From NCBI RefSeq assembly GCF_002148795.1, contig NZ_MPOB01000012.1, positions 1-64,000 on the forward strand: a stretch of DNA of 64,000 bases. Reading direction: 5' to 3'. Under the pieces are notes generated by a model. The model was not told the DNA's origin. It ran no database searches and was given only the letters and a program-made list of their open reading frames with translations. This DNA comes from Oceanibaculum nanhaiense (GTDB lineage Bacteria > Pseudomonadota > Alphaproteobacteria > Oceanibaculales > Oceanibaculaceae). Below, one piece after another: positions 1-64,000 of this stretch; within the stretch, counting starts at the first letter, position 1; each line of letters opens with the position of its first letter. The translations under genes and the position numbers were made by a program.

Positions 1-264
1 GCTTTTTTCTATCTGGTGATGGACATCATCATCCATTTTGGTGTGTTCCGGCATCTGCGTGAGGAGATCGGCGCGAAGGGATGGGTACTGCTGACGGCCA
101 TGGCGCTCGATGTGATCGTGCTAGCGGCCTTTGCCACGATGAAGTGGCAGTCTGATCCGCTGATCGTCGTGCTCGGCGTGATCGGCATGGCACTGGTGTT
201 CCTGTTCATACGGGTTTTCCTGGCGCGCAATCCGGTCAGGGAAGGCGATCACGGTTCCCATTAA
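1..264 (+). CDS. Integral membrane protein, C-terminal fragment (possibly APC-type permease)
   Basis: The reading frame is open from base 1 to a TAA stop, so the gene is cut by the left window edge and only 87 residues are visible. They hold three hydrophobic stretches (about residues 1-15, 28-48 and 53-72) separated by charged loops, and a short hydrophilic tail. This is the end of a polytopic inner-membrane protein. The pattern recalls the last helices of amino-acid/polyamine permeases, but no diagnostic motif lies in the fragment, so the family is a guess. Downstream genes look like a separate metal-related cluster. Confidence 0.6.
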   Translation, partial: AFFYLVMDIIIHFGVFRHLREEIGAKGWVLLTAMALDVIVLAAFATMKWQSDPLIVVLGVIGMALVFLFIRVFLARNPVREGDHGSH

Positions 265-480
265 AATGGCTTGAGATTCCAACCGCTGGAATCCTCCACC
301 CTGGCGGAAATGAGCACGATACCCGGTGAGCTGCTGCCGCCATGGCGCTGTCCTCGGTAAGCGTCATCGGCAATGCCTTGCGGCTGCGTGCCGTCAAGCT
401 GCGCGATTGATCTGCATCAGTGTGCGGGCAGCGGATTGCAGGCAAGCTGGGATCGCTGAAAAAGTGTAGAGCGTGACAGT

Positions 481-846
481 ATGAAACGCGGACTGGCAGA
501 TATCGTGCGGATGGCGGCCCTGTGCTGCTTGCTGCTGCTGTCCGCACCGCACGCCTTCGCTGCGGCTGGCGCCCAGGGCCATGATTTTCAGCAGGCCACG
601 CACTCTTCCGTGGCGGGGGATATGGTTTCTGCAGCGGGCGGTTCGCATCCCTGTGACAGGGCCACCGCCGCAAATCTTCCCGACTGCGGATGCGCTCAGC
701 TCTGCCTTGTCTTTGGCGTGCTGCCGGCGGCGATGGGCATCGATGATGCCGGGAAGGCTGGCGTTGTTTCCGCCAGACCCTATCGGATCGCGCGTGCGGG
801 GCTCTCCCCCGCCAAACATCCTCCCAGGCTGTCCGCTCTCGTCTGA
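481..846 (+). CDS. Small secreted Cys/His-containing protein (DUF2946-like)
   Basis: A 121-residue protein with an N-terminal signal peptide: basic start, a leucine-rich core at about residues 12-24 and an AFA-type cleavage region near 25-28. The mature part has a DCGCAQLC cluster with three cysteines, a second hydrophobic stretch, and a C-terminal R-x-G-L-S-P-x-x-x-P-P-R-L-S signature. I associate this ending with short DUF2946-type proteins found beside copper-resistance genes. That link is from memory of the family, not a search. It precedes a Met-rich protein on the same strand, which fits a periplasmic metal role. The ribosome site is weak, so the start is moderately certain. Confidence 0.55.
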   Translation: MKRGLADIVRMAALCCLLLLSAPHAFAAAGAQGHDFQQATHSSVAGDMVSAAGGSHPCDRATAANLPDCGCAQLCLVFGVLPAAMGIDDAGKAGVVSARPYRIARAGLSPAKHPPRLSALV

Positions 847-850
847 TGGT

Positions 851-871
851 GCCTCGCGTTTGTCGCGAGGC
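851..871 (+). repeat. Intercistronic hairpin
   Basis: A perfect 8-bp inverted repeat (GCCTCGCG, loop TTTGT, CGCGAGGC) lies just after the stop of the small secreted protein gene and before the Met-rich gene. No T-run follows, so it is more likely an RNA stabiliser or weak attenuator than a full terminator. Confidence 0.35.
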
Positions 872-943
872 CTTGGCGCCGCCTTTAAGCGGACGGCGTT
901 TCCTTCATCGACAAGCGAGCAATCTCAGAAAAGGAACAAGATC

Positions 944-1621
944 ATGAGGAAGTTAATCCGGCCCGCCCTCATCGGCGCGGCTTCAATGGCGTTTCTCTTT
1001 GCCGTCCATGGCGCTGACGTGACCTGGACTGCCTCAGCGCAGACCATGGGAAGCGGACAAGGCAATCAGGCTGATTCCACGGCCCCTAACCAGCGCATGC
1101 CCGGTTCCGGCATGGGTTCCCGCATGGGTTCCGGAATGGGACCCGGAATTGGTTCTGGGATGGGTATGGGCCCCGGCATGATGCAGGGACAAGGCATGAT
1201 GCAGGGACAAGGCATGCCGGGATATGGGCCGATGGGGCCCGGCATGATGCATCCCGGAATGATGCATCCCGGAATGATGGGCCCCGGCATGATGCATCCC
1301 GGAATGATGCATCCCGGAATGATGGGGCAAGGCATGATGGGCCAGGGCATGATGGGCCAGGGCATGATGCATCCCGGTATGATGGGTCAGGGCATGATCT
1401 ATGGCATGCCGGGCCGTTACGAGCAGGAGATCGCGCCGGAACAGGTCAGGGAGATGCTGCAGCGCCGCCTCGACTGGCACGGCAATCCGCGGCTGAAGCT
1501 CGGCGAGATCAAGCCGACCGAACATGGCGAGATTCTGGCCGATATCGTTACCCGCGAGGGCTCGCTGGTCCAGCGGCTGGCGATCGACCGCCGCACCGGC
1601 GCCCTGCGCCAGGTCGATTGA
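944..1621 (+). CDS. Secreted methionine-rich MMxxG repeat protein, putative Cu(I)-binding
   Basis: This is a 225-residue exported protein. Residues 1-33 form a signal peptide ending in SAQ. Residues 52-155 are a low-complexity Gly/Met block with 34 methionines, built mostly of pentads: MMHPG five times, MMGQG four times, MMGPG once. Residues 157-225 are a compact PepSY-like tail with alternating charge. Dense Met and Met/His motifs bind Cu(I) or Ag(I) in periplasmic copper-handling proteins; that this one does is inference. The ATG at 944 follows AAGGAACAAG and places the signal peptide at the N terminus; an in-frame upstream extension would spoil it. The next gene starts 11 nt after the stop, so they are probably co-transcribed. 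Confidence 0.7.
   Translation: MRKLIRPALIGAASMAFLFAVHGADVTWTASAQTMGSGQGNQADSTAPNQRMPGSGMGSRMGSGMGPGIGSGMGMGPGMMQGQGMMQGQGMPGYGPMGPGMMHPGMMHPGMMGPGMMHPGMMHPGMMGQGMMGQGMMGQGMMHPGMMGQGMIYGMPGRYEQEIAPEQVREMLQRRLDWHGNPRLKLGEIKPTEHGEILADIVTREGSLVQRLAIDRRTGALRQVD
1178..1393 (+). repeat. Tandem 15-bp coding repeats (MMxxG pentads)
   Basis: The DNA encoding residues 79-150 of the Met-rich protein consists of near-identical 15-bp units such as ATGATGCATCCCGGA and ATGATGGGCCAGGGC. Synonymous differences are few, so expansion and contraction by slippage is likely. Copy number could vary between strains. Confidence 0.8.
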
Positions 1622-1632
1622 AGGAGGATGTC

Positions 1633-1905
1633 ATGTGGCAGAACTGGCACCAGCCCGGTGCGATGATGGGCTATGATGGTGGCGGATGGTTCTGGGGAAT
1701 GGCCTTCCACGGCCTCTCGGCCATCCTGTTCATTGCGATACTGGCAGTGGTCCTGATCCTGCTGTTCCGCTGGTTCGGTGCGGGGCATCAGATGCATGCA
1801 TCGACGCCGCCGGCCGGCAGCGCGCTCGACCTTCTCAAGGCACGCTACGCGCGAGGAGAAATCGACCGCGAGGATTATCTGCAGCGCAAGGCGGATTTGT
1901 TCTGA
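1633..1905 (+). CDS. Small membrane protein with C-terminal SHOCT domain
   Basis: A 90-residue protein. One strong transmembrane helix lies at about residues 24-48. A C-terminal SHOCT motif follows (about 66-90): LDLLKARYARGEIDREDY, then a short basic end. SHOCT domains are short helical oligomerisation modules at protein ends; many such small membrane proteins sit beside copper genes. The N terminus is rich in Trp, Met, His and Gly. The ATG at 1633 is chosen because AAGGAGG at 1621-1627 is ideally spaced. An in-frame TTG at 1618 would overlap the preceding gene. It probably forms an operon with the Met-rich gene; its exact role is unknown. Confidence 0.75.
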   Translation: MWQNWHQPGAMMGYDGGGWFWGMAFHGLSAILFIAILAVVLILLFRWFGAGHQMHASTPPAGSALDLLKARYARGEIDREDYLQRKADLF

Positions 1906-2232
1906 CCGCTCCGTGACGGCATGCGACGACCCGTGGCCCGGGCAGTTTCGCCTGGGTTGCGGGTCTGTCAGCTGCCTTCAGGAGAAGGAATCCGATTGCG
2001 GTCCCCAAGGTTAATTTCCAAGGATCCGGCCAGGAAAGCGCCCGAACACTGCCTGCATCCTCCTGGAACCTTGTTTGCGATTCTAGGGCTCCCACCCTCA
2101 GCGCCGCACCTACGGATCCGGACCCAGCCATACATAAAGCGGCGCCGAGGCTGCTGGCTGCCCGTCCCTTCAGTCGAAAAACCCCTCCGGAATCGCTCCC
2201 GGAGGGGTTTTGTAACGTGATTGCGGCAGGCG
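1906..2232. other. Intergenic region between convergent genes
   Basis: About 330 bases between the SHOCT gene (plus) and tctC (minus). I see no credible gene. Short reading frames here lack coding character or a good ribosome site. The only clear element is the terminator at 2177-2211. Confidence 0.6.
2177..2211 (-). terminator. Bidirectional rho-independent terminator
   Basis: Stem CCCCTCCGG / CCGGAGGGG with an 8-nt loop, flanked by AAAAA on the left and TTTT on the right, so both strands have a U-run. It sits 22 bp after the tctC stop and ends the minus-strand tct transcript. It can also stop read-through from the plus-strand metal cluster. Confidence 0.85.
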
Positions 2233-3204
2233 TTACATATTGGCTGCCTTGACGGCTTCGCCGAAGGAGTCGTGCTTGTTCTTCAGCCAGGCACCGAATT
2301 CCTCACCGAACAGGGCATAGGTCTCGGTCCCGGTCTTCTCCATATGGTCGTTGAACGCCTTGTCCTCGGCGGTCTTGCGGCAGGCCTCGACCAGTACCTT
2401 CATTACTTCCGGCGGGGTGCCTTTCGGGGCACCGATGCCGCGGAACGAGCCGATATCCACCTTGAAGCCGTCAGCGCTGGCCAGCGGCACGCCCTTGATG
2501 CCGGTCTTCGGATCGTCAGAGAACACGGTCAGCACCTTCAACCGGCCATCCTTGTGCCAGGGCGTGACCTCGGCCTTGTCGGCGATGGCGACATTGATGT
2601 GCTTGCCATAGGCCGCCGTCAGCGCCGGACCGGAGCCCTTGTGAGGCACGAAGCGGACATCGATACCCGCCTGGGTCGCGAAGGCGGCACCGGTCAGATG
2701 CGTGTTGCTGCCGGGGCCGGCGGTGCCGAAGGTCAGCTTGCCCGGTTCGGCTTTCGCCTTCTTGACGAGGTCGGCCAGCGAGTTGATGCCGCTGTCCGGA
2801 TGAACCGCCAGGATGGCCGGCGGCGCGGACAGCAGGCAGACCGGCTCGAAATCCTTGTAGCTGACCGGATAGCCGTCGATGGTGTGGGGCGCTGCGGCCA
2901 GGGTGGTGACGATCATGGTGATGACGTACCCATCGGCCTTGGCCAGCGCGCCGTGCGAAAAGCCCACGGCACCGCTGCCGCCCGTGCGGTTGCTGACGAA
3001 GATGTCGCCGCCCAGATGCGGCTGCGCATACTGTGCGAAGATGCGGCCGACCTGGTCGGTGCCGCCGCCCTGCGCGAAGGGGATCACGAGTTCGACTGGC
3101 TTGGACGGAAAACTGTCCGCCTTTACTGCCGGGGCGGTTGCGCACAGCGCCAGTGCCGCCAGCGCCGCCGTGTAACCGGCACGCCTGTTGTGGATGAATG
3201 TCAT
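2233..3204 (-). CDS. tctC: Tripartite tricarboxylate transporter substrate-binding protein (Bug/TctC family)
   Basis: A 323-residue periplasmic binding protein. It has a signal peptide (about residues 1-30, ending VKADS), then the Bug-family landmarks: PSKPVELVIPFAQGGGTDQ at the start of lobe 1, SNRTGGSG with the usual N-R-x-G-G-x-G turn, a GPGSNTHLTGAAF stretch and VPHKGSGPALTA in lobe 2. It captures a carboxylate ligand and delivers it to TctAB. The ATG at 3204 is preceded by GGGAGGAATCC; an upstream ATG at 3222 would overlap that ribosome site. It is the last gene of tctB-tctA-tctC, 20 nt after tctA, with a terminator close behind. The ligand cannot be read from sequence. Confidence 0.92.
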   Translation of the reverse strand: MTFIHNRRAGYTAALAALALCATAPAVKADSFPSKPVELVIPFAQGGGTDQVGRIFAQYAQPHLGGDIFVSNRTGGSGAVGFSHGALAKADGYVITMIVTTLAAAPHTIDGYPVSYKDFEPVCLLSAPPAILAVHPDSGINSLADLVKKAKAEPGKLTFGTAGPGSNTHLTGAAFATQAGIDVRFVPHKGSGPALTAAYGKHINVAIADKAEVTPWHKDGRLKVLTVFSDDPKTGIKGVPLASADGFKVDIGSFRGIGAPKGTPPEVMKVLVEACRKTAEDKAFNDHMEKTGTETYALFGEEFGAWLKNKHDSFGEAVKAANM

Positions 3205-3224
3205 TGGATTCCTCCCTTTCATTT

Positions 3225-4715
3225 TTATGTCGTCTTGTAGGATCGTTTCAGATGCCGAACGCCCTTCATCACGAGCGGGGCGACGAACGGGGCGAAGACC
3301 AGCAGCCAGATGACGGTGCTGATCGGCGTGAAGAGTTCCTGCCATTCGCCGCCAACGACGATGAGCGAACGGGCAAGTTCTCCCTCCACCATCGGCCCGA
3401 GGATCAGGCCGATAATGAGTGGCGCGCGCGGGATACCGGTCTTGACCATGACGTAGCCGACCATGCCGGCGGCGAACATGATCAGCACATCGACCGGATG
3501 GTTGCGCATGGCGTAGGACCCCAGCACGCAAAGCAGCAGAATGCCGGGCGTCAGGATGCTTTCGGGGATTTGCAGCACACGCGCGAACAGCTTGGCGCCG
3601 GACAGTCCGAAGATCAGCAGCAGGATGTTCGCGACGAAGACACCGGCGAAGATCTGGTAGACCAGCGGCGCGTTGTTGTGCAGCAGCAAGGGACCGGGCT
3701 GCAGCCCATGCGTCATAAAAGTGCCCAGCATGATCGCGGTTACCGCGCCGCCGGGGATGCCCAGGGTCAGCAGAGGGATCAGCGAGCCACCGGTCGCCGC
3801 ATTGTTTGCCGATTCGGCGCAGGCGATACCTTCCGGGGAGCCGGTGCCGAAGCGTTCCGGCTGGCGTGACATGTGCTTGCCCTGGCTGTAGCCGACAATG
3901 GCGGCGACGTCGCTACCTGCGCCGGGAACCGCGCCGACAATGGTGCCGATGACACTGGAACGTAGCTGCGCCGGCAGGATGCGGGCCAGCACGCTGCGCC
4001 CGGGAATGATCCGGTTGACGCGCAGGGCGCGGCGCGGCGCACGGCCGATACGCTCGATGCTCAGCAGGGTTTCCGGCACCGCGAACAGGCCAATGGTGAC
4101 CGGAATGAAGGAGACCCCGCCCATCAGCAGCACATAGCCGAAATGATAGCGCGAGACGCCATAGGTCTCGTCGATGCCGATGCCGGCCAGGAACAGGCCG
4201 ATGAATCCGGCGAACAGCCCCTTCAGGAACGATCCGCCGGACAGTGCCGCCATCGCCGTCAGCGCGAATACGGTTAGTGCCAGATATTCGCGCGGTCCGA
4301 AGGCCAGGGCGAAATCGGCGATGGGGTAGGACAGCAGCATGAGTGCGATCGCGCTGAGCATGCCGCCCAGAAACGACGATAGGGTGGCGATACCCAATGC
4401 TATGCCCGGTTTGCCCTGCCGCGACATGGCATAGCCGTCCAGCGTCGTGGCGACCGCCCCTGGCGTGCCGGGAATACCCAGCAGGATGGCCGACAGCGAC
4501 CCGCCATAGACGGCACCGCAATAGACGCCAACCAGGCTGAGGATACCGGCCAGCGGGTCCATCGTGAAGGTCAGCGGGCTCAGCAGGGCCACGCCCATGG
4601 TGGCCGAGATGCCCGGCATGGCTCCTGCCACGATGCCGAGCAGCACCGCGCCCGCAAGCAGCAGCAGGATGTTCATCTCCGTGACGATGGAGAAGCCTTC
4701 CATCAGCAGGCTCAT
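3225..4715 (-). CDS. tctA: Tripartite tricarboxylate transporter large permease TctA
   Basis: A 496-residue polytopic membrane protein of normal TctA length, with about 10-12 helices. It shows the TctA signatures: GAMPGISATMGVALL near residues 30-45, SLSAILLGIPGTPGAVATTLDG near 70-90, and the second-half repeat GAVPGAGSDVAAIVGY plus GSLIPLLTLGIPGG. The two PG-rich repeats form the translocation core. It works with the small TctB subunit and the Bug protein in Na+- or proton-driven uptake of carboxylates. The start overlaps the tctB stop as ATGA (4712-4715), indicating translational coupling. A GGAGGG ribosome site lies upstream inside tctB. Confidence 0.95.
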   Translation of the reverse strand: MSLLMEGFSIVTEMNILLLLAGAVLLGIVAGAMPGISATMGVALLSPLTFTMDPLAGILSLVGVYCGAVYGGSLSAILLGIPGTPGAVATTLDGYAMSRQGKPGIALGIATLSSFLGGMLSAIALMLLSYPIADFALAFGPREYLALTVFALTAMAALSGGSFLKGLFAGFIGLFLAGIGIDETYGVSRYHFGYVLLMGGVSFIPVTIGLFAVPETLLSIERIGRAPRRALRVNRIIPGRSVLARILPAQLRSSVIGTIVGAVPGAGSDVAAIVGYSQGKHMSRQPERFGTGSPEGIACAESANNAATGGSLIPLLTLGIPGGAVTAIMLGTFMTHGLQPGPLLLHNNAPLVYQIFAGVFVANILLLIFGLSGAKLFARVLQIPESILTPGILLLCVLGSYAMRNHPVDVLIMFAAGMVGYVMVKTGIPRAPLIIGLILGPMVEGELARSLIVVGGEWQELFTPISTVIWLLVFAPFVAPLVMKGVRHLKRSYKTT

Positions 4716-6091
4716 GGCAGCAATCCCTCCATCAGGGCCGATGTGGGCAGGACGACGTTGAAGACCTTGCTGAACAGCAGGTAGGTCCCGATGCTGAGGA
4801 AGGCTGCTACGGCGATGGAGAGTACCGCCTTGGCCGGTGTCAGTTTCGGCCACAGCAGCAGTGTCAGGCCGGCGACATAGAAGAAGGCGGACAGGACGAA
4901 GCCGAGCTGCATCATCGCGATGGGGAAGAGGGCCAGTCCGGCGATCGCCACCACCAGCCCGATGATCTTCCCGGCGGGCAGACTGTCGGACAGAGTTTCC
5001 CGGGGGGTGAATTGCGCGTGGCAGCGCTGCTGGATATCGATGATGCCTTTCATCTCCTCCTGCGAGAGGAAGCGCCAGATCCGCGCTGACATATCCGTTT
5101 CGTTGGCAGGCGGCAGCTCTGCGGCTGCTTCCGAAAATGCTGCAGACAAGGCGTTTTGCTTTTTAGCGGGCATGCCCGCCGGCACCATCAGCGCCGCCCA
5201 ATGACCGGAGACCACAGCGGCCCCATGGTCCAGAAAGGTGGGAGCGCCCTGCACTTCCGGCGGCTGGTCGCCAGGTTCCGACAAAAGACCGATGCACCGC
5301 ACCTGTCCGGTCGTGATTGCCTGCCGTGCCTGCGAAAAGCTGAGTATGGCGGCATCGATATCCCCGGCATTGATGGCGCCGATCAGTGAAGGAATGTCGT
5401 CGCTGTGAACCGGCCGGAAGGACAGTCCCTGCGCGGTGGCAAGCCAGCGCCCCACGGCATGGTCGATATCGATGTGATGACCGAAACCGAGGCGGACTGT
5501 TTGGCCCTTGTTCCACAAATCGCCTGGATTCTGCCACTGGCTGGCGGGCCGCACGACCAGCACATCGGGGTCGAAAAACAGGCCACCCACTGGCTCCATA
5601 CGTCCGTCACAGAATGCGGCGGCATGGAAGTTCGGTAGGCTCGTCATGTCGGATGAGACGATGGCAAGAGCATTGCCGCGCACCCCCTTCCAGAGGGCGG
5701 AGAAACGCCCTTCGCCATCCTTGGTGACGACCTGTATCCGGGTGCCGAGGCGCGTGCCCATGATTTCCGCGAGCTGGCGCAGCCGAAGATCGTCCTGCAG
5801 CCCGGCCTGGAAGGGCGAGTAGAGGCGAAGCTCCCGCACGGCGAGCGCCTTCGCGATCAGAACGCTCGTGATTGCCAGCAGACCGGCAAGCGCAAAGACC
5901 GGATAGGCGCCGGGGCCGATGGTGCCGTCGCGCCACAATTGCAGCGACAGGCCATGCCACAGCAAGAGGGCGGCAACGGCCCAGACGATGCCAAGGAAGA
6001 TGAGTTCGAGCCTGGCACCGCCCCGGTCGGGCAGAATCGTGGCGTGGCCGGGCTGACCGCCTTCCCCGAGGGTGGGGTAGGCCGCCGGCAT
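4712..6091 (-). CDS. tctB: TctB-like small permease with an embedded Bug/TctC-type solute-binding domain
   Basis: TctB proteins usually have about 150 residues and four to five helices. This one has about 459. Residues 28-50 and 62-80 are the first two helices, including the GPGAYP turn typical of TctB. Residues 375-459 are the remaining helices with the TctB-like QLGFVLSAFFY and LLFSKVFNVVLP ending. Between them lie about 290 soluble residues that follow the full Bug fold: a lobe-1 start near 90, IQVVTKDGEGRF, DPDVLVVRPAS, FRPVHSDDIPSLIGAINAGDID, then VPAGMPAKK near the end. A binding-protein domain therefore seems inserted into the membrane subunit. Positive-inside reasoning would put it in the cytoplasm, so topology is unsettled. 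The start is uncertain: ATG 6184 or GTG 6271 in the same frame would only add hydrophilic residues. Confidence 0.8.
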   Translation of the reverse strand: MPAAYPTLGEGGQPGHATILPDRGGARLELIFLGIVWAVAALLLWHGLSLQLWRDGTIGPGAYPVFALAGLLAITSVLIAKALAVRELRLYSPFQAGLQDDLRLRQLAEIMGTRLGTRIQVVTKDGEGRFSALWKGVRGNALAIVSSDMTSLPNFHAAAFCDGRMEPVGGLFFDPDVLVVRPASQWQNPGDLWNKGQTVRLGFGHHIDIDHAVGRWLATAQGLSFRPVHSDDIPSLIGAINAGDIDAAILSFSQARQAITTGQVRCIGLLSEPGDQPPEVQGAPTFLDHGAAVVSGHWAALMVPAGMPAKKQNALSAAFSEAAAELPPANETDMSARIWRFLSQEEMKGIIDIQQRCHAQFTPRETLSDSLPAGKIIGLVVAIAGLALFPIAMMQLGFVLSAFFYVAGLTLLLWPKLTPAKAVLSIAVAAFLSIGTYLLFSKVFNVVLPTSALMEGLLP

Positions 6092-6370
6092 GCACTGTTC
6101 CGGGACTTCGGCTCCCGAGAAGCCGTTGTGCCGTTGTAAGCCCGTTTTGTCGAAGCTCCCTTCAGGGGGCCTGCTCGCTGTCATCTCGAATTGTCCCGGT
6201 AAGTTCCTGTCACCCGATCCTGCGCGGAGAATCTGCGGATTCGGTGCGCTCGAAACGCATCCCCGGATCACGGTTTCTCCACAAACCAGGTGCAGGCGTT
6301 TCGGTGGTCACGCAGGGATAGCCGGGAAAGCGACCGCCAGATATCGAAACGGCCGTTCCCGATCATGGCC

Positions 6371-7288
6371 TCAGGAGACGGCCGCCACAGCCTGTACCAT
6401 TGCGGCACGGTCGTCGGTCTGCGGACGTTCGAACAGCCGTCCGGTTTCCTGCTCGCCTTCCAGGGAACAGCGGAACATGACGCGCGGCTGGGTCTGGTCG
6501 AAATCGCCTAGTGCCACATGGCTGGTGCAGCGATTATCCCACATCACCACGTCGCCGAGCTGCCAGCGATGACGGAAGACGAATTCCGGCGCGGTCGCGT
6601 GCTCGTTCAGCATGTCGAGCAGGTGCCGGCTTTCATCATCGCCCATGCCGACGAAGCCGCGCACACGCTGGCCGACCAGATAGGATTTCCGCTTCGTCTT
6701 CGGGTGGATACGGATGACCGGATGGATCATCGGCGGGTTGCGCCGCTTCATCTCGGCGATGACATCGGGCGACCGCTGCTCCAGGCCGCGGATCAGAGTC
6801 ACATCATGAATCGCCTCCAGCCCCTCCAGCAATTGCTGGATGCGCGGGCTCAGCGTCTCATAGGCGAGATAGAGATTTGCCCACATGGTGTCACCGCCGA
6901 CCGGCGGCTTCTCCTTGCAATGCAGGATGGCGCCCTTGGCCGGGCGGGGCGTGTAGGTGAGGTCGGTATGCCAGTTCCGGCCGGAATTATGCGTGCCGGA
7001 CTTCTTGCCGTTCACCATCTTGTTGGACAGCACGAGGATTTCCCGGTGGTCCGGGTGCAGCGTCGTGGGCGCCTGCGATTCCTGCGGGTCCAGCAACCCG
7101 AAATTCCGCGAAAAGGCGATCTGCTGCTCGGGCGACAGGTCCTGACCCGGAAACACCAGCACCAGATGCTTCAGCCATGCCTGGTTGATGACGCTCTGGT
7201 CGGCCGAAGACAACGGCTTGCTGAGGTCCACGCCGGTGACTTCCGCGCCCGCGGCGAATCCAAGAGGAGCAATCTTGATTTGGCTCAT
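6371..7288 (-). CDS. TauD/TfdA family Fe(II)/2-oxoglutarate-dependent dioxygenase
   Basis: A 305-residue non-haem iron oxygenase. The facial triad is visible: H107-x-D109 in NWHTDLTY and H257 in NRCTSHVALGD, with arginines at 269/273 (QPRVMFR) to hold 2-oxoglutarate. The family hydroxylates substrates such as taurine, alkyl sulfates or aryloxyalkanoates, releasing sulfite, sulfate or a phenol; which one cannot be read here. The ATG at 7288 is used; the GTG two codons upstream is less likely. It lies upstream of the tct genes on the same strand after 279 nt, and is divergent from a GntR gene. The start of its transcript carries a promoter overlapping a GntR-type operator. It may act on whatever the tct system imports. 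Confidence 0.9.
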   Translation of the reverse strand: MSQIKIAPLGFAAGAEVTGVDLSKPLSSADQSVINQAWLKHLVLVFPGQDLSPEQQIAFSRNFGLLDPQESQAPTTLHPDHREILVLSNKMVNGKKSGTHNSGRNWHTDLTYTPRPAKGAILHCKEKPPVGGDTMWANLYLAYETLSPRIQQLLEGLEAIHDVTLIRGLEQRSPDVIAEMKRRNPPMIHPVIRIHPKTKRKSYLVGQRVRGFVGMGDDESRHLLDMLNEHATAPEFVFRHRWQLGDVVMWDNRCTSHVALGDFDQTQPRVMFRCSLEGEQETGRLFERPQTDDRAAMVQAVAAVS

Positions 7289-7325
7289 TTCCACCCATCC
7301 GTTTTCTGCTTTGTGTTATTGATAA

Positions 7326-7354
7326 AATATAATCGACTGTCGATTGTCTGACAA
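7326..7354 (-). promoter_or_regulatory. Sigma-70 type promoter of the TauD-like gene
   Basis: On the minus strand a -35 box TTGTCA (7354-7349) and a -10 box TATATT (7331-7326) are separated by exactly 17 bp. The transcript would begin near 7319, about 30 nt before the dioxygenase ATG at 7288. The -35 box is inside the palindrome at 7343-7355. Confidence 0.65.
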
Positions 7355-7355
7355 T
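7331..7355. promoter_or_regulatory. Overlapping palindromes, candidate GntR (FadR-type) operator
   Basis: Two perfect inverted repeats overlap: AATCGAC-T-GTCGATT (7331-7345) and ATTGTC-T-GACAAT (7343-7355). The second contains TTGTCTGACAA, which fits the TNGTNNNACNA consensus known for FadR-subfamily GntR regulators. The neighbouring divergent gene at 7570 encodes such a regulator. Position over the -35 box of the dioxygenase promoter suggests repression relieved by a ligand. Confidence 0.6.
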
Positions 7356-7569
7356 ATGAATCCAAAACATAATCAGGAAAATGGTTTTGCCTTGCGCTAT
7401 CCATTTGAAAAACAGTTAATATCCTTCAGTATTCTCCATATGGTGGTGGCGATGGGAATCGTTGCGGTTTTTTGGCTCCCTTCGACGAAAAAGAAGACGA
7501 GATTGAAGCTATGGCGAGTTGTGCCGGAACTGGCGATCCCTCACCCCAACGATAAGGCTGCGGCAGCTG

Positions 7570-8310
7570 ATGGACGAGAACGACATGGATAAGCTTGATA
7601 TCGTCCCGCTTGGAAGGTCAGCGAAATCGCTTCCGGCCCAGCTTGCCGATCTCCTGCTGGCTGAGGTCATGACAGGGCGCCTCAAGCCCGGCGATCGGCT
7701 GAAGGAGGAAGCCCTGGCACAGCAGCACGCCGTGAGCCGGGCGACCGTGCGCGAGGCGCTGATTGCGCTGGAGAAGCAGGGCTATGTGGTCCGCATCCCG
7801 CGATCCGGCGCCCGCATTGCCGAATATTCACAGGAAGATGTCAGCTATATTTTCGAGATCAGGGCGGCTCTGCTGGCCGTCGCGGCCGGCCGCGTCGCCC
7901 GGCTGAACGATGATTCTTTCAAAGCCACCTTCTTGGAGATCGTCGCCAGTCTGGAAAGCATCGCCGGCGACGAGTCCGCCACCCCGCAGGCCTTCGCCAG
8001 CGAATCGGTGCGCGCTCAGCTGTTCCTGGTGAATAATTCGGGCAACCAGCGTCTGCCGGAGCTCTACGAACGGCTGGCCGGAATGGGCACCTGGCAGCTC
8101 ATCCGTGGCCGCTCCATGAGCTTCCTTACCGCCGATGACAGGAAACAGTCAGCCGCTGACTGGCGCCAGCTGGCAACGGCGATCACGCTAGGCAGCCAGG
8201 TGAAAGCCGAGCGCGCGGCACGCCAGTTGCTCGAGCATTCCGCCATACGTGTCCGGGCGAATCTCGCGAGGATCGGGCAAAGCGAGGAACCTGTTTCCAG
8301 CCTGGGCTGA
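7570..8310 (+). CDS. GntR family transcriptional regulator (FadR/FCD-like)
   Basis: A 246-residue one-component regulator. The N-terminal winged helix-turn-helix spans about residues 15-80: LPAQLADLLLAEVMTGRLKPGD, then AVSRATVREALIALEKQGYV as recognition helix and RIPRSGARIAE as wing. The rest is an all-alpha ligand domain of FCD type (EIRAALLAVAAGRVAR onward). It is divergent from the dioxygenase gene and faces a palindrome fitting the FadR-subfamily consensus, so it probably controls the dioxygenase and perhaps tct. ATG 7570 is chosen; ATG 7585 in frame is equally possible and neither ribosome site is strong. Confidence 0.88.
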   Translation: MDENDMDKLDIVPLGRSAKSLPAQLADLLLAEVMTGRLKPGDRLKEEALAQQHAVSRATVREALIALEKQGYVVRIPRSGARIAEYSQEDVSYIFEIRAALLAVAAGRVARLNDDSFKATFLEIVASLESIAGDESATPQAFASESVRAQLFLVNNSGNQRLPELYERLAGMGTWQLIRGRSMSFLTADDRKQSAADWRQLATAITLGSQVKAERAARQLLEHSAIRVRANLARIGQSEEPVSSLG

Positions 8311-8414
8311 CTGGCCTTGTTTCCCGTCACCTTGCGCCTTTGGCTTTGTGAGGAAGCGCCCTGTAAGCCTGATATATGTCGGCTGGGTAAGAAGGGCGCC
8401 TCTCAGTTTGCCTG

Positions 8415-8870
8415 CTAGAGGTCGGTGCGTTCGGTCTCTATTGGCTTGCGATCCGCCATGTTGAAGCGCTTGTCGTAGATCGGCCGGCCGCCGGTGGTCG
8501 GGCCGGGGTATTGTACGATCAGGATTTCGCCGCCGGTCTCGGTCTTGAACTCATCCTCGAAATGCGGATCGGGGTGAAAGATCATCGTGCCGGGGCCATA
8601 GGTGCCGCTGCCGATCCGGAACTCGCCTTCCAGTATGTACCAGATCTGCGCGAAATCATGCTTGTGAAGCGGATGGTGCGCGCCCGGCTCCAGCCGCAGG
8701 ATGCCGGCATTCGGCTCGGTCGGCCGTTCCGGGCGCGGATGGAAAAGCATCTTGCCGGTTTCGCCCGGCCAGCGGATGGTTTCCCAGTCGATATCGTCGC
8801 GGTGCCGGGCCTCGAAGGGCTGATGGCCGTCGCGGGCGATCGGCCCGGTGTGTTGGGTCTGCTGGGTCAT
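8415..8870 (-). CDS. Cupin-domain protein
   Basis: A 151-residue single-domain cupin. The metal-binding motif reads LEPGAHHPLHKHDFAQIWYILEG near residues 65-85, followed by the second cupin motif around GPGTMIFHPDPHFEDEF. Histidines in both motifs fit a mononuclear metal site. A catalytic role (dioxygenase or isomerase) or simple sensing is possible; the substrate is unknown. AGGGAGGAAAATCA precedes the ATG, and the start overlaps the stop of the upstream XRE-cupin gene as ATGA, so the two are translated together. Confidence 0.8.
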   Translation of the reverse strand: MTQQTQHTGPIARDGHQPFEARHRDDIDWETIRWPGETGKMLFHPRPERPTEPNAGILRLEPGAHHPLHKHDFAQIWYILEGEFRIGSGTYGPGTMIFHPDPHFEDEFKTETGGEILIVQYPGPTTGGRPIYDKRFNMADRKPIETERTDL

Positions 8871-9526
8871 TGATTTTCCTCCCTGTTGTTCGTTGGCGGC
8901 ACCATGCCGCTGGGATTCCACCAGTCCGACCGGTCGCCTGACCGTTCACCGGGGCCGGCGGGATGGTGGGTAATCATCAGCACCCGCGCCGGCCCGCCCT
9001 CGGCGGCAGCGGTGTGCGGAATGTCGGACCGCAGATGGATGGCGTCGCCCGTCGCGAGCATGGCGGTGGACTCGCCCACGACAAACCGCACGCGCCCGTC
9101 CAGCACGAAGCAGATCTCCTCGCCGGGATGCGAAAACCTTGTCTCGGCGGCGGGCGTCGCGGGCAGGTCCAGCAGCGTCGCCTCGATGTTCCGCCCGTCG
9201 CCGCCGCCCGACACCGGAATCCAGCGATAGCCGCTGCCGGAAATCGCGGATGCCGACGCTTCGCCGGCGCGGAACAGCGTGAAGCCGGTATCCTCGGCGG
9301 GCGGCGGGCCGATCAGATCGTGCAGGGTGCCGCCCAGCGCCTCGGCGATGCGGATGAGATTGCCGACCGATGTCTGTGCCTGGCCGCGCTCGACGCGCGA
9401 CAGGAAGGAAAGCGACATGCCGGTATGTGCGGCAAGGTCACCGAGCGTCATGCGGCGCGCGGCCCGGCGCTCCCTAATGGCGATACCGATCTGGCACAGG
9501 CTCTGATCGACGAGGTTCATTTGCAT
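8867..9526 (-). CDS. XRE family regulator with C-terminal cupin sensor domain
   Basis: A 219-residue protein. Residues about 10-70 are an XRE-type helix-turn-helix (MTLGDLAAHTGMSLSFLSRVERG is the DNA-binding core). Residues about 110-200 form a cupin, with FSHPGEEICFVLDGRV and an IPHTA histidine. Such MerR/XRE-cupin hybrids (PuuR-like) bind small amines or acids in the cupin and often repress their own operon. It forms a two-gene operon with the cupin gene downstream through an ATGA overlap. The upstream DNA holds several TTGC/GCAA inverted repeats that could be the operator. The start may be ATG 9526 or ATG 9520. Confidence 0.88.
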   Translation of the reverse strand: MQMNLVDQSLCQIGIAIRERRAARRMTLGDLAAHTGMSLSFLSRVERGQAQTSVGNLIRIAEALGGTLHDLIGPPPAEDTGFTLFRAGEASASAISGSGYRWIPVSGGGDGRNIEATLLDLPATPAAETRFSHPGEEICFVLDGRVRFVVGESTAMLATGDAIHLRSDIPHTAAAEGGPARVLMITHHPAGPGERSGDRSDWWNPSGMVPPTNNREENQ

Positions 9527-9540
9527 ACCGGCTTAGTTAG

Positions 9541-9600
9541 ATTGCTTCATATGCAAACGTTTATTTTCTTTCAGTGCAATAAGAATTGCCTCTGGGGCAA
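9541..9600. promoter_or_regulatory. TTGC/GCAA inverted-repeat cluster upstream of the XRE-cupin gene
   Basis: Three inverted repeats lie in 60 bp: TTGC-N7-GCAA (9542-9556), GCAAT-N4-ATTGC (9576-9589) and TTGCC-N5-GGCAA (9586-9600), the last two overlapping. This is a likely autoregulatory operator for the XRE-cupin repressor. No protein-binding data are implied. Confidence 0.4.
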
Positions 9601-9643
9601 TTATTCTGCCCATGCCTCCCGTTCGTCACGGCCGGAATCACAA

Positions 9644-9675
9644 AGGGGCCAGACGCTCTGTGCCGTCTGGCCCCT
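9644..9675 (-). terminator. Terminator after the DEAD-box helicase gene
   Basis: A perfect 12-bp stem, AGGGGCCAGACG / CGTCTGGCCCCT, with an 8-nt loop. On the minus strand it is followed by TTGTG, a short U-rich tail. It lies 59 bp beyond the helicase stop and before the XRE-cupin promoter region. Confidence 0.65.
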
Positions 9676-9733
9676 AAGGATGTTGATGTTATTGCAGAGA
9701 CACCATTGCAAGGTGTCTTTGAAGCCCGACTCC

Positions 9734-11563
9734 CTAGCGCGGATCGCGGCCAGGTTTCGGCTTGTAGCTTTTTTTCTTTCCCGGTTTCGGGCCGGCACCT
9801 TCAGTTGCGCGGAAGGCGTTGTCGGGCCTTCCCCGGGGCTTGCGGGCCGGCTTCGGTCCGTCCTTGAAGCTGTCGGGGCGGCGCGATCCGGCCGGGGCGG
9901 GGCGATTGCCGCCTTCGGCGCGGGTGATGGTCACACCTTTCTCGCCGGTCCCGTTGGCGGCGATGGTTGCCTCGAAGGCATCGGCCAGGGCGGTGGAAAT
10001 CTCGAAATCGGTCGTGGTATCGCCGACCTTGATCGAGCCGACGGCAGCCTTGGTCACATGGCCGGCCTTGCAGATCATCGGCAGCAGCCAGCGCGGCTCA
10101 GCCCGATGCTTGCGGCCCAGCGAGACGCGGAACCAGATTCCGTTCTCGAAACGGTTGCCACTGCGCTCCGGTCGCTCGCCGCGCTCTGGCCTTTCATACC
10201 GACCACCACGCTCGCCGCGTTCTGGCCGGGTGATCGCCTGTGTTTCCTCGCGTGCCTCGGACAGTTCCTCCGGCGCGGGCCGCGCGGCCATCTGCTGGCG
10301 CAGGAAGGCGGCGGCGATCTGCTCGGCGCCATAGCTGGCCAGCAGCTTGCCGACGAACTCGGTCTCGTCCTCCTGCGGGGCGGCGAACAGGCTTTCATCC
10401 GCCAGGATCTGCGCCTGCGCACGCGCGGTGATCTCGGCCGGGCCGGGGGCCGGTTCCATGGTGGCATCCAGCTTGGCCAGCTGCATCAGCCGGCGGGCGG
10501 CGGCGCGGCGGAAATAGGGCACGATCAGCGCGCAGACGCCCTTGCGCCCGGCACGGCCGGTGCGGCCGCTGCGATGCAGCAGCGATTCCGGGTTGGTCGG
10601 CAGGTCGGCATGGATGACGAGATCGAGATTCGGCAGATCGATACCGCGCGCCGCGACATCGGTGGCGACGCAGACCCGCGCCCTGCCGTCGCGCATCGCC
10701 TGCAGCGCATTGGTGCGCTCGGCCTGGGTCAGCTCGCCGGACAGGGCAACGACACGGAAACCGCGATTGGCAAGCCGGCTGGTCAGGTGCCGCACGGCAT
10801 CGCGCGTGCCGCAGAACACCAGCGCATTCTGCGCATCGTAATAGAGCAGCGCGTTGATGATCGCATTCTCACGCTCGGTCGGCGCCACCATCAGCAGCCG
10901 GTAGTCGATATCCTCATGCGGCTGGCTTTCGGCAACGGTGGACAGGCGCACGGCATCGCGCTGGAAACGCCTGGCCAGCTGCACGATGGGCCTGGCGAAG
11001 GTGGCCGAGAACAGGAAGGTGCGGCGTTCCTGCGGGGCGGCCGCCAGGATGAATTCCAGATCTTCCCGGAATCCCAGATCCAGCATCTCGTCGGCTTCGT
11101 CCAGCACCACGACGCGCAGGCCGGAAATATCCAGCGAGCCGCGGGTGATATGATCGCGCAGCCGGCCCGGCGTGCCGACGACGATATGCGGCCCGTCGGC
11201 CAGCGCCCGGCGCTCCTGGCGCATGTCCATGCCGCCGACGCAGGAAGCGATGCGCGCGCCGGCCTTGGCGTAGAGCCACTGCAATTCGCGCTGCACCTGC
11301 ATCGCCAGCTCACGGGTCGGCGCGATGACCAGCGCCATCGGTACGGAAACTTCGCCCAGTACCTGCGCGTCGCCCAGCAGGACGGGCGCCATCGCCAGCC
11401 CGAAGGCGACGGTCTTGCCGGAGCCGGTCTGGGCGGAGACCAGAAGGTCGGCATCCCGGGCATCCTCGCCCAGCACAGCCATCTGCACGGCGGTCAGCTT
11501 GTCATAGCCGCGTTCGGTAAGCGCGCTGGCAAGGGCCGGCGCCATGGAATCGAAAAAGCTCAC
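9734..11563 (-). CDS. DEAD-box RNA helicase with DbpA-like RNA-binding domain
   Basis: A 609-residue ATP-dependent RNA helicase. Core motifs are intact: Q-motif GYDKLTAVQ (19-27), Walker A AQTGSGKT (44-51), Ia APTREL (81-86), DEAD box at 155-158, SAT at 186-188 and the arginine-finger motif HRSGRTGRAGRKG in RecA domain 2. A later domain starting IWFRVSLGRKHRA matches the DbpA RNA-binding fold, and the protein ends in a long basic Lys/Arg/Pro/Gly tail. It probably unwinds rRNA or mRNA during ribosome assembly or cold stress (DeaD/CsdA-like rather than true DbpA). A GTG start at 11563 gives the usual MSFFDS-type N terminus; ATG 11545 is an alternative. Confidence 0.93.
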   Translation of the reverse strand: MSFFDSMAPALASALTERGYDKLTAVQMAVLGEDARDADLLVSAQTGSGKTVAFGLAMAPVLLGDAQVLGEVSVPMALVIAPTRELAMQVQRELQWLYAKAGARIASCVGGMDMRQERRALADGPHIVVGTPGRLRDHITRGSLDISGLRVVVLDEADEMLDLGFREDLEFILAAAPQERRTFLFSATFARPIVQLARRFQRDAVRLSTVAESQPHEDIDYRLLMVAPTERENAIINALLYYDAQNALVFCGTRDAVRHLTSRLANRGFRVVALSGELTQAERTNALQAMRDGRARVCVATDVAARGIDLPNLDLVIHADLPTNPESLLHRSGRTGRAGRKGVCALIVPYFRRAAARRLMQLAKLDATMEPAPGPAEITARAQAQILADESLFAAPQEDETEFVGKLLASYGAEQIAAAFLRQQMAARPAPEELSEAREETQAITRPERGERGGRYERPERGERPERSGNRFENGIWFRVSLGRKHRAEPRWLLPMICKAGHVTKAAVGSIKVGDTTTDFEISTALADAFEATIAANGTGEKGVTITRAEGGNRPAPAGSRRPDSFKDGPKPARKPRGRPDNAFRATEGAGPKPGKKKSYKPKPGRDPR

Positions 11564-11723
11564 TTAAGTGTCATCCAATCAATAAAGCCGCTGGCCCTGC
11601 CATGCGGCCCGCCATAGAGGGCAGGCCGGGCGCAGGACCGGAAGACGGCGCAACAGCAAGAAGAATAGGCACTGCTTAGAGCGGTGCGCCGCCGCCGTCA
11701 ATCTTCACCCGCACAATCGTGGT

Positions 11724-12062
11724 TCAGCGGGGCGGCTGAAGAGAATTGAGGAAGGCTATGAAATCCTCAATCTCGGCCGGCTGAAGCACGAATTCCGGCA
11801 TGTCTGGATGACCGACCGCGATGCCCTCGGCAAGCGCCTCGGCCAGCTGCTCAACCGGGTATTTCCTATGTAGCTCGCGAAAAGGCGGTGCTGCGGGGAA
11901 TGGGCTGTCCCCCGTGGCGGCGATGGCGTGGCAGCGCGCACAGCGTTCCTCGGCGATGACCCGGCCAGCCGCGATGCTGGCTGGCCGGACGGTGTTCTGG
12001 GCGATGACCGGGGCAGCGATCAGCATCAGCGCGAATGCGAGGAGGAACCGGCGGCGCAGCAT
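11724..12062 (-). CDS. Small periplasmic c-type cytochrome
   Basis: A 112-residue class I cytochrome c. Residues 1-21 are a signal peptide (LLAFALMLIAAPVIAQ). The haem-attachment site is CARCH near residues 41-45 and the sixth ligand is likely the methionine in HPDMPEF near 88. Length and spacing suit a single-haem soluble carrier. It stands alone between the helicase and the NfeD gene, so its redox partners are not evident. Confidence 0.88.
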   Translation of the reverse strand: MLRRRFLLAFALMLIAAPVIAQNTVRPASIAAGRVIAEERCARCHAIAATGDSPFPAAPPFRELHRKYPVEQLAEALAEGIAVGHPDMPEFVLQPAEIEDFIAFLNSLQPPR

Positions 12063-12091
12063 AGTGTCTCCAGCTAAAGGTAATTTGGCGG

Positions 12092-12547
12092 TCAGGAGCG
12101 GGGTGCCTTCACAACACGCGGCCGGTCATCCGACAGGCCGATGACGGTGACGAGGTCGCCTTCGGCGATCTCGTCGTCACTGAGGGCCGCATAGCTGCTG
12201 TCGCGCACCTTGATGCGCCCGCGCCCGGCGACGAAGGGCGTGATGGCGATATACTCCTGGCCGATCATCGCCTCCATCTCGCGGTTGAGGAAACTCGCCT
12301 CCCCGGTGGTGCGGCTGCGCCGCTGGATCCAGAAGCCGAACCCGAGGGATGACAGCATCGAGACGGCGAAGACCAGTGCCTGCCAGGGGAAGGGCAGGCC
12401 GGGGGCTATGGACAGGATCAAGCCGACCGCCAGCGCGCCCAGGCCGATCCAGAGCAGGAAGATGCCGGGGATGAGGATTTCCAGCCCGGCCAGAATCACG
12501 CCGCCGATCATCCAGGCCCAGCTGGTGTCGAAGATTGTCCCGATCAT
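12092..12547 (-). CDS. NfeD family membrane protein
   Basis: A 151-residue protein with three helices in the first 75 residues (including WAWMIGGVILAGLEILIPG) and a C-terminal OB-fold domain: GQEYIAITPFVAGRGRIKV, then EGDLVTVIGL. This is the short NfeD type, normally partnered with an SPFH/stomatin protein and thought to organise or protect membrane microdomains. The partner SPFH gene lies immediately upstream, 24 nt away on the same strand, so they form an operon. Confidence 0.9.
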   Translation of the reverse strand: MIGTIFDTSWAWMIGGVILAGLEILIPGIFLLWIGLGALAVGLILSIAPGLPFPWQALVFAVSMLSSLGFGFWIQRRSRTTGEASFLNREMEAMIGQEYIAITPFVAGRGRIKVRDSSYAALSDDEIAEGDLVTVIGLSDDRPRVVKAPRS

Positions 12548-12571
12548 CCGAAGCGTCCCTTATGCGTATGT

Positions 12572-13501
12572 TCAGGCTTTGGGGGGATTGCCCATCGCCT
12601 TGACCAGTTCGCCGACGCCGGCGATGGCACCGGTGATGCCAGAAGCTTCCAGCGGCATCAGCACCAGCTTGGAATTGCTGGAGGTGCCGATGGCCTGTAG
12701 CGCCTCGACATATTTCTGACCGAGAAAGAACTGCACCGCCTGGATATCGCCGGCGGCGATGGCGCGGGAGACCATCTCGGTCGCCTTGGCATCGGCTTCC
12801 GCCGCCCGCTCACGCGCCTCGGCTTCCAGGAAGGCGGCTTCCCGCATGCCCTGGGCGCGCAGGATCTCGCCTTCCTTCTGGCCCTGTGCCTTCAGGATTT
12901 CGGCCTCGCGCAGGCCATTGGCCTCGGTGACCGAGGCGCGGCGCCGTCGTTCGGCTGTCATCTGCAAATTCATCGCCGCCTGCAGATCATCCGACATGCG
13001 CAGATCGCGAATCTCGATGCGCATGATCTTCACGCCCCAGGGATTGGTCGCCTCGTCGATGATGGCCATCAGGGTTTCGTTGATCTCGGCCCGCTTCGAC
13101 AGGGTGTCATCGAGATCCATGGAGCCGATGACGCTGCGCAGGTTCGTTGTCGTCAGGTTAATGATGGCTTCCTGGAGGTGCTGCACCTGATAGGCGGCGC
13201 GCGCCGTATCATGGACCCGGAAGAACACCACGCCATCGGCGATCACGGCGGCGTTGTCCTTGGTGATAACCGTCTGCGGCGGGACATCGAGCACCTGCTC
13301 CATGATGCTGATGCGGCGGCCGATGCGGTCGATGAAAGGCACGATGACGCGCAGGCCGGATTCCAGGGTGCGGGTGTATCGCCCGAAGCGCTCGACGGTC
13401 CATTGCTCGCCCTGCGGGACGGTCTTGATCCCGGCATAGACGATGAGCACTGCCAGGACGACGACGATGAGGGTGAAAATCAGAAAGGGCGAAACGATCA
13501 T
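12572..13501 (-). CDS. SPFH/Band 7 (stomatin/QmcA-like) membrane protein
   Basis: A 309-residue protein. One N-terminal membrane anchor (about 5-25), then the SPFH domain: VPQGEQWTVERFGRY, SGLRVIVPFIDRIGRRISIMEQ and the DVPPQTVITKDNA signature. A coiled coil rich in Glu, Ala and Arg follows (about 190-255), then a C-terminal stretch with LMPLEASG. Family members oligomerise into rings or cages that scaffold membrane proteins such as FtsH. It is paired with the NfeD gene downstream. ATG 13501 is taken because it begins just before the anchor; the in-frame upstream extension lacks a reason to be translated. Confidence 0.92.
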   Translation of the reverse strand: MIVSPFLIFTLIVVVLAVLIVYAGIKTVPQGEQWTVERFGRYTRTLESGLRVIVPFIDRIGRRISIMEQVLDVPPQTVITKDNAAVIADGVVFFRVHDTARAAYQVQHLQEAIINLTTTNLRSVIGSMDLDDTLSKRAEINETLMAIIDEATNPWGVKIMRIEIRDLRMSDDLQAAMNLQMTAERRRRASVTEANGLREAEILKAQGQKEGEILRAQGMREAAFLEAEARERAAEADAKATEMVSRAIAAGDIQAVQFFLGQKYVEALQAIGTSSNSKLVLMPLEASGITGAIAGVGELVKAMGNPPKA

Positions 13502-13835
13502 GACGGGACGCCTCTGCAGGGAAAGGACCAGCGCACCTTCATACAAGCAGCGCTTTCCCAGCAACCTACCCAAGGATCGCGGTATTCCGAAGGCAAAACG
13601 GAGGGCGGGTGCCGACGAGGAGCTTTTGCGCCGGCGCGAGGGCAGGGAAGGTCGCCTTTCTTAGTTTCAACATAAATCCACTATTTCCCACAAACATCAA
13701 CAAAGCGTCACGTCCCTGTAACGCGGGGGAGTGAGATTGCCGGTCCAGGGTTTCAGCGGCATCAAGAACCTTTGAGCCCTTCTGATGCAGAGAGTGTCTG
13801 TTTGAGAATTCCATCATCAAAGAAGGATGGCGATC
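13502..13835. other. Divergent intergenic region
   Basis: About 330 bases between the SPFH gene (minus) and the UgpB-like gene (plus). It must hold promoters for both. An AT-rich patch lies at 13665-13710, but I could not assign -35/-10 boxes or a DeoR operator with confidence. No gene is supported here. Confidence 0.5.
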
Positions 13836-15137
13836 ATGAACCCAAAGAATTTCCACATTTCCAGGCGCGCCTTTCTTGGCACCACCGCAGCCGCTTCGGT
13901 GGCCGGAATGCTTGGCGGCATGCCGATCCGCGCCTTTGGCAAGGATCAGGTAAAGCTGAGCTTCATGTATCCGGTTGGCGTGTCGGGTGACATCAACCGC
14001 ATCGTTTCCGGCATGATCGCCGGTTTCAACGCCGCGCATGCCGATATCCAGGTCGAGGCGATCTATGCCGGCAGCTATGACAATACCGAGCAGAAGGTGA
14101 TGACCTCGCTTGGTGTCGGTGACCCCCCGGGCACCTGGCTGCCGATCAACTCCGCCCTGCAGACCTTCCTGGCAATGGGCGCGCTGGAAGACATCACCGC
14201 GCTCGCCAAGGCCGACGACATCTATCAGGATTTCCTGCCGGGCTTCCTGGGCACCTGCATCTCGGACGACAAGCTTTATGGCCTGCCTTTCCAGTGCAGC
14301 ACGCCGGTGCTGTATTACAACAAGACCGCCTTCGAGAAGGCCGGTGTGAAGACAGCGCCGGCGACATGGGACGAATTGCTGGAAACCGCGAAGGCCCTGA
14401 CCATCCGCCAGGGCAGCGATGTCAGCCAGTGGGGCGTGACCATCGGCGGCGGCTGGCATGACTGGATGTTCGAAAGCTATGTACGCCAGAACGGCCTGGT
14501 CCCCTGGACCAAGGAAAAGGTCATGTTCGACGCGCCGGAATCGGTCAATGCGCTCGAATTCTGGCTGCGCATGGCGCAGGAAGGCGTGATGCCGACGGCC
14601 TCGACCTGGCAGGGCTCGGCGAACGACTTCATGGCCGGCCGGACCGCGATGCTCTACCACTCGACCGGGTCGCTGACCAATCTGCGCAAATCCTCGCCCT
14701 TCGAGGTCGGCGTCGCCTTCATGCCGAAGAACAAGACCTTCGGCGCCTCCATGGGCGGCGGCCCGATCCACATCGCGAAGAACCAGCCCGACGCCCACAA
14801 GCAGGCCTGCTGGACCTTTGCCCGCTGGATGACGAATACCGCCAATCAGTCGATGTGGTGCAAGGAGACCGGCTATCTCGCCGCGCGCCAGTCCTCCTGG
14901 GACAGTGCCGAGATGAAATCCTTCGTCACCGAGGTGCCGGCGGCGAAGATCGCCCTGGACCAGGCGGCCTATGCCGGCGCCTTCCTGCAGGTACCGGGCT
15001 ATCACAAGGTGCGCGAATATCTGAAGAGCGCGCTGGACCGCACCGTGATCGGCGAAATCCGCCCGGATGTCGCCTTGCGCGAAGCGACGGCGAACTCCAA
15101 CCGCGAAATCGACCGCATGCTGCGCCGTCGCGGCTGA
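13836..15137 (+). CDS. Carbohydrate ABC transporter substrate-binding protein (UgpB-like), Tat-exported
   Basis: A 433-residue binding protein of the family-1 (sugar/polyol) type. The N terminus has a twin-arginine signal, SRRAFLG, with an alanine-rich core, so it is probably exported folded by Tat. LYGLPFQCSTPVLYYNKTAFEKAG resembles the hinge region of UgpB and maltose-type proteins. It feeds the two permeases and ATPase encoded downstream. Glycerol-3-phosphate or a glycerophosphodiester is a reasonable guess from the UgpB resemblance and the DeoR regulator, but not proven. ATG 13836 is preferred over 13827 because AAGGA lies about 9 nt upstream of it. Confidence 0.88.
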   Translation: MNPKNFHISRRAFLGTTAAASVAGMLGGMPIRAFGKDQVKLSFMYPVGVSGDINRIVSGMIAGFNAAHADIQVEAIYAGSYDNTEQKVMTSLGVGDPPGTWLPINSALQTFLAMGALEDITALAKADDIYQDFLPGFLGTCISDDKLYGLPFQCSTPVLYYNKTAFEKAGVKTAPATWDELLETAKALTIRQGSDVSQWGVTIGGGWHDWMFESYVRQNGLVPWTKEKVMFDAPESVNALEFWLRMAQEGVMPTASTWQGSANDFMAGRTAMLYHSTGSLTNLRKSSPFEVGVAFMPKNKTFGASMGGGPIHIAKNQPDAHKQACWTFARWMTNTANQSMWCKETGYLAARQSSWDSAEMKSFVTEVPAAKIALDQAAYAGAFLQVPGYHKVREYLKSALDRTVIGEIRPDVALREATANSNREIDRMLRRRG

Positions 15138-15148
15138 TGCCAACCGGG

Positions 15149-15190
15149 ACCACGGATGCCCCGCCGGCATCCGTGGTCCTTCTTTTTGTC
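15149..15190 (+). terminator. Intercistronic terminator/attenuator after the binding-protein gene
   Basis: A perfect 12-bp stem ACCACGGATGCC / GGCATCCGTGGT with a 5-nt loop is followed by CCTTCTTTTTG. It lies 11 bp after the binding-protein stop. Partial termination here would keep binding protein in excess over the permeases. Confidence 0.75.
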
Positions 15191-15212
15191 CACCCGAAGC
15201 GATCGGCCCCCG

Positions 15213-16106
15213 ATGAGAATCGACAGCGACCGCCTGCGCGACATTCCGACGGCATTTGCCATGCTGTTGCCGTCGCTGATCTTTCTCGCGATGTTCACCT
15301 ACTGGCCGATCCTGCGCTCGATCTGGTTCAGCTTTCACGATGTGATGCTGGGCTCGCCGGATATCTTCTTTCTGGGCCTGGAAAACTACACACGCCTGCT
15401 GGGCGACGGCCTGTTCTGGCGGTCCTTCGCCAATACCGCCTTCTACACGCTGCTGACGATCCCGCTGTCGATCGTCTGCGCGCTGCTACTGGCGACAGCG
15501 CTGGATACGCGGCTGCGCGGCATGGCGTTCTACCGGTCGGCTTTCTTCTATCCGGTGATCATCCCGTCGGTGGCGGCGGGCATGGTCTGGGTATTTCTCT
15601 ATGCCCCCGGCTATGGTCCGATCAACGAGCTGATGGCGCTTCTGGGCCTGCCGAAGCTGGAATGGCTGTACGACAGCAAATGGGCGATGCCGGCGATCAT
15701 CGTCATGAGCATCTGGAAATATTCCGGGTATTTCATGCTGATCCTGCTGGCCGCCCTGCAACTGGTGCCGCGTGATCTCTACGAGGCAGCCAGGCTCGAC
15801 GGCGTGCCGCCGGTTCAGCAATTGCTGCACATCACGATCCCGATGATCGCCCCGACGCTGTATTTCGTCATCATCATCGGTGTCCTGCATTCCTATCAGA
15901 TCTTCGATTATGTGTATGTCATGACCCAGGGCGGCCCGGCGGACGCCACCAATGTCCTGACCTTCTATATCTACCAGAACGCCTTTCAGTTTCAGGACAT
16001 CGGCTATGCCTCGGCGGTGGCCAATATCCTGCTGCTTTTCGTCATGGGCCTTGTCGCATTGGTCGCCGTGACGCTTGGCCGGCGCATTCACTATCTCGGC
16101 CAGTAA
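15213..16106 (+). CDS. Carbohydrate ABC transporter permease (UgpA/MalF type)
   Basis: A 297-residue inner-membrane permease with six helices. The coupling-helix EAA motif reads YEAARLDGVPPVQQLLHITIPMIAP near residues 190-215. A binding-protein-dependent transport domain fills most of the protein. It pairs with the next permease to form the channel of an importer. ATG 15213 places a short cytoplasmic N terminus before helix 1; the upstream in-frame extension overlaps the terminator hairpin. The next gene starts 10 nt downstream. Confidence 0.9.
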   Translation: MRIDSDRLRDIPTAFAMLLPSLIFLAMFTYWPILRSIWFSFHDVMLGSPDIFFLGLENYTRLLGDGLFWRSFANTAFYTLLTIPLSIVCALLLATALDTRLRGMAFYRSAFFYPVIIPSVAAGMVWVFLYAPGYGPINELMALLGLPKLEWLYDSKWAMPAIIVMSIWKYSGYFMLILLAALQLVPRDLYEAARLDGVPPVQQLLHITIPMIAPTLYFVIIIGVLHSYQIFDYVYVMTQGGPADATNVLTFYIYQNAFQFQDIGYASAVANILLLFVMGLVALVAVTLGRRIHYLGQ

Positions 16107-16116
16107 GGAGACCCGG

Positions 16117-16950
16117 ATGTTCAAGCGCCTGCGCCTGGGTCTGACCAAGGGATGGCTGCATGTCGTGCTGCTGCCGTTGGCCCTGCTGTGGATCAGCCCG
16201 CTGATCTGGATCGTCCTGACATCGCTGAAGACCCGGGTGGAGGTGTTCGACACCACCGCCGGGCTGCTGCCAAAGATCGCGCAATGGTCGAATTATCCCG
16301 CCGCCCTGTCGGTCGCGCCGTTCGGGCGGTATCTGATCAATTCCGTGCTGGTCACCGGCGGCATCATCAGCGCGCAGCTGATCACCATCACGCTGGCGGC
16401 CTATGCCTTCGCCCGGCTGCGTTTCCCCTGCAAGGATCTGATCTTCGGCCTGTTCCTGATGCAGGTGATGTTTCCGATCTACGCGATCTTCCTGACCAAT
16501 TTCGTGACGATCCGAGAACTCGGCCTGATGAACAGCCTGTGGGCGCTGATGGTGCCCTTCGTCGCCAGCGGCTATGGCACCTTCATGCTGCGCCAGGCCT
16601 TCCGGCAGGTACCGGCGGAACTGGCCGATGCGGCAAAGCTGGATGGCTGCGGCCATTTCTCCACGCTGTGGCATGTCTATCTGCCGCTGGTGAAGCCGAC
16701 GCTGATCGCCTTCGCCATCATCTCCGTCGTCACCCACTGGAACGATTACATGTGGCCGCTGCTGGTGACCAACAGCGAGAGCGTGCGGACCCTGCCGATT
16801 GGCCTGGGCCTGCTGGCGAAGGCCGATAGCGGCGCCGACTGGACACGGCTGATGGCCGCCACGGTGGTCGTGGTGTCGCCGCTGCTGGTGTTCTTCGTGA
16901 TCTTCCAGCGCCGCTTCGTCGACAGCTTCATGCATGCCGGCATCAAATAG
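16117..16950 (+). CDS. Carbohydrate ABC transporter permease (UgpE/MalG type)
   Basis: A 277-residue permease with six helices. The EAA motif is ELADAAKLDGCGHFSTLWHVYLPLVKP in the second half, and the C-terminal region RRFVDSFMHAGIK is typical of MalG/UgpE-type subunits that end by touching the ATPase. AAGGAG at 16105-16110 overlaps the stop of the previous gene and is well spaced from ATG 16117. Confidence 0.9.
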   Translation: MFKRLRLGLTKGWLHVVLLPLALLWISPLIWIVLTSLKTRVEVFDTTAGLLPKIAQWSNYPAALSVAPFGRYLINSVLVTGGIISAQLITITLAAYAFARLRFPCKDLIFGLFLMQVMFPIYAIFLTNFVTIRELGLMNSLWALMVPFVASGYGTFMLRQAFRQVPAELADAAKLDGCGHFSTLWHVYLPLVKPTLIAFAIISVVTHWNDYMWPLLVTNSESVRTLPIGLGLLAKADSGADWTRLMAATVVVVSPLLVFFVIFQRRFVDSFMHAGIK

Positions 16951-16977
16951 ACGCCCTACCGGATAAGGAAAACTCAG

Positions 16978-18066
16978 ATGGCCAGTGTCACGCTGCAGCA
17001 GGTCAGCAAGAATTATGACGGCCACGCCGCCGTGCATGCTCTCGACCTGACTGTCGAGGACCGGGAATTCATCGTGCTGGTCGGCCCTTCCGGCTGCGGC
17101 AAGTCAACGACCCTGCGTATGATTGCCGGGCTGGAGACGATATCCGAAGGCCGGCTGCTGATCGACGGCAAGGATGTGACGCAGGCGGCACCGCAGAAGC
17201 GCGATATCGCGATGGTCTTCCAGTCCTATGCGCTGTACCCGCATATGACGGTCTACAAGAACATGGCCTTCGGCCTGATGAAGACGACGCGGCTCGACAA
17301 GAGCGAAATCGACGCCCGGGTGCGCGAAGCGGCGGAGATTCTGCATATCGAGGATCTGCTGCAACGCCGGCCGAAGGAATTATCCGGCGGGCAACGCCAG
17401 CGTGTGGCGATCGGCCGGGCGCTGGTGCGCAAGCCGAAGGTCTATCTGTTCGACGAACCGCTCTCCAATCTGGATGCCAAGCTGCGCAACCACATGCGGG
17501 CCGAATTGAAGCGGCTGCATGCCGAGCTTGGCATCACGGTGGTCTATGTGACGCATGATCAGGTCGAGGCCATGACGCTGGGCACCCGGATCGCCATCAT
17601 GGCCGAGGGGCGGCTGCAGCAATTCGATGCGCCGATGGAGGTCTATCGCAAGCCGGCGAATATTTTCGTCGCCTCGTTCATCGGCGCGCCGGAGATGAAT
17701 CTGATCCCTTGCCGGGGTCGGGCAGTAACCGAAGGGCTGGCGCTCGGCAATGCGCATTTCCAGCTGGTGCTGGACGGGATGACCGCGCCGGCAGCACCGG
17801 AAATCCTGCTGGGGATTCGCCCGGAGGAGATGGTTCTGGCGCGCGGCGAGACGCTTGCGCCCGGCACGCTGTTGGGAAAGGCCAAGGTCGAGCGCGTGGA
17901 ATTGTTCGGTGCCGATGCTTTGGCCGAAGTCCGGCTTGGCGATAACCGGATGATCGTGCGCATCAGCCCGGAGCATCCTCCGCTGGCCGGGGAGAGTGTG
18001 ACGCTGGGATTCGATGCAACGCGCGCCCGGCTGTTCGATCCGATTTCCGGACTCGCCGTGTCCTGA
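16978..18066 (+). CDS. ABC transporter ATP-binding protein (MalK/UgpC type)
   Basis: A 362-residue ATPase. Walker A is GPSGCGKST (36-44), Q-loop in MVFQSYALYPHM, ABC signature LSGGQRQR near 135, Walker B VYLFDEPLSNLD near 155-166 and the switch His in VTHDQ. Residues about 240-362 form the TOBE regulatory domain typical of MalK/UgpC subunits. It powers import through the two preceding permeases. The gene lies 27 nt after the second permease and 14 nt before the DeoR gene. Confidence 0.94.
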   Translation: MASVTLQQVSKNYDGHAAVHALDLTVEDREFIVLVGPSGCGKSTTLRMIAGLETISEGRLLIDGKDVTQAAPQKRDIAMVFQSYALYPHMTVYKNMAFGLMKTTRLDKSEIDARVREAAEILHIEDLLQRRPKELSGGQRQRVAIGRALVRKPKVYLFDEPLSNLDAKLRNHMRAELKRLHAELGITVVYVTHDQVEAMTLGTRIAIMAEGRLQQFDAPMEVYRKPANIFVASFIGAPEMNLIPCRGRAVTEGLALGNAHFQLVLDGMTAPAAPEILLGIRPEEMVLARGETLAPGTLLGKAKVERVELFGADALAEVRLGDNRMIVRISPEHPPLAGESVTLGFDATRARLFDPISGLAVS

Positions 18067-18080
18067 TAGAATCAGCTGCC

Positions 18081-18836
18081 ATGAATATCCGCCAGGAAAA
18101 GATCATCGAAATCCTGCGTCAGGCCGCGTCCCTGTCAACGCTCGATCTCGCCCGGTCCTTCGATGTGTCCGACGAAACCATCCGCCGTGACCTGAAGCAG
18201 CTGGCCGAGGAGGGCATTGTCGAGAAATTCCACGGCGGGGTGCGCCTGAGCGTGGCCAATACCGAGGCGCCGTTCGAGCAGCGCCTGCGTATCCAGCCCG
18301 CCGCCAAGCAGGCCATGGCCCAGGCCTGCGAGACGCTGGTGCCGGATGGCACGACGCTGTTTCTCGACAACAGCAGCTCCGCCTGTTTCCTGGCCCGGCT
18401 TCTGGCGCGCAAGAAAGGGCTGACGATCATCACCCTTTCCCTGCAATCGGCGCGGATACTGGCCGAGGGCGGCGATGGCAACCGGATCATCGTTCCCGGC
18501 GGTGAATTGCGGCCCAGCGACATGACGATCACCGGCGCTTCCGCGATTCGCTTCGCCGCGCAATTCTCGCCGGAGCTGTTCATCTTCTCCGTGGCGGCCG
18601 TGTCGAGTGAGCGGGGCTGTCTCGATTTCGATCTCTTCGAGGCCGAGTACAAGGCCGCACTGATGCCCTATGCCGCCGAAACCGTGCTGCTTGCCGATGC
18701 CAGCAAATTCGGCGCCAGCGGGCTGATCCAAACCTGTGGCCTGGAGAATATCGGCGTTCTCGTTACCGATGCGCCCCCGCCTGCGGCGTTTGCCGGGGCG
18801 TTCGACGAAGAAACCCGGATCATCGTCGCTGGGTAG
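18081..18836 (+). CDS. DeoR/GlpR family transcriptional regulator
   Basis: A 251-residue repressor. Residues 3-57 form the DeoR helix-turn-helix (LSTLDLARSFDVSDETIRRDL, then EKFHGGVRL). The remainder is the sugar-phosphate isomerase-like sensor fold: TTLFLDNSSSACFLARLL near the ligand site and a C-terminal DASKFG motif. DeoR proteins respond to phosphorylated sugars or polyols. Its place as last gene of the importer operon indicates local autoregulatory control. Confidence 0.9.
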   Translation: MNIRQEKIIEILRQAASLSTLDLARSFDVSDETIRRDLKQLAEEGIVEKFHGGVRLSVANTEAPFEQRLRIQPAAKQAMAQACETLVPDGTTLFLDNSSSACFLARLLARKKGLTIITLSLQSARILAEGGDGNRIIVPGGELRPSDMTITGASAIRFAAQFSPELFIFSVAAVSSERGCLDFDLFEAEYKAALMPYAAETVLLADASKFGASGLIQTCGLENIGVLVTDAPPPAAFAGAFDEETRIIVAG

Positions 18837-18838
18837 CC

Positions 18839-18862
18839 GGCCCCACCGGTATCGGCGGGGCC
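18839..18862 (+). terminator. Possible terminator after the DeoR gene
   Basis: GGCCCCACCG and CGGCGGGGCC can pair with one internal mismatch just after the DeoR stop. No clear U-run follows, so it is only a candidate transcript end. Confidence 0.35.
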
Positions 18863-19019
18863 AGGCTCCCCGTTCACCCTCCTGGCAGAATCGAAGAAAA
18901 CCATGATCTTCGCGGCGCATCTACAAGCTGCTGAATTTATAGCCCCTGCCTGTATGCTCCTGGAAGTTTGTGTGGCGTTCCTGGCCTTCCATCCACTCTC
19001 GATCTGAAAGGACAGTCCC

Positions 19020-19823
19020 ATGACCCGGGAAATCGCGGACGATGCGGCTGCGCCCGCTGCCATCCGGTCGATCTACGAGGATATCCGCGCGGTACTGGGC
19101 TCGCCGGTCGTCAATCTCGTCTATCGCCGTCTGGCGGGCCAGGGCGAGGATGTGCTGCGTGACAGCTGGCGGCTTCTGCGCCCGGCCTATCTCGATGGCC
19201 GGATCGCACGGTACGCAGCACCACTGGCCCTGATCGTGCCGAAGGACATGGCCATGCCGGGCGCGCCGCCGCCTGCCACCGCCGGAGACATGCCGGCGAT
19301 CCGTGCGGTCATCGCGGCCTATAATGCCAATAATGCGCGGAACCTTGTCGCTTTCAGCGCGCTGCTGGGGCTGATGCCGGGCGGCACGGATTTTCCGCCC
19401 CTGGATGACGGTGCGGGCATGCCGGATGCACCCTCCGGTATTCCCATTCCGACGCTTCCGGCTTTCGGCAGTTTGCCCGAAGCGCTTCAGCAGACCATCC
19501 GCCGGCTGAATCTGTTCGGCGATACCGGGGAGGCGGGCGCGCCAGTCGCCAGCCTCTATGTCCACCTGTCGCACTGGCCGGAGATGCTCGTCCATGTCGA
19601 GCGCGCACTTCAGCCGCTGCATGAGGCTGGCACGCTGACCGGCTGGCGGGTGGAAACCTCGGACCGCGCCGCGATGGCGCCGCTGTCCGACCTGCGTGCG
19701 CCTGCGGAACTACGCACAATTCTGGAACCGATCCTGGGCGCTCTGGTCCGCCGCACCATCCCGAAAATGGTGCCGATCGGCACCTATCTCGGCCGGGCGC
19801 TGAAGCCGGGCGCGTCCGGCTAG
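19020..19823 (+). CDS. DehI-like (halocarboxylate dehalogenase family) protein
   Basis: A 267-residue all-helical protein made of two related halves, each with the DehI-type pattern: first AIRSIYEDIRAVLGSPVV..VYRRLA, later TIRRLNLFGDTG..SLYVHLSHWPEML. Group I 2-haloacid dehalogenases (DehI) have this pseudo-duplicated helical fold and act without a covalent intermediate. Many genome relatives lack proof of dehalogenation. It is shorter than the roughly 300-residue characterised enzymes, so activity is uncertain. It precedes an aldehyde dehydrogenase gene by 124 nt on the same strand and may belong to the same catabolic set. Confidence 0.6.
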   Translation: MTREIADDAAAPAAIRSIYEDIRAVLGSPVVNLVYRRLAGQGEDVLRDSWRLLRPAYLDGRIARYAAPLALIVPKDMAMPGAPPPATAGDMPAIRAVIAAYNANNARNLVAFSALLGLMPGGTDFPPLDDGAGMPDAPSGIPIPTLPAFGSLPEALQQTIRRLNLFGDTGEAGAPVASLYVHLSHWPEMLVHVERALQPLHEAGTLTGWRVETSDRAAMAPLSDLRAPAELRTILEPILGALVRRTIPKMVPIGTYLGRALKPGASG

Positions 19824-19947
19824 AAGTTTGCGCTATAGCGGCTAGCGTGAAGTGCTATTGGCCACAGCACGCGGCGCTTGCGTAAATCCTCCTCCAATTC
19901 GTCCGGACCGGCCTTTGCCGGCCGGCACATAATCATAGGGGGATTTC

Positions 19948-21423
19948 ATGCAGCCGAACGGCGTGGCAACTGCTGCCGATTACCGGGAAGTCGGACTTTT
20001 CATCGATGGCAGCTGGACACAGGGCACGGCGGGTCAGGGCGGGGCGAGCCAGGGCGAGGCAGTCATCAATCCGGCGACCGAGGAAGCGCTTGGCTATCTG
20101 CCGCACGCCTCCGCCACCGATCTCGACCGCGCCGCCAATGCGGCGGTCCGCGCCTTCGAAAGCTGGAGCCGCACCGCGCCGCTGGAACGCAAGCGCATTC
20201 TGAACAAGGCGGCGGCCCTGCTGCGCGAGCGCAGCGATGCCATCGCGGTGTGGGTCACGCTGGAACAGGGCAAGCCACTGGCCGAGGCGAAGGGCGAGAT
20301 CCTCGCCGCCGCCGACATCTTCGAATGGTATGGCGACGAATGTGTGCGGCTCTATGGCCGGATCGTGCCGTCGCGCATGCCCGGCGCCAATCAGATGGTC
20401 ATCCGGGAGCCGGTCGGCCCTGTCGCCGGCTTCTGCCCGTGGAACTTCCCCGCGCTGACCCCGGCACGCAAGATCGCCGGTGCGCTCGCCGCCGGCTGCA
20501 CGCTGGTCATCAAGGCAGCGGAGGAAACCCCGTCGACCTGCTGTGCGCTGGCCGATGCCTGCATCGATGCAGGGGTACCCGCCGGCGTGCTGAACCTGGT
20601 TTTCGGCAAGCCGGCTGAGGTCTCAGCCTTCCTGATCCCGCATCCGGGCATCCGCAAGATTTCCTTCACCGGTTCCATCCCGGTCGGCAAGGTGCTGGCG
20701 AAGCTGGCAGCCGATGGTGTGAAGCGCTGCACGCTGGAACTGGGCGGACACGCGCCGGTGCTGGTGTTCGACGATGCGCAAGTGGAGCCGGCGGTGCAGG
20801 CGCTGCTGGCCGCCAAGTTCCGCAATGCCGGGCAGGTCTGCGTCTCGCCTTCGCGCTTCTATGTCCAGCGCGGCTCCTATGCGAAATTCCTCGAAGCCTT
20901 CACCGAAGGGGCGAAGGCGCTGCGCGTCGGCGATGGGCGGGCTGCCGACACCCAGATGGGGCCGATGGCAAACGAACGCCGCCTGTCGGCGATGGAAGGC
21001 TTCGTCGCCGATGCGCGCGAGCGCGGCCTGAAGATCACGACCGGCGGCAGCCGGATTGGCAATCGTGGCTATTTCTGGGAGCCGACGGTGATCGCCGATG
21101 CAACGGACGAATGCCGGCTGATGCGCGAGGAGCCGTTCGGCCCCGTGGTTCCGATCACTGCCTTCGATACGGTCGAGGAGGGGATCGCGCGTGCCAATTC
21201 CCTGCCGTTCGGCCTCGCTGCCTATGCTTTCACCGGCGTGTCGAAGCGCGCCCGGGCAGTGCGCGAGGGCGTGCGTGCCGGGATGATCGGCATCAATCAT
21301 CTGGGCATCTCGCTGGCGGAGGTTCCGTTCGGCGGTGTGAAGGAAAGCGGATACGGCTCGGAAGGCGGCACCGAGGGGCTGGAAAGCTATCTCGACACCA
21401 AGCATGTCAGTCAGCTCGACTGA
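19948..21423 (+). CDS. NAD(P)-dependent aldehyde dehydrogenase, succinate-semialdehyde dehydrogenase type
   Basis: A 491-residue aldehyde dehydrogenase. Landmarks are the cofactor-binding region with PWNFPALTPARKIAGALAAGC, FTGSIPVGK, the general base in LELGGHAPVLVFDD and the catalytic cysteine in FRNAGQVCVSPSRF. The GVKESGYGSEGG motif is near the C terminus. Closest in style to GabD-type succinate-semialdehyde dehydrogenases, which give succinate for the TCA cycle; other semialdehydes are possible. ATG 19948 has an AGGGGG ribosome site. The next gene is 30 nt downstream. Confidence 0.9.
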   Translation: MQPNGVATAADYREVGLFIDGSWTQGTAGQGGASQGEAVINPATEEALGYLPHASATDLDRAANAAVRAFESWSRTAPLERKRILNKAAALLRERSDAIAVWVTLEQGKPLAEAKGEILAAADIFEWYGDECVRLYGRIVPSRMPGANQMVIREPVGPVAGFCPWNFPALTPARKIAGALAAGCTLVIKAAEETPSTCCALADACIDAGVPAGVLNLVFGKPAEVSAFLIPHPGIRKISFTGSIPVGKVLAKLAADGVKRCTLELGGHAPVLVFDDAQVEPAVQALLAAKFRNAGQVCVSPSRFYVQRGSYAKFLEAFTEGAKALRVGDGRAADTQMGPMANERRLSAMEGFVADARERGLKITTGGSRIGNRGYFWEPTVIADATDECRLMREEPFGPVVPITAFDTVEEGIARANSLPFGLAAYAFTGVSKRARAVREGVRAGMIGINHLGISLAEVPFGGVKESGYGSEGGTEGLESYLDTKHVSQLD

Positions 21424-21453
21424 CCGACCGTTCAAAAAGACAGGAAATTCAGC

Positions 21454-21774
21454 ATGATCACCGTCATCACCCGTTTCCCGCAGCCGGCCGGCAAGTCCCA
21501 GGACGAGCTGAAAGGGATGTTCCGGCAATCCGCGCCGCGTTTCCAGACGATCTCCGGACTGGTGCGCAAATATTACTATATCGCCGACGACAATACCTGC
21601 GGCGGCGTCTATCTGTTTCGCAGCCGGGCCCAGGCGGAAACGCTGTTCGACGATGCCTTCGCGGCCTCCATCATGGCGCGCTTCGGTGCGCCGCCGCGCG
21701 TCGAGTTCCTGGAGACGCCGGTCATCGTGGATAATGATGCGGGGACGATACTGGGCGGCGACGAAGGCGCCTGA
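21454..21774 (+). CDS. Small YdhR-like putative monooxygenase
   Basis: A 106-residue protein of the dimeric alpha/beta-barrel fold. The N-terminal strand ITVITRFPQPAG, the central LVRKYYYIADDNTCGGVYLF and the later MARFGAPPRVEFLETPVIVDN follow the YdhR family pattern (putative cofactor-independent monooxygenase). The biochemical role of the family is poorly defined. It follows the aldehyde dehydrogenase closely, so a shared pathway is likely. It is convergent with the LysR gene, with only 3 nt between the stops. Confidence 0.75.
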   Translation: MITVITRFPQPAGKSQDELKGMFRQSAPRFQTISGLVRKYYYIADDNTCGGVYLFRSRAQAETLFDDAFAASIMARFGAPPRVEFLETPVIVDNDAGTILGGDEGA

Positions 21775-21777
21775 CCG

Positions 21778-22722
21778 TCAATGCAGCGCGCCGGCATAGT
21801 CACTGACCGCCTTCTTCACCATGCCGGTGCGTTCGACCAGGACCGCCTCGGTCAGATCCATGGCGGCCTTGCAGGCGGCGTTCGGACGGCTGTGGCGGCG
21901 CGTCGCCATGGTCCAGGTGCGCACGATCTCCGGCTCCACGATGGGCGCGGCGGACAGCCGGCCGGCAACCAGATCCTCGTAGAAGGCGACCGGCGCCAGC
22001 ACGGTGTAGCCCTTGCCGGCAGCGACGAAGCGCTTCATCTCGGTGATCACGTCGATCTCGAACTTGATCGTGTACTCGACGCCCAGCCGCTGGGCCGTGC
22101 TGTGGACCAGCGAGCGCAGGCCATTTTCCGGATGCGACATGATCAGCGGGTATCGCGGCAAGCTATGGAACGGGATTGTCTCGCCGGGGGAAAACGCGCC
22201 GGGCGGGCCGACGACATAGAGCGTTTCCTCGCAGACCTCATGCGTATCGATATGCGGCAGTTCCTGATTGCTGAACAGGACGGCGGCATCGATGCGGCCG
22301 TCGATCAGCCATTCCGCCAGATAGGCGCTCATCGCCTCGCGGATATGCAGGGTGATCCCGCCGAAATCGCGCTGAATCGTCGTCAGCAGCGGCTGGGTGA
22401 TGAGCGGGCTGACCGGTATCGGCAGGCCCAGCATGACATCGCCCGTCGGCTTTCCGGGACTGACGGCATCGACGAGCCGGTCCATTTCCTCGACGACGCG
22501 CCGCGCATGCGCCAGCAGCTTTCTGCCGTCGGCGGTAAGGTCAACACCACGCGCCGTCCGGTCGAGCAGTTGCGTGCCGAAGCTCTGCTCCAGATTGCGG
22601 ACATGCTGGCTGAGCGCCGGCTGGGCGATGTGCAGGTGGTTCGCCGCACGCGTAAAACTGCCGGCCTCGGCGATGGCGATGAAATAACGCAGATGCCTGA
22701 TGTCGATCGAATAGCGGCTCAT
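21778..22722 (-). CDS. LysR family transcriptional regulator
   Basis: A 314-residue LysR regulator. The N-terminal helix-turn-helix is clear: HLRYFIAIAEAGSFTRAANHLHIAQPALSQHVRNLEQ, then the linker helix and a two-lobed effector domain from about residue 95. The family usually activates a divergent target and responds to a pathway metabolite. The divergent neighbour is the kappa-GST/HCCA isomerase gene at 22794, so that is the first candidate target. ATG 22722 is taken; an in-frame upstream start would run into the neighbour. Confidence 0.9.
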   Translation of the reverse strand: MSRYSIDIRHLRYFIAIAEAGSFTRAANHLHIAQPALSQHVRNLEQSFGTQLLDRTARGVDLTADGRKLLAHARRVVEEMDRLVDAVSPGKPTGDVMLGLPIPVSPLITQPLLTTIQRDFGGITLHIREAMSAYLAEWLIDGRIDAAVLFSNQELPHIDTHEVCEETLYVVGPPGAFSPGETIPFHSLPRYPLIMSHPENGLRSLVHSTAQRLGVEYTIKFEIDVITEMKRFVAAGKGYTVLAPVAFYEDLVAGRLSAAPIVEPEIVRTWTMATRRHSRPNAACKAAMDLTEAVLVERTGMVKKAVSDYAGALH

Positions 22723-22793
22723 GGGCGGGATCACTTTCGCGAAGCCGGGAAAACACCGTTTCGCGCCAACCGGGTGTACAGGAGTATGTACAA

Positions 22794-23447
22794 ATGACAC
22801 TTCAGTTCAAGATATACTGGTCGTTCCGCAGCCCCTACAGCTATCTGGCGACGGCGCGCCTCGTCGCCTTCGCGGCGGAATATGACGTCGATGCGCAACT
22901 GCGTATCGTCCGGCCACTGGCCATGCGCGAGCCGGCCTATTTCGAGCGGATGGGGCCATTGCACCGCCCCTATTTCTTTATGGATACCAAACGCCAGGCC
23001 GACTATCTGGGGCTGCCCTTCCGACGGCCTGTTCCCGACCCGATCCAGCAGGATCCCGTCACGCTGAAGATCGCCAAGGACCAGCCCTATATCCGCAATA
23101 TCTCGCATCTCGGTGTGGAGGCCTGCCGGCTGGGGCATGGCCTTGCCTATGCGGATTCCGTCTCGCGGCTGCTCTGGGACGGTTCCGTCGATGGCTGGGA
23201 CCAGGGTGACCATATGGCGAAAGCGGCAGCATCAGCCGGACTCGACCATGCCGCGATGCAGGCCAGTATCGACAGCGACCCGGACTGGTATGACAGCCAG
23301 ATGCTGGCGAACGAGGCGGAACTGACCGAGGCCGGCCACTGGGGCGTGCCCTGTTACGTCTTCGAGGGTGAGCCGTTTTTCGGGCAGGACCGCTTCGACA
23401 CTTTCATCTGGCGTCTGCGCCAGAATGGCCTGCAAAAGCGCGCATAG
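22794..23447 (+). CDS. 2-hydroxychromene-2-carboxylate isomerase family (DsbA/kappa-GST fold) protein
   Basis: A 217-residue thioredoxin-fold protein. The N-terminal WSFRSPYSYLA carries the conserved serine (not a CxxC), as in HCCA isomerase and kappa-class glutathione transferases. The C-terminal HWGVPCYVFEGEPFFGQDRFDTFIWRL is the family signature. HCCA isomerase acts in naphthalene-type degradation using glutathione; many paralogues act on unknown substrates. The start has an AGGAGT ribosome site. It is divergent from the LysR gene, which may regulate it. Confidence 0.85.
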   Translation: MTLQFKIYWSFRSPYSYLATARLVAFAAEYDVDAQLRIVRPLAMREPAYFERMGPLHRPYFFMDTKRQADYLGLPFRRPVPDPIQQDPVTLKIAKDQPYIRNISHLGVEACRLGHGLAYADSVSRLLWDGSVDGWDQGDHMAKAAASAGLDHAAMQASIDSDPDWYDSQMLANEAELTEAGHWGVPCYVFEGEPFFGQDRFDTFIWRLRQNGLQKRA

Positions 23448-23455
23448 GAGCGGCG

Positions 23456-23560
23456 ATGTTCGAATGGGTCCGCCTTCTGTTCCGCCGGCTGCGCGGTCTG
23501 CCCCATAACCGGAACCGCTACCGGCCGGAGAAGCGGTATATGCGCGGGGGCAGCCGGTAG
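23456..23560 (+). CDS. Possible 34-residue arginine-rich small protein
   Basis: The frame encodes 34 residues starting MFEWVRLLFRRLRG, with 11 arginines and a short amphipathic N-terminal helix. An AGGAG ribosome site begins right at the stop of the isomerase gene and is 6 nt from the ATG, which is good spacing for coupled translation. No family is recognised. It may be a chance frame; comparison of close relatives would decide. Confidence 0.35.
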   Translation: MFEWVRLLFRRLRGLPHNRNRYRPEKRYMRGGSR

Positions 23561-23621
23561 CTGCCCTTGTGCTGCAGGCCTGTGCCGCGCCATCGGCAGA
23601 CCAGTATCACGCGCGCCGATC

Positions 23622-23638
23622 TATAATCTAAAATTATA
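23622..23638. promoter_or_regulatory. AT-rich palindrome upstream of the TRAP operon
   Basis: TATAAT-N5-ATTATA in an otherwise GC-rich gap of 284 bases before the TRAP permease. It could hold a -10 box or operator. No matching -35 box is evident, so the assignment is weak. Confidence 0.3.
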
Positions 23639-23785
23639 TCTTGTAGCTGTAATCCATATTGGCGGCGTGTTCGTGCCTCGGATTAGAAATAATCAAGCGC
23701 CACGCCGCGCATGAGACCTAAGCAGCCCCGCACCCGTTTCCCGGTCGCAAGAAGCCGGATGGTGCCGGGGACCAAGGGGGGAAGA

Positions 23786-23848
23786 ATGACAACGCAACGG
23801 CCTGCATCACGCCTCGACTCCGTCTTTGCTTCGGCAGGGCTGGCATGA
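23786..23848 (+). CDS. Possible 20-residue leader peptide coupled to the TRAP permease
   Basis: An ATG 9 nt after a run GGGGGG starts a 20-codon frame (MTTQRPASRLDSV...) whose TGA stop overlaps the permease ATG as ATGA at 23845. The ribosome site is better than the one before the permease, which suggests translational coupling. It could equally be a chance frame; no function is inferred. Confidence 0.3.
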   Translation: MTTQRPASRLDSVFASAGLA

Positions 23849-25755
23849 TCGCCCTGCCAACGCGGATTTTCGGATATGTGGCGGCGGCGCTCGGGTTGGC
23901 GCTGGCCGTCAATGCCATCATCGTGGCCTATGTTGGCGTTTATGACATTGCCTATACGCGCGCGCTGATCGTCTATGCCTCGGTCGTCTCTGTCCTGCTG
24001 GGATGCCCGCTGGCGGCTGCCGTTCCGGAGGGGAGAAAGTTCCTCCTGATCCTCGCCTGGCTGGCGGACATAGCGGCGGTCGCCGCTTTCACAATCGCCA
24101 TCTGGTATTTCGTCAGCGCGGCGGATGAACTCTCGACGATGCTGGTGTCCTATGGCGAGACGGATATCTTCATCGCCTTCCTGGGCGTCTGCGTGCTGCT
24201 GGAAGCCACGCGCCGGCTGTTCGGCCTGCCGCTGTTCCTGTTCGTCATCGTGGCCTTCCTCTATGGCCTGTTCGGCGGCTACCTGCCATCCGCCATCGGC
24301 CATAGCGGGTTCAGCCTCGCGGTTACCATGGAGATGGTCTGGTACGGCTTCCAGGGCGTCTATGGCACGCCGCTCAGCATCGTCATCCAGGTCGTGCTGA
24401 TCTTCGTCGTCTTCGGTGTGATGCTGGAAGGAACGGGCGCCAGCAACGCGCTGATCAAGATCGCCTTCGCCCTGACCGGCCGGACGCGTGGCGGCGTGGG
24501 GCATGCGGCCATCGTCTCCTCCGCCCTGTTCGGCAGCATGTCGGGCAGCGTGGTGGCCAATGTCGTTGGCACCGGCGCCTTCACCATTCCGATGATCATC
24601 CGGCGCGGCTTCAAACCGGCGACCGCCGGCGCTATCGAGGCGGCGGCATCGACCGGCGGGCAGATCATGCCGCCGGTCATGGGGGCGGCGGCCTTCCTGA
24701 TGGCCGACCTGATCGGCATGTCCTATCTGATGATCTGTCTGGCCGCACTGCTGCCGGCGCTGTTCTATTACGGTGCGCTGTTCGTGGCGGTTTCGCTGGA
24801 AGCGGGCAAGGCCGGTATCCAGCCGATCCCGCCGGAGCAGCGCGAGCGTATCGACCGCAAGACGATGCTGGATTCGCTGATGTTCGTGATCCCCATCGCG
24901 GTCATCATCGCCGTGCTGGTCGCGGGCCGCTCGCCGGCAATGGCCGGGTTCTGCGCGGTGATCGCCGTGCTGGTGACGGCCCTGGCGCTTAATCCGGACC
25001 TGCGCCGGAACCCGATGCGTATCCTCGATACCGTCGTGAAGGGCGGCGCGGCGGGGGCGTCCATCGTCGTCGCGGTCGCCGCCATCGGCATTATTCTGGG
25101 AACGCTCAACCTGACCGGCATTGGCCTCAGCTTCGCCTCGACGGTGGCCGCGCTTGGCGAGAACAATCTGCTGCTTGCCCTGCTGCTGACCGCCGCCACC
25201 TGCCTGATCCTGGGCATGGGCATGCCGACGCTGCCAGCCTATCTGGTGATCGTGCTGGTGATGGGGCGGTCGCTGCGCGAGCTGGGGATCGAGCCGCTGG
25301 CGATCCATCTCTTCGTGTTCTATTTCGGCGTCTTGTCCGCAATCACGCCCCCGGTGGCGGTGGCGGTCTTCGCAGCGGCTCCCATTGCCAACTCGCATCC
25401 CGTGGCGACAGCGATTGCCGCCCTGCGGCTGGCCTTCATCGGCTTCGTCATTCCGTTCATCTTCGTGATCGAACCCAGCCTGCTGCTGGTGCTGGACAGT
25501 TTCGACCTCGGCCAGTTCGTCATCGCCATCCTGGCACTGAGTGTCGCCATCCTGGCGCTATCGACGGCCTTCTACGCCTATGACGGGGCGGCGCTGGCGC
25601 CCCTGCATTGTGTGTTCCGGGGGATCATTGGCCTGGCCCCGCTGGCGGCGCTGCTCAGCAACCGGTTCGAGGTGGAAATCGTCGTTGGATGCGCGGTCCT
25701 GCTCGGCCTTTCCATGCTCATCCGGCAACGGCAGAGGCGTTTTGCGCTCGGCTGA
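23845..25755 (+). CDS. TRAP transporter fused permease subunit (DctQ-DctM type)
   Basis: A 636-residue membrane protein joining the small 4-helix DctQ and large 12-helix DctM parts in one chain. The first 150 residues hold the small-subunit-like helices. Then come DctM landmarks: SSALFGSMSGSVVANVVGTG near 225-245, STGGQIMPPVMGAAAF near 270-285 and GMGMPTLPAYLVIV near 455. The C-terminal 90 residues add extra helices. Fused permeases of this kind work with TAXI binding proteins, and one is encoded next. Import is driven by Na+ or proton gradient, not ATP. The start overlaps a possible leader frame. Confidence 0.93.
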   Translation: MIALPTRIFGYVAAALGLALAVNAIIVAYVGVYDIAYTRALIVYASVVSVLLGCPLAAAVPEGRKFLLILAWLADIAAVAAFTIAIWYFVSAADELSTMLVSYGETDIFIAFLGVCVLLEATRRLFGLPLFLFVIVAFLYGLFGGYLPSAIGHSGFSLAVTMEMVWYGFQGVYGTPLSIVIQVVLIFVVFGVMLEGTGASNALIKIAFALTGRTRGGVGHAAIVSSALFGSMSGSVVANVVGTGAFTIPMIIRRGFKPATAGAIEAAASTGGQIMPPVMGAAAFLMADLIGMSYLMICLAALLPALFYYGALFVAVSLEAGKAGIQPIPPEQRERIDRKTMLDSLMFVIPIAVIIAVLVAGRSPAMAGFCAVIAVLVTALALNPDLRRNPMRILDTVVKGGAAGASIVVAVAAIGIILGTLNLTGIGLSFASTVAALGENNLLLALLLTAATCLILGMGMPTLPAYLVIVLVMGRSLRELGIEPLAIHLFVFYFGVLSAITPPVAVAVFAAAPIANSHPVATAIAALRLAFIGFVIPFIFVIEPSLLLVLDSFDLGQFVIAILALSVAILALSTAFYAYDGAALAPLHCVFRGIIGLAPLAALLSNRFEVEIVVGCAVLLGLSMLIRQRQRRFALG

Positions 25756-25816
25756 CGCCCCTGCAATCAACCAAGAGAAACGTCAAACAAGCCCCACTGG
25801 GGCAGGGAGGATCAAA

Positions 25817-26851
25817 ATGAAAACCCTCAAAGCCATCCTACTCACCGGGGCAATGCTCGCCGCTGTCGCCGGTGGCGGCACTGTCGCCGCCGCCAGCGAC
25901 CAGGTTTATCGCTGGCAGACCATGTCGCAATCCTCGACCGATATGGTGTTCGCCATCGCCGCGACCGAATTGCTGCGCGACAAGCTGGGCCAGAAGGCGC
26001 AGATCACCACGGGGCGCCCGCTGGTGCGCCAGGCCGTCGATGCCGCCAAGAAGGATCTGGAATTCCTGACCACGGCCTCGTCGGTCAATCACTTCATGCG
26101 CAACGGCATCAACATGTACGCGAAGATGGGCGACGCGCCGGAGCTGTTCCAGAATCTGCGGATGATCCTGAACTACCCGCTGGGCGCCTATCACATGGTG
26201 GTCTGGGCCGACAGCGGCATCAAGGATATGAAGGAGCTGAAGGGCAAGCGCGTCTTCCTCGGCCCGCCGGGCGGCGCGGCGACCGTGACCGCCGTGCAGA
26301 TGCTGGACGCGGCGACTGGCTACAAGGCGGGCATTGACTTCACCCAGCTGAATGTCGACTGGAACTCCGGCATGCAGGCCTTCCAGGACCGCCAGGCCGA
26401 CGCACACATGTCGCCGAAGGCGCTGCCGGACCCGGCCATCGTACAGCTGGCGACACTCGGCAAGATCCGGCTGCTGAGCCTGCCGGAGCAGGCGATGGAA
26501 GCCGACAGCATCAAGAAGGCGATGGCGATCCCGGGCCGTGTCGTTACCGAGATTCCGAAGGACCTCTATGGCGCCAACCAGGTCAATGAGGAGAACATCC
26601 GCACGCTGCAGACCATGGTCGGTCTCGGCACGCATAAATGGATGTCCGAGGAGGTCATTTACAATGTGACCAAGACGATCATGGAGAACAACAGCGCCCT
26701 GAAGGCCGAGGCCCAGTGGATGGGTGTCATCAAGCCGGAAAATGCGCTGGCCGAGATGAACGCGCCGCTGCATGTCGGCGCCTACCGCTACTACAAGGAG
26801 CGCGGTGTGGCGATCCGCGACGAGCTGGTGCCGCCAGAAGCGAAGAAGTAA
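25817..26851 (+). CDS. TRAP transporter TAXI family substrate-binding protein
   Basis: A 344-residue periplasmic binding protein with a signal peptide ending near TVAAAS (residue 27). The TAXI pattern is seen in ITTGRPLVRQAVDAAKKDLEF at the first lobe and LKGKRVFLGPPGGAATVTAVQ in the middle, followed by LNVDWNSGMQAFQDRQADAHM. TAXI proteins bind small acids such as glutamate-like or sulfonated ligands; this ligand is unknown. GGGAGG precedes ATG 25817. It follows the fused permease by 61 nt and precedes the sulfatase gene, separated by a long hairpin. Confidence 0.92.
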   Translation: MKTLKAILLTGAMLAAVAGGGTVAAASDQVYRWQTMSQSSTDMVFAIAATELLRDKLGQKAQITTGRPLVRQAVDAAKKDLEFLTTASSVNHFMRNGINMYAKMGDAPELFQNLRMILNYPLGAYHMVVWADSGIKDMKELKGKRVFLGPPGGAATVTAVQMLDAATGYKAGIDFTQLNVDWNSGMQAFQDRQADAHMSPKALPDPAIVQLATLGKIRLLSLPEQAMEADSIKKAMAIPGRVVTEIPKDLYGANQVNEENIRTLQTMVGLGTHKWMSEEVIYNVTKTIMENNSALKAEAQWMGVIKPENALAEMNAPLHVGAYRYYKERGVAIRDELVPPEAKK

Positions 26852-26878
26852 GCGCCCGACAACGCACCCGCCATATCC

Positions 26879-26917
26879 GCGTACTCCCGGTTGCCCGATG
26901 CGGAACCGGGAGTACGC
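26879..26917 (+). repeat. Strong intercistronic hairpin between TAXI and sulfatase genes
   Basis: A perfect 14-bp stem, GCGTACTCCCGGTT / AACCGGGAGTACGC, with an 11-nt loop. No T-run follows, so it probably protects the upstream mRNA from 3' decay or slows transcription rather than ending it fully. Confidence 0.6.
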
Positions 26918-27012
26918 CACCAACCAAAATCCCACTGTTCCGGTCCCGGCCAGCCGGCCGTGCGAGGGCCCGTTTGCCCGAATGGACCGGGTTACGCCGA
27001 AAGGAACCCCTG

Positions 27013-28548
27013 ATGGGACGCAAGATTCTCTTCATCACCACCGACCAGCAGCGGCATGACGCGCTGGGCTGCAATGGCGGCAAGGTTGCGAAAACGCCGG
27101 TCGTGGATGGCCTCGCCGCCGCCGGCATCAACTACAAGCGCGCGCATAACCAGAATGTGGTCTGCATGCCGGCCCGCTCGACCATGCTGACCGGCCAGCA
27201 TGTGCGGAGTCATGGCGTCATCTCGAACGGCATCCCGCTGCCGGAGGATGCGCCCGATGTGGTCCGCCTGCTGAAGGAGCAGGGCGGCTACCGCACCGCG
27301 CTGATCGGCAAGGCGCATTTCGAGCCGTCCTCGGCGCCGGGCGGCCCGTATTTCGAGAATTATGCCGCCTCCAAGGGGCTGTATGGCCCGCATCGCGGTT
27401 TCGAGCATATGGAGCTGTGCGCCCATACCGGCCGCGCCGGGCGCAGCCTCTATCATTATCCGAAGTGGCTGCAGGAGAATCATCCGGACGAGGTGGATTT
27501 CTTTCAGGAATATGTGACGCCGCAGAAGACCATCAGCTGCAAGCGCGGCGGCGATACCGGCGGTATCCAGGTCTGGCACAATCACATCCAGCGCGAACAT
27601 TATCACACCGACTGGACCGCTGACCGGGTGATCGACTGGCTGGGGAACCTCGACGAGGATGAGGACTGGTTCGTCTGGATGAGCTTTCCGGACCCGCATC
27701 ATCCCTGGGATCCGCCTTCTTCCGAACTGAAGCGCGTGAACTGGCGCGATCTCGATCTGCCTGAGGCCTATCCGGGCAGCGTCGAGGCAACGGTGAAGGT
27801 GCTGGAGGGCAAGCCGCGCCACTGGCTGGACTGGTATCTCGGTAAGGCGCAGTTCAATTACGAGCTGCCGGCCGAGTTCGTGCCTGCAGAGCTGACGCCG
27901 GACCAGATCCGCGAGATCAACGCCATGTGCCATATCGAGAACGAGCTGATCGACGAGGCGATCGGCCGCGTGCTGTCCTATATCGGCACACGCGGCTGGG
28001 GGCAGGACACGGATGTCCTCTATACCGCCGATCATGGCGAGTTCCAGGGCGATTTCGGCATGATGTTCAAGGGGCCGTACCATGTCGATGCGCTGATGCG
28101 CCTGCCCATGGTCTGGCGACCGGCGCCGGCCGTCGGCATTACCCCGTCGGTTGTCGAGCAGCCGGTCGGTCATGTCGATCTGGCACGCACCTTCTGCGCC
28201 ATTGCCGGGGTCGATCCCGACCCGCGCATGCAGGGCGCTGTCATGCCGACCAGCGAGGATGGCACGCGGGAGCGCGTCATCACCGAATGGGATGGCGGCT
28301 ATAATGGCCATACCATTCATCTGCGGACGCTGTACCGCGATGGCTATGTGCTGACGGCCTGCGAGAAATCCACCGTGCATGACGGCACGGAAGGGGAACT
28401 GTACAATCTGCGGGAAGATCCCCGGCAATGGGTGAACCTCTGGAACGACCCGAAATATGCGGGGATCAAGAGCGACCTGATTGCGGACCTCTACGACAAT
28501 CTGCCGGAGGCCCGGCAACAGCCGCTTGAGCAGGTGGCGCTGGTCTGA
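27013..28548 (+). CDS. Sulfatase family hydrolase with formylglycine motif
   Basis: A 511-residue alkaline-phosphatase-superfamily enzyme. The modifiable cysteine is C51 in CMPARS, matching the CxPxR signature converted to formylglycine by a separate enzyme. Metal ligands are D11-Q12 in TTDQQ and the later TADHGEFQGD; H/K residues follow GKAHFEP. It has no signal peptide, so it acts in the cytoplasm, presumably on an imported sulfate ester or phosphonate. It belongs with the TRAP transporter upstream (161 nt away), which may import the substrate. AAGGAA precedes ATG 27013. Confidence 0.88.
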   Translation: MGRKILFITTDQQRHDALGCNGGKVAKTPVVDGLAAAGINYKRAHNQNVVCMPARSTMLTGQHVRSHGVISNGIPLPEDAPDVVRLLKEQGGYRTALIGKAHFEPSSAPGGPYFENYAASKGLYGPHRGFEHMELCAHTGRAGRSLYHYPKWLQENHPDEVDFFQEYVTPQKTISCKRGGDTGGIQVWHNHIQREHYHTDWTADRVIDWLGNLDEDEDWFVWMSFPDPHHPWDPPSSELKRVNWRDLDLPEAYPGSVEATVKVLEGKPRHWLDWYLGKAQFNYELPAEFVPAELTPDQIREINAMCHIENELIDEAIGRVLSYIGTRGWGQDTDVLYTADHGEFQGDFGMMFKGPYHVDALMRLPMVWRPAPAVGITPSVVEQPVGHVDLARTFCAIAGVDPDPRMQGAVMPTSEDGTRERVITEWDGGYNGHTIHLRTLYRDGYVLTACEKSTVHDGTEGELYNLREDPRQWVNLWNDPKYAGIKSDLIADLYDNLPEARQQPLEQVALV

Positions 28549-28590
28549 TGCCCTGCGGCAGCGTTTTCAATTCATCGCCCAGTTAATAAG

Positions 28591-28627
28591 AAAAACCCTG
28601 CAAGGCATTAACCCTGCAGGGTTTTTT
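28591..28627 (+). terminator. Bidirectional rho-independent terminator
   Basis: AAAAACCCTGCA / TGCAGGGTTTTT with a 12-nt loop and a T-run of six. It separates the plus-strand sulfatase gene from the minus-strand binding-protein gene and works for both. Confidence 0.88.
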
Positions 28628-28719
28628 CTTGCCTGAATGCCAGCCTGCCCCAAAGAGAAGGGGGACGCCGTGACCGGCGCCCCCCTTTGGAACTAGGCAG
28701 ATGGAACTGCGCTACCAGA

Positions 28720-29955
28720 TCAGCGCTTGTCCCAGCCCGGCACCGGGAAGATCGGATCGGCGGTCTTCACCGATTCCGGATGGACGGCGGCAAGGCCCTT
28801 GCCCGGCATGTTCTGCATGATGACGTTCTGCATGCCGACCTGCTTGCCGCTTTCCTCGATCTCGTACGGCCCGGCCATCGTGACGATCTTGCCGCTGAGC
28901 GCCAGCGCCGCTTCCTTCATCTTGGCGGCGTCGGTGGTCCCGGCGGTCGTCAGGATCTTCTCCGTCACCACGCCGGCGGCATAGGCCAGCGCAGTCTGGA
29001 AATCGGCGTCATAGGCGACGTCCGGGAACAGCGCCTTGTAGCGCTTGCCCACTTCCTCGCGGTTCAGCCCGTCGGTCACGTCCCAGTTGATCGCCGGGTG
29101 ATAAAGGGTGTGGCTGTAGATGTATTCCGCATCCTTGCCGATGTCCTGGAACTGCGGCTGCGCGGCATAGAGCATGAAGGTGAACGGGAAGTTCACGTTC
29201 ATCTCCTTCATCTGGCGGACCATCGCCATCTGGTCGCCCTCATAGGCCACCGGATAGAAGAAGTCGGCGCCCGAGGCGCGTGCCTTCTGGATCAGGATCG
29301 AGAAATCCTTGGTGCCGGCCGCAAATTTCTCGAACTGCGTGACCTGCATGCCCTTTGCCTTCGCCAGCTTTTCGGCGCCGGCGGCCATGCCGGCCGGGAA
29401 GGGCTCGTCCAGATAAACGATGGCGATCTTCTTGTTGCCGCCCAGCTTCGCCGCCAGCTCGACGCTGGGGATCGCCATCATGGAAGAGGCGATCTGCGAG
29501 GCGGAGATCAGGTGCTTGGCGCCCTGATCGTAGATCGAGTCGGAAGCCGCCGACCAGATCACCAGGAACTTGTTGCTGCGCTCCGTCACCGCGGTCGCGG
29601 CGCTGGTCAGGGTGGAGCCGAACGGGCCGAACAGCAGATCGACCTTCTGCTCCTCGATCAGCGTCTCATAGACGCGCGGCACCATCTGCTTGTCGGAGCG
29701 GTCGTCCAGCTTCACCAGCTCGACCTTGTACTTCTTGCCGCCCATATCGAGGCCGCCGCGGCGGTTGACGTCGTCCATCCATATCTGCACGCCGCGCTCG
29801 CCCGACTGCGAGGCCAGCGCGAAACGGCCCGCCGAGGACACGGTCATGCCGATCTTCAGCGTCTCCTGCGCGCTGACAGGGGCAGGCAGCGTGAGCGCCG
29901 GCACGGCGAACGCTGCGAACGCCGCTGCGAGGGTCAATAGTTTCGGGAATTTCAT
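28720..29955 (-). CDS. Branched-chain amino-acid type ABC transporter substrate-binding protein
   Basis: A 411-residue family-4 periplasmic binding protein. Signal peptide about 1-29 (ending PVSAQE). Mature landmarks are LKIGMTVSSAGRFALASQSGERGVQIWMDDVNRRGG, then VDLLFGPFGSTLTSAA (the ligand-loop region) and the lobe-2 TKDFSILIQKARASGADFFYP. Amide-, urea- and aromatic-type ligands are known for this family as well as Leu/Ile/Val, so the substrate is open. GGAGGTATCACG precedes the ATG. It is divergent from livMHGF, which encodes its transporter. Confidence 0.93.
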   Translation of the reverse strand: MKFPKLLTLAAAFAAFAVPALTLPAPVSAQETLKIGMTVSSAGRFALASQSGERGVQIWMDDVNRRGGLDMGGKKYKVELVKLDDRSDKQMVPRVYETLIEEQKVDLLFGPFGSTLTSAATAVTERSNKFLVIWSAASDSIYDQGAKHLISASQIASSMMAIPSVELAAKLGGNKKIAIVYLDEPFPAGMAAGAEKLAKAKGMQVTQFEKFAAGTKDFSILIQKARASGADFFYPVAYEGDQMAMVRQMKEMNVNFPFTFMLYAAQPQFQDIGKDAEYIYSHTLYHPAINWDVTDGLNREEVGKRYKALFPDVAYDADFQTALAYAAGVVTEKILTTAGTTDAAKMKEAALALSGKIVTMAGPYEIEESGKQVGMQNVIMQNMPGKGLAAVHPESVKTADPIFPVPGWDKR

Positions 29956-30220
29956 CGTGATACCTCCTAAACACCCCGGATCTTCCGATCGAGGCCTTCC
30001 CCGTTAATTTCCGGTGGGCAGGCCTGGCAACAAGCCTTCCCGCCGATGGAAACGACAGCAATTTTCAGATCGTTTTTATGCCGTCTTTTGACACGGCGGC
30101 ATTGTCACTGTTGTGAAACCTATTTACAAGTGCCTGCCATAAATCACCGCTGCACTGCAGTGGATGCATGCCGTCCGGATAGAGATGGCGGCGTATCCGA
30201 AGACCGAGGGGGCTTCATTC

Positions 30221-31183
30221 ATGGCAACGGATTCGAGGGACGATTCCGCGATCGCCACCATCCGTAACCGGATATGGTTCACGGCCATGGCGGCCATCGT
30301 CGCCGCGCTGGCGCTGGTGCCGGTGCTGGGCACGTCGCTGTCCTTCTCTTTCTACCTGATGCTGTGGATTACCATGGCGACCGGGCTGAACATCATTGCC
30401 GGCTTCACCGGCTACATGCCGCTGGGCTATGTCGCCTTCTACGGCATCGGCGCCTTCGCCACCGCGATCCTGACCAAGATGTTCGGCGTGCCGGTCTATT
30501 TCTCGATCCTGGCGGGCGGGGTCTGCGGTGTGCTGCTGAGCCTGCTGATCGCGCCGACCCTGAAGCTGAAGGGCATCTATTTCGCCATTGTCAGCCTGGG
30601 GCTTGCCATCATCTGCCGGCTGGTCATCGTGAATCTGCCGGAGAGCTGGGCCGGCGGCAGCTACGGCATCAATCTCGGCCTCAGCATCTCCCCGGTGGTG
30701 ACCTTCTATTACATGCTGGCTGTCATGGTGGCGGCGCTGCTGACCATCACCTGGCTGGCACAGTCGCGCCTCGGCAAGGCGTTGCGGGCGATCCGCGACG
30801 ACGACCAGGCGGCCGAGGTGATGGGCGTGAATGTGGTCGCCACGCGGCTGAAGGCCTGGATGCTGTCGGCGCTGTTCGGTGCGCTGGCTGGCGGGGTAGA
30901 GGCCTGGTACACCAACATCATCGATCCGGAGAGCGCCTTCCAGTTCCTGGTGACGGCAAAGACCGTGATCTATGCCATCGCTGGCGGCCTCGGCACGGTG
31001 ACCGGCCCGGTGGTCGGCGCCATCGTCATGGTCTGGATCGACGATCTGATCTGGCAGCGCTTCCCGATCTTCAACCTGTTCCTGCTGGGCCTGGCGATCA
31101 TCCTGCTGATCCTGTTCCTGCCGCGCGGCATCGTCGGCAGCATCATCCAGCGCAAGCCGTCCTGGCGGCGGTACATCCTGTAG
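30221..31183 (+). CDS. livM: Branched-chain amino-acid type ABC transporter permease (LivM)
   Basis: A 320-residue permease with about ten helices. LivM signatures are GLNIIAGFTGYMPLGYVAFYGIGAF near residues 70-95, GLTDG-equivalent YGINLGLS, SRLGKALRAIRDDDQAAEVMGVN and the final FLPRGIVGSI. The ATG at 30221 is chosen because GAGGGGG lies 8 nt upstream; an in-frame ATG at 30185 is less well placed. It is first of a four-gene operon and divergent from its binding protein, with a TTGACA box at 30088-30093 in the shared gap. Confidence 0.92.
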   Translation: MATDSRDDSAIATIRNRIWFTAMAAIVAALALVPVLGTSLSFSFYLMLWITMATGLNIIAGFTGYMPLGYVAFYGIGAFATAILTKMFGVPVYFSILAGGVCGVLLSLLIAPTLKLKGIYFAIVSLGLAIICRLVIVNLPESWAGGSYGINLGLSISPVVTFYYMLAVMVAALLTITWLAQSRLGKALRAIRDDDQAAEVMGVNVVATRLKAWMLSALFGALAGGVEAWYTNIIDPESAFQFLVTAKTVIYAIAGGLGTVTGPVVGAIVMVWIDDLIWQRFPIFNLFLLGLAIILLILFLPRGIVGSIIQRKPSWRRYIL

Positions 31184-31200
31184 GCCGGGAGACGCGAATC

Positions 31201-32082
31201 ATGACCTATCTGATCCTGAACGGCCTCGCCAACGGCCTTATCCTCGGCGTCATCTACGCGATGATCGGCGTCAGCCTGTCGCTGCTCTACGGCGTGCTGC
31301 AGGTGAAGAATTTCGCGCATGGCGAATTCCTGATCGCCGGCGCCTATTTCTGCTACGTGCTCTACAACGCTTTCGACCTGCACCCGCTGCTGGCTCTGCC
31401 ACTGGCTTTCCTGTGCTTCATGGCGTTCGGCTGGCTGCTGAACAACCTCGTCATGCCGCGCCTGCAGCGTTCCGACGACCCCATGCTGGCCTCGCTGCTG
31501 GTGATGTACGGCGTCTCGCTGATGCTGGCGGCGACAATGCTGCTGCTGTTCGAGGCCGATTTCCGTTCGCTGGATTTCAGCTTCGAGCCGATCTCCATGA
31601 AGGTCGGCATGCTGTATCTGCCGACCGCCCGGCTGGTCGCCATGGGCGTGACGGTGGCGATCCTGCTGGTGCTGGCCTGGTTTCTCTATTTCACCCTGCC
31701 GGGCAAGGCGATCCGCGCCTCGATCATGAACCGCGACGCGGTGCAGATCGTCGGCGTGAACATCAAGCGCCTGTCGGCCGCCGCCTTCGCGCTGTCCATC
31801 GGGCTGGCCGGGGCCAGCGGCGTGATGGTGTCGATGGTATTCCCGTCCTTCAACCCGTTCGTCGGCGTTGACTACACGCTGATCGGCTTCATCGTCGTGG
31901 TGCTGGGCGGGTTGGGCAACCCGATGGGGGCGATTCTGGGCGGGCTGGTGTTCGGCCTGGCGGAGCAGATGTCCATCGTCTTCCTGCCGCAGACCATGGC
32001 GCCGATCATCGGCTTCTCGATCATGATCCTGGTGATCTTCTTCCGGCCCAACGGGCTGCTCGGCAAGGCACGGACATCGTGA
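31201..32082 (+). CDS. livH: Branched-chain amino-acid type ABC transporter permease (LivH)
   Basis: A 293-residue permease with about eight helices. LivH hallmarks are NGLANGLILGVIYAMIGVSLSLLYGVLQVKNFAHGEF at the N terminus, RASIMNRDAVQIVGVNI in the cytoplasmic loop and VVVLGGLGNPMGAILGGLVFGLAE near the C terminus. It pairs with LivM. The gene order here (M before H) is the reverse of the common LivH-LivM layout. It begins 17 nt after livM. Confidence 0.93.
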   Translation: MTYLILNGLANGLILGVIYAMIGVSLSLLYGVLQVKNFAHGEFLIAGAYFCYVLYNAFDLHPLLALPLAFLCFMAFGWLLNNLVMPRLQRSDDPMLASLLVMYGVSLMLAATMLLLFEADFRSLDFSFEPISMKVGMLYLPTARLVAMGVTVAILLVLAWFLYFTLPGKAIRASIMNRDAVQIVGVNIKRLSAAAFALSIGLAGASGVMVSMVFPSFNPFVGVDYTLIGFIVVVLGGLGNPMGAILGGLVFGLAEQMSIVFLPQTMAPIIGFSIMILVIFFRPNGLLGKARTS

Positions 32083-32092
32083 GGGCAGGACG

Positions 32093-32824
32093 ATGACGGC
32101 GAACGACATTCTTCTGGAATCCCGCGATCTGGTGAAGCGCTTCGGCGGTCTGGTCGCGGTGAACGAGGTTTCCTTCACGCTGGAACGCAACACGGTCCTC
32201 GGCCTGATCGGCATCAACGGGTCGGGCAAGACCACGGTGATGAACTGCCTGAATGGCCTGTACAAGGCCGATGGCGGCAGCATCCGGTTTGAGGGAGAGG
32301 AGCTGATCGGCCGCAGCCCGCACGAGGTCACGCGGCTGGGCATCGGGCGCACCTTCCAGGTGCCACGGGTGTTCCGCCGGATGACGCTGATCGACAATCT
32401 GCTGGTGCCGCTGCTGGGGTCAAACCTCAGCGATGCGGAACTGACCGAGCAGGCCGAGGAGTGCCTGGCCCAGGTGAACCTGCACGGGCTGCGCCAGAAT
32501 TATGCGGAGGAGCTGTCAGGCGGCCAGCAGAAGCTGCTGGAGCTGGCCCGCCTCATCATGCTGGACCCGAAGCTGATCCTGCTGGACGAGCCTTTCGCCG
32601 GGGTGAACCCTTCGCTCTGCCAGCTGCTGCTGGAGCGTATCGAGGGGCTGCTGGACAAGGGCAAGAGCTTCATCCTGGTCAGCCATGACCTCACCTCCAT
32701 CTACCGCCTGTCCAGCCACATCATCGTCCTGAACGAGGGGCGGAAGATCGCCGAAGGATCGGTCGATGAGGTGAAGAACAATCCGGATGTGATCGAAGCC
32801 TATCTGGGGAGTGCCTCGGCATGA
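32093..32824 (+). CDS. livG: ABC transporter ATP-binding protein (LivG)
   Basis: A 243-residue ATPase. Walker A is GINGSGKTT near residues 40-48, the LivG-type Q-loop reads GIGRTFQVPRVFRRMTLIDN, the signature LSGGQQKLLE is near 142, and Walker B is LILLDEPFAGVNP. The H-loop is in VSHDL. It lacks the usual long insertion of E. coli LivG and ends with KNNPDVIEAYLG, as is typical. Its stop overlaps the livF start as ATGA. Confidence 0.94.
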   Translation: MTANDILLESRDLVKRFGGLVAVNEVSFTLERNTVLGLIGINGSGKTTVMNCLNGLYKADGGSIRFEGEELIGRSPHEVTRLGIGRTFQVPRVFRRMTLIDNLLVPLLGSNLSDAELTEQAEECLAQVNLHGLRQNYAEELSGGQQKLLELARLIMLDPKLILLDEPFAGVNPSLCQLLLERIEGLLDKGKSFILVSHDLTSIYRLSSHIIVLNEGRKIAEGSVDEVKNNPDVIEAYLGSASA

Positions 32825-33576
32825 CCGATATGCCCACGAATGTACCGCTGATGGAGATGCAGGACGTCTATGTCTCCTACCATGGCGACATCAGCATCCT
32901 GAACGGCCTGAATCTGAAGATCCCCGAAGGCAAGATCACCGGCATCATCGGCCCGAACGGCGCCGGCAAATCGACCGCGCTGAAGACGCTGTACGGCTTC
33001 CTGAAGCCGCAGCGCGGCGAGATTCGGCTGGCCGGCGAGCGCATCGACGGGCTGGAACCCTATCAGTTCATCGAGCGCGGCATCGCCTATGTTCCCCAGA
33101 ACCGCAGCCTGTTCAACGATTTGTCGGTCGAGGACAATCTGCGCCTCGGCTGCTGGGTGTTCCGCAAGGACAAGGCGCGCATGGCGCGCGCGCTGGAACG
33201 CGCCTATGCCCAGTTCCCGATCCTGAAGCAGAAGCGCAAGGACATGGCCGGCAGCATGTCGGGCGGCCAGCAGCGCTTCCTGGAGCTGGCCCGCGCGCTG
33301 GCGCTGGAGCCGAAGATCGTCATGCTCGACGAGCCGACGGCGATGATCGCGCCGAAGCTGTCGCAGGAGCTCTACGCCTTCATCAAGGCGCTGCCGGAGC
33401 AGGGGGTCACCGTCATTCTGGTGGACCAGAATGTGCGGCAGTGCGTCAACATCTCCGACCATGTCTATATTCTGGAACTGGGCCAGAACAAGGCGGACGG
33501 CGACGCCGCCGACTTCAAGGGCGACAGCCGGCTGCGCGAGATGATCGCGGAATGGCTGGATTACAGGATCGACTGA
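32821..33576 (+). CDS. livF: ABC transporter ATP-binding protein (LivF)
   Basis: A 251-residue ATPase. Walker A is GPNGAGKST, the Q-loop region reads GIAYVPQNRSLFNDLSVEDNL as in LivF, and the signature is MSGGQQRFLELARALA. Walker B continues as MLDEPTAMIAPKL, where most LivF proteins have a D-E-P-S-x-G-L-A-P form. The H-loop position has VDQN, also normal for LivF, which lacks the histidine of other ABC ATPases. It overlaps livG by 4 nt. Confidence 0.93.
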   Translation: MTDMPTNVPLMEMQDVYVSYHGDISILNGLNLKIPEGKITGIIGPNGAGKSTALKTLYGFLKPQRGEIRLAGERIDGLEPYQFIERGIAYVPQNRSLFNDLSVEDNLRLGCWVFRKDKARMARALERAYAQFPILKQKRKDMAGSMSGGQQRFLELARALALEPKIVMLDEPTAMIAPKLSQELYAFIKALPEQGVTVILVDQNVRQCVNISDHVYILELGQNKADGDAADFKGDSRLREMIAEWLDYRID

Positions 33577-33720
33577 CGCGGAGCGGGGATTGGCAACCGT
33601 TCGAACCGAGTTGTCACGAAACCAACACCGGCCCGACATGCGGGCTTAATCAACAACCTTCATGGTGCCCCCGGCACGCCATTCAGGCGCCGCCGATCCT
33701 TTTCAAGGCTGGAGGGCATC

Positions 33721-35403
33721 ATGCAGTTCCCCTTTCTCAGCCGACGGGCCGCGCTTGCGCTGGGCCTGTCGCTGACCACGACCCTATCCGTCGCCGCGCT
33801 GATGGCACCGGGCGCCGCGCGGGCCGATGACCGCCCCGTGGTGCGCGTCGCCGTGCAGCAGGTGGTGAATTCCGGCGCGCTGACGCCGCTTCGCGAGCAG
33901 TCCAATGTCGGCGCACGCGTCTTCCCGATGATCTTCTCTCCGCTGATCGATCTGGACCGCCAGGGCGATCTGGCGCCGGTGCCGGGCCTCGCCGAATCCT
34001 GGAAGCGCATTGACGACAAGACGGTCGAGCTGAAGCTGCGCCAGGGTGCCACCTTCCATAATGGCGACGAGGTGACGGCCGAGGATGTGGCCTTCAGCTT
34101 CGGCAAGGAACGCATGTTCGGCGACAAGCCGCCGCGCCGCGCTGGCCAGGACGACAAGACCATCAAGTCGGACGACAGCAAGACGCTGTTCACCACCACC
34201 AACACCCAGGCCGGCCCGGAGCTGCCGCCGGAGGTGCCGGCCATCGCGCGCCGCCTTTGGCCGTCGCTGGAGCGGGTAGAGGTGGTGGACAAGTACACCG
34301 TGCGCTTCGTGAACGCGGTGCCCGACGTCACCATGGAAGGCCGCCTCGCCCGCATGGGCTCGCAGATCATCTCCAAGCGCGCCTTCCTCGAGGCCAAGGA
34401 CTGGATGAGCTGGGCGCGCAACCCGATCAGCGCCGGCCCGTTCAAGATCAAGGAGTTCCGCCCGGACAACGTGCTGGTGCTGGAGGCGCATGATTCCTAT
34501 TTCAACGGCAAGCCGACTGTTAAGGAAATCCGCTACGTCGTGGTGCCGGAAGTGCCGGGCCGGGTAAACGGCCTGCTGTCCGGCGAGTATGATTTTGCCA
34601 GCGACATCCCGCCGGACCAGATCGCCACCATCGAGGCGAACGACAAGTTCGAGGTGGTCGGCGGCCCGGTGCTGAACCACCGGCTGATCGTGTTCGACAA
34701 GAACCATCCGCAGCTTGCCGATGCGCGCATCCGCCAGGCGCTGACCCACGCCATGGACCGCCAGGCCATCGTCGATGCGCTGTGGGGCGGCCGCACCAGC
34801 GTGCCGGCCGGCCTGCAGTGGGAATATTACGCCGACATGTTCCACGCCGACTGGAAGGTGCCGGAATATAATCCCGAACTGGCGAAGAAGCTGGTGAAGG
34901 AGAGCGGCTACAAGGGCGAGCCGATCCCGTTCCGCGTCACCAACAACTACTACACCAACCAGGTTCAGACGGCGCAGATCCTGACCGAGATGTGGCGTTC
35001 CGTGGGTCTCAATGTCGAGATCCAGATGAAGGAAAACTGGCAGCAGATCTTCGACCGCAATGATCCGCGCGCAATCCGCGACTGGTCGAACTCCGCCCCG
35101 TTCAGCGATCCGGTCAGCTCCATCGTCAACCAGCATGGCCCGAACGGCCAGCAGCAGCAGGTCGGCGAGTGGAGCAACGAGGAGTTCAACAAGCTCTCGG
35201 GCGTGCTGGAAACCTCGACCAACCATGAGGAGCGCCGCAAGGCCTTCCGCCGCATGCTGGAGATCGCCGAGCGCGAGGACCCGGCCTACACCGTCCTGCA
35301 CCGCAATGTCGTGTTCTACGGCAAGCGCAAGGACATCGAATGGAAGTGGTCGCCGACCTTCGCGATGGACTTCCGGGCGGACAATATCCGCTACAAGAAG
35401 TAA
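33721..35403 (+). CDS. Peptide-type ABC transporter substrate-binding protein (family 5, DppA/OppA-like)
   Basis: A 560-residue binding protein. It has an N-terminal signal with SRRAALALG, possibly Tat-dependent, ending near ARADDR (residue 37). Family-5 landmarks are [66 protein letters not shown] and [21 protein letters not shown]. Members carry peptides, nickel, oligosaccharides or phosphonate-like compounds. The downstream phosphonate monoester hydrolase-like enzyme hints at a non-peptide ligand. A GGAGG site precedes ATG 33721. The ATPase gene starts 5 nt after the stop. Confidence 0.92.
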
Positions 35404-35408
35404 GCGTC

Positions 35409-36476
35409 ATGAGTACGCTCGACTTCGTCGGGCCGAATGGCGGCGCGGCGGCGGTGCGGGGGATGACCCCGGCCGCCGTCGCGGCACGCCCGGCCGAAAC
35501 GACAACAGGCGGCGATCCGCTGGTGCGTATCGCTGGTCTTACCGTCGCCTTCGATGATGGCAAGCGTCATGTGCCGGTGCTGCACGGCATCGATCTGGAA
35601 GTGCGGCCAGGCGAAACCATCGGCATCGTCGGCGAATCCGGCTGCGGCAAGTCGGTGACCTGGCTGGCGGTGCTGCGGCTGCTGGGCAAGAAGGCCAGGA
35701 TCGGCGGCACGGTGTCGCTGGACGGTGCGCCGATCATCGATTTCTCCGACCGTTCGATGGCGCGCATCCGCGGCAAGCGCATCGCCATGATCTTCCAGGA
35801 CCCGGCTTCCTCGCTCAATCCGGTGCACCGCATCGGCCAGCAGCTGACCGAGGCACTGGCACTGCATCGCGGGCTGACCGGGCAGGCGGCGAAGGCGGAG
35901 GCGATCCGGCTGCTCGACCGGGTGCATATTCCGAATCCGGGCCAGCGGCTGAACGCCTATCCGCACGAACTGTCCGGCGGCATGAACCAGCGTGTGATGA
36001 TCGCGATGGCGCTGGCTGGCGAGCCTGACCTTTTGATCGCCGACGAGCCGACCACCGCGCTGGATGCCACCATCCAGGCGCAAATTCTCGACCTCCTACG
36101 CGAAATCCGCCGCGACAGCGGCATGGCGATGGCGTTGATCTCGCACGATCTGGGCGTCATCGCCGATATCTGCGAGCGCGTCATGGTGATGTATGCCGGC
36201 CGCGTCGTGGAATCGGCGCCGACGAAACAGCTCTTCGCCAATCCCAGCCATCCCTACACGCGGGGATTGCTGGCGGCGCTGCCCGATCTCGATGCGCCGC
36301 AGCGCCGGCTGGAGGCGATCCCCGGCACCGTGCCGGAACCCGGCAAGCTGCCCGGCGGCTGCAGCTTCCGCCCGCGTTGCGTCCATGCCGAGGAAAGCTG
36401 CGGCGCTGAAGTGCCGGGCCTCGGTTTCATCGAAAAGACCCACCAGGTCGCCTGCCTGAAGGTGGACAGCCTATGA
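35409..36476 (+). CDS. Peptide-type ABC transporter ATP-binding protein (DppD/OppD-like)
   Basis: A 355-residue ATPase with an unusual 35-residue Ala/Gly-rich N-terminal extension before the domain starts. Walker A is [10 protein letters not shown]-loop [16 protein letters not shown], signature [15 protein letters not shown], Walker [15 protein letters not shown]-terminal oligopeptide-transporter region with cysteines ([11 protein letters not shown]) likely binds an iron-sulfur cluster, as in other Opp/Dpp ATPases. It overlaps the next ATPase by 4 nt (ATGA). Confidence 0.93.
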
Positions 36477-37468
36477 GCGATCTTCTGACTGTCGAGAACC
36501 TGACCCGGCATTTTCCGGTGCGCGTGCCCGGCAAGGGGCTGGGTGGGATGTTCGGCCAGCCGGCCACGTTGAAGGCGGTCGATGGTGTCTCCTTCTCCGT
36601 GGAGTCGGGGCGCACGCTGGGCGTGGTCGGCGAATCGGGCTGCGGTAAATCGACCACGGCGAAGCTGGTGCTGGGGCTGTTGCCGCCAACGGCGGGGGCG
36701 GTGCGCTTCGAGGGCACGACAGTGCCGGCCCGGCGCAACGCGGATTGGCGGGCGCTGCGCCAGCGCATGCAGATGGTCTATCAGGACCCGCTGGGCGCGC
36801 TCGACCGCCGGTTGCCAGTGGTGGCGCAGGTGATGGAGCCGCTGACCGTGTTCAAGATCGGCACCCCGGCCGAACGCCGCGAGAAGGCGCGCGACCTGAT
36901 GGCCGCCGTCGGGCTGACGCCGCATCTGTTCGAGCGTTTCCCGCATGAATTGTCGGGCGGTCAGCGCCAGCGCGTGGTTCTGGCCCGGGCGCTGATCCTG
37001 GAGCCAAGCCTGCTGGTCTGCGACGAGCCGATCTCGGCGCTGGACGTCTCCATCCAGGCGCAGGTCATCAATTTGTTGCTTGATCTGCAGGAGCGTTTCA
37101 ACGTCGCCTTCCTGTTCATCAGCCACGATCTGAAGGTGGTGCGCCAGGTCAGCCACGAGGTGGCGGTCATGTATCTGGGCCGCATCGTCGAGCAGGGCGA
37201 TCCCGAGGTGCTGTTCCAGGAACCGGCACATCCCTATACCCAGGCACTGGTTTCGGCGATCCCGTCGCCGTGGCGGCGCGAAGGCTATCAGCGCATCGTG
37301 CTGGAAGGCGATCCGCCGAACCCGGTGAACGTGCCGTCCGGCTGCGCCTTTCATCCGCGCTGCCCGCACGCCACCTCCGCCTGCCGGTCGGTGACGCCGC
37401 GTCTGGCCGATATCGGCGGCGGGCGCAAGGCGGCCTGCCATCTGCTTTCCCCCATCGGCACGGCATAA
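36473..37468 (+). CDS. Peptide-type ABC transporter ATP-binding protein (DppF/OppF-like)
   Basis: A 331-residue ATPase partner. Walker A is [11 protein letters not shown]-loop MVYQDPLGALDRR, signature LSGGQRQRVVLARAL, Walker B LLVCDEPISALDVS. The C-terminal cysteine motif (SGCAFHPRCPHATSAC) matches the fourth cysteine set of Opp/Dpp ATPases. With the DppD-like subunit it forms a heterodimer driving import. ATGA overlap with the previous gene. Confidence 0.93.
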   Translation: MSDLLTVENLTRHFPVRVPGKGLGGMFGQPATLKAVDGVSFSVESGRTLGVVGESGCGKSTTAKLVLGLLPPTAGAVRFEGTTVPARRNADWRALRQRMQMVYQDPLGALDRRLPVVAQVMEPLTVFKIGTPAERREKARDLMAAVGLTPHLFERFPHELSGGQRQRVVLARALILEPSLLVCDEPISALDVSIQAQVINLLLDLQERFNVAFLFISHDLKVVRQVSHEVAVMYLGRIVEQGDPEVLFQEPAHPYTQALVSAIPSPWRREGYQRIVLEGDPPNPVNVPSGCAFHPRCPHATSACRSVTPRLADIGGGRKAACHLLSPIGTA

Positions 37469-37479
37469 GGAGACGGTCC

Positions 37480-38418
37480 ATGCTGCGCTATCTCGCTTCG
37501 CGCGGGGCGCGGGCCCTGATCACCATCTTTCTGGTGCTCAGCTTCGCCTTCATTATCCTGCGCCTGTCCGGCGATCCCGCCCTGCTGATCCTGTCGCCCG
37601 ATGCGCCGCCCGAGGCGCTGGAGGCGTTCCGCCAGGGCTGGGGGCTGGATGCACCCTTATGGAAACAATATCTGGGATATTTCGTGAATATTCTGGAGGG
37701 CAATCTCGGCCAGTCGATGCGCGACGGCCGCCCGGCTATTGATCTGGTGCTGGAACGCATCCCGGCGACGCTGGCGATCACCCTGCCGGCCTTCGCGCTG
37801 AAGCTGCTGATCGGCATCCCGGCCGGCATCTTCGCGGCGCTGAACCGCAACTCGCTGACAGACCGGCTGGTGATGAGCCTGTCGGTTGCCGGCTACACCG
37901 TGCCCAGCTTCGTACTGGGGCTGGTGCTGGTGCTGATCTTCGCGGTCAATCTCGGTTGGCTGCCCAGTGGCGGCTTTACCAGCCCGATGCACGCCATCCT
38001 GCCGGCGGTGACGCTGGGCATGGGCGGGGCGGCGGTGCTGGCGCGCTTCACCCGCTCGGCGATGCTGGAGGTGCTGGGCCAGCCCTATATCCGTACAGCC
38101 TCCGCCAAGGGGCTGGTGTGGCGGCTGGTGGTTACCGGCCATGCGCTGCCGAACGCGGCGATCCCGACCGTCACCATCGTCGGCTTCATGGTCGGCAGCC
38201 TGATCGCCGGCGCGGTGGTGGTGGAGAGCGTGTTCTCCTGGCCCGGCGTGGGGCGGCTGCTGGTCTCCGCCGTTGCCAACCGCGACCTGGCCGTGGTGCA
38301 GGCCATCCTGCTGCTGGTCGCGGCCTGCATGGTAACCTCCAACCTGGTCGTCGATGCGCTGTATGGCTGGATCGATCCACGCCTGCGCAGCGGCCGCACC
38401 GTGAAGGCGGGGGGCTGA
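37480..38418 (+). CDS. Peptide-type ABC transporter permease (DppB/OppB-like)
   Basis: A 312-residue permease with six helices. DppB landmarks are LGLDxPL-like WGLDAPLWKQYLGYFVNILEGNLGQSM near residues 50-75, and the EAA-like loop RTASAKGLVWRLVVTGHALPNAAIPTVT. AAGGAG lies 6 nt before the ATG at 37480. It heterodimerises with the next permease. The order in this operon (binding protein, two ATPases, then permeases) differs from the usual one with permeases first. Confidence 0.92.
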   Translation: MLRYLASRGARALITIFLVLSFAFIILRLSGDPALLILSPDAPPEALEAFRQGWGLDAPLWKQYLGYFVNILEGNLGQSMRDGRPAIDLVLERIPATLAITLPAFALKLLIGIPAGIFAALNRNSLTDRLVMSLSVAGYTVPSFVLGLVLVLIFAVNLGWLPSGGFTSPMHAILPAVTLGMGGAAVLARFTRSAMLEVLGQPYIRTASAKGLVWRLVVTGHALPNAAIPTVTIVGFMVGSLIAGAVVVESVFSWPGVGRLLVSAVANRDLAVVQAILLLVAACMVTSNLVVDALYGWIDPRLRSGRTVKAGG

Positions 38419-38420
38419 TC

Positions 38421-39317
38421 ATGGCCAGCATTGAAACCACGTCACCCGCCGCCGAAGCAGCTCCGGCCGAACGCGGCAAGCTGTCCCGCTTTCTGGAGGC
38501 CTACCCGCCGCTGGTCCTGTTCGGCGGCGCCTGGATCGTCGCCATGCTGGTGGTGGCACTGCTGGCGGATTTGCTGACTCCCTATGTGTTCAGCGCGCTT
38601 GACCTGAAGGCGCGGCTCGCGCCGCCGGTGTTCATGGGCGGCACCTGGGCGCATCCGCTGGGCACCGACGAGCTGGGCCGCGACGTGCTGTCCCGTCTGA
38701 TCATATCGATCCGCATCAGTCTGCTGATCGCCTTCGCCAGTACCATCCTGTCCGCCACCATCGGCGTGCTGCTGGGCTTCATCGCGGCGCATTTCCGCGG
38801 CTGGGTCGAGCAGGTTGTGCTGACGCTGATCGACTTCCAGGCCTCGATGCCGTTCATGATCATCGCGCTGGCGGTGCTGGCCTTCTTCGGCAACACGCTG
38901 ACGCTGTTCATCTGCCTGATGGGCTTCTATGGCTGGGAGCGCGCGGCCCGCATCGCCCGTGGCCTGACCATCGCCGCCAACGAGCAGGGCTATGCCGCCG
39001 CCGTGCGCGACATCGGCGCGTCGCCCTTGCGCGTCTATGGGCTGCATGTGCTGCCGAACATCGCCAGCACGCTGATCGTCAGCGTCACGCTGACCTTCCC
39101 GGAGGTGATCCTGCTGGAATCCGGCCTGTCCTTCCTGGGGCTCGGCGTGCAGCCGCCGATGACCAGCCTGGGTAATATGGTGGGCTATGGCCGGGAATAT
39201 CTGCAATCCGCCCCCTGGATTCTGCTTGCCCCCAGTGCTGTGATCGTTCTGACGACCTTCTCCATCAGTATGGTCGGCGACTGGCTGCGCGACCGGCTTG
39301 ATCCCACCCTGCGTTAA
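38421..39317 (+). CDS. Peptide-type ABC transporter permease (DppC/OppC-like)
   Basis: A 298-residue permease. The N-terminal soluble stretch precedes helix 1 (about 32-52). The HPLGTDELGRDVLSRLI motif is the DppC signature, and the EAA loop reads YAAAVRDIGASPLRVYGLHVLPNIA. FPEVILLESGLSFLGLGVQPPMTSLG near the C terminus is also diagnostic. It starts 2 nt after the DppB stop and is followed 13 nt later by the hydrolase gene. Confidence 0.92.
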   Translation: MASIETTSPAAEAAPAERGKLSRFLEAYPPLVLFGGAWIVAMLVVALLADLLTPYVFSALDLKARLAPPVFMGGTWAHPLGTDELGRDVLSRLIISIRISLLIAFASTILSATIGVLLGFIAAHFRGWVEQVVLTLIDFQASMPFMIIALAVLAFFGNTLTLFICLMGFYGWERAARIARGLTIAANEQGYAAAVRDIGASPLRVYGLHVLPNIASTLIVSVTLTFPEVILLESGLSFLGLGVQPPMTSLGNMVGYGREYLQSAPWILLAPSAVIVLTTFSISMVGDWLRDRLDPTLR

Positions 39318-39330
39318 ATCCGAGGATAAA

Positions 39331-40872
39331 ATGAGCAAGCGCAAGAATGTGCTGTTGATCGTGGTGGACCAGTGGCGCGGCGACACGCTGCCGATGCTGG
39401 GCCATCCGGTGGTGAAGACCCCGAACATCGCTTCCCTGGCGGCGGAGGGCGTCACCTTCGCCCGGCACTATACCCAGGCGGTGCCCTGCGGCCCGGCGCG
39501 GGCCAGCCTGCTGACCGGCCTGTACATGATGAACCACCGGGCGGTGCAGAACACCATCCCGCTGGATGCGCGCCACAGCAATGTCGCCAAGGAGGCGCGC
39601 AAGAAGGGCTATGACCCGGCTATCGTCGGCTACACCACCACAACGCCCGACCCGCGCGAGGTGGCGGCGGAAGACCCGCGCTTCAAGGTGCTGGGCGATC
39701 TGATGGATGGCTGGCGGCCGGTCGGCTCCTGGGGGCTGAAGATGGAGGCCTATTTCTCCTGGGTGGCGGCGAACGGCTATAAGCTGCCGGACAATCCCTG
39801 GGATATCTGGCTGCCGCAGGATCTGGCGCCGGGCGAGATCGGGGCGACCCGCAAGCCGAGCCGCATTCCGGCGGAGCTGTCGGACACGGTGTGGTTTACC
39901 GACCGCGGCCTCGATTATATCCGGGGCGCCAACAACAAGCCCTGGTTCCTGCATCTGGGCTATTGGCGGCCGCATCCGCCCTTCGCGGCACCCGCACCCT
40001 ATCACGACATGTTCGACCCCGCCGACTGCCCGCCACCGCTGCGCGCCGCCAGTGCCGAGGAGGAGGCGAAGCAGCACCCGATGCTGCGCTTCTATCTGGA
40101 CTCGGTGAAGCGCAAGAGCTTCTTCGAGAATGGCGAGGGGCTGGGCGCCGACATGGACGAGGGCGAGGTGCGCCAGATGCGCGCCAGCTATTACGGGCTG
40201 ATGGAGGAGATCGACGTCCATCTCGGCCGCGTGTTCCAGCATCTGAAGGACAGCGGCCAGTGGGATGACACGCTGATCATCCTGACCTGCGACCATGGCG
40301 AGCAGCTGGGCGACCATCACCTGCTGGGCAAGCTCGGCTATTTCGACCAGAGCTTCCACATCCCGATGATCGTGCGCGACCCCGATGCCAGCGCCAATGG
40401 CACGCGCGGCCAGATCGTGCGCCAATTCACCGAATCGGTCGATCTGATGCCGACCGTGCTGGAATGGATCGGCCAGGAGTGTCCGCGCGCCTGCGATGGC
40501 CATTCCCTGCTGCCCTTCCTGCGCGATGGCGGGGCGCCGGATAATTGGCGGCGTGAGGTGCATTATGAGTTCGATTTCCGCAATGTGTTCTATTCCAAGC
40601 CGGAGGAACCGCTGGGCCTGACCATGGACCAGTGCGCGCTGGCCGTGGTGCAGGACGAGAGCTGGAAATACGTGCATTTCGCGGCGCTGCCGCCGCTGCT
40701 GTTCGACCTGAAAAACGATCCCGGACAGTTCCACAATCTGGCCGAGGATCCGGCGCATGCGGTAACCGTGCGGGATTATGCCCAGCGCATGCTGAACTGG
40801 CGGTTGACCCATGCGGAACGCACGCTGACCGGCTATGCGGCGACACCGGAAGGGCTGATGCTGCGGCTGTAG
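39331..40872 (+). CDS. Phosphonate monoester hydrolase-like sulfatase-family enzyme
   Basis: A 513-residue alkaline-phosphatase-superfamily hydrolase without signal peptide. The formylglycine precursor is C53 in CGPARASLLTG. Together with the following MNHRAVQNTIPLDARHSN block it strongly recalls rhizobial and Burkholderia phosphonate monoester hydrolases, which cleave phosphonate mono- and phosphodiesters and sulfate monoesters. Metal ligands are D13-Q14 and the LTCDHGEQLGDHH motif. It ends the peptide-type ABC operon, 13 nt after the last permease, so it likely processes the imported compound in the cytoplasm. Maturation would need a formylglycine-generating enzyme elsewhere. Confidence 0.85.
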   Translation: MSKRKNVLLIVVDQWRGDTLPMLGHPVVKTPNIASLAAEGVTFARHYTQAVPCGPARASLLTGLYMMNHRAVQNTIPLDARHSNVAKEARKKGYDPAIVGYTTTTPDPREVAAEDPRFKVLGDLMDGWRPVGSWGLKMEAYFSWVAANGYKLPDNPWDIWLPQDLAPGEIGATRKPSRIPAELSDTVWFTDRGLDYIRGANNKPWFLHLGYWRPHPPFAAPAPYHDMFDPADCPPPLRAASAEEEAKQHPMLRFYLDSVKRKSFFENGEGLGADMDEGEVRQMRASYYGLMEEIDVHLGRVFQHLKDSGQWDDTLIILTCDHGEQLGDHHLLGKLGYFDQSFHIPMIVRDPDASANGTRGQIVRQFTESVDLMPTVLEWIGQECPRACDGHSLLPFLRDGGAPDNWRREVHYEFDFRNVFYSKPEEPLGLTMDQCALAVVQDESWKYVHFAALPPLLFDLKNDPGQFHNLAEDPAHAVTVRDYAQRMLNWRLTHAERTLTGYAATPEGLMLRL

Positions 40873-40919
40873 GCATCTCCCGCTCTGGTCGATAGCGACA
40901 AGTCCGCTATAACAAGGGC

Positions 40920-42605
40920 ATGAGCGGGACGCCGAAGCAGGAGCATCTGGATCATCTCACCGGGGCGGAGGGGGCCGGCGCACGCCTGGCCGCCCGGATG
41001 GAGGTGCTGGCGGCGCTGCTGTGGATTCCCGCGGCGGCGCTGCTGGCAATCGCGATTGACGGCCTGATTTTCAGCGTCGAAATGGCGGATGATCTGCCGT
41101 TCTATCTGGCCGGCTTTCTGGCGATCGCCTTGCTGCGCAGCCTGCTGACGCTGCAGGCCGGGCGGCTGGCGACAAGATCGGCACTGGCGGTGCAAGGCCG
41201 GCTGCGTGGGGCACTGGCTGCCGCCCTGGCCCGGCAATCGCCATTCGATTCCGGACGCGTGGCCGCCGGGCAGGCTGCCGCGACCCTGACTGATCATGTT
41301 GGCGCGCTGGGGCCCTGGCTGACCCGCTACCAGCCGGCGCGGCTGAAGGTGGCGCTGGTGCCGGCCGCCATCGCGCTGGCGGTGCTGCCGGTCTCCTGGG
41401 CCGCATCCCTGGCGCTGCTGCTGGCGGGGCCGCTGATCCCGATCTTTATGGCGCTGATCGGTCGACGTGCGCGGATTGCCAGCGAGCGGCAGTTTGCCGA
41501 GTTGAACTCGATGAATGCCTATCTGCTGGACCGGCTGCAGGGGGTGACGACGATCCGCCTGCTAGGGGCGGGCGGGCAGGCGCTTGCCCGGCTGGAACAG
41601 GCGGCGGAGGCGCTGCGCATCGGCACCATGCGGGTGCTGCGGCTGGCCTTCCTGTCCTCGGCGGTGCTGGAGCTGTTCGCCGCAATTGGTGTGGCGCTGG
41701 TGGCGGTCTATGTCGGATTCAGCCTTTTGGGCTATCTGCGGTTCGGTGCTTATGACGCGCCGCTGACACTAGCCGAGGGTCTGTTCATCCTGCTGCTGGC
41801 GCCGGATTTCTTCCTGCCGATGCGGGATTTCGCGGCCAGCTATCACGACCGCGCTGCCGCCGAGGCCGCTGGCGAGACGGTAACCGGTATTCTGGAGTCC
41901 GGACGTCCTGCCTTGCTGGGCACCGGTGCCGCGTCGGCACCGCTGGACGGTCCGGCCAATATCCGGATTTCCGGGCTGCGGGCGGGGTATGGCGATGCTG
42001 CCGTGCTGGAGGGGATGGAGCTGGAGATAGCGCCCGGCGAACGGGTGGCGCTGGTCGGCCCCAGCGGGTCGGGAAAATCGACCCTGCTGGCGCTGATCGC
42101 CGGATTGCTGCGCGCCGATGCCGGCACGGTCCAGGTGGCCGGGCAGGCATTGACCGATGCCACCGCCGATGGCTGGCGGGCCAGGCTGGCCTGGGTCGGG
42201 CAGCGGCCCTATTTCCTGCATGGCAGCCTGCGCCGCAACCTGACTCTGGACCGGCCCGGACGAACCCGTACCGATATCGAGGACGCACTGCGTCTTGCCT
42301 CGGCCGAGGCTGTTGTAGCGCGCTTGCCGCAGGGCGATGCCACCCTGCTGGGCGAGGCCGGGCAGGGTGTATCCGGCGGCGAGGGGCAGCGGCTGGCGGT
42401 GGCGCGCGCCGCGCTGCGCGGGGCGGAGATCATCCTGGCTGACGAGCCGACCGCGCATCTGGATGGGGAAACGGCGGCGGCTGTCGCGGACGGGCTGTTC
42501 CGGCTGAGTGCCGGCCGCATGCTGATTCTCGCCACCCATGACGAGGCGCTGGCGGCGCGTTGCGACCGGATCGTAAGGCTGCCGCAAGGATGGCGAATGG
42601 CATGA
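40920..42605 (+). CDS. cydD: Cysteine/glutathione exporter subunit CydD (ABC half-transporter)
   Basis: A 561-residue ABC half-transporter. Six helices span about residues 25-320; the ATPase has Walker A GPSGSGKST, an altered signature VSGGEGQRLAVARAAL and Walker B EIILADEPTAHLD. With CydC it exports cysteine and glutathione to the periplasm, needed for assembly of the bd oxidase encoded downstream. The stop overlaps the cydC start as ATGA. A TATAAC box lies just upstream, at about 40904-40910. Confidence 0.92.
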   Translation: MSGTPKQEHLDHLTGAEGAGARLAARMEVLAALLWIPAAALLAIAIDGLIFSVEMADDLPFYLAGFLAIALLRSLLTLQAGRLATRSALAVQGRLRGALAAALARQSPFDSGRVAAGQAAATLTDHVGALGPWLTRYQPARLKVALVPAAIALAVLPVSWAASLALLLAGPLIPIFMALIGRRARIASERQFAELNSMNAYLLDRLQGVTTIRLLGAGGQALARLEQAAEALRIGTMRVLRLAFLSSAVLELFAAIGVALVAVYVGFSLLGYLRFGAYDAPLTLAEGLFILLLAPDFFLPMRDFAASYHDRAAAEAAGETVTGILESGRPALLGTGAASAPLDGPANIRISGLRAGYGDAAVLEGMELEIAPGERVALVGPSGSGKSTLLALIAGLLRADAGTVQVAGQALTDATADGWRARLAWVGQRPYFLHGSLRRNLTLDRPGRTRTDIEDALRLASAEAVVARLPQGDATLLGEAGQGVSGGEGQRLAVARAALRGAEIILADEPTAHLDGETAAAVADGLFRLSAGRMLILATHDEALAARCDRIVRLPQGWRMA

Positions 42606-44254
42606 AGGCGCTGCTCTCGATCCTGGGACTGTTCTGGCGCGGCCACCCCTGGTGGTTCCTTATGGGGCTGGCGCTCGCCATCCTCAGCCTTGCCGCCGGC
42701 ATCGGCCTGCTGGCGCTGGCTGGCTGGTTCATTGCGGCGACCGCGCTGGCCGGGGCGGCGGGGCTGGGGCTTGCCTTCAACTTCTTCAGCCCGAGTGCCG
42801 GCATCCGCTTCCTGGCGATCCTGCGCACTGCCGGCCGCTATGGCGAGCGGGTGGTGACGCACGAGGCGACGCTGCGCTTCCTGGCGAAATTACGGGTCAC
42901 CGTCTTCGGCAGCCTGCTGACGCATGATTTCTCCAGCCTCGCGCGGATTCGCGGTGGCGATTTCCTGCAACGCCTGACCGGCGATATCGACCTGCTGGAC
43001 GCGCTCTATCTGCGCCTCGCCGTGCCGCTGTTGTCGGCATTGACGGTCATCGCCGCGCTGTCCGGCCTGTTGCTGGCCCTGGATATCTGGCTGGCGCTGG
43101 GCGTCGGCGCGCTGCTGGCCTTGACCGGCATTCTGCTGCCGGCCCTGCTGGGCTATGCGACGCGCCGCGCCGCACGCCGGCTGACCGTGGGCGAACGCGC
43201 CTTGCGCCTGCGGACCGTCGATCTGTCACGCGGCCAGGTGGAACTCGCCATGGCCGGCAGGCTGGCGGCGCAGCGCGACGCTATCGGCAAAGCGCATGGG
43301 GTTGCCGAGGCGGCTTCGCTGGCGATCAACCGGCAGGAGACACTGGCCGGGGCCAGCCTGTTCGTCGCCGGGCAGGCGGCACTGGCTTTCGCCCTGTGGC
43401 GCGGTGCCGTGCTGCTACGCGACGGTCAGATTGACGGCGCGCTGCTGGCGATGGTCCTGCTGCTGGTGCTGGGCGCGACAGAGGCGCTCACCCTGCTGCG
43501 GCGTGGCCTGTTCGAGCTGGGCCGCACCATTCTGGCTGCCCGGCGCATTGTTCCTTATGCCGCTGGCGCACAGCGCTTGCCGGTTACGCCGGGCAGGCTG
43601 TTGGGCGGGCCGCTGACGCTGGAGGCGGTGAGCTTCCGCTATGCGCCGGGCCGCCATCCGGTCCTGAACGGGATCACCGACAATATCCAGCCGGGCGAAT
43701 GCGTCGCGCTGGTCGGCCCCAGCGGGTCGGGCAAATCGACGCTGCTGGGACTGGTCGCCGGGATGCACATGCCAAGCTCTGGCCACATCCTGATTGGCGG
43801 GCAGGCGCTGGACTCCATTGCAGAGCCGGATCTGCGCCGGACGGTCGGCTTGCTCGGCCAGCGCACGGAGCTGTTTCGTGACAGCATCGCCGGCAATCTG
43901 CGCCTCGCTCGACCGGATGCCGACGAGGCCGCGCTCTGGCAGGCGCTGCGCCGTGCCGGGCTGGAACAGGCGATCCGTCGTCTGCCACGGGGGCTGGAAA
44001 CGGTGCTGGGCGATGAAGGGATCGGTTTGTCTGGCGGCGAACGGCGGCGGTTGGCGCTCGCCCGGCTGATTCTGATCGACCCGGTTATCTGGCTGCTGGA
44101 CGAACCGACGGAAGGGCTGGACCGGGCGCTTGCGGCCGCCGTTCTGGACGACATCCTCGCGGCGGCCAAGGGAAAGATCGTGCTGCTGGCGACGCACCGC
44201 CCGGAGGAGGCGGCCAAAGCGCATCGCGTCCTGCGCCTTGATATGGCAAGCTGA
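42602..44254 (+). CDS. cydC: Cysteine/glutathione exporter subunit CydC (ABC half-transporter)
   Basis: A 550-residue partner of CydD. The membrane part includes GWFIAATALAGAAGLG and the loop FFSPSAGIRFLAILRTAGRYGERVVTHEATLRFL, characteristic of CydC. Walker A is GPSGSGKST, signature LSGGERRRLALARL, Walker B VIWLLDEPTEGLD. ATG 42602 is used since it gives an ATGA overlap with cydD; ATG 42590 in frame is possible. cydA follows after 106 nt. Confidence 0.92.
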   Translation: MKALLSILGLFWRGHPWWFLMGLALAILSLAAGIGLLALAGWFIAATALAGAAGLGLAFNFFSPSAGIRFLAILRTAGRYGERVVTHEATLRFLAKLRVTVFGSLLTHDFSSLARIRGGDFLQRLTGDIDLLDALYLRLAVPLLSALTVIAALSGLLLALDIWLALGVGALLALTGILLPALLGYATRRAARRLTVGERALRLRTVDLSRGQVELAMAGRLAAQRDAIGKAHGVAEAASLAINRQETLAGASLFVAGQAALAFALWRGAVLLRDGQIDGALLAMVLLLVLGATEALTLLRRGLFELGRTILAARRIVPYAAGAQRLPVTPGRLLGGPLTLEAVSFRYAPGRHPVLNGITDNIQPGECVALVGPSGSGKSTLLGLVAGMHMPSSGHILIGGQALDSIAEPDLRRTVGLLGQRTELFRDSIAGNLRLARPDADEAALWQALRRAGLEQAIRRLPRGLETVLGDEGIGLSGGERRRLALARLILIDPVIWLLDEPTEGLDRALAAAVLDDILAAAKGKIVLLATHRPEEAAKAHRVLRLDMAS

Positions 44255-44360
44255 ATATACACGAGCGCGCCGGAAAAAATGTCCCAGGGCAAATCGGTCG
44301 CATGGGCTTCCAGCGAGAAGACGCGCATTTTATCTGCGAAGTCGCAAAGATAGGACCGCC

Positions 44361-45953
44361 ATGGAACTCGATATCGTTGCGCTGTCTCGCCTGCAGTTCG
44401 CCATGACAGCGATGTACCATTTCCTTTTCGTGCCGCTGACCATCGGCCTGTCCGTCCTGATCGCCATCATGGAGACGGTCTATGTGATGACCGACCGTGT
44501 GATCTGGCGGCAGATGACGAAATTCTGGGGCCTGCTGTTCGGCATCAATTTCGCCCTGGGCGTGGCCACCGGCATCACCATGGAGTTCCAGTTCGGCATG
44601 AACTGGAGCTATTTCAGCCATTATGTCGGTGATGTGTTCGGCGCGCCGCTGGCCATCGAGGGGCTGATGGCCTTCTTCCTGGAGGCGACCTTTGTCGGGC
44701 TGTTCTTCTTCGGCTGGGAGAAGCTGTCCAAGCGCCAGCATCTGATGACCACCTGGCTGGTCGCCATCGGGTCCAACTTTTCCGCGCTGTGGATTCTGAT
44801 CGCCAATGGCTGGATGCAGAATCCGGTGGGGGCGGCGTTCAATCCCGAGACCATGCGGATGGAGATCGTCAGCTTCTACGAGGTGCTGTTCAACGAGGTG
44901 GCGCAGGCGAAGTTCGTGCACACCGTCTCCGCCGGCTATGTCACCGCCTCGATCTTCGTGCTGGGCGTCAGCGCCCTGTATCTGCTGCAGGGGCGGCATG
45001 TCGCGCTGGCCAAGCGGTCGATGGCGGTGGCGGCGAGCTTCGGCCTGGCCTCGGCGCTCAGTGTCGTGGTGCTGGGTGACGAGAGCGGTTATGCCGCCAC
45101 CCAGCATCAGCGCATGAAGCTGGCGGCGATGGAAGGCATGTGGCGGACCGAGCCGGCGCCGGCAGGGTTCACCATTGTCGGCTTTCCGGACCAGGAAGCG
45201 CGCGAGACGCATTATGCGATCCATGTGCCCTATGTGCTGGGCCTGATCTCCACGCGGTCGCTCACCCGCGAGGTGCCGGGCATCGAGGAGCTGGTGGTGG
45301 AATCCGAACGCCGCGTGCGCAGCGGCATCCTGGCCTATACAGCGCTGAACGATATCCGCAGCAATCCGCCGGGCGAAACGCATCCGGCGGTGGCCGCGCA
45401 GTTCGAGGAGAATGGCCGCAATCTCGGCTATGCCTATCTGCTGAAACGCTACATCGACGATCCGGCGGAGGCGACGCCGGAGCAGATCGAAAAGGCGGCC
45501 TGGGACACGGTGCCCCGTGTGTTCCCGCTGTTCTGGTCTTTCCGCATCATGGTCGGACTGGGCTTCTTCTTCATCCTGCTGACGGGCGTGTTCTTCTATC
45601 TTTCCTCGACGCAGCAGCTCGACAAGCGGCGCTGGTTGCTCTGGGTCGCCGTCTGGTCGATCCCGCTGCCCTGGGTTGCGGCCGAGCTTGGCTGGTTCGT
45701 CGCCGAGTATGGCCGCCAGCCCTGGGTGATCGAGGGCATGCTGCCGACCGCCTACGCGGTCTCCTCGCTGGGGATCGGCCAGGTGCTGTTCACGATTGCC
45801 GGGTTCGCGCTGTTCTATACGGTGCTGGCGGTGGTCGAGGTGGCGTTGATGGTGAAATACATCCGCAAAGGGCCGCAGCCTGAAGGGCCGCTGGATGCCG
45901 AGGGCATGCAGCGCCGGCCCACTACCTCTCCTGTCCCGGCACCGGCGGAGTAA
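44361..45953 (+). CDS. cydA: Cytochrome bd ubiquinol oxidase subunit I
   Basis: A 530-residue, nine-helix quinol oxidase subunit. Haem-ligand positions line up with E. coli CydA plus one: H20 (b595), H187 (b558), and acidic residues E100 and E108 on the proton path. The Q-loop holds GYAATQHQRMKLAAMEG, and GRQPWVIEGMLPT follows later as in all CydA proteins. It oxidises ubiquinol and reduces O2 to water with high affinity, useful at low oxygen and under nitrosative or sulfide stress. It is followed 5 nt later by cydB. Confidence 0.96.
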   Translation: MELDIVALSRLQFAMTAMYHFLFVPLTIGLSVLIAIMETVYVMTDRVIWRQMTKFWGLLFGINFALGVATGITMEFQFGMNWSYFSHYVGDVFGAPLAIEGLMAFFLEATFVGLFFFGWEKLSKRQHLMTTWLVAIGSNFSALWILIANGWMQNPVGAAFNPETMRMEIVSFYEVLFNEVAQAKFVHTVSAGYVTASIFVLGVSALYLLQGRHVALAKRSMAVAASFGLASALSVVVLGDESGYAATQHQRMKLAAMEGMWRTEPAPAGFTIVGFPDQEARETHYAIHVPYVLGLISTRSLTREVPGIEELVVESERRVRSGILAYTALNDIRSNPPGETHPAVAAQFEENGRNLGYAYLLKRYIDDPAEATPEQIEKAAWDTVPRVFPLFWSFRIMVGLGFFFILLTGVFFYLSSTQQLDKRRWLLWVAVWSIPLPWVAAELGWFVAEYGRQPWVIEGMLPTAYAVSSLGIGQVLFTIAGFALFYTVLAVVEVALMVKYIRKGPQPEGPLDAEGMQRRPTTSPVPAPAE

Positions 45954-45958
45954 CGGTC

Positions 45959-47113
45959 ATGATCCTTTACGAATTCATCGACTACGATACGCTGAAGCTG
46001 ACCTGGTGGGTGCTGCTGGGCGTGCTGCTGATCGGCTTCGCCGTCACCGACGGTTTCGATATGGGCGTGGGCACGCTGCTGCCCTTCGCCGCCCGCACCG
46101 ACATGGAGCGGCGGATCGCCATCAACACCATCGCCCCGGTGTGGGAAGGCAACCAGGTCTGGTTCATTCTGGGGGGCGGCGCGATCTTTGCCGCCTGGCC
46201 ACCGCTCTACGCCGTCAGCTTCTCCGGTTTCTACATCGCCATGTTCCTGATCCTGGCGGCATTGATCCTGCGGCCGGTCGCCTTCAAGTACCGCTCGAAG
46301 CGGCAAGATCCGCGCTGGCGCTCGACCTGGGACTGGGCGCTGTTCATCGGCGGCTTCGTACCGGCGCTGGTGTTCGGCGTGGCCGTCGGCAACGTGTTGC
46401 AGGGCGTCCCCTTCCGGTTGAGCGACGAGTTGCGGTCCTTCTATGAGGGCGGCTTCTTCGGCCTGCTGAATCCGTTCGCACTGCTGTGCGGGCTGCTCAG
46501 CGTGGCGATGCTGCTGATGCATGGCGGCGCCTGGCTGGGGCTGAAGGCCACGGGCATGGTCGCAGTGCGCGCGCGAACTTTCGGCATGCTGGCGGCGATC
46601 GCGGTGATCGTGCTGTTCGCGCTGGGCGGTGTGTGGGTCTGGCTCGGCATCGACGGCTACCGCATCCTGTCCGGCATCACGCCGGACATGGCCAGCAACC
46701 CGCTGCGCAAGCAGGTAGCGGTGGAGGCCGGCGCCTGGTTCACCAATTACGGCGCGCATCCCTGGATGTTGATTGCCCCGGCGCTGGGCTTCCTGGGCGC
46801 GCTGGGTGCATTGCTGGGCCTCGCACGGCAGCGGGAGGTTTCGACCTTCCTGTTCTCCAAGCTCAGCGTGGTCGGGATCATCTCGACGGTTGGCCTGTCG
46901 ATGTTCCCGTTCATCCTGCCCAGCTCCATCGATCCGCGCTCCAGCCTTACGGTGTGGGATTCCGGCTCCAGCCATTCGACCCTGTTCAACATGCTGGTGG
47001 CGACGGTGATCTTCCTGCCGCTGATCCTGGTCTATACGAGCTGGGTGTACAAAGTGCTGTGGGGCAAGGTGACCGCCAAGGATATCGAGGACAGCCAGGA
47101 CACGGCTTACTGA
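45959..47113 (+). CDS. cydB: Cytochrome bd ubiquinol oxidase subunit II
   Basis: A 384-residue membrane protein of normal CydB length. TDGFDMGVGTLLPF near residues 30-45, INTIAPVWEGNQVWFILGGGAIFAAWP near 58-85 and SMFPFILPSSIDPRSSLTVWDSGSSHSTL near the C terminus are CydB signatures. It supports subunit I and helps seal the haem pocket. It lies 5 nt after cydA and 12 nt before cydX. Confidence 0.95.
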   Translation: MILYEFIDYDTLKLTWWVLLGVLLIGFAVTDGFDMGVGTLLPFAARTDMERRIAINTIAPVWEGNQVWFILGGGAIFAAWPPLYAVSFSGFYIAMFLILAALILRPVAFKYRSKRQDPRWRSTWDWALFIGGFVPALVFGVAVGNVLQGVPFRLSDELRSFYEGGFFGLLNPFALLCGLLSVAMLLMHGGAWLGLKATGMVAVRARTFGMLAAIAVIVLFALGGVWVWLGIDGYRILSGITPDMASNPLRKQVAVEAGAWFTNYGAHPWMLIAPALGFLGALGALLGLARQREVSTFLFSKLSVVGIISTVGLSMFPFILPSSIDPRSSLTVWDSGSSHSTLFNMLVATVIFLPLILVYTSWVYKVLWGKVTAKDIEDSQDTAY

Positions 47114-47125
47114 GGAGAGACTGCG

Positions 47126-47245
47126 ATGTGGTATTTCGCCTGGTTGCTGGGCCTGCCGCTGGCGGCAGCGTTCGCCATCCTGAACGCGATGTGGTTTGAA
47201 CTGATGGAAGAAGACCGTAAGAAAGAGGGCTCTGATATACCCTGA
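47126..47245 (+). CDS. cydX: Cytochrome bd oxidase small subunit CydX
   Basis: A 39-residue single-helix peptide. Its start, MWYFAWLLGLPLAAAFAILN followed by AMWFE, is the classic CydX signature. CydX binds CydA and stabilises the haems. A GAGGAGAG ribosome site overlaps the cydB stop, 12 nt before the ATG. The gene is easily missed because of its size. A charged tail (EEDRKKE) follows the helix. Confidence 0.95.
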   Translation: MWYFAWLLGLPLAAAFAILNAMWFELMEEDRKKEGSDIP

Positions 47246-47376
47246 CAGGAAATTCCATAAGAAACGTTCGTAAATAATAATTGCCCTAAATCCTTTTGGT
47301 CTTTGGGAGAATTATTAGTTAACTATCCATAAACCTATTTCGGTATTAGGATTCCTGAAAATACCGGGGAGGTTTC

Positions 47377-47883
47377 ATGGAAGGGCTCACCGATGGCTGG
47401 ATGTTTGTCGAGGACGGTACTGACCGGACGTACTGGCACCCGGACATAGCCCGCTTTCACGATTACTGGCAGGGGATAACGCCACCTGGCCATCTGCCTG
47501 GCCGGCAGCATTTCGATCCGCTGGATATCGCGCGCATTATGCCGCGTGTCTGGATGCTGGATGTTGTCCAGCCCGGCCCCCGGTTCCGATACCGCATGGC
47601 GGGCACCATGGAGGTCGAGACTCTGGGCATGGATCCGACGGGCCGCTGGCTCGATGAAGTTCACGATGCCTTCCGGACACGCCCCGATATTGCCAGCCGC
47701 TATCTGGCAACCGTCGAATCGGGCCGGGCGACCTATCGCTTCGGCCGGGTCGCCTTCGTTCATGACCGCGAGCACCGCTTCGTTCAGAATCTGATACTGC
47801 CCTTCGCCAGGGATGGTGCGGCGGTCGATCTGCTGATGATCCTCTCGATCATGTTCCACTCGGACGGTGTCGAGGTGAAATGA
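47377..47883 (+). CDS. PAS-domain protein (PAS_5-like)
   Basis: A 168-residue single-domain protein. The pattern FHDYWQGI..LPGRQHFDPLDIARIMPRVWMLDVV..FRYRMAGT matches the PAS_5 family common in alphaproteobacteria, including the conserved D-P-x-D-I-x-x-I-M-P motif. A following G-R-W-L-D-E block also fits. There is no output domain, so it could be a sensor partner for another protein. An AGGTTTC ribosome site precedes the ATG. The AT-rich gap before it probably holds its promoter. It is convergent with the COG0523 gene, with 3 nt between the stops. Confidence 0.8.
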   Translation: MEGLTDGWMFVEDGTDRTYWHPDIARFHDYWQGITPPGHLPGRQHFDPLDIARIMPRVWMLDVVQPGPRFRYRMAGTMEVETLGMDPTGRWLDEVHDAFRTRPDIASRYLATVESGRATYRFGRVAFVHDREHRFVQNLILPFARDGAAVDLLMILSIMFHSDGVEVK

Positions 47884-47886
47884 CCC

Positions 47887-48834
47887 TCAGCCGGTGCCGG
47901 CAGTCGCGATAGCGCGCTGGATGGCCTGACGGTCGAGCCGGCCAGGCAGGGCGATGGCGACCAGCCGCCCTGGTCCCGCGAGTCCGGCGGGCGCGGCAGA
48001 GATGCTACAGCGCTGCGCGACGGTCTGGATCGTCCGCAATCTGCCATCCGCGACCGGCACGAAGCCCTTGGCGCGCAGCAACTCCAGCGCCGGGTCGGCA
48101 AGGGCGCGTGCCAGGGCCTCCGCATCGACTGGTGCCGTCACCGGAAAGCTGACCGTGTCATAGCCGGCGCTGTGGTGATGGTGCGCATGCTCATATGCGG
48201 GCAGGCGCTCCGTCGCGACGCCCAGCACGAGGTCTGCGGGCGGCGCGGCTTTGGTCGCCGTGACGATGCGGGCGCGGGGCGACGCCCCGGCCAGCCATTC
48301 CCAGGTTTCGGCAAGATAATCCGAGGAGACGAGATCGGCCTTGTTCAGCAGCACCAGGTCGGCGTCGGCCAGCTGTCGTGCGATGGTATCGCCGAGGTAG
48401 CGGTCGGCCGCGCGGGCACGGATCGTCTCGGCATCGGCCAGTACCAGCACGGCGTCCAGCCGGTAGCCCATGAGCAGGGTCAGAGAGCTGGCGATGCCGC
48501 CGGGCAGGGCAACGCCGCTGGCCTCGATCAGCAGATGGTCCGGGCGCGGATCGAGGGTCAGCAGGCGCTCCAGCGCTTCGATCAGGTCGCTGCCATAGCT
48601 GCAGCACACACAGCCACCGGCGATGGCGATCATGTCCTCGTCGCGGCGCTCGATCAGGTCGGCATCGATCGGCAGATCGCCGAACTCGTTCACCAGCACC
48701 GCCAGCCGCCGGCCTTCCGGGTGGCGCAGCAGATGGTTCACCAGCGTCGTCTTGCCGGCGCCCAGATAGCCGCCGATCACGGTAACGGGAAGCGGCGGCA
48801 CCTCAGATGTCGGACGCGGCGAAGACCCGGCCAT
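47887..48834 (-). CDS. COG0523/CobW family GTPase, probable metallochaperone
   Basis: A 315-residue GTPase. Walker A is GGYLGAGKTT, the CxCC metal motif reads GGCVCCSYG, and the nucleotide-specificity motif NKADL is present. A His-rich stretch (HAHHHH near residues 214-220) may hold metal. COG0523 proteins deliver zinc, cobalt or iron to target enzymes. It is last in a three-gene operon and overlaps the metal-dependent amidohydrolase gene by 32 nt, so that enzyme is a natural client. The start is uncertain; GTG 48801 is also in frame. Confidence 0.88.
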   Translation of the reverse strand: MAGSSPRPTSEVPPLPVTVIGGYLGAGKTTLVNHLLRHPEGRRLAVLVNEFGDLPIDADLIERRDEDMIAIAGGCVCCSYGSDLIEALERLLTLDPRPDHLLIEASGVALPGGIASSLTLLMGYRLDAVLVLADAETIRARAADRYLGDTIARQLADADLVLLNKADLVSSDYLAETWEWLAGASPRARIVTATKAAPPADLVLGVATERLPAYEHAHHHHSAGYDTVSFPVTAPVDAEALARALADPALELLRAKGFVPVADGRLRTIQTVAQRCSISAAPAGLAGPGRLVAIALPGRLDRQAIQRAIATAGTG

Positions 48835-50440
48835 CCTGCACCGTGCCCCAGACCCGGACATCCTTCAGCGATTCATGCGCGATTTCCGTGGGATCGTCTT
48901 CCAGCACCGCGAAATCCGCGCGCTTTCCGGTCTCGATGGAGCCGACCTCACCATCCAGCTTCAGCGTATAGGCCGCCCCCAGCGTGATGGTACGCAGCGC
49001 GTCGGCGACGGAGATGCGTTCCGCCGCACCCAGAACGCGGCCGCTGGCGGTGATCCGGTTCACGGCGGCCCAGGCGGTGAAGAGCGGCCCCAGCGGCGTC
49101 ACCGGCGCGTCGGAATGGATCGCCAGCGGCACGCCCGTTGCCAGCGCGGTGGCGCAGGCATTCATGCGCTCCGCACGCTCCGGACCGACGGTGATCGCGT
49201 AATGCTGGTCGCCCCAGTAGAAATGATGGTTGGGGAACAGGTTGGCACACAGACCCAGCGCCTTCATGCGGCGGAACTGCGCGGCATCGGCCAGCTGGCA
49301 ATGCTGCAGGGTGAAGCGGTGATCGGGGCCGGGCTGGCGCCGCAGCACGGCCTCCAGCGTGTCCAGCATCAGCTCCGTCGCCTCGTCGCCATTGGTGTGG
49401 ATATGCGCCAGGATGTCGTTGGCCAGCGCCAGCTCCAGCGCCTCGGCCAGCTGCTCCGGTGTCACGTACCACAACCCGTTCGGCTGGCCATTGTAATAGC
49501 CGGGCCAGCGCAGCCGCGCGGAGAATCCCTGGATCGAGCCGTCGGCAAACAGCTTGATGCCGCCCAGCCGCAGCCGGTCGGTGCTTTGGCCTTTCAGCGC
49601 CACGGCGTGCTCGATCAGCGCCGCCGGCGTCATGCCGACGAACCGCCGGAAGGAGGCGATTCGGACCGGGAACCGGTCCTCGCCGGTGACGCGGCGCATC
49701 ATCGCCACCGCCTTGTCCGGCAGCAGATTGGCAAGGTCGGTGGCGGTGGTCACACCCTTGCGCACGCACAGCCGGGCGAACTGCCGCAGGCCGGTCTCGT
49801 CGCCGGCCTGTGCCTCGCGGTCGAAGCCGGCATGACGGCCGACCGGCATCATCGCCTCCGGTCCCTTCAATTCGCCGGTGGGCAGACCTTCCGCATCCAG
49901 CGGCACGCCCTGATGGTTTATGCCGGTGCGCAGGAAGCCGGCCAGTTCCAGTGCCTTGCTGTTCACGCTTAGGATATGGCCGCTGGCATGCATGACCGCG
50001 ATGGGGCGCTCGGTCGAGACCTTGTCGAGATCGGCGCGGCCGATGCGGGCGCTGCCGAAATAGATCGGGTCCAGCGCCCAGCCGGTCAGCGGCTTCGCCG
50101 GATCGTCGAGCTTCCGCTCGGCCTCGCGCAGCCGGTCCAGCACGGCATCGACACTCGTCAAGCCCGGCCAGATTTTTCCGTCCGGGTCCATGCGGTCGAA
50201 ATAGCCGCAATAGACCGACTGCCAGAACACGCCCTCGGAGATATGGCTGTGCCCCTCGACCAGCCCCGGCATCAGCACCTTGTCGGCGAACTGCCGGTCG
50301 ATCCGGTGCTCGCCCCAGCCGGTCAGCTCCTCCAGCCGGCCGGCGCCGAGGATACGCCCGTCGCGCACCGCTACATGGGTCGCCAGCGGCCGGGCCGGGT
50401 TCATGGTCAGGATATTGCGCGCCTCGAAAATGGTGATCAT
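48803..50440 (-). CDS. Amidohydrolase family protein (YtcJ/AtzF-like)
   Basis: A 545-residue TIM-barrel metal hydrolase. The first metal ligands lie in LMPGLVEGHSHI; later landmarks are GIKLFADGSIQG, HIHTNGDEATELMLD and IHSDAPVTPLGP. The C-terminal GAAYTLKLDGEVGSIETGKRADFAVLEDDP block is typical of the YtcJ-type branch. It probably hydrolyses a C-N bond in a cyclic or acylated amide; the substrate is unknown. ATG 50440 is chosen, since AGGAG lies 8 nt upstream; the CoA transferase stop is only 5 nt away. Confidence 0.88.
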   Translation of the reverse strand: MITIFEARNILTMNPARPLATHVAVRDGRILGAGRLEELTGWGEHRIDRQFADKVLMPGLVEGHSHISEGVFWQSVYCGYFDRMDPDGKIWPGLTSVDAVLDRLREAERKLDDPAKPLTGWALDPIYFGSARIGRADLDKVSTERPIAVMHASGHILSVNSKALELAGFLRTGINHQGVPLDAEGLPTGELKGPEAMMPVGRHAGFDREAQAGDETGLRQFARLCVRKGVTTATDLANLLPDKAVAMMRRVTGEDRFPVRIASFRRFVGMTPAALIEHAVALKGQSTDRLRLGGIKLFADGSIQGFSARLRWPGYYNGQPNGLWYVTPEQLAEALELALANDILAHIHTNGDEATELMLDTLEAVLRRQPGPDHRFTLQHCQLADAAQFRRMKALGLCANLFPNHHFYWGDQHYAITVGPERAERMNACATALATGVPLAIHSDAPVTPLGPLFTAWAAVNRITASGRVLGAAERISVADALRTITLGAAYTLKLDGEVGSIETGKRADFAVLEDDPTEIAHESLKDVRVWGTVQDGRVFAASDI

Positions 50441-50445
50441 CGCCG

Positions 50446-51666
50446 TCACTCCTGTTCCGGCCCGGCGACGAGGCCGCTATCGAACAGCTTGCCGATCGCG
50501 CCTGAGGACAGGCCCAGTACCTCGGCCAGCACGGCCTCGCTATGTTGGCCAAGCGCCGGGGCGGGCACGATGTCGCCATGCGGCGCGGCGCCGAAGGACA
50601 GCGGGATATGCGGCGTCAGATAGCGTCCGATGCCAGGCTGCGCCGCCTCGCGGAACAGCGGGTTGGCGGTGGAGCAGCGCACATCCTCCGCAACCAGCTG
50701 GCGGAAATCCTGGAACGGCCCCCACAGCACGCCGCTGCCCTCCAAGGCCTGGCGGATATCAGACAGCGTGCGCGCCGCGAACCAGGGCGCCAGCACGGCG
50801 GCAATGGCGTCGCGCGCGGCATAGCGCCCGGCCTCGTCGGACAGATCGACGCCCATCGCGGCGGCGACATGTGGCATGCGCTCTTCCGTGCCGGTGGCGC
50901 GCAGCAGGCTTTGCCATTGCCGGTCGGAGAAGGCGGCGACCATCACGGCGCGCCCGTCCTTTGTCGCGAAATCCCGGCCGAAGCCGCCATACAGGTGGTT
51001 GCCGATGGCCGGGCGCTGCCGGTCGGTCAGCTGCACCTCGGCGATGTAGCCGAGATTGCCGACCGTCGCCAGCATGACATCCGACAGGGCGATGGAGACT
51101 TCCTGGCCCTTGCCGGTCGCCTGCCGGTGCTGCACCGCCGCCAGCGTGCCGGTGGCGAGATAGAGGCCGGTCGCGATGTCCCAGACCGGGATGGCGTGGT
51201 TGAGGGGGCGGGTGCCGTCGCCGGTGACCATCGGGAAGCCGCTGGCGCAGTTGACCGTGTAATCGACCGCCGCCGAGCCATCGTGATTGCCGGTAAGCTT
51301 CAGCATGATCAGATCGTCGCGGCGCTGCTTCAGCGCCTCATAGGACATCCAGCCGCGCGAGGGCAGGTTGGTCATCAGGATGCCACCGCCATCGCCCGGC
51401 TGCCCGGCGATGAGGGAGGTCGCCAGTTCCTGCCCCTCGGGGCGGGCGAGGTCGATGCGGATCGAGCGCTTGGCCTTGTTCAGCCCGGCCCAGTAGAGGC
51501 TCCTGCCATCGTCGGTCTGCGGCCAGCGATTATAGTCGATGCGCCCGGATTTCGGGCTGATCTGGATGAGATCGGCGCCGAGCTGGGCCAGCGTCATGCC
51601 GCCCAGCGGGGCCGCGACATAGGCCGATACCTCGACGACACGCAGATTGTTCAGGACGCCTGGCAC
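50446..51666 (-). CDS. CaiB/BaiF family III CoA transferase, mesaconyl-CoA C1-C4 transferase (Mct)-like
   Basis: A 406-residue family III CoA transferase. The catalytic aspartate is in PVWDIATGLYLATG. The N terminus LRVVEVSAYVAAPLGGMTLAQLGADLI, then YWAGLNKAKRSIRIDL and GNHLYGGFGRDF, resemble the intramolecular mesaconyl-CoA C1-C4 CoA transferase of the 3-hydroxypropionate cycle, as I remember it. Such enzymes move CoA between carboxyls of one dicarboxylate. Whether this one does so is inference; most relatives are uncharacterised. It starts the operon with the amidohydrolase and the COG0523 GTPase. Confidence 0.82.
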   Translation of the reverse strand: MPGVLNNLRVVEVSAYVAAPLGGMTLAQLGADLIQISPKSGRIDYNRWPQTDDGRSLYWAGLNKAKRSIRIDLARPEGQELATSLIAGQPGDGGGILMTNLPSRGWMSYEALKQRRDDLIMLKLTGNHDGSAAVDYTVNCASGFPMVTGDGTRPLNHAIPVWDIATGLYLATGTLAAVQHRQATGKGQEVSIALSDVMLATVGNLGYIAEVQLTDRQRPAIGNHLYGGFGRDFATKDGRAVMVAAFSDRQWQSLLRATGTEERMPHVAAAMGVDLSDEAGRYAARDAIAAVLAPWFAARTLSDIRQALEGSGVLWGPFQDFRQLVAEDVRCSTANPLFREAAQPGIGRYLTPHIPLSFGAAPHGDIVPAPALGQHSEAVLAEVLGLSSGAIGKLFDSGLVAGPEQE

Positions 51667-51822
51667 TTATCTGTTCCCCCCGTTGCGGATTTTCGTGCGC
51701 GGCAAGCATAGCCGGTCGGTATGCCGGCCTGTCCATATCGATTTAACATGCGGTCTTGCACAGGGCGGGCGGCTCGCCCGACAATGCCGCTCCCCGAACG
51801 CAACCCAGCGGATAGGAACGAT

Positions 51823-52302
51823 ATGACCGAGTCCCGACCGAAGCTCACCATCCTGGAACAGCGCCGCATCGAGGCCGGCATCGTGAAGCCGATCTACGAG
51901 ACGCTGGAACGCGAGCTGGGCAGGGAAAAGGCGCAGGAGCTGCTGGGCAAGGCGATCCGCCAGGCCGCACTGGACAGCGGCCGCGACTTTGCGGCGGAGG
52001 AGAAGGAGGGCACCAGCCTGGAAAGCTTCGCCGTGCTGTTCGAGCGCTGGAAGGGGGGCGGCGCCTATGATTTCGAGTTGCTGGAGCAGAATGCCGAGAA
52101 TTTCGACTTCAACATCCGCCGCTGCGCCTATGCCGAGATGTATCACGAGATGGGCCTCGGCCCCATCGGTCACCTGCTGTCCTGCCAGCGTGACGGGGCG
52201 CTGTGCGAAGGCTATGACCCGAAGATCGAGATGACCCGCACCCAGACCGTGATGCAGGGCGCCAGCCATTGCGATTTCCGATTTCGCTACCGGAAAGAAT
52301 GA
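51823..52302 (+). CDS. L-2-amino-thiazoline-4-carboxylate hydrolase family protein (copy 1)
   Basis: A 159-residue protein of the ATC-hydrolase family. The core EMYHEMGLGPIGHLLSCQRD, then CEGYDPKIE, RTQTVMQGASHCDF is strongly shared with a second copy at 57584. Four cysteines (101, 121, 128, 150) and histidines 117 and 149 are conserved between the two, hinting at metal or thiol chemistry. Characterised relatives open the thiazoline ring on the way to L-cysteine; most members are untested. It is divergent from the Mct-like operon. GGATAGGAAC precedes ATG 51823. Confidence 0.72.
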   Translation: MTESRPKLTILEQRRIEAGIVKPIYETLERELGREKAQELLGKAIRQAALDSGRDFAAEEKEGTSLESFAVLFERWKGGGAYDFELLEQNAENFDFNIRRCAYAEMYHEMGLGPIGHLLSCQRDGALCEGYDPKIEMTRTQTVMQGASHCDFRFRYRKE

Positions 52303-52388
52303 CCGTTTGTCAGAAGAACTGATGCGGTCTTTATGAGTTTTTAACCAAATCCGCCCTACCCTGATTCAAAATGGGTGGGAATCGTCTC

Positions 52389-53957
52389 ATGAACATGATC
52401 GACCTGCTGGGTCGCATGGGAATCGCATCGAAAATCTTCCTGGTGGTCGGCGTTCAGCTGGCCGCCTCCATTGCTATTGCAGTCATCGCCCTGTCCACGC
52501 TGGAGCGTTACAACGCGGTCGTGCGGCAGGCCGAGATTGCGGCTGAGCGGGCGATGCTGGGCGAAAACACCAATGCGCTGATCTATGCTGTCGTCATGGA
52601 TTCGCGCGGTGTCTACATGTCCGAGGATACTAAATCCGCGACGCAGTTCGCCATCGGCATCCAGGCGCTCGTCACGAAGATCGAAGAAAACATGGCGGCG
52701 TGGCGGCATCTGGTGGAACCGCACAGGCGCGCCGATTTCGAGGAGCTGAATGCCGCCGCCGTGGAATTCGTCGCCTTCCGGCGCGAACTGGCGAGGCTGG
52801 GCATGCATGTCGATCCGGCATTAAGCCGCGCCATGGGGGATAATTACGATAACCGCAGCAACCGGCAGGCCTTCAACGTGCTGATGGCGCAGGAGGCGCT
52901 TTACAATGCCGAACAGGTTGAACAGCTGACGGAATCGGTGAAGGGGCGGTACAATCAGGCCATTGTGCTTATCGCATCGGTTTCCGCCGGTGGCATCGCC
53001 TTGTCGATCCTGCTGGCCTATGTGGTTTCCGGCTATGGCATCATCCGGCCCCTGAAGAGGGTGACCGATATCGTGGCAAAGCGCCTGCCCGGCGCAGAAC
53101 CTCAGGCAATAGAAGAGGTTGCGCGCCGCGACGAGATCGGCGCGATGGCCCGCGCCATCCAGGCCCAGCGCGCGCTCGAACAGGAAATTCTGCACCAGCA
53201 TGGGGTGGAGCAGTCACTGATCCAGCAGAAGATGGAGGCGGAGGCGGCCAACCAGGCGAAATCCATCTTCCTGTCGCATATGAGCCACGAGCTGCGGACA
53301 CCGCTGAACGCGATCATCGGCTTTTCGGAGATATTGCGCGCGGAGAGCTTCGGCCCGCTCGGCAACCCGCGCTACAACGAATATGCCTCCTATATTCTGG
53401 ATTCAGGGACGCATCTGCTGGGCATCATCAACGATGTGCTCGAACTCAGCCGCATGGATCATCGCGATTTCAAGCTGACGACGGAACCGGTCGTCCTGTC
53501 CGAGATCATCGGTTTCTGCGCCCGTGCCTTTAGTGGCGGCGCGAACGATGGACGGCTGCAGATCGGCGGCGGTTTCGACATGATCGTCGATGTCGATGCC
53601 CGGCTGTTGCGTCAGGTGCTCACCAACATGATTTCCAACGCGCTGAAATATTCGCCGTCCGACCTGCCGGTGACGATCGATTGGGAGATGGCGCCGGATG
53701 GCGCCGTGGGGCTGCGCGTCACCGATCTTGGGGAGGGGATTCCGCCGGAAAAGTTGCGCGTGGTCATGCAACCTTTCGTGCAGCTTGAGGATAGCGGCCT
53801 GAACAGCCACGGGCTCGGGCTTGGGCTGTCGCTCGCCCAGCGTTTCATGGAGCTGCATGGCGGGTATATCGAACTGCGCAGCACCGTGGGCGAGGGCACC
53901 TGCGCCATCGCCTGGCTGCCGGCAGAGCGTGTGGTGCGAAACCAGGCGGCGCAATAG
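52389..53957 (+). CDS. Membrane histidine kinase, PdhS/PleC/DivJ-like
   Basis: About 522 residues. A first helix at about 16-38 and a second at about 190-215 enclose a helical periplasmic domain of about 150 residues, with a HAMP-like stretch after the second. The phosphoacceptor box FLSHMSHELRTPLNAIIGFSEIL is followed by FGPLGNPRYNEYASYILDSGTHLL, the extended H-box pattern of PdhS-type kinases that talk to DivK-like regulators. ATPase boxes are N (MISNALKYSP), G1 (DLGEGIP) and G2 (GLGLGLSLAQR). No response regulator gene is adjacent. ATG 52371 in frame is an alternative start. Confidence 0.9.
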   Translation: MNMIDLLGRMGIASKIFLVVGVQLAASIAIAVIALSTLERYNAVVRQAEIAAERAMLGENTNALIYAVVMDSRGVYMSEDTKSATQFAIGIQALVTKIEENMAAWRHLVEPHRRADFEELNAAAVEFVAFRRELARLGMHVDPALSRAMGDNYDNRSNRQAFNVLMAQEALYNAEQVEQLTESVKGRYNQAIVLIASVSAGGIALSILLAYVVSGYGIIRPLKRVTDIVAKRLPGAEPQAIEEVARRDEIGAMARAIQAQRALEQEILHQHGVEQSLIQQKMEAEAANQAKSIFLSHMSHELRTPLNAIIGFSEILRAESFGPLGNPRYNEYASYILDSGTHLLGIINDVLELSRMDHRDFKLTTEPVVLSEIIGFCARAFSGGANDGRLQIGGGFDMIVDVDARLLRQVLTNMISNALKYSPSDLPVTIDWEMAPDGAVGLRVTDLGEGIPPEKLRVVMQPFVQLEDSGLNSHGLGLGLSLAQRFMELHGGYIELRSTVGEGTCAIAWLPAERVVRNQAAQ

Positions 53958-54063
53958 CGGCCTGCTTGGCCAAAAGACAGTTTTTCCGCATCTGCTCTGG
54001 CCAGGAAAGGCGCGTCCGTGCGAAAACGGCTTCTCTTCCTTGCCCGCCGCACCAGAGTCAGCC

Positions 54064-55020
54064 ATGTCCGCAAACGCCGATACCCCAGCCGCCCTGTTGC
54101 CCGAGAATATCGCCGAGGCGCTCCGGCTGATCCGCCCGTATGTTCGCCACACGCCCGTGCTGCGCGTGGATATGGCGGATTTCGGTGGGGCATCCTACCC
54201 TGTCGATCTGAAGCTGGAGAGCCTGCAGCACAGCGGTTCCTTCAAGGCGCGCGGCGCCTTCGCCAGTTTGATGACACAGGATATCCCGGCTGCTGGCGTG
54301 GTCGCGGCGTCGGGCGGCAACCATGGCGCCGCCGTCGCCTATGCGGCGATGAAGCGGGGCGTGCCGGCCACAATCTTCGTGCCGGAGATCGCCAGCCCAG
54401 CCAAGGCGGAGCGCATCCGCAGCTATGGCGCCAGGCTGGAGATCGGCGGTGAGCGCTATGCCGATGCGCTGGCGGCCAGTGAGTTGTTCGTGAAGGAAAG
54501 CGGCGCCCTGCCGATCCATGCCTATGACCAGGTAACGACGCTGCTGGGGCAAGGGACGCTGGGTGCCGAGATCGAGCAGGACCTGCCGCAGCTCGACACC
54601 CTGCTGGTCGCGGTCGGCGGCGGCGGGCTGATCGGCGGCATTTCCGCCTGGTATCGCGGCCGGGTGCGGATCGTGGCGGTGGAGCCGGAAGGCGCGCCGA
54701 CACTGAACAAGGCGCTGGCGGCAGGCCGCCCGGTGGAGGCAGAGGCCGGCAGCATCGCCGCCGATTCGCTGGCGCCGCGCCAGGTGGGCGCGATGATGTT
54801 CCCGCTGGCGCGCGATTATGTGGCCCAATCCGTACTCGTCAGCGATGACGATATCCGTAATGCCCAGAAGGCGTTATGGGAGTCTGTTCGTGTTGTGACG
54901 GAGCCTGGCGGAGCCGCTGCCTTCGCGGCGCTGCTCGCTGGCCGCTACGTGCCCGAGGCTGGCGAGAAGGTGGCGGTGCTGGTCTGTGGTGCCAACACCA
55001 GCGCCGTCAGCTTCAGCTAG
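54064..55020 (+). CDS. PLP-dependent threonine/serine dehydratase-like enzyme
   Basis: A 318-residue fold-type II PLP enzyme. The Schiff-base lysine is K61 in SGSFKARGA; the phosphate-binding glycine loop VGGGGLIGG lies near residues 183-191 and ASGGNHGAA near 91-99 binds the substrate carboxylate. It lacks the C-terminal ACT domain of biosynthetic IlvA. It may deaminate threonine or serine, or act as a racemase or on 3-hydroxyaspartate-like substrates. It stands alone and ends convergent with the acyl-CoA ligase gene, overlapping it by 8 bp. Confidence 0.88.
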   Translation: MSANADTPAALLPENIAEALRLIRPYVRHTPVLRVDMADFGGASYPVDLKLESLQHSGSFKARGAFASLMTQDIPAAGVVAASGGNHGAAVAYAAMKRGVPATIFVPEIASPAKAERIRSYGARLEIGGERYADALAASELFVKESGALPIHAYDQVTTLLGQGTLGAEIEQDLPQLDTLLVAVGGGGLIGGISAWYRGRVRIVAVEPEGAPTLNKALAAGRPVEAEAGSIAADSLAPRQVGAMMFPLARDYVAQSVLVSDDDIRNAQKALWESVRVVTEPGGAAAFAALLAGRYVPEAGEKVAVLVCGANTSAVSFS

Positions 55021-56533
55021 AACGCCGCGCTGCCGCCAGCTCTGCGGCCTGCTTCGTCAGCCCGTTGCGGTCGATCTTGTTGGTGCCGGCGAGCGGGATT
55101 GCCGGCACGAAGAACACATGACGTGGATGCTGGTAGGCCGGGCCACGCTCGATGGTCCACTGCTTCACCGCCTGTTCCGTCAGGGTCGCGCCCTCGCGCA
55201 GGGTAACGAAGGCGACCGGCAGCTTCTGCTTCAGCTCATCGGGGATCGGCACCACCACGGCCTGGCTGATCGAAGGGTGCGATTCCAGCAGGCGTTCGAC
55301 CTCGGCCGGCCAGATATTCTCGCCGCCGCAGACGAACATGTCGTCGTCGCGCCCGACGAAATAATGGAAGCCGCGTTCGTCGCGCCGCACCACATCGCCG
55401 CTGTGATACCAGCCGCCATCGCGCAGGGCCGCCGCCGTCTTCTCTGGCATGTGGCGATAGCCCCGCATGGTCGCAGGGTTGCGCATCTGCAGGATGCCTT
55501 CGCCCACGCCCTCGACCACGTTGCCATCGGGGGCGACCAGCCGTGTCTCGCCCTCGGGAATCGGATAGCCCAGCGCCTCGTCCGGCGTGGCGATGCCGTC
55601 CGGATGCGGGCCATAGACAGCGGCGCCAGCTTCCGTTGTGCCATAGCCGTTGGTGATGCGGGCATTCGGGAACAGCGCGCGGACTCGGTCTACCAACGCC
55701 TTCGAGTAGGGGGAGGAGCCCATGAACAGCCGGGTTACGCCGTCGAATTCCGCCGGACGCGGCTTGTCGCCCAGATGATTCGCAACCATTGCCATCATGG
55801 TCGGCACACAGGTCAGCCAGGTTGCCTTGTGGTCGATGATCGCCTTCACATAGCTTTCCGCCGTGAACACCGGCTGCAGGATCACCTGCGCGCGATTCAG
55901 GAAGGCGAACTTCAGATTGAACAGCGCGTTCATGTGATACATCGGCGCGGCGACGATCAGCCGATGCTGGCTGTTGTCGCCCTTGCTGACCACCTGCACC
56001 ATCCAGTGCTGGCCGCGATGGCTGAGCGGCACGCCCTTGGGCCGCCCGGTGGAGCCGGAGGTATAGAGGAGCTGAGCCGGCTCGTCCGGCTCCGGCACGA
56101 TGGCCTCGAACGGGCCGGGGTCGGGCAGGGCGTCCCACTCCGGGCTGCCGAACAGGATGCAGGGCACCCCGGCGGGGGCGAGATGGGCGCGTTCGGAATC
56201 GGCGACGACGAGCCGGGCATCGGCATCCTGCGTGATCAGTGCCACGGTCTCGGCGGCCAGCTTCCAGTTGACCGGCACCACCACGATGCCGGCGCGCATG
56301 GCACCGAAATAGAGCGCCACGAATTCCGCCCGGTTCGCCGCCAGCACGGCGATGGAATCGCCGCGTTTCAGGCCCCGTTTCAGCAGGCCGCGGGCCAGCG
56401 CGTTGGCCAGTCCGTCCAGTTCTTCCGCACTCCAGGCACGCGGCGGGTCGCCCGCTGCATAATCCCACAGCACAGTACGGCCAGGATCGGCGCCGGGGGA
56501 CAGGATAGCGCCCAGATTGGGGATGTTGGTCAT
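55013..56533 (-). CDS. AMP-binding acyl-CoA synthetase (class I adenylate-forming)
   Basis: A 506-residue adenylate-forming ligase. The P-loop motif is LLYTSGSTGRPKGVPLSH; YGTTEAGA, GWYHSGDVVRRDERGF and the C-terminal lysine region LAGTNKIDR complete the set. It activates a carboxylate as acyl-AMP and transfers it to CoA. It is the last gene of the operon starting with the racemase-family gene (58903). The upstream oxidoreductase gene ends 14 nt before. The substrate is unknown, probably the acid released by that pathway. Confidence 0.9.
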   Translation of the reverse strand: MTNIPNLGAILSPGADPGRTVLWDYAAGDPPRAWSAEELDGLANALARGLLKRGLKRGDSIAVLAANRAEFVALYFGAMRAGIVVVPVNWKLAAETVALITQDADARLVVADSERAHLAPAGVPCILFGSPEWDALPDPGPFEAIVPEPDEPAQLLYTSGSTGRPKGVPLSHRGQHWMVQVVSKGDNSQHRLIVAAPMYHMNALFNLKFAFLNRAQVILQPVFTAESYVKAIIDHKATWLTCVPTMMAMVANHLGDKPRPAEFDGVTRLFMGSSPYSKALVDRVRALFPNARITNGYGTTEAGAAVYGPHPDGIATPDEALGYPIPEGETRLVAPDGNVVEGVGEGILQMRNPATMRGYRHMPEKTAAALRDGGWYHSGDVVRRDERGFHYFVGRDDDMFVCGGENIWPAEVERLLESHPSISQAVVVPIPDELKQKLPVAFVTLREGATLTEQAVKQWTIERGPAYQHPRHVFFVPAIPLAGTNKIDRNGLTKQAAELAAARRSS

Positions 56534-56547
56534 CGCGGGGCGGCCTT

Positions 56548-57558
56548 TCAGGGAACGAACACCACCTTGCCGAAGACCTTGCGGTCGATCAGCGCCTGCA
56601 GGCCTTCCTTGAAGTTGGCCTCGGTAAGCGGCAGCACCCGGTCGATCACTGGCAGGAGCTTGCCGTCGCGCACCATCGCCATCAGGGCTGTCTGGTCTTC
56701 CGGCGTCCAGGCGTTGGAGCCGACGATGGACATCTCGTACGACCAGATGTAGCGGATATCCTCCTTCGGGTCGTAGCCGGCCGTGGCACCGCAGACCAGC
56801 ATGCGCCCGAAGCGGCACATCACCTTCAGGCTCTTGGCCCAGGTCTCGCCGCCAATATAATTCACCACCACATTCACGCCGCCACCGCCCCAGATGCGTG
56901 GCTTGCCGTGACGTTCATGGATGGCGGCGACGAAATCTTCCTTCGAGGTGTCGATGGTCTCGTCGGCGCCGATCTCCTTCAGTTTTTCGCACTTCTCGGC
57001 GGAGCTGGCGCAGGCGATCACATAGGCGCCCGCCATCTTGGCAAGCTGCACCGCGCCTGTCCCCACACCGCCGGTTGCTCCGAGCACCAGCACCTTCTCG
57101 CCTTCCTTCACCTGGCCGCGCACCATCATCATGCGCCGCGCCGTGCCATAGGCGATGGGCAGCGAGGCCGCCTGCTCATAGCTGACGCCTTCGGGAATCG
57201 GCAGCAGGAACTTGGCATCGACGGCGATATAGTCGCAGGCACCGCCGCGCAGCGTCTCGCCCATCTGGCCGATGCCAGGCTGGAAGGGCACGACCTGCAC
57301 CCGGTCGCCCGGCCTGAACTTACCGGCCGGCACATTGGTGCCGACATCGACGATCTCGCCGGCGATGTCGCCGCCAGGGATCATCGGGAAGGGCGTCTTC
57401 AGACCGGGAATGCCATTCAGGATCATCGGGTCGAAGCCATTCAGCGCGACCGCCTTGACCTTCAGCAGGCATTCGTCAGGGCCGGCGGTCGGCGTCGGAA
57501 ACTCACCATGGCTGATCTGTTCGAGTCCGCCATGGGCGCTGTAGAGAATGGCTTTCAC
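56548..57558 (-). CDS. MDR superfamily (quinone oxidoreductase/zinc-free alcohol dehydrogenase-like) oxidoreductase
   Basis: A 336-residue medium-chain dehydrogenase/reductase. The catalytic domain carries PMIPGGDIAGEIVDVG and the nucleotide-binding fold has LVLGATGGVGTGAVQLAKMAG, giving NADPH-type binding. Residues that bind catalytic and structural zinc are absent, so it resembles quinone or enoyl reductases. It probably reduces an enone or enoyl intermediate. It is 14 nt upstream of the ligase gene and 25 nt downstream of the ATC-hydrolase-like gene. Confidence 0.88.
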   Translation of the reverse strand: MKAILYSAHGGLEQISHGEFPTPTAGPDECLLKVKAVALNGFDPMILNGIPGLKTPFPMIPGGDIAGEIVDVGTNVPAGKFRPGDRVQVVPFQPGIGQMGETLRGGACDYIAVDAKFLLPIPEGVSYEQAASLPIAYGTARRMMMVRGQVKEGEKVLVLGATGGVGTGAVQLAKMAGAYVIACASSAEKCEKLKEIGADETIDTSKEDFVAAIHERHGKPRIWGGGGVNVVVNYIGGETWAKSLKVMCRFGRMLVCGATAGYDPKEDIRYIWSYEMSIVGSNAWTPEDQTALMAMVRDGKLLPVIDRVLPLTEANFKEGLQALIDRKVFGKVVFVP

Positions 57559-57583
57559 GTTTTTCTTCCTTGTTATCGCGTGT

Positions 57584-58075
57584 TCAGGATTTGCCGGTGG
57601 GCTTGCCAGTGGGCTTATAGGCGTAGCGGAAGTCGCAATGGCTGGCGCCCTGCATCAGGGTCTGCGTCCGCTCGAACCTGATGTCGGGGTCGTAGCCCTC
57701 GCAAAAGGTGCCGTCGCGCTGGCAGGAGAGCAGGTGGCCGATATCACCCAGCCCCATCTCCCGGTACATCTCGGCATAGCGGCAGCGCACCACGTTGAAT
57801 TCGAAGCGTTCGGCATCGGCATGCTGCACCTCGACCGTGAGCGCATCTTCGGCGGTCCACAGATCGAACAGCTGGATGAAGCTCTCCAGGCTGGTGCCCT
57901 CGGGCTCGCTGGCGGCGAACTGTTGCGCCTGGGCGATGGAGGCGCGGCGCACCGATTCGCCGATCAGGGTCTGCGCCTCGGCCAGGCCATGCCGTTCCTT
58001 CGCGGTCTCATAGACCTGCTTCAGGATTTCCGCCTCGATCCGCCGGCGCTGGATGATCGGCAGGTTCTGCGACAT
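57584..58075 (-). CDS. L-2-amino-thiazoline-4-carboxylate hydrolase family protein (copy 2)
   Basis: A 163-residue paralogue of the protein at 51823. The shared block includes CRYAEMYREMGLGDIGHLLSC, CEGYDP, RTQTLMQGASHCDFRY. Cysteines 98, 118, 125 and 147 match the four of copy 1; the N-terminal half is more diverged. Only 3 nt separate its start from the stop of the racemase-family gene upstream, so the two are made together. In the known DL-ATC route a racemase and this hydrolase act in sequence, which makes the pair notable. Function here is inference. Confidence 0.72.
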   Translation of the reverse strand: MSQNLPIIQRRRIEAEILKQVYETAKERHGLAEAQTLIGESVRRASIAQAQQFAASEPEGTSLESFIQLFDLWTAEDALTVEVQHADAERFEFNVVRCRYAEMYREMGLGDIGHLLSCQRDGTFCEGYDPDIRFERTQTLMQGASHCDFRYAYKPTGKPTGKS

Positions 58076-58078
58076 GGA

Positions 58079-58903
58079 TCAGCTCTTCAGCTTGGTGCGG
58101 AAAAGCCGGCCGAAGCCGGGGATATCGTCCTCGATGCCGGCCAGCCGCAGCATGTGCCAGGCCAGCGCGTGGTTGGAGGAGGTGACCGGCTTGCCGATCA
58201 GCGCCTCGGCTTCCTCGGCGATCTTGGCGACCCGCAGCGAGGTGCAGGAAACGAACACACCGTCGCAGTCCGGCAGGGAGCCGATCTTCACGATGGCATC
58301 GCGGATCGCGTCCGGCGTCATGCGCGCCACCACATCGTCATCGGCCTCGTTGAAGCTGCCCATTACCGGGATGTTCAGGCCGCGCTCGATCAGGCTGTTA
58401 CGCAGCCGCTCATTGATTTCCTTCAGATAGGGGGTCAGCAGCGCCACACGCTGCACGCCCATCGAGGAAATGGCGGCCCGTGCGGCGGTCACAGGATCGG
58501 TCACCTTCACGCCCGGCTTTACGCTGTGAATCAGTTCCGCGACCGTATCTTCGCCGATCACCAGCGCGCCGGAGGTGCAGGCGAAGGCGATAACCTGGAA
58601 ATCCGTCATGAAAGGCAGCAGTTTTGCCGCCGGCGGGATTTCCGCCTTCATTTTCATCAGGGTTTCCGGCGTGATCATCACGTCGTTATGGAGCCGCGTC
58701 GCATAGAGCGCCACGCCGTCGCGCGGCCAGATCGCCCGGAATTCGTCCTCGATGGTCTGGTCGGTTTCCAGAACCAGCAGGCCGATGGCGGCCCGTGCGC
58801 CGATCCCGGAATCGGTGGTAAAAGGGAGATGCTCCAAATTGATCAGTGTACCGCCTGATGTCGCATCAATTGCCGAATCCTTGTGCATCGTTACGTGATT
58901 CAT
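58079..58903 (-). CDS. Asp/Glu racemase, maleate isomerase/arylmalonate decarboxylase family
   Basis: A 274-residue two-lobed protein. The two catalytic cysteines expected for the family are C109 (FACTSGALVIG) and C220 (VFVSCTSLRV). Further landmarks are GVQRVALLTPYLKEINERLR and ALAWHMLRLAGI near the C terminus. Members are maleate isomerases, arylmalonate decarboxylases or racemases of amino acids and hydantoins. Context with an ATC-hydrolase-like gene 3 nt downstream suggests a racemase or isomerase role on the same substrate. ATG 58903 has GGGCAGG upstream; in-frame upstream codons would intrude into the divergent promoter. Confidence 0.85.
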   Translation of the reverse strand: MNHVTMHKDSAIDATSGGTLINLEHLPFTTDSGIGARAAIGLLVLETDQTIEDEFRAIWPRDGVALYATRLHNDVMITPETLMKMKAEIPPAAKLLPFMTDFQVIAFACTSGALVIGEDTVAELIHSVKPGVKVTDPVTAARAAISSMGVQRVALLTPYLKEINERLRNSLIERGLNIPVMGSFNEADDDVVARMTPDAIRDAIVKIGSLPDCDGVFVSCTSLRVAKIAEEAEALIGKPVTSSNHALAWHMLRLAGIEDDIPGFGRLFRTKLKS

Positions 58904-58941
58904 GAAACCTGCCCTTTTTTCGCGCGTTTTGTGTTTGACGC

Positions 58942-58964
58942 AAAAGTGTATCCACTCCACGATA
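58942..58964. promoter_or_regulatory. Candidate GntR operator in the divergent racemase/TRAP promoter region
   Basis: An inverted repeat TGTATC-N8-GATACA (58945-58964) lies between the racemase-family and DctP genes. Its left part contains AAGTGTATCCA (58942-58952), whose complement TGGATACACTT occurs exactly upstream of the GntR gene at 62899-62909. A TTGACG box at 58933-58938 is adjacent. Confidence 0.5.
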
Positions 58965-59045
58965 CAGTTGAGGTGGGGCTCATACAAGGCCGAATGGTCG
59001 GGCCGGATGGCTGGAATCTCCCGCCCAACAGAGGAGTGCATCACG

Positions 59046-60137
59046 ATGACAAGCCGTAGAAATTTCCTGAAGAATGTCGGGTCCGGTGCCGCTGTCGCAG
59101 GTGCGGCCGGTGCTGGCGTCATTGCCGCGCCGTCGGTCGCCAAGGCGCAGCAGACCTATAAATTCCGCCTGAATCACTTTTCCGGCGAAACCTCATTGTT
59201 CTATACACTGACGATTCTTCCCTTCGTCGAGCGCGTCAAGAAGCTCAGCGGCGGCCGGATCGAATTTCAGCCGTTTCCGGGGGGCGTGCTGTCGCCGCCG
59301 CTGGAAGCCTACAAGGCTGTTGAGGACGGTATTGCCGATGCCGGCCAGTTGACGCCGCTCTACATCGTCAACCGTGATCCGGTGAACACCTTCTATGGCG
59401 GCCATGTCGGCGGCATGCCGCCCGAGATGATGATGCACTGGCTGTACAAGGCCGGCGGCCAGGAGCTGCTGGCCGAACATCGCCGGGCGACGATGAAGCT
59501 GCATTCGATTCCGCTCAGCATCGGGCCGAACGAGATCTGGCACTCGCATGTGCCGATCCGGACCTCGGCCGACCTGAAGGGCCTGAAGTTCCGCACCGCC
59601 GGTGCCTGGGCGCAGATCCTGAACGAGTATTTCGGCGGTGCCGCGACCACGGTCGCCGGCAGCGAGATCTACACGATGCTGGAGCGCAAGGGCGTGGACG
59701 CGATCGAGTGGTCGAGCCCGGCCGAGAACATCAAGATGGGCTTCCAGAACGCCGCCCCCTACATCATCATGCCGGGGCCGCACACCAACTGCTTCATGTT
59801 CGAGCTGATCATGCCGGTGGCCAAGTGGGATGCACTGCCCGACGATGTGAAGTACATGATCGAGACGGCCGCCCTCGCATCGACGCCTGAAACCCTCTTT
59901 GCCTGGACCATCGAGGATCTGAAGGCGATGAAGGAGATGCGCAAGAGCAAGGCCGAGATCATCACGCCGGATCCGTCGCTGGCGGTCGATCTGCGCGAGG
60001 CTGGCCGTAAGTGGGCCTACAAGAAAGCCGAGGAGCAGACAGCCAAGGGTGATCCGTGGATGAAGAAGGTCACGGATTCCTATTACGGCTTCTACGACGA
60101 CTGGGCAGAAAACGCCGTCTATCGGGCGGTTGACTGA
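59046..60137 (+). CDS. TRAP transporter substrate-binding protein (DctP family), Tat-exported
   Basis: A 363-residue periplasmic protein. The N terminus has a twin-arginine signal, TSRRNFLKN, and cleavage near KAQQ (about residue 35). DctP landmarks are YTLTILPFVERVKKLSGGRIEFQPFPGG in lobe 1, DLKGLKFRTAG (with the carboxylate-binding arginine R in the KFRTAG motif) and a GVDAIEWSSPAE block. It binds an organic acid and passes it to the permease encoded next. AGGAG precedes ATG 59046. Confidence 0.93.
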   Translation: MTSRRNFLKNVGSGAAVAGAAGAGVIAAPSVAKAQQTYKFRLNHFSGETSLFYTLTILPFVERVKKLSGGRIEFQPFPGGVLSPPLEAYKAVEDGIADAGQLTPLYIVNRDPVNTFYGGHVGGMPPEMMMHWLYKAGGQELLAEHRRATMKLHSIPLSIGPNEIWHSHVPIRTSADLKGLKFRTAGAWAQILNEYFGGAATTVAGSEIYTMLERKGVDAIEWSSPAENIKMGFQNAAPYIIMPGPHTNCFMFELIMPVAKWDALPDDVKYMIETAALASTPETLFAWTIEDLKAMKEMRKSKAEIITPDPSLAVDLREAGRKWAYKKAEEQTAKGDPWMKKVTDSYYGFYDDWAENAVYRAVD

Positions 60138-60145
60138 CGAAAGGC

Positions 60146-60175
60146 GGGCGGCGTGCCGGTTCCGGTTCGCCGCCC
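60146..60175 (+). repeat. Intercistronic hairpin between DctP and DctQ genes
   Basis: GGGCGGCG / CGCCGCCC pair across a 14-nt loop, followed by CTTCCTTATC. Position just after the binding-protein stop suggests partial termination or mRNA protection, keeping binding protein more abundant than the permease. Confidence 0.5.
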
Positions 60176-60257
60176 CTTCCTTATCCGGTGTTGTTTAGCT
60201 TTTTAAGCTCGCCGTTTCTTTTGGTTCGTTTTTTCTGGCCGTTTTTCTGGATAGTTC

Positions 60258-60746
60258 ATGACTCGATTGATCGGGCGGATCTCCGGCGTGTGCGCCGCCG
60301 CGGCCGTTCTGGCCTCCTTCGGACTGGTTGTCGTCACCATGGTCGAGGTGACGTCGCGCTATGCGTTTCACGCGCCGACCATCTGGGCGTTCGACATCTC
60401 CTACATGCTGAACGGGGCGATCTTCGTCCTGGCGATGGCCATGACTTTGCGGCTGAACCAGCATGTCTCCATCGATGTGTTCTCCAAGGCGATGCCCGAG
60501 CGCTGGTTTCGGGTGATCGAAATCGCCGTCTTCCTGTGTCTCATCCTGCCGGCCATCAGCCTGGTGACCTATGCCGCCTGGGGGGAGTTCTGGAAGGCCT
60601 GGGTCAGCGGGGAGGTTGAGACGGTCAGCCCATGGCAGCCGAAGATATGGCCGTTCCGGCTGATGCTGGCCATCGGGCTGTCGGCCCTGTGGCTCCAGGT
60701 CCTGGCGCGGGTTGTCGCGCCGGCCGAACAATCGACGCAGCACTGA
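60258..60746 (+). CDS. TRAP transporter small permease (DctQ type)
   Basis: A 162-residue, four-helix protein of the DctQ family. The N-terminal helix, TMVEVTSRYAFHAPTIWAFDISYML (family motif R-Y-x-F near residues 33-37) and LRLNQHVSIDVF are typical. It anchors the large permease. It lies 13 nt upstream of the DctM gene. Confidence 0.9.
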   Translation: MTRLIGRISGVCAAAAVLASFGLVVVTMVEVTSRYAFHAPTIWAFDISYMLNGAIFVLAMAMTLRLNQHVSIDVFSKAMPERWFRVIEIAVFLCLILPAISLVTYAAWGEFWKAWVSGEVETVSPWQPKIWPFRLMLAIGLSALWLQVLARVVAPAEQSTQH

Positions 60747-60759
60747 GAGGAACGGGATA

Positions 60760-62079
60760 ATGTCTGCCCTGCCACTCGCGGCCTGGATGTTTCCGGCTGC
60801 AATGACGCTGATTTTCCTGGGTATGCCCGTTTCGCTGAGCCTGATCGTCATCGCCGTCGGGTTTTCCATCCCGTTCTTCGGCATTGATCTTGCCGGCCTG
60901 CAGCTCTATCGCTTCGTCGGCAGCGTGGCGAACAATTATGCGCTGGCCGCCGTGCCGCTGTTCATCTTCATGGGCGCGGTGCTGGAGAATTCCGGGATCG
61001 GCCGCCGCGTCTTCGAGGTGATGAAGCTGTGGCTCGGCCGCTTGCCGGGCGGGCTGGCGCTGGCCGCCATGAGCATGTGCGCGATCTTCGCTGCCGGTAC
61101 CGGCATCGTCGGCGCGGTGGAGGTGATGGTCGGCCTGCTGGCGATTCCGGCCATGGTCGCCAACAAATACGAAAAATCGCTGATTTCAGGCACAATCTGC
61201 GCCGGCGGCTCGCTGGGCACCATAATCCCGCCCTCCATTGTCGTCATCATCTACGCCTCGGTGGCGCAGATTCCAGTGGGCGATGTGCTGGCGGCCGTGA
61301 TCATCCCGAGCGGCATCATGGTGGCGCTGTTCATCGGCTGGATTCTGCTCTACTGCACGATCCGTCCGCAGGCGGCGCCGCGCATCGATCCCAGCGAATT
61401 CGACATGCCGCTATCCGAGAAGCTGAAACTGACGCTGGTGGCGCTCATCCCGCCGCTGCTGCTGATCGTCGCCGTCGTCGGCTCGATTCTGGCCGGCATC
61501 GCGGCGGTGACCGAGGCTGCCGGTGTCGGTGCGGCGGGCGCCGTGCTGCTGAACATCATCTATCGCGACTTCACCTGGAAGGGGCTTTGGGGGGCCGCTT
61601 ACAAGACGGTGGTGATCACCTCGATGATCCTGTTGATCGTGGTCGGCGGCACCATGTTCACCAGCGTCTTCCGCCTGCAGGGCGGCGGCACCCTCGTGAC
61701 CGACCTGGTGCACGCGCTGGATCTCGGTCCGACCGGCCTGCTGTTCCTGTTCCTCGGTATCGTCTTCCTGATGGGCGCGCTACTGGATTGGGTGTCGGTG
61801 GTGCTGATCTGCATTCCGCTGTTCATGCCGTTCCTGGCGCCGGCCGGAATCGATCCGCTGTGGTTCGCGATCCTGGTCATCATCATGATCCAGACCTCCT
61901 ACGTCACGCCGCCGATGGCGCCATCGATCTTCTATCTGCGCGGTATAGCCCCGCCGGATTTCCGGACGCTGGAAATGTACAAGGGCGTGGTTCCCTTCGT
62001 TGCCTGCCAGCTGTTGACCGGTGCCGTGGTCTATTTCTGGCCGGCACTGGCGCTGTGGTTGCCGGTGGTGCTGCGCTGA
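60760..62079 (+). CDS. TRAP transporter large permease (DctM type)
   Basis: A 439-residue protein with about 12 helices. Family landmarks are FVGSVANNYALAAVPLFIFMGAVLENSGIGRR near residues 50-80, AGGSLGTIIPPSIVVIIYA near 148-166 and YVTPPMAPSIFYLRGIAPPDF near 390-410. With DctPQ it makes a sodium-dependent importer. AGAGGAA precedes ATG 60760. Confidence 0.94.
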   Translation: MSALPLAAWMFPAAMTLIFLGMPVSLSLIVIAVGFSIPFFGIDLAGLQLYRFVGSVANNYALAAVPLFIFMGAVLENSGIGRRVFEVMKLWLGRLPGGLALAAMSMCAIFAAGTGIVGAVEVMVGLLAIPAMVANKYEKSLISGTICAGGSLGTIIPPSIVVIIYASVAQIPVGDVLAAVIIPSGIMVALFIGWILLYCTIRPQAAPRIDPSEFDMPLSEKLKLTLVALIPPLLLIVAVVGSILAGIAAVTEAAGVGAAGAVLLNIIYRDFTWKGLWGAAYKTVVITSMILLIVVGGTMFTSVFRLQGGGTLVTDLVHALDLGPTGLLFLFLGIVFLMGALLDWVSVVLICIPLFMPFLAPAGIDPLWFAILVIIMIQTSYVTPPMAPSIFYLRGIAPPDFRTLEMYKGVVPFVACQLLTGAVVYFWPALALWLPVVLR

Positions 62080-62102
62080 GATGAGGGAAGCGAAGGCGCG
62101 GT

Positions 62103-62831
62103 TCAGGCGGAGGGGGCGAGGAAGATGCGGGCGACAACCTCCTTGGTGACGAGGATCGCGTGAGCCGAGCTCAGGGTGACATGCTGTTCCAGCACCCGCG
62201 CGCCGGCTTCCGGTTCGCGCCGGCGCAGATGCCCGATAACGCGGGCGTGCTGATCGAACGTCTCCTGCCGTCGCGGCTGGGTCTCCATGTCGGTGCGCCG
62301 GAAGAACCGGATGCGGGCGTTGATCCGCTCCAGGGCGTCGATCATTTCGGGGTTCTTGGACAGCCGGGCGACCGCCATGTGAAACGCCTCGTCGGCTTCG
62401 GCCATCCGCGTCTGGGAAAAGCCGGTCGCCGGGTCCGTCGCACTCTCCCACGGACGCACCGCTTCCTCGATCTCCAGATCGGTCGCGCGCGCGCAGGCCA
62501 GCCGGTAGGCGGCGCATTCGATGGCGGCACGCAGCTCGTACAGCTGACGCACCGTATCGGCGGACAATTCGCGCGCGTAAAAGCCCTTGTTCGGCACGAA
62601 ACTCATGAAGCCGTCGCGCACCAGCCGGTTCAATGCCTCGCGCACCGGCGTGCGGCTGACGCCCAGCCTTTCGGCGAGCTCGACCTCGTTCACCTTCTGG
62701 CCGGGGCGGAACCGGTACTCGACGGCCAGTTCCTTGATCTCCTGATAGACGCGATTGACGCTGTCGGCCGCCCGGATGCTCTTCAGGCGTGTGGGAGAAA
62801 ACGCCGGATTGCTCTCGATCCGGTTATTCAT
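62103..62831 (-). CDS. GntR family transcriptional regulator with FCD domain
   Basis: A 242-residue regulator. The HTH reads VNEVELAERLGVSRTPVREALNRLVRDGFMSFVPNKGF near residues 45-85. The FCD ligand domain has the metal-binding pattern LYELRAAIECAAYRLA, EADEAFHMAVARL and FDQHARVIGHLRRREPE. It lies convergent to the TRAP operon and divergent from the D-amino-acid dehydrogenase. Its own upstream DNA shares an 11-bp word with the TRAP/racemase promoter. GGAGGAACCGCA precedes ATG 62831. Confidence 0.9.
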   Translation of the reverse strand: MNNRIESNPAFSPTRLKSIRAADSVNRVYQEIKELAVEYRFRPGQKVNEVELAERLGVSRTPVREALNRLVRDGFMSFVPNKGFYARELSADTVRQLYELRAAIECAAYRLACARATDLEIEEAVRPWESATDPATGFSQTRMAEADEAFHMAVARLSKNPEMIDALERINARIRFFRRTDMETQPRRQETFDQHARVIGHLRRREPEAGARVLEQHVTLSSAHAILVTKEVVARIFLAPSA

Positions 62832-62898
62832 TGCGGTTCCTCCAATTTGCAGGCGCTCCCTATAGACCGTCCATCGCACACGTTCAATAATGCTTCGA

Positions 62899-62920
62899 TG
62901 GATACACTTGTGTCGACAAA
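62899..62920. promoter_or_regulatory. Candidate GntR operator between the GntR and dadA-like genes
   Basis: TGGATACACTT (62899-62909) recurs as its complement at 58942-58952, and the site contains the palindrome ACAC-TT-GTGT plus TTGT-N4-ACAA. It lies between divergent genes and so could control both the regulator and the dehydrogenase. Confidence 0.5.
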
Positions 62921-63010
62921 ACTGTCTCGACTTGGGCAATTTAAAGTGGTGTCCAGGACGAAAAGAACAATCTTCGACCGAACGGCAAAAGAGAAGGCGA
63001 GGGAAAACCT

Positions 63011-64000
63011 ATGCGGATAGCGGTTCTGGGGGCAGGCGTCATCGGCGTCTCCACGGCTTATGAGCTGATGAAGGACGGGCATGAGGTGACGGTGATCGAC
63101 CGGCTGGCGGAGCCGGCCTCGGAGACCAGCTTCGCCAATGCCGGTCTGTTCTCGCCCGGCCATGCCTATACCTGGGCCTCGCCCAAGGCGCCGAAGATCC
63201 TGCTGAAATCGCTGTTCCAGGAGGGCCAGGCGCTGCGCTTCAAACCCAGCCTGGACCCGCAGCTCTGGCTCTGGTCCCTGCGGTTCCTGCAGAATTGCAC
63301 GGCGGAGAAGACCCGCATCAATACCAAGCGCAAGGTGCGGCTGTGCATGTACTCGCAAGAGCAGTTACACCGTATCGCTTCCGAAACGAAGATCGAGTAT
63401 CACGGCGTGACCGGCGGTCTGCTCTATCTCTATCGCACGCCGGAAAGCTACGCGCGCGGCAGCGCCAATACCCGCATCCTCAGCGAGGAGGGGCTGGAGC
63501 TGCGCGCCATCACCCCGGACGAGGCGGCGAAAATCGATCCGGCGCTGGAGCCGGTGAAGCACAAATTCGCCGGTGCCATCTATTGCCCGTCGGACGAGAG
63601 CGGCGATGCCCGCGTGTTCACCCAGAACCTTGCGAAATATTGCGAGGGGCAGGGCGTGAAGTTCGTCTTCGATTGCGAGATTCAGGGCTTCGAACTGGCG
63701 GGCGACAAGGTCGCCGCCATACGCACCTCGACCGGCCGTATCGAGGCGGATGGTTTCGTGTTTAGCCTCGGCGTATTCGGTCCGCGCCTCTCGAAGCAGC
63801 TCGGCGTGCGCCTGCCGATCTATCCGATCAAGGGGTATTCGGTGACGATGCCGATCGAGGGCCGCAACAACCCGCCGACCGTCGGCGGTGTGGACGAGGA
63901 CAACCTCGTCGCCTATGCGCGGTTTGGTGACCGCATGCGGGTGACCGCGACGGCGGAATTCGCCGGCTATGACAAGAGCCACCAGCCGTCCGACTACACG
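63011..64000 (+). CDS. D-amino-acid dehydrogenase (DadA-like), 3' truncated by window edge
   Basis: The frame starts at ATG 63011 and stays open to the window end: 330 residues of an expected 410-430. The dinucleotide-binding motif is VLGAGVIGVSTAYEL (residues 5-19), followed by VTVIDRLAEPASETSFANAGLFSPGHA, the DadA signature region around FAD. Later blocks (GGLLYLYRTPE, SGDARVFTQNLA) also match. It oxidises D-amino acids to 2-oxo acids, passing electrons to the respiratory chain. It is divergent from the GntR gene and likely uses product or substrate of the TRAP/racemase locus. Confidence 0.88.
   Translation, partial: MRIAVLGAGVIGVSTAYELMKDGHEVTVIDRLAEPASETSFANAGLFSPGHAYTWASPKAPKILLKSLFQEGQALRFKPSLDPQLWLWSLRFLQNCTAEKTRINTKRKVRLCMYSQEQLHRIASETKIEYHGVTGGLLYLYRTPESYARGSANTRILSEEGLELRAITPDEAAKIDPALEPVKHKFAGAIYCPSDESGDARVFTQNLAKYCEGQGVKFVFDCEIQGFELAGDKVAAIRTSTGRIEADGFVFSLGVFGPRLSKQLGVRLPIYPIKGYSVTMPIEGRNNPPTVGGVDEDNLVAYARFGDRMRVTATAEFAGYDKSHQPSDYT

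Follow-up and report, generated by a model that had tools for sequence, protein, structure and literature searches.

Structure of the gene

What is a receptor fold doing inside TctB, a protein 'with unknown function' (PMC11452294)? This question is raised by one gene in the 64,000-nucleotide stretch of Oceanibaculum nanhaiense DNA analysed here (the window; contig NZ_MPOB01000012.1). An earlier note on the same DNA had described the gene as a TctB-like permease with an entire Bug-type binding domain inserted between its helices. Our analysis has confirmed that 4712–6091 encodes a TctB subunit of a tripartite tricarboxylate transporter (TTT) with a complete Bug/TctC fold in the loop between transmembrane helices 2 and 3 (TM2 and TM3). 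The open frame starts with ATG and has no internal stops. Its parts are the following:

4712..6091, minus strand: tctB::bug fusion gene, 459 aa (single open frame and profiles)
5840..6010, minus strand: N-terminal half of TctB with TM1, the GPGAYP turn and TM2, residues ~28–84 (TctB profile 7–67, model helices 24–54 and 60–84)
5000..5836, minus strand: inserted Bug/TctC substrate-binding domain, residues ~86–364 (profiles, PDB matches, model)
4715..4975, minus strand: C-terminal half of TctB with TM3–TM5, residues 373–459 (PF07331 65–137, own profile 80–154)

Both ends of the protein match TctB, in the split order that had been proposed. Pfam TctB (PF07331) matches in two stretches with E=7.8e-11 and 42.7 bits, which is above the curated cut-off of 29.1 bits; the best stretch covers residues 373–449 (model positions 65–137). 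A profile of our own, built from 30 ordinary TctBs with the fusions left out, also matches twice, at residues 31–89 (profile 7–67) and 375–453 (profile 80–154). NCBIfam gave no match to the fusion. According to an alignment of five fusions and the 30 TctBs the insertion site is the TM2–TM3 loop, which in ordinary TctBs is variable and ~22 residues long. The order of TctB landmarks is kept in the fusions, with TM1, GPxxFP (GPGAYP in the window protein) and TM2 before the insert and TM3, GF, TM4, TM5 and LP after it. With TctB (PF07331, TC 2.A.80) the protein shares this split profile, the GPxxFP turn, the GF and LP landmarks and an adjoining tctA. It differs in having 459 aa instead of about 150 (143–174 aa for most of the 30), owing to a Bug domain of ~280 residues, so that the sizes given in the earlier note hold. 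No description of a TctB that carries a binding domain as an insert was found in the open-access literature searched, and the fusion is filed here as a new TctB variant.

Bug profiles and solved Bug structures match the middle of the protein and nothing else. Pfam TctC (PF03401) covers residues 138–354 with E=4e-5 and 23.7 bits, slightly below its curated cut-off of 27 bits. Our own TctC profile, from which the fusions were left out, matches residues 75–355 with E=1e-38; ordinary TctBs compared with this profile as a control gave no match (best E=2.1). When the fusion was compared with PDB sequences by phmmer, residues 83–328 matched the Bug/TctC chains 25hk (5.9e-10) and 4x9t (2e-9), and a profile of five fusions reached 6.6e-20 against PDB Bug chains.

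The predicted structure contains the whole two-lobed Bug fold. Prediction from a three-row alignment gave a pLDDT of 43, and the model used had 14 TctC rows added to the alignment, so its fold match agrees with the sequence match without being separate evidence from it. Much of the Bug core of the insert is modelled at pLDDT 86–92, and the TctB membrane part has low confidence (about 50–70). Among solved structures the TctC protein 4x9t matches the model best (Foldseek E=1.5e-17), with Z 28.1 and rmsd 2.8 over 277 residues, while unrelated binding proteins reach Z 12–15. An absence of Bug similarity in the middle region, which the earlier note had named as the finding that would speak against its reading, is ruled out by these profile and fold matches.

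With the TctC/Bug proteins (PF03401; 4x9t, 25hk, 2qpq Bug27, BugD) the insert shares the two-lobed fold and the P-F-x-x-G-...-D loop. Unlike them it is embedded in a membrane protein, is probably cytosolic, has GG changed to GL and has no signal peptide of its own, the domain beginning a few residues past TM2. With its altered signature loop, and since it is not secreted as a receptor, the insert counts as a Bug-fold domain but not as a TctC protein.

Operon and neighbourhood

The genes around the fusion in the window are the following:

3225..4715, minus strand: tctA, large membrane subunit, 496 aa (PF01970 E=9e-149)
4712..4715, minus strand: overlap (ATGA) between the stop of tctB::bug and the start of tctA, translational coupling (sequence)
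2233..3204, minus strand: tctC, separate Bug-type receptor with an N-terminal signal-like sequence (PF03401 E=3.1e-45)
6371..7294, minus strand: TauD/TfdA-type 2-oxoglutarate dioxygenase, upstream and in the same direction (PF02668 E=4.2e-73)
7519..8310, plus strand: GntR/FCD-type regulator, divergent (PF00392 E=1.9e-17, PF07729 E=2e-8)

The operon has its own TctC, as had been noticed earlier, and the ATGA overlap with tctA argues for joint assembly. In all six fusion loci found, tctA, a separate tctC and a TauD-type dioxygenase gene adjoin the fusion; the conserved neighbourhood consists of the dioxygenase, TctA, TctC and mostly a GntR gene. Gene order varies, being B-A-C in most loci and C-B-A in one (G746); at both loci from another family the dioxygenase gene is divergent. 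Since a separate TctC is kept at every locus, the insert is not its replacement. The window genome gave no other TctB match. A substrate lead from the TauD neighbour was looked for in the literature and none was found.

Elsewhere in the window, at ~940–1621 of the plus strand, there is a protein with a long methionine-rich repeat (GMMHPGMMGPGMM...), after which comes, at 1618–1905, a short membrane protein whose end is SHOCT-like. A role in metal (copper) handling is our guess for this pair. The contig of one other fusion (L001) has a gene for a heavy-metal (copper-like) P-type ATPase beside the fusion operon.

Distribution of the fusion

The earlier note had suggested listing other genomes with this architecture. 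In total the searches covered about 815 different genomes, the query not being the same throughout, and five further fusions were found, which with that of the window makes six homologous fusions in three bacterial families. The homologues come from a marine alphaproteobacterial MAG (79% identity), from Thalassobaculum litoreum (about 55%), from Thalassobaculum sp. OXR-137, where it lies on a plasmid (53%; its annotation, the one looked at, says no more than TctB family), and from two genomes of another family, the last of them distantly similar (250 bits). Two relatives of the window genome from the same genus are without the fusion, and its distribution is patchy. Some TctB matches fall in long open frames; there may be TctB fusions that arose independently. 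The other objection raised in the earlier note was that a sequencing or frameshift artefact had joined two genes. The same fusion is found in six genomes, some of them distant and one a complete plasmid record, and a sequencing, assembly or frameshift artefact is out; nothing was found in its favour, and we give this explanation practically no credence.

Some observations were made alongside. In NZ_CP139716.1 (L079) the whole TauD-TctB::Bug-TctA-TctC cluster and a GntR gene lie on a 169 kb plasmid that is predicted to be mobilizable, and the cluster adjoins a RelE/ParE-type toxin-antitoxin pair. Viral contigs searched for the fusion and for TctB gave no match. Contigs classed as viral (L083–L105) encode Bug/TctC-type binding proteins, e.g. 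L088 (182 kb) and L097 (161 kb), although some of these may be misclassified; BFVD also lists Bug proteins from uncultured Caudovirales phages.

Topology

TctB has been described as having 4–5 helices and a cytoplasmic N-terminus (PMC5812351). Lys and Arg residues in the N-terminus, loop 2–3 and loop 4–5 outnumber those on the other side in 27 of the 30 ordinary TctBs and in all five fusions counted (7, 8, 12, 7 and 9 vs 2, 2, 3, 3 and 1). From this distribution of charge the insertion loop is predicted to be cytoplasmic. Arginines 86 and 89 in the flank sit in Bug strand 1, where ordinary Bugs likewise have Lys or Arg, so the charge signal is in part unrelated to topology; in a hand count with R86 excluded five of five fusions still agree. 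Helix counting, on which the earlier note had placed the insert on the cytoplasmic side, agrees with the charge prediction, and by both the insert is probably in the cytoplasm.

Origin, selection and ligand loops

In a phylogenetic tree the domains of the fusions are separated from the TctCs of the same operons, each group being a clade with 100/100 support. A recent duplication of the operon's TctC is thereby out as the origin of the insert. The stem branch of the fused clade is long (2.8 changes per site). In two close pairs dN/dS is about 0.18 and 0.14 for the Bug part and 0.14 and 0.20 for the TctB part, which indicates that both parts are under purifying selection. The low values in the Bug part argue that the insert is used.

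Conservation in the insert is especially high in the two ligand-loop stretches of domain 1, with 6 of 10 and 5 of 10 positions invariant in the six proteins vs 47 of 282 overall. The family's GG-x-(T/S)-D ligand-loop signature has become GL-x-(D/H)-D in all six fusions. The second Gly is Leu in each, and the pocket is therefore altered. Gly21 and Thr22 of Bug27 are taken by us to lie in this loop. Docking to Bug27 has indicated that the main-chain amides of these two residues hold the carboxylate of the ligand (PMC11452294). Given the change from GG to GL, the insert may not bind a carboxylate. The domain-2 ligand loop has an HHxDxxH motif (residues 205–211, ~5459–5479 of the minus strand) that is invariant in five of the six proteins and absent from the sixth (L110); the idea of a metal site at this motif was dropped because of that absence.

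Possible role of the inserted domain

The earlier note had left the choice between a tethered second binding module and a regulatory one. The evidence favours a regulatory, cytosolic domain over a tethered receptor. Our preferred, still tentative, explanation is that the insert is a cytosolic ligand-sensing domain that controls TctA by trans-inhibition or gating. We favour it because the binding fold is complete and conserved, the external receptor is intact, the gene is coupled to tctA by the ATGA overlap and the inner side of the membrane is predicted for the insert. The membrane core would keep the canonical N-in topology, with the inserted domain hanging into the cytoplasm, where it would bind the imported compound or a product of the neighbouring TauD-type reaction. 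Opening and closing of the domain would pull on TM2 and TM3 of TctB, so that a full internal pool would slow or gate the TctA carrier while the external TctC still captured substrate outside. Such a device for trans-inhibition would be built from the transporter family's own receptor fold. In general terms, an insert facing the cytosol suggests an importer that senses what the cell already contains. It is conceivable, and we put it forward with more reserve, that an SBP-dependent secondary importer controls its own activity through a copy of its receptor fold that sits in the cytosol as part of TctB. No report of a regulatory effect was found for any TctB.

The main rival explanation is that the topology is inverted or altered and the Bug domain is periplasmic. 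It would then serve, next to the free TctC, as another receptor, a tethered one, and deliver a second substrate to TctA. The known role of Bug/TctC proteins is that of periplasmic receptors, joining of receptor and transporter exists in fused TAXI-GltS proteins (PMC12344293), and the insert keeps the two-lobed fold and the conserved ligand loops. The charge distribution favours the opposite side in 5/5 fusions and 27/30 relatives, however, and for a 280-residue loop that follows two helices, a tail carrying 2–4 positive residues would have to be inserted N-out, which makes the periplasmic arrangement rather unlikely in our opinion. Alternatively, the domain may have lost ligand binding and now act as a scaffold or docking element, which could for instance serve dimerisation or, in the case of a cytosolic domain, the TauD enzyme. 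The change of GG to GL in the carboxylate loop, the loss of HHxDxxH from the sixth fusion and the stem branch of 2.8 changes per site are all consistent with such a loss. Yet the ligand-loop stretches belong to the most conserved parts of the insert and the two-lobed fold is wholly retained under purifying selection; we regard the scaffold as unlikely.

PBP folds are common in sensors, and the fold matches of the model include BvgS and AioX, so the insert could signal to another protein with transport unaffected. The conserved neighbourhood of the fusion loci showed no gene for a sensor kinase, though, and the ATGA coupling ties the gene to tctA; it is improbable that the insert is such a sensor. 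The cytosolic domain controlling TctA is compared with known systems below.

Comparison with known systems and significance

A review of the TTT family mentions fusions of TctA and TctB only as 'rare cases' (PMC5812351). These are fusions of TTT subunits too, but they join both membrane subunits and contain no binding domain. Cytosolic ligand-binding domains that inhibit importers are known from MetNI and ModABC (PMC10710835). The proposed likeness is a cytosolic ligand-binding domain attached to an importer; the domains of MetNI and ModABC are C-terminal on ABC ATPases and have other folds, and regulation in the present case is our proposal.

The fusion is a natural join of a ligand-binding domain to two inner TctB helices, under selection in several lineages, and offers a direct handle on the role of TctB. 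Feedback control becomes a possibility for the TTT class. If the proposal is true, a Bug domain would function in the cytosol, a TTT system would possess a domain for trans-inhibition, and there would be evidence of TctB moving, or being sensed, in the course of transport. If the topology is inverted, a TTT system would have a second receptor that is tethered. None of these was found described in the literature searched. In TAXI-GltS fusions (PMC12344293) a substrate-binding domain is likewise covalently joined to a secondary transporter. Their binding domain is N-terminal to the carrier, whereas the insert here lies between the helices of the helper subunit; the fusion of the window also keeps a separate receptor, and its binding domain is probably inside the cell.
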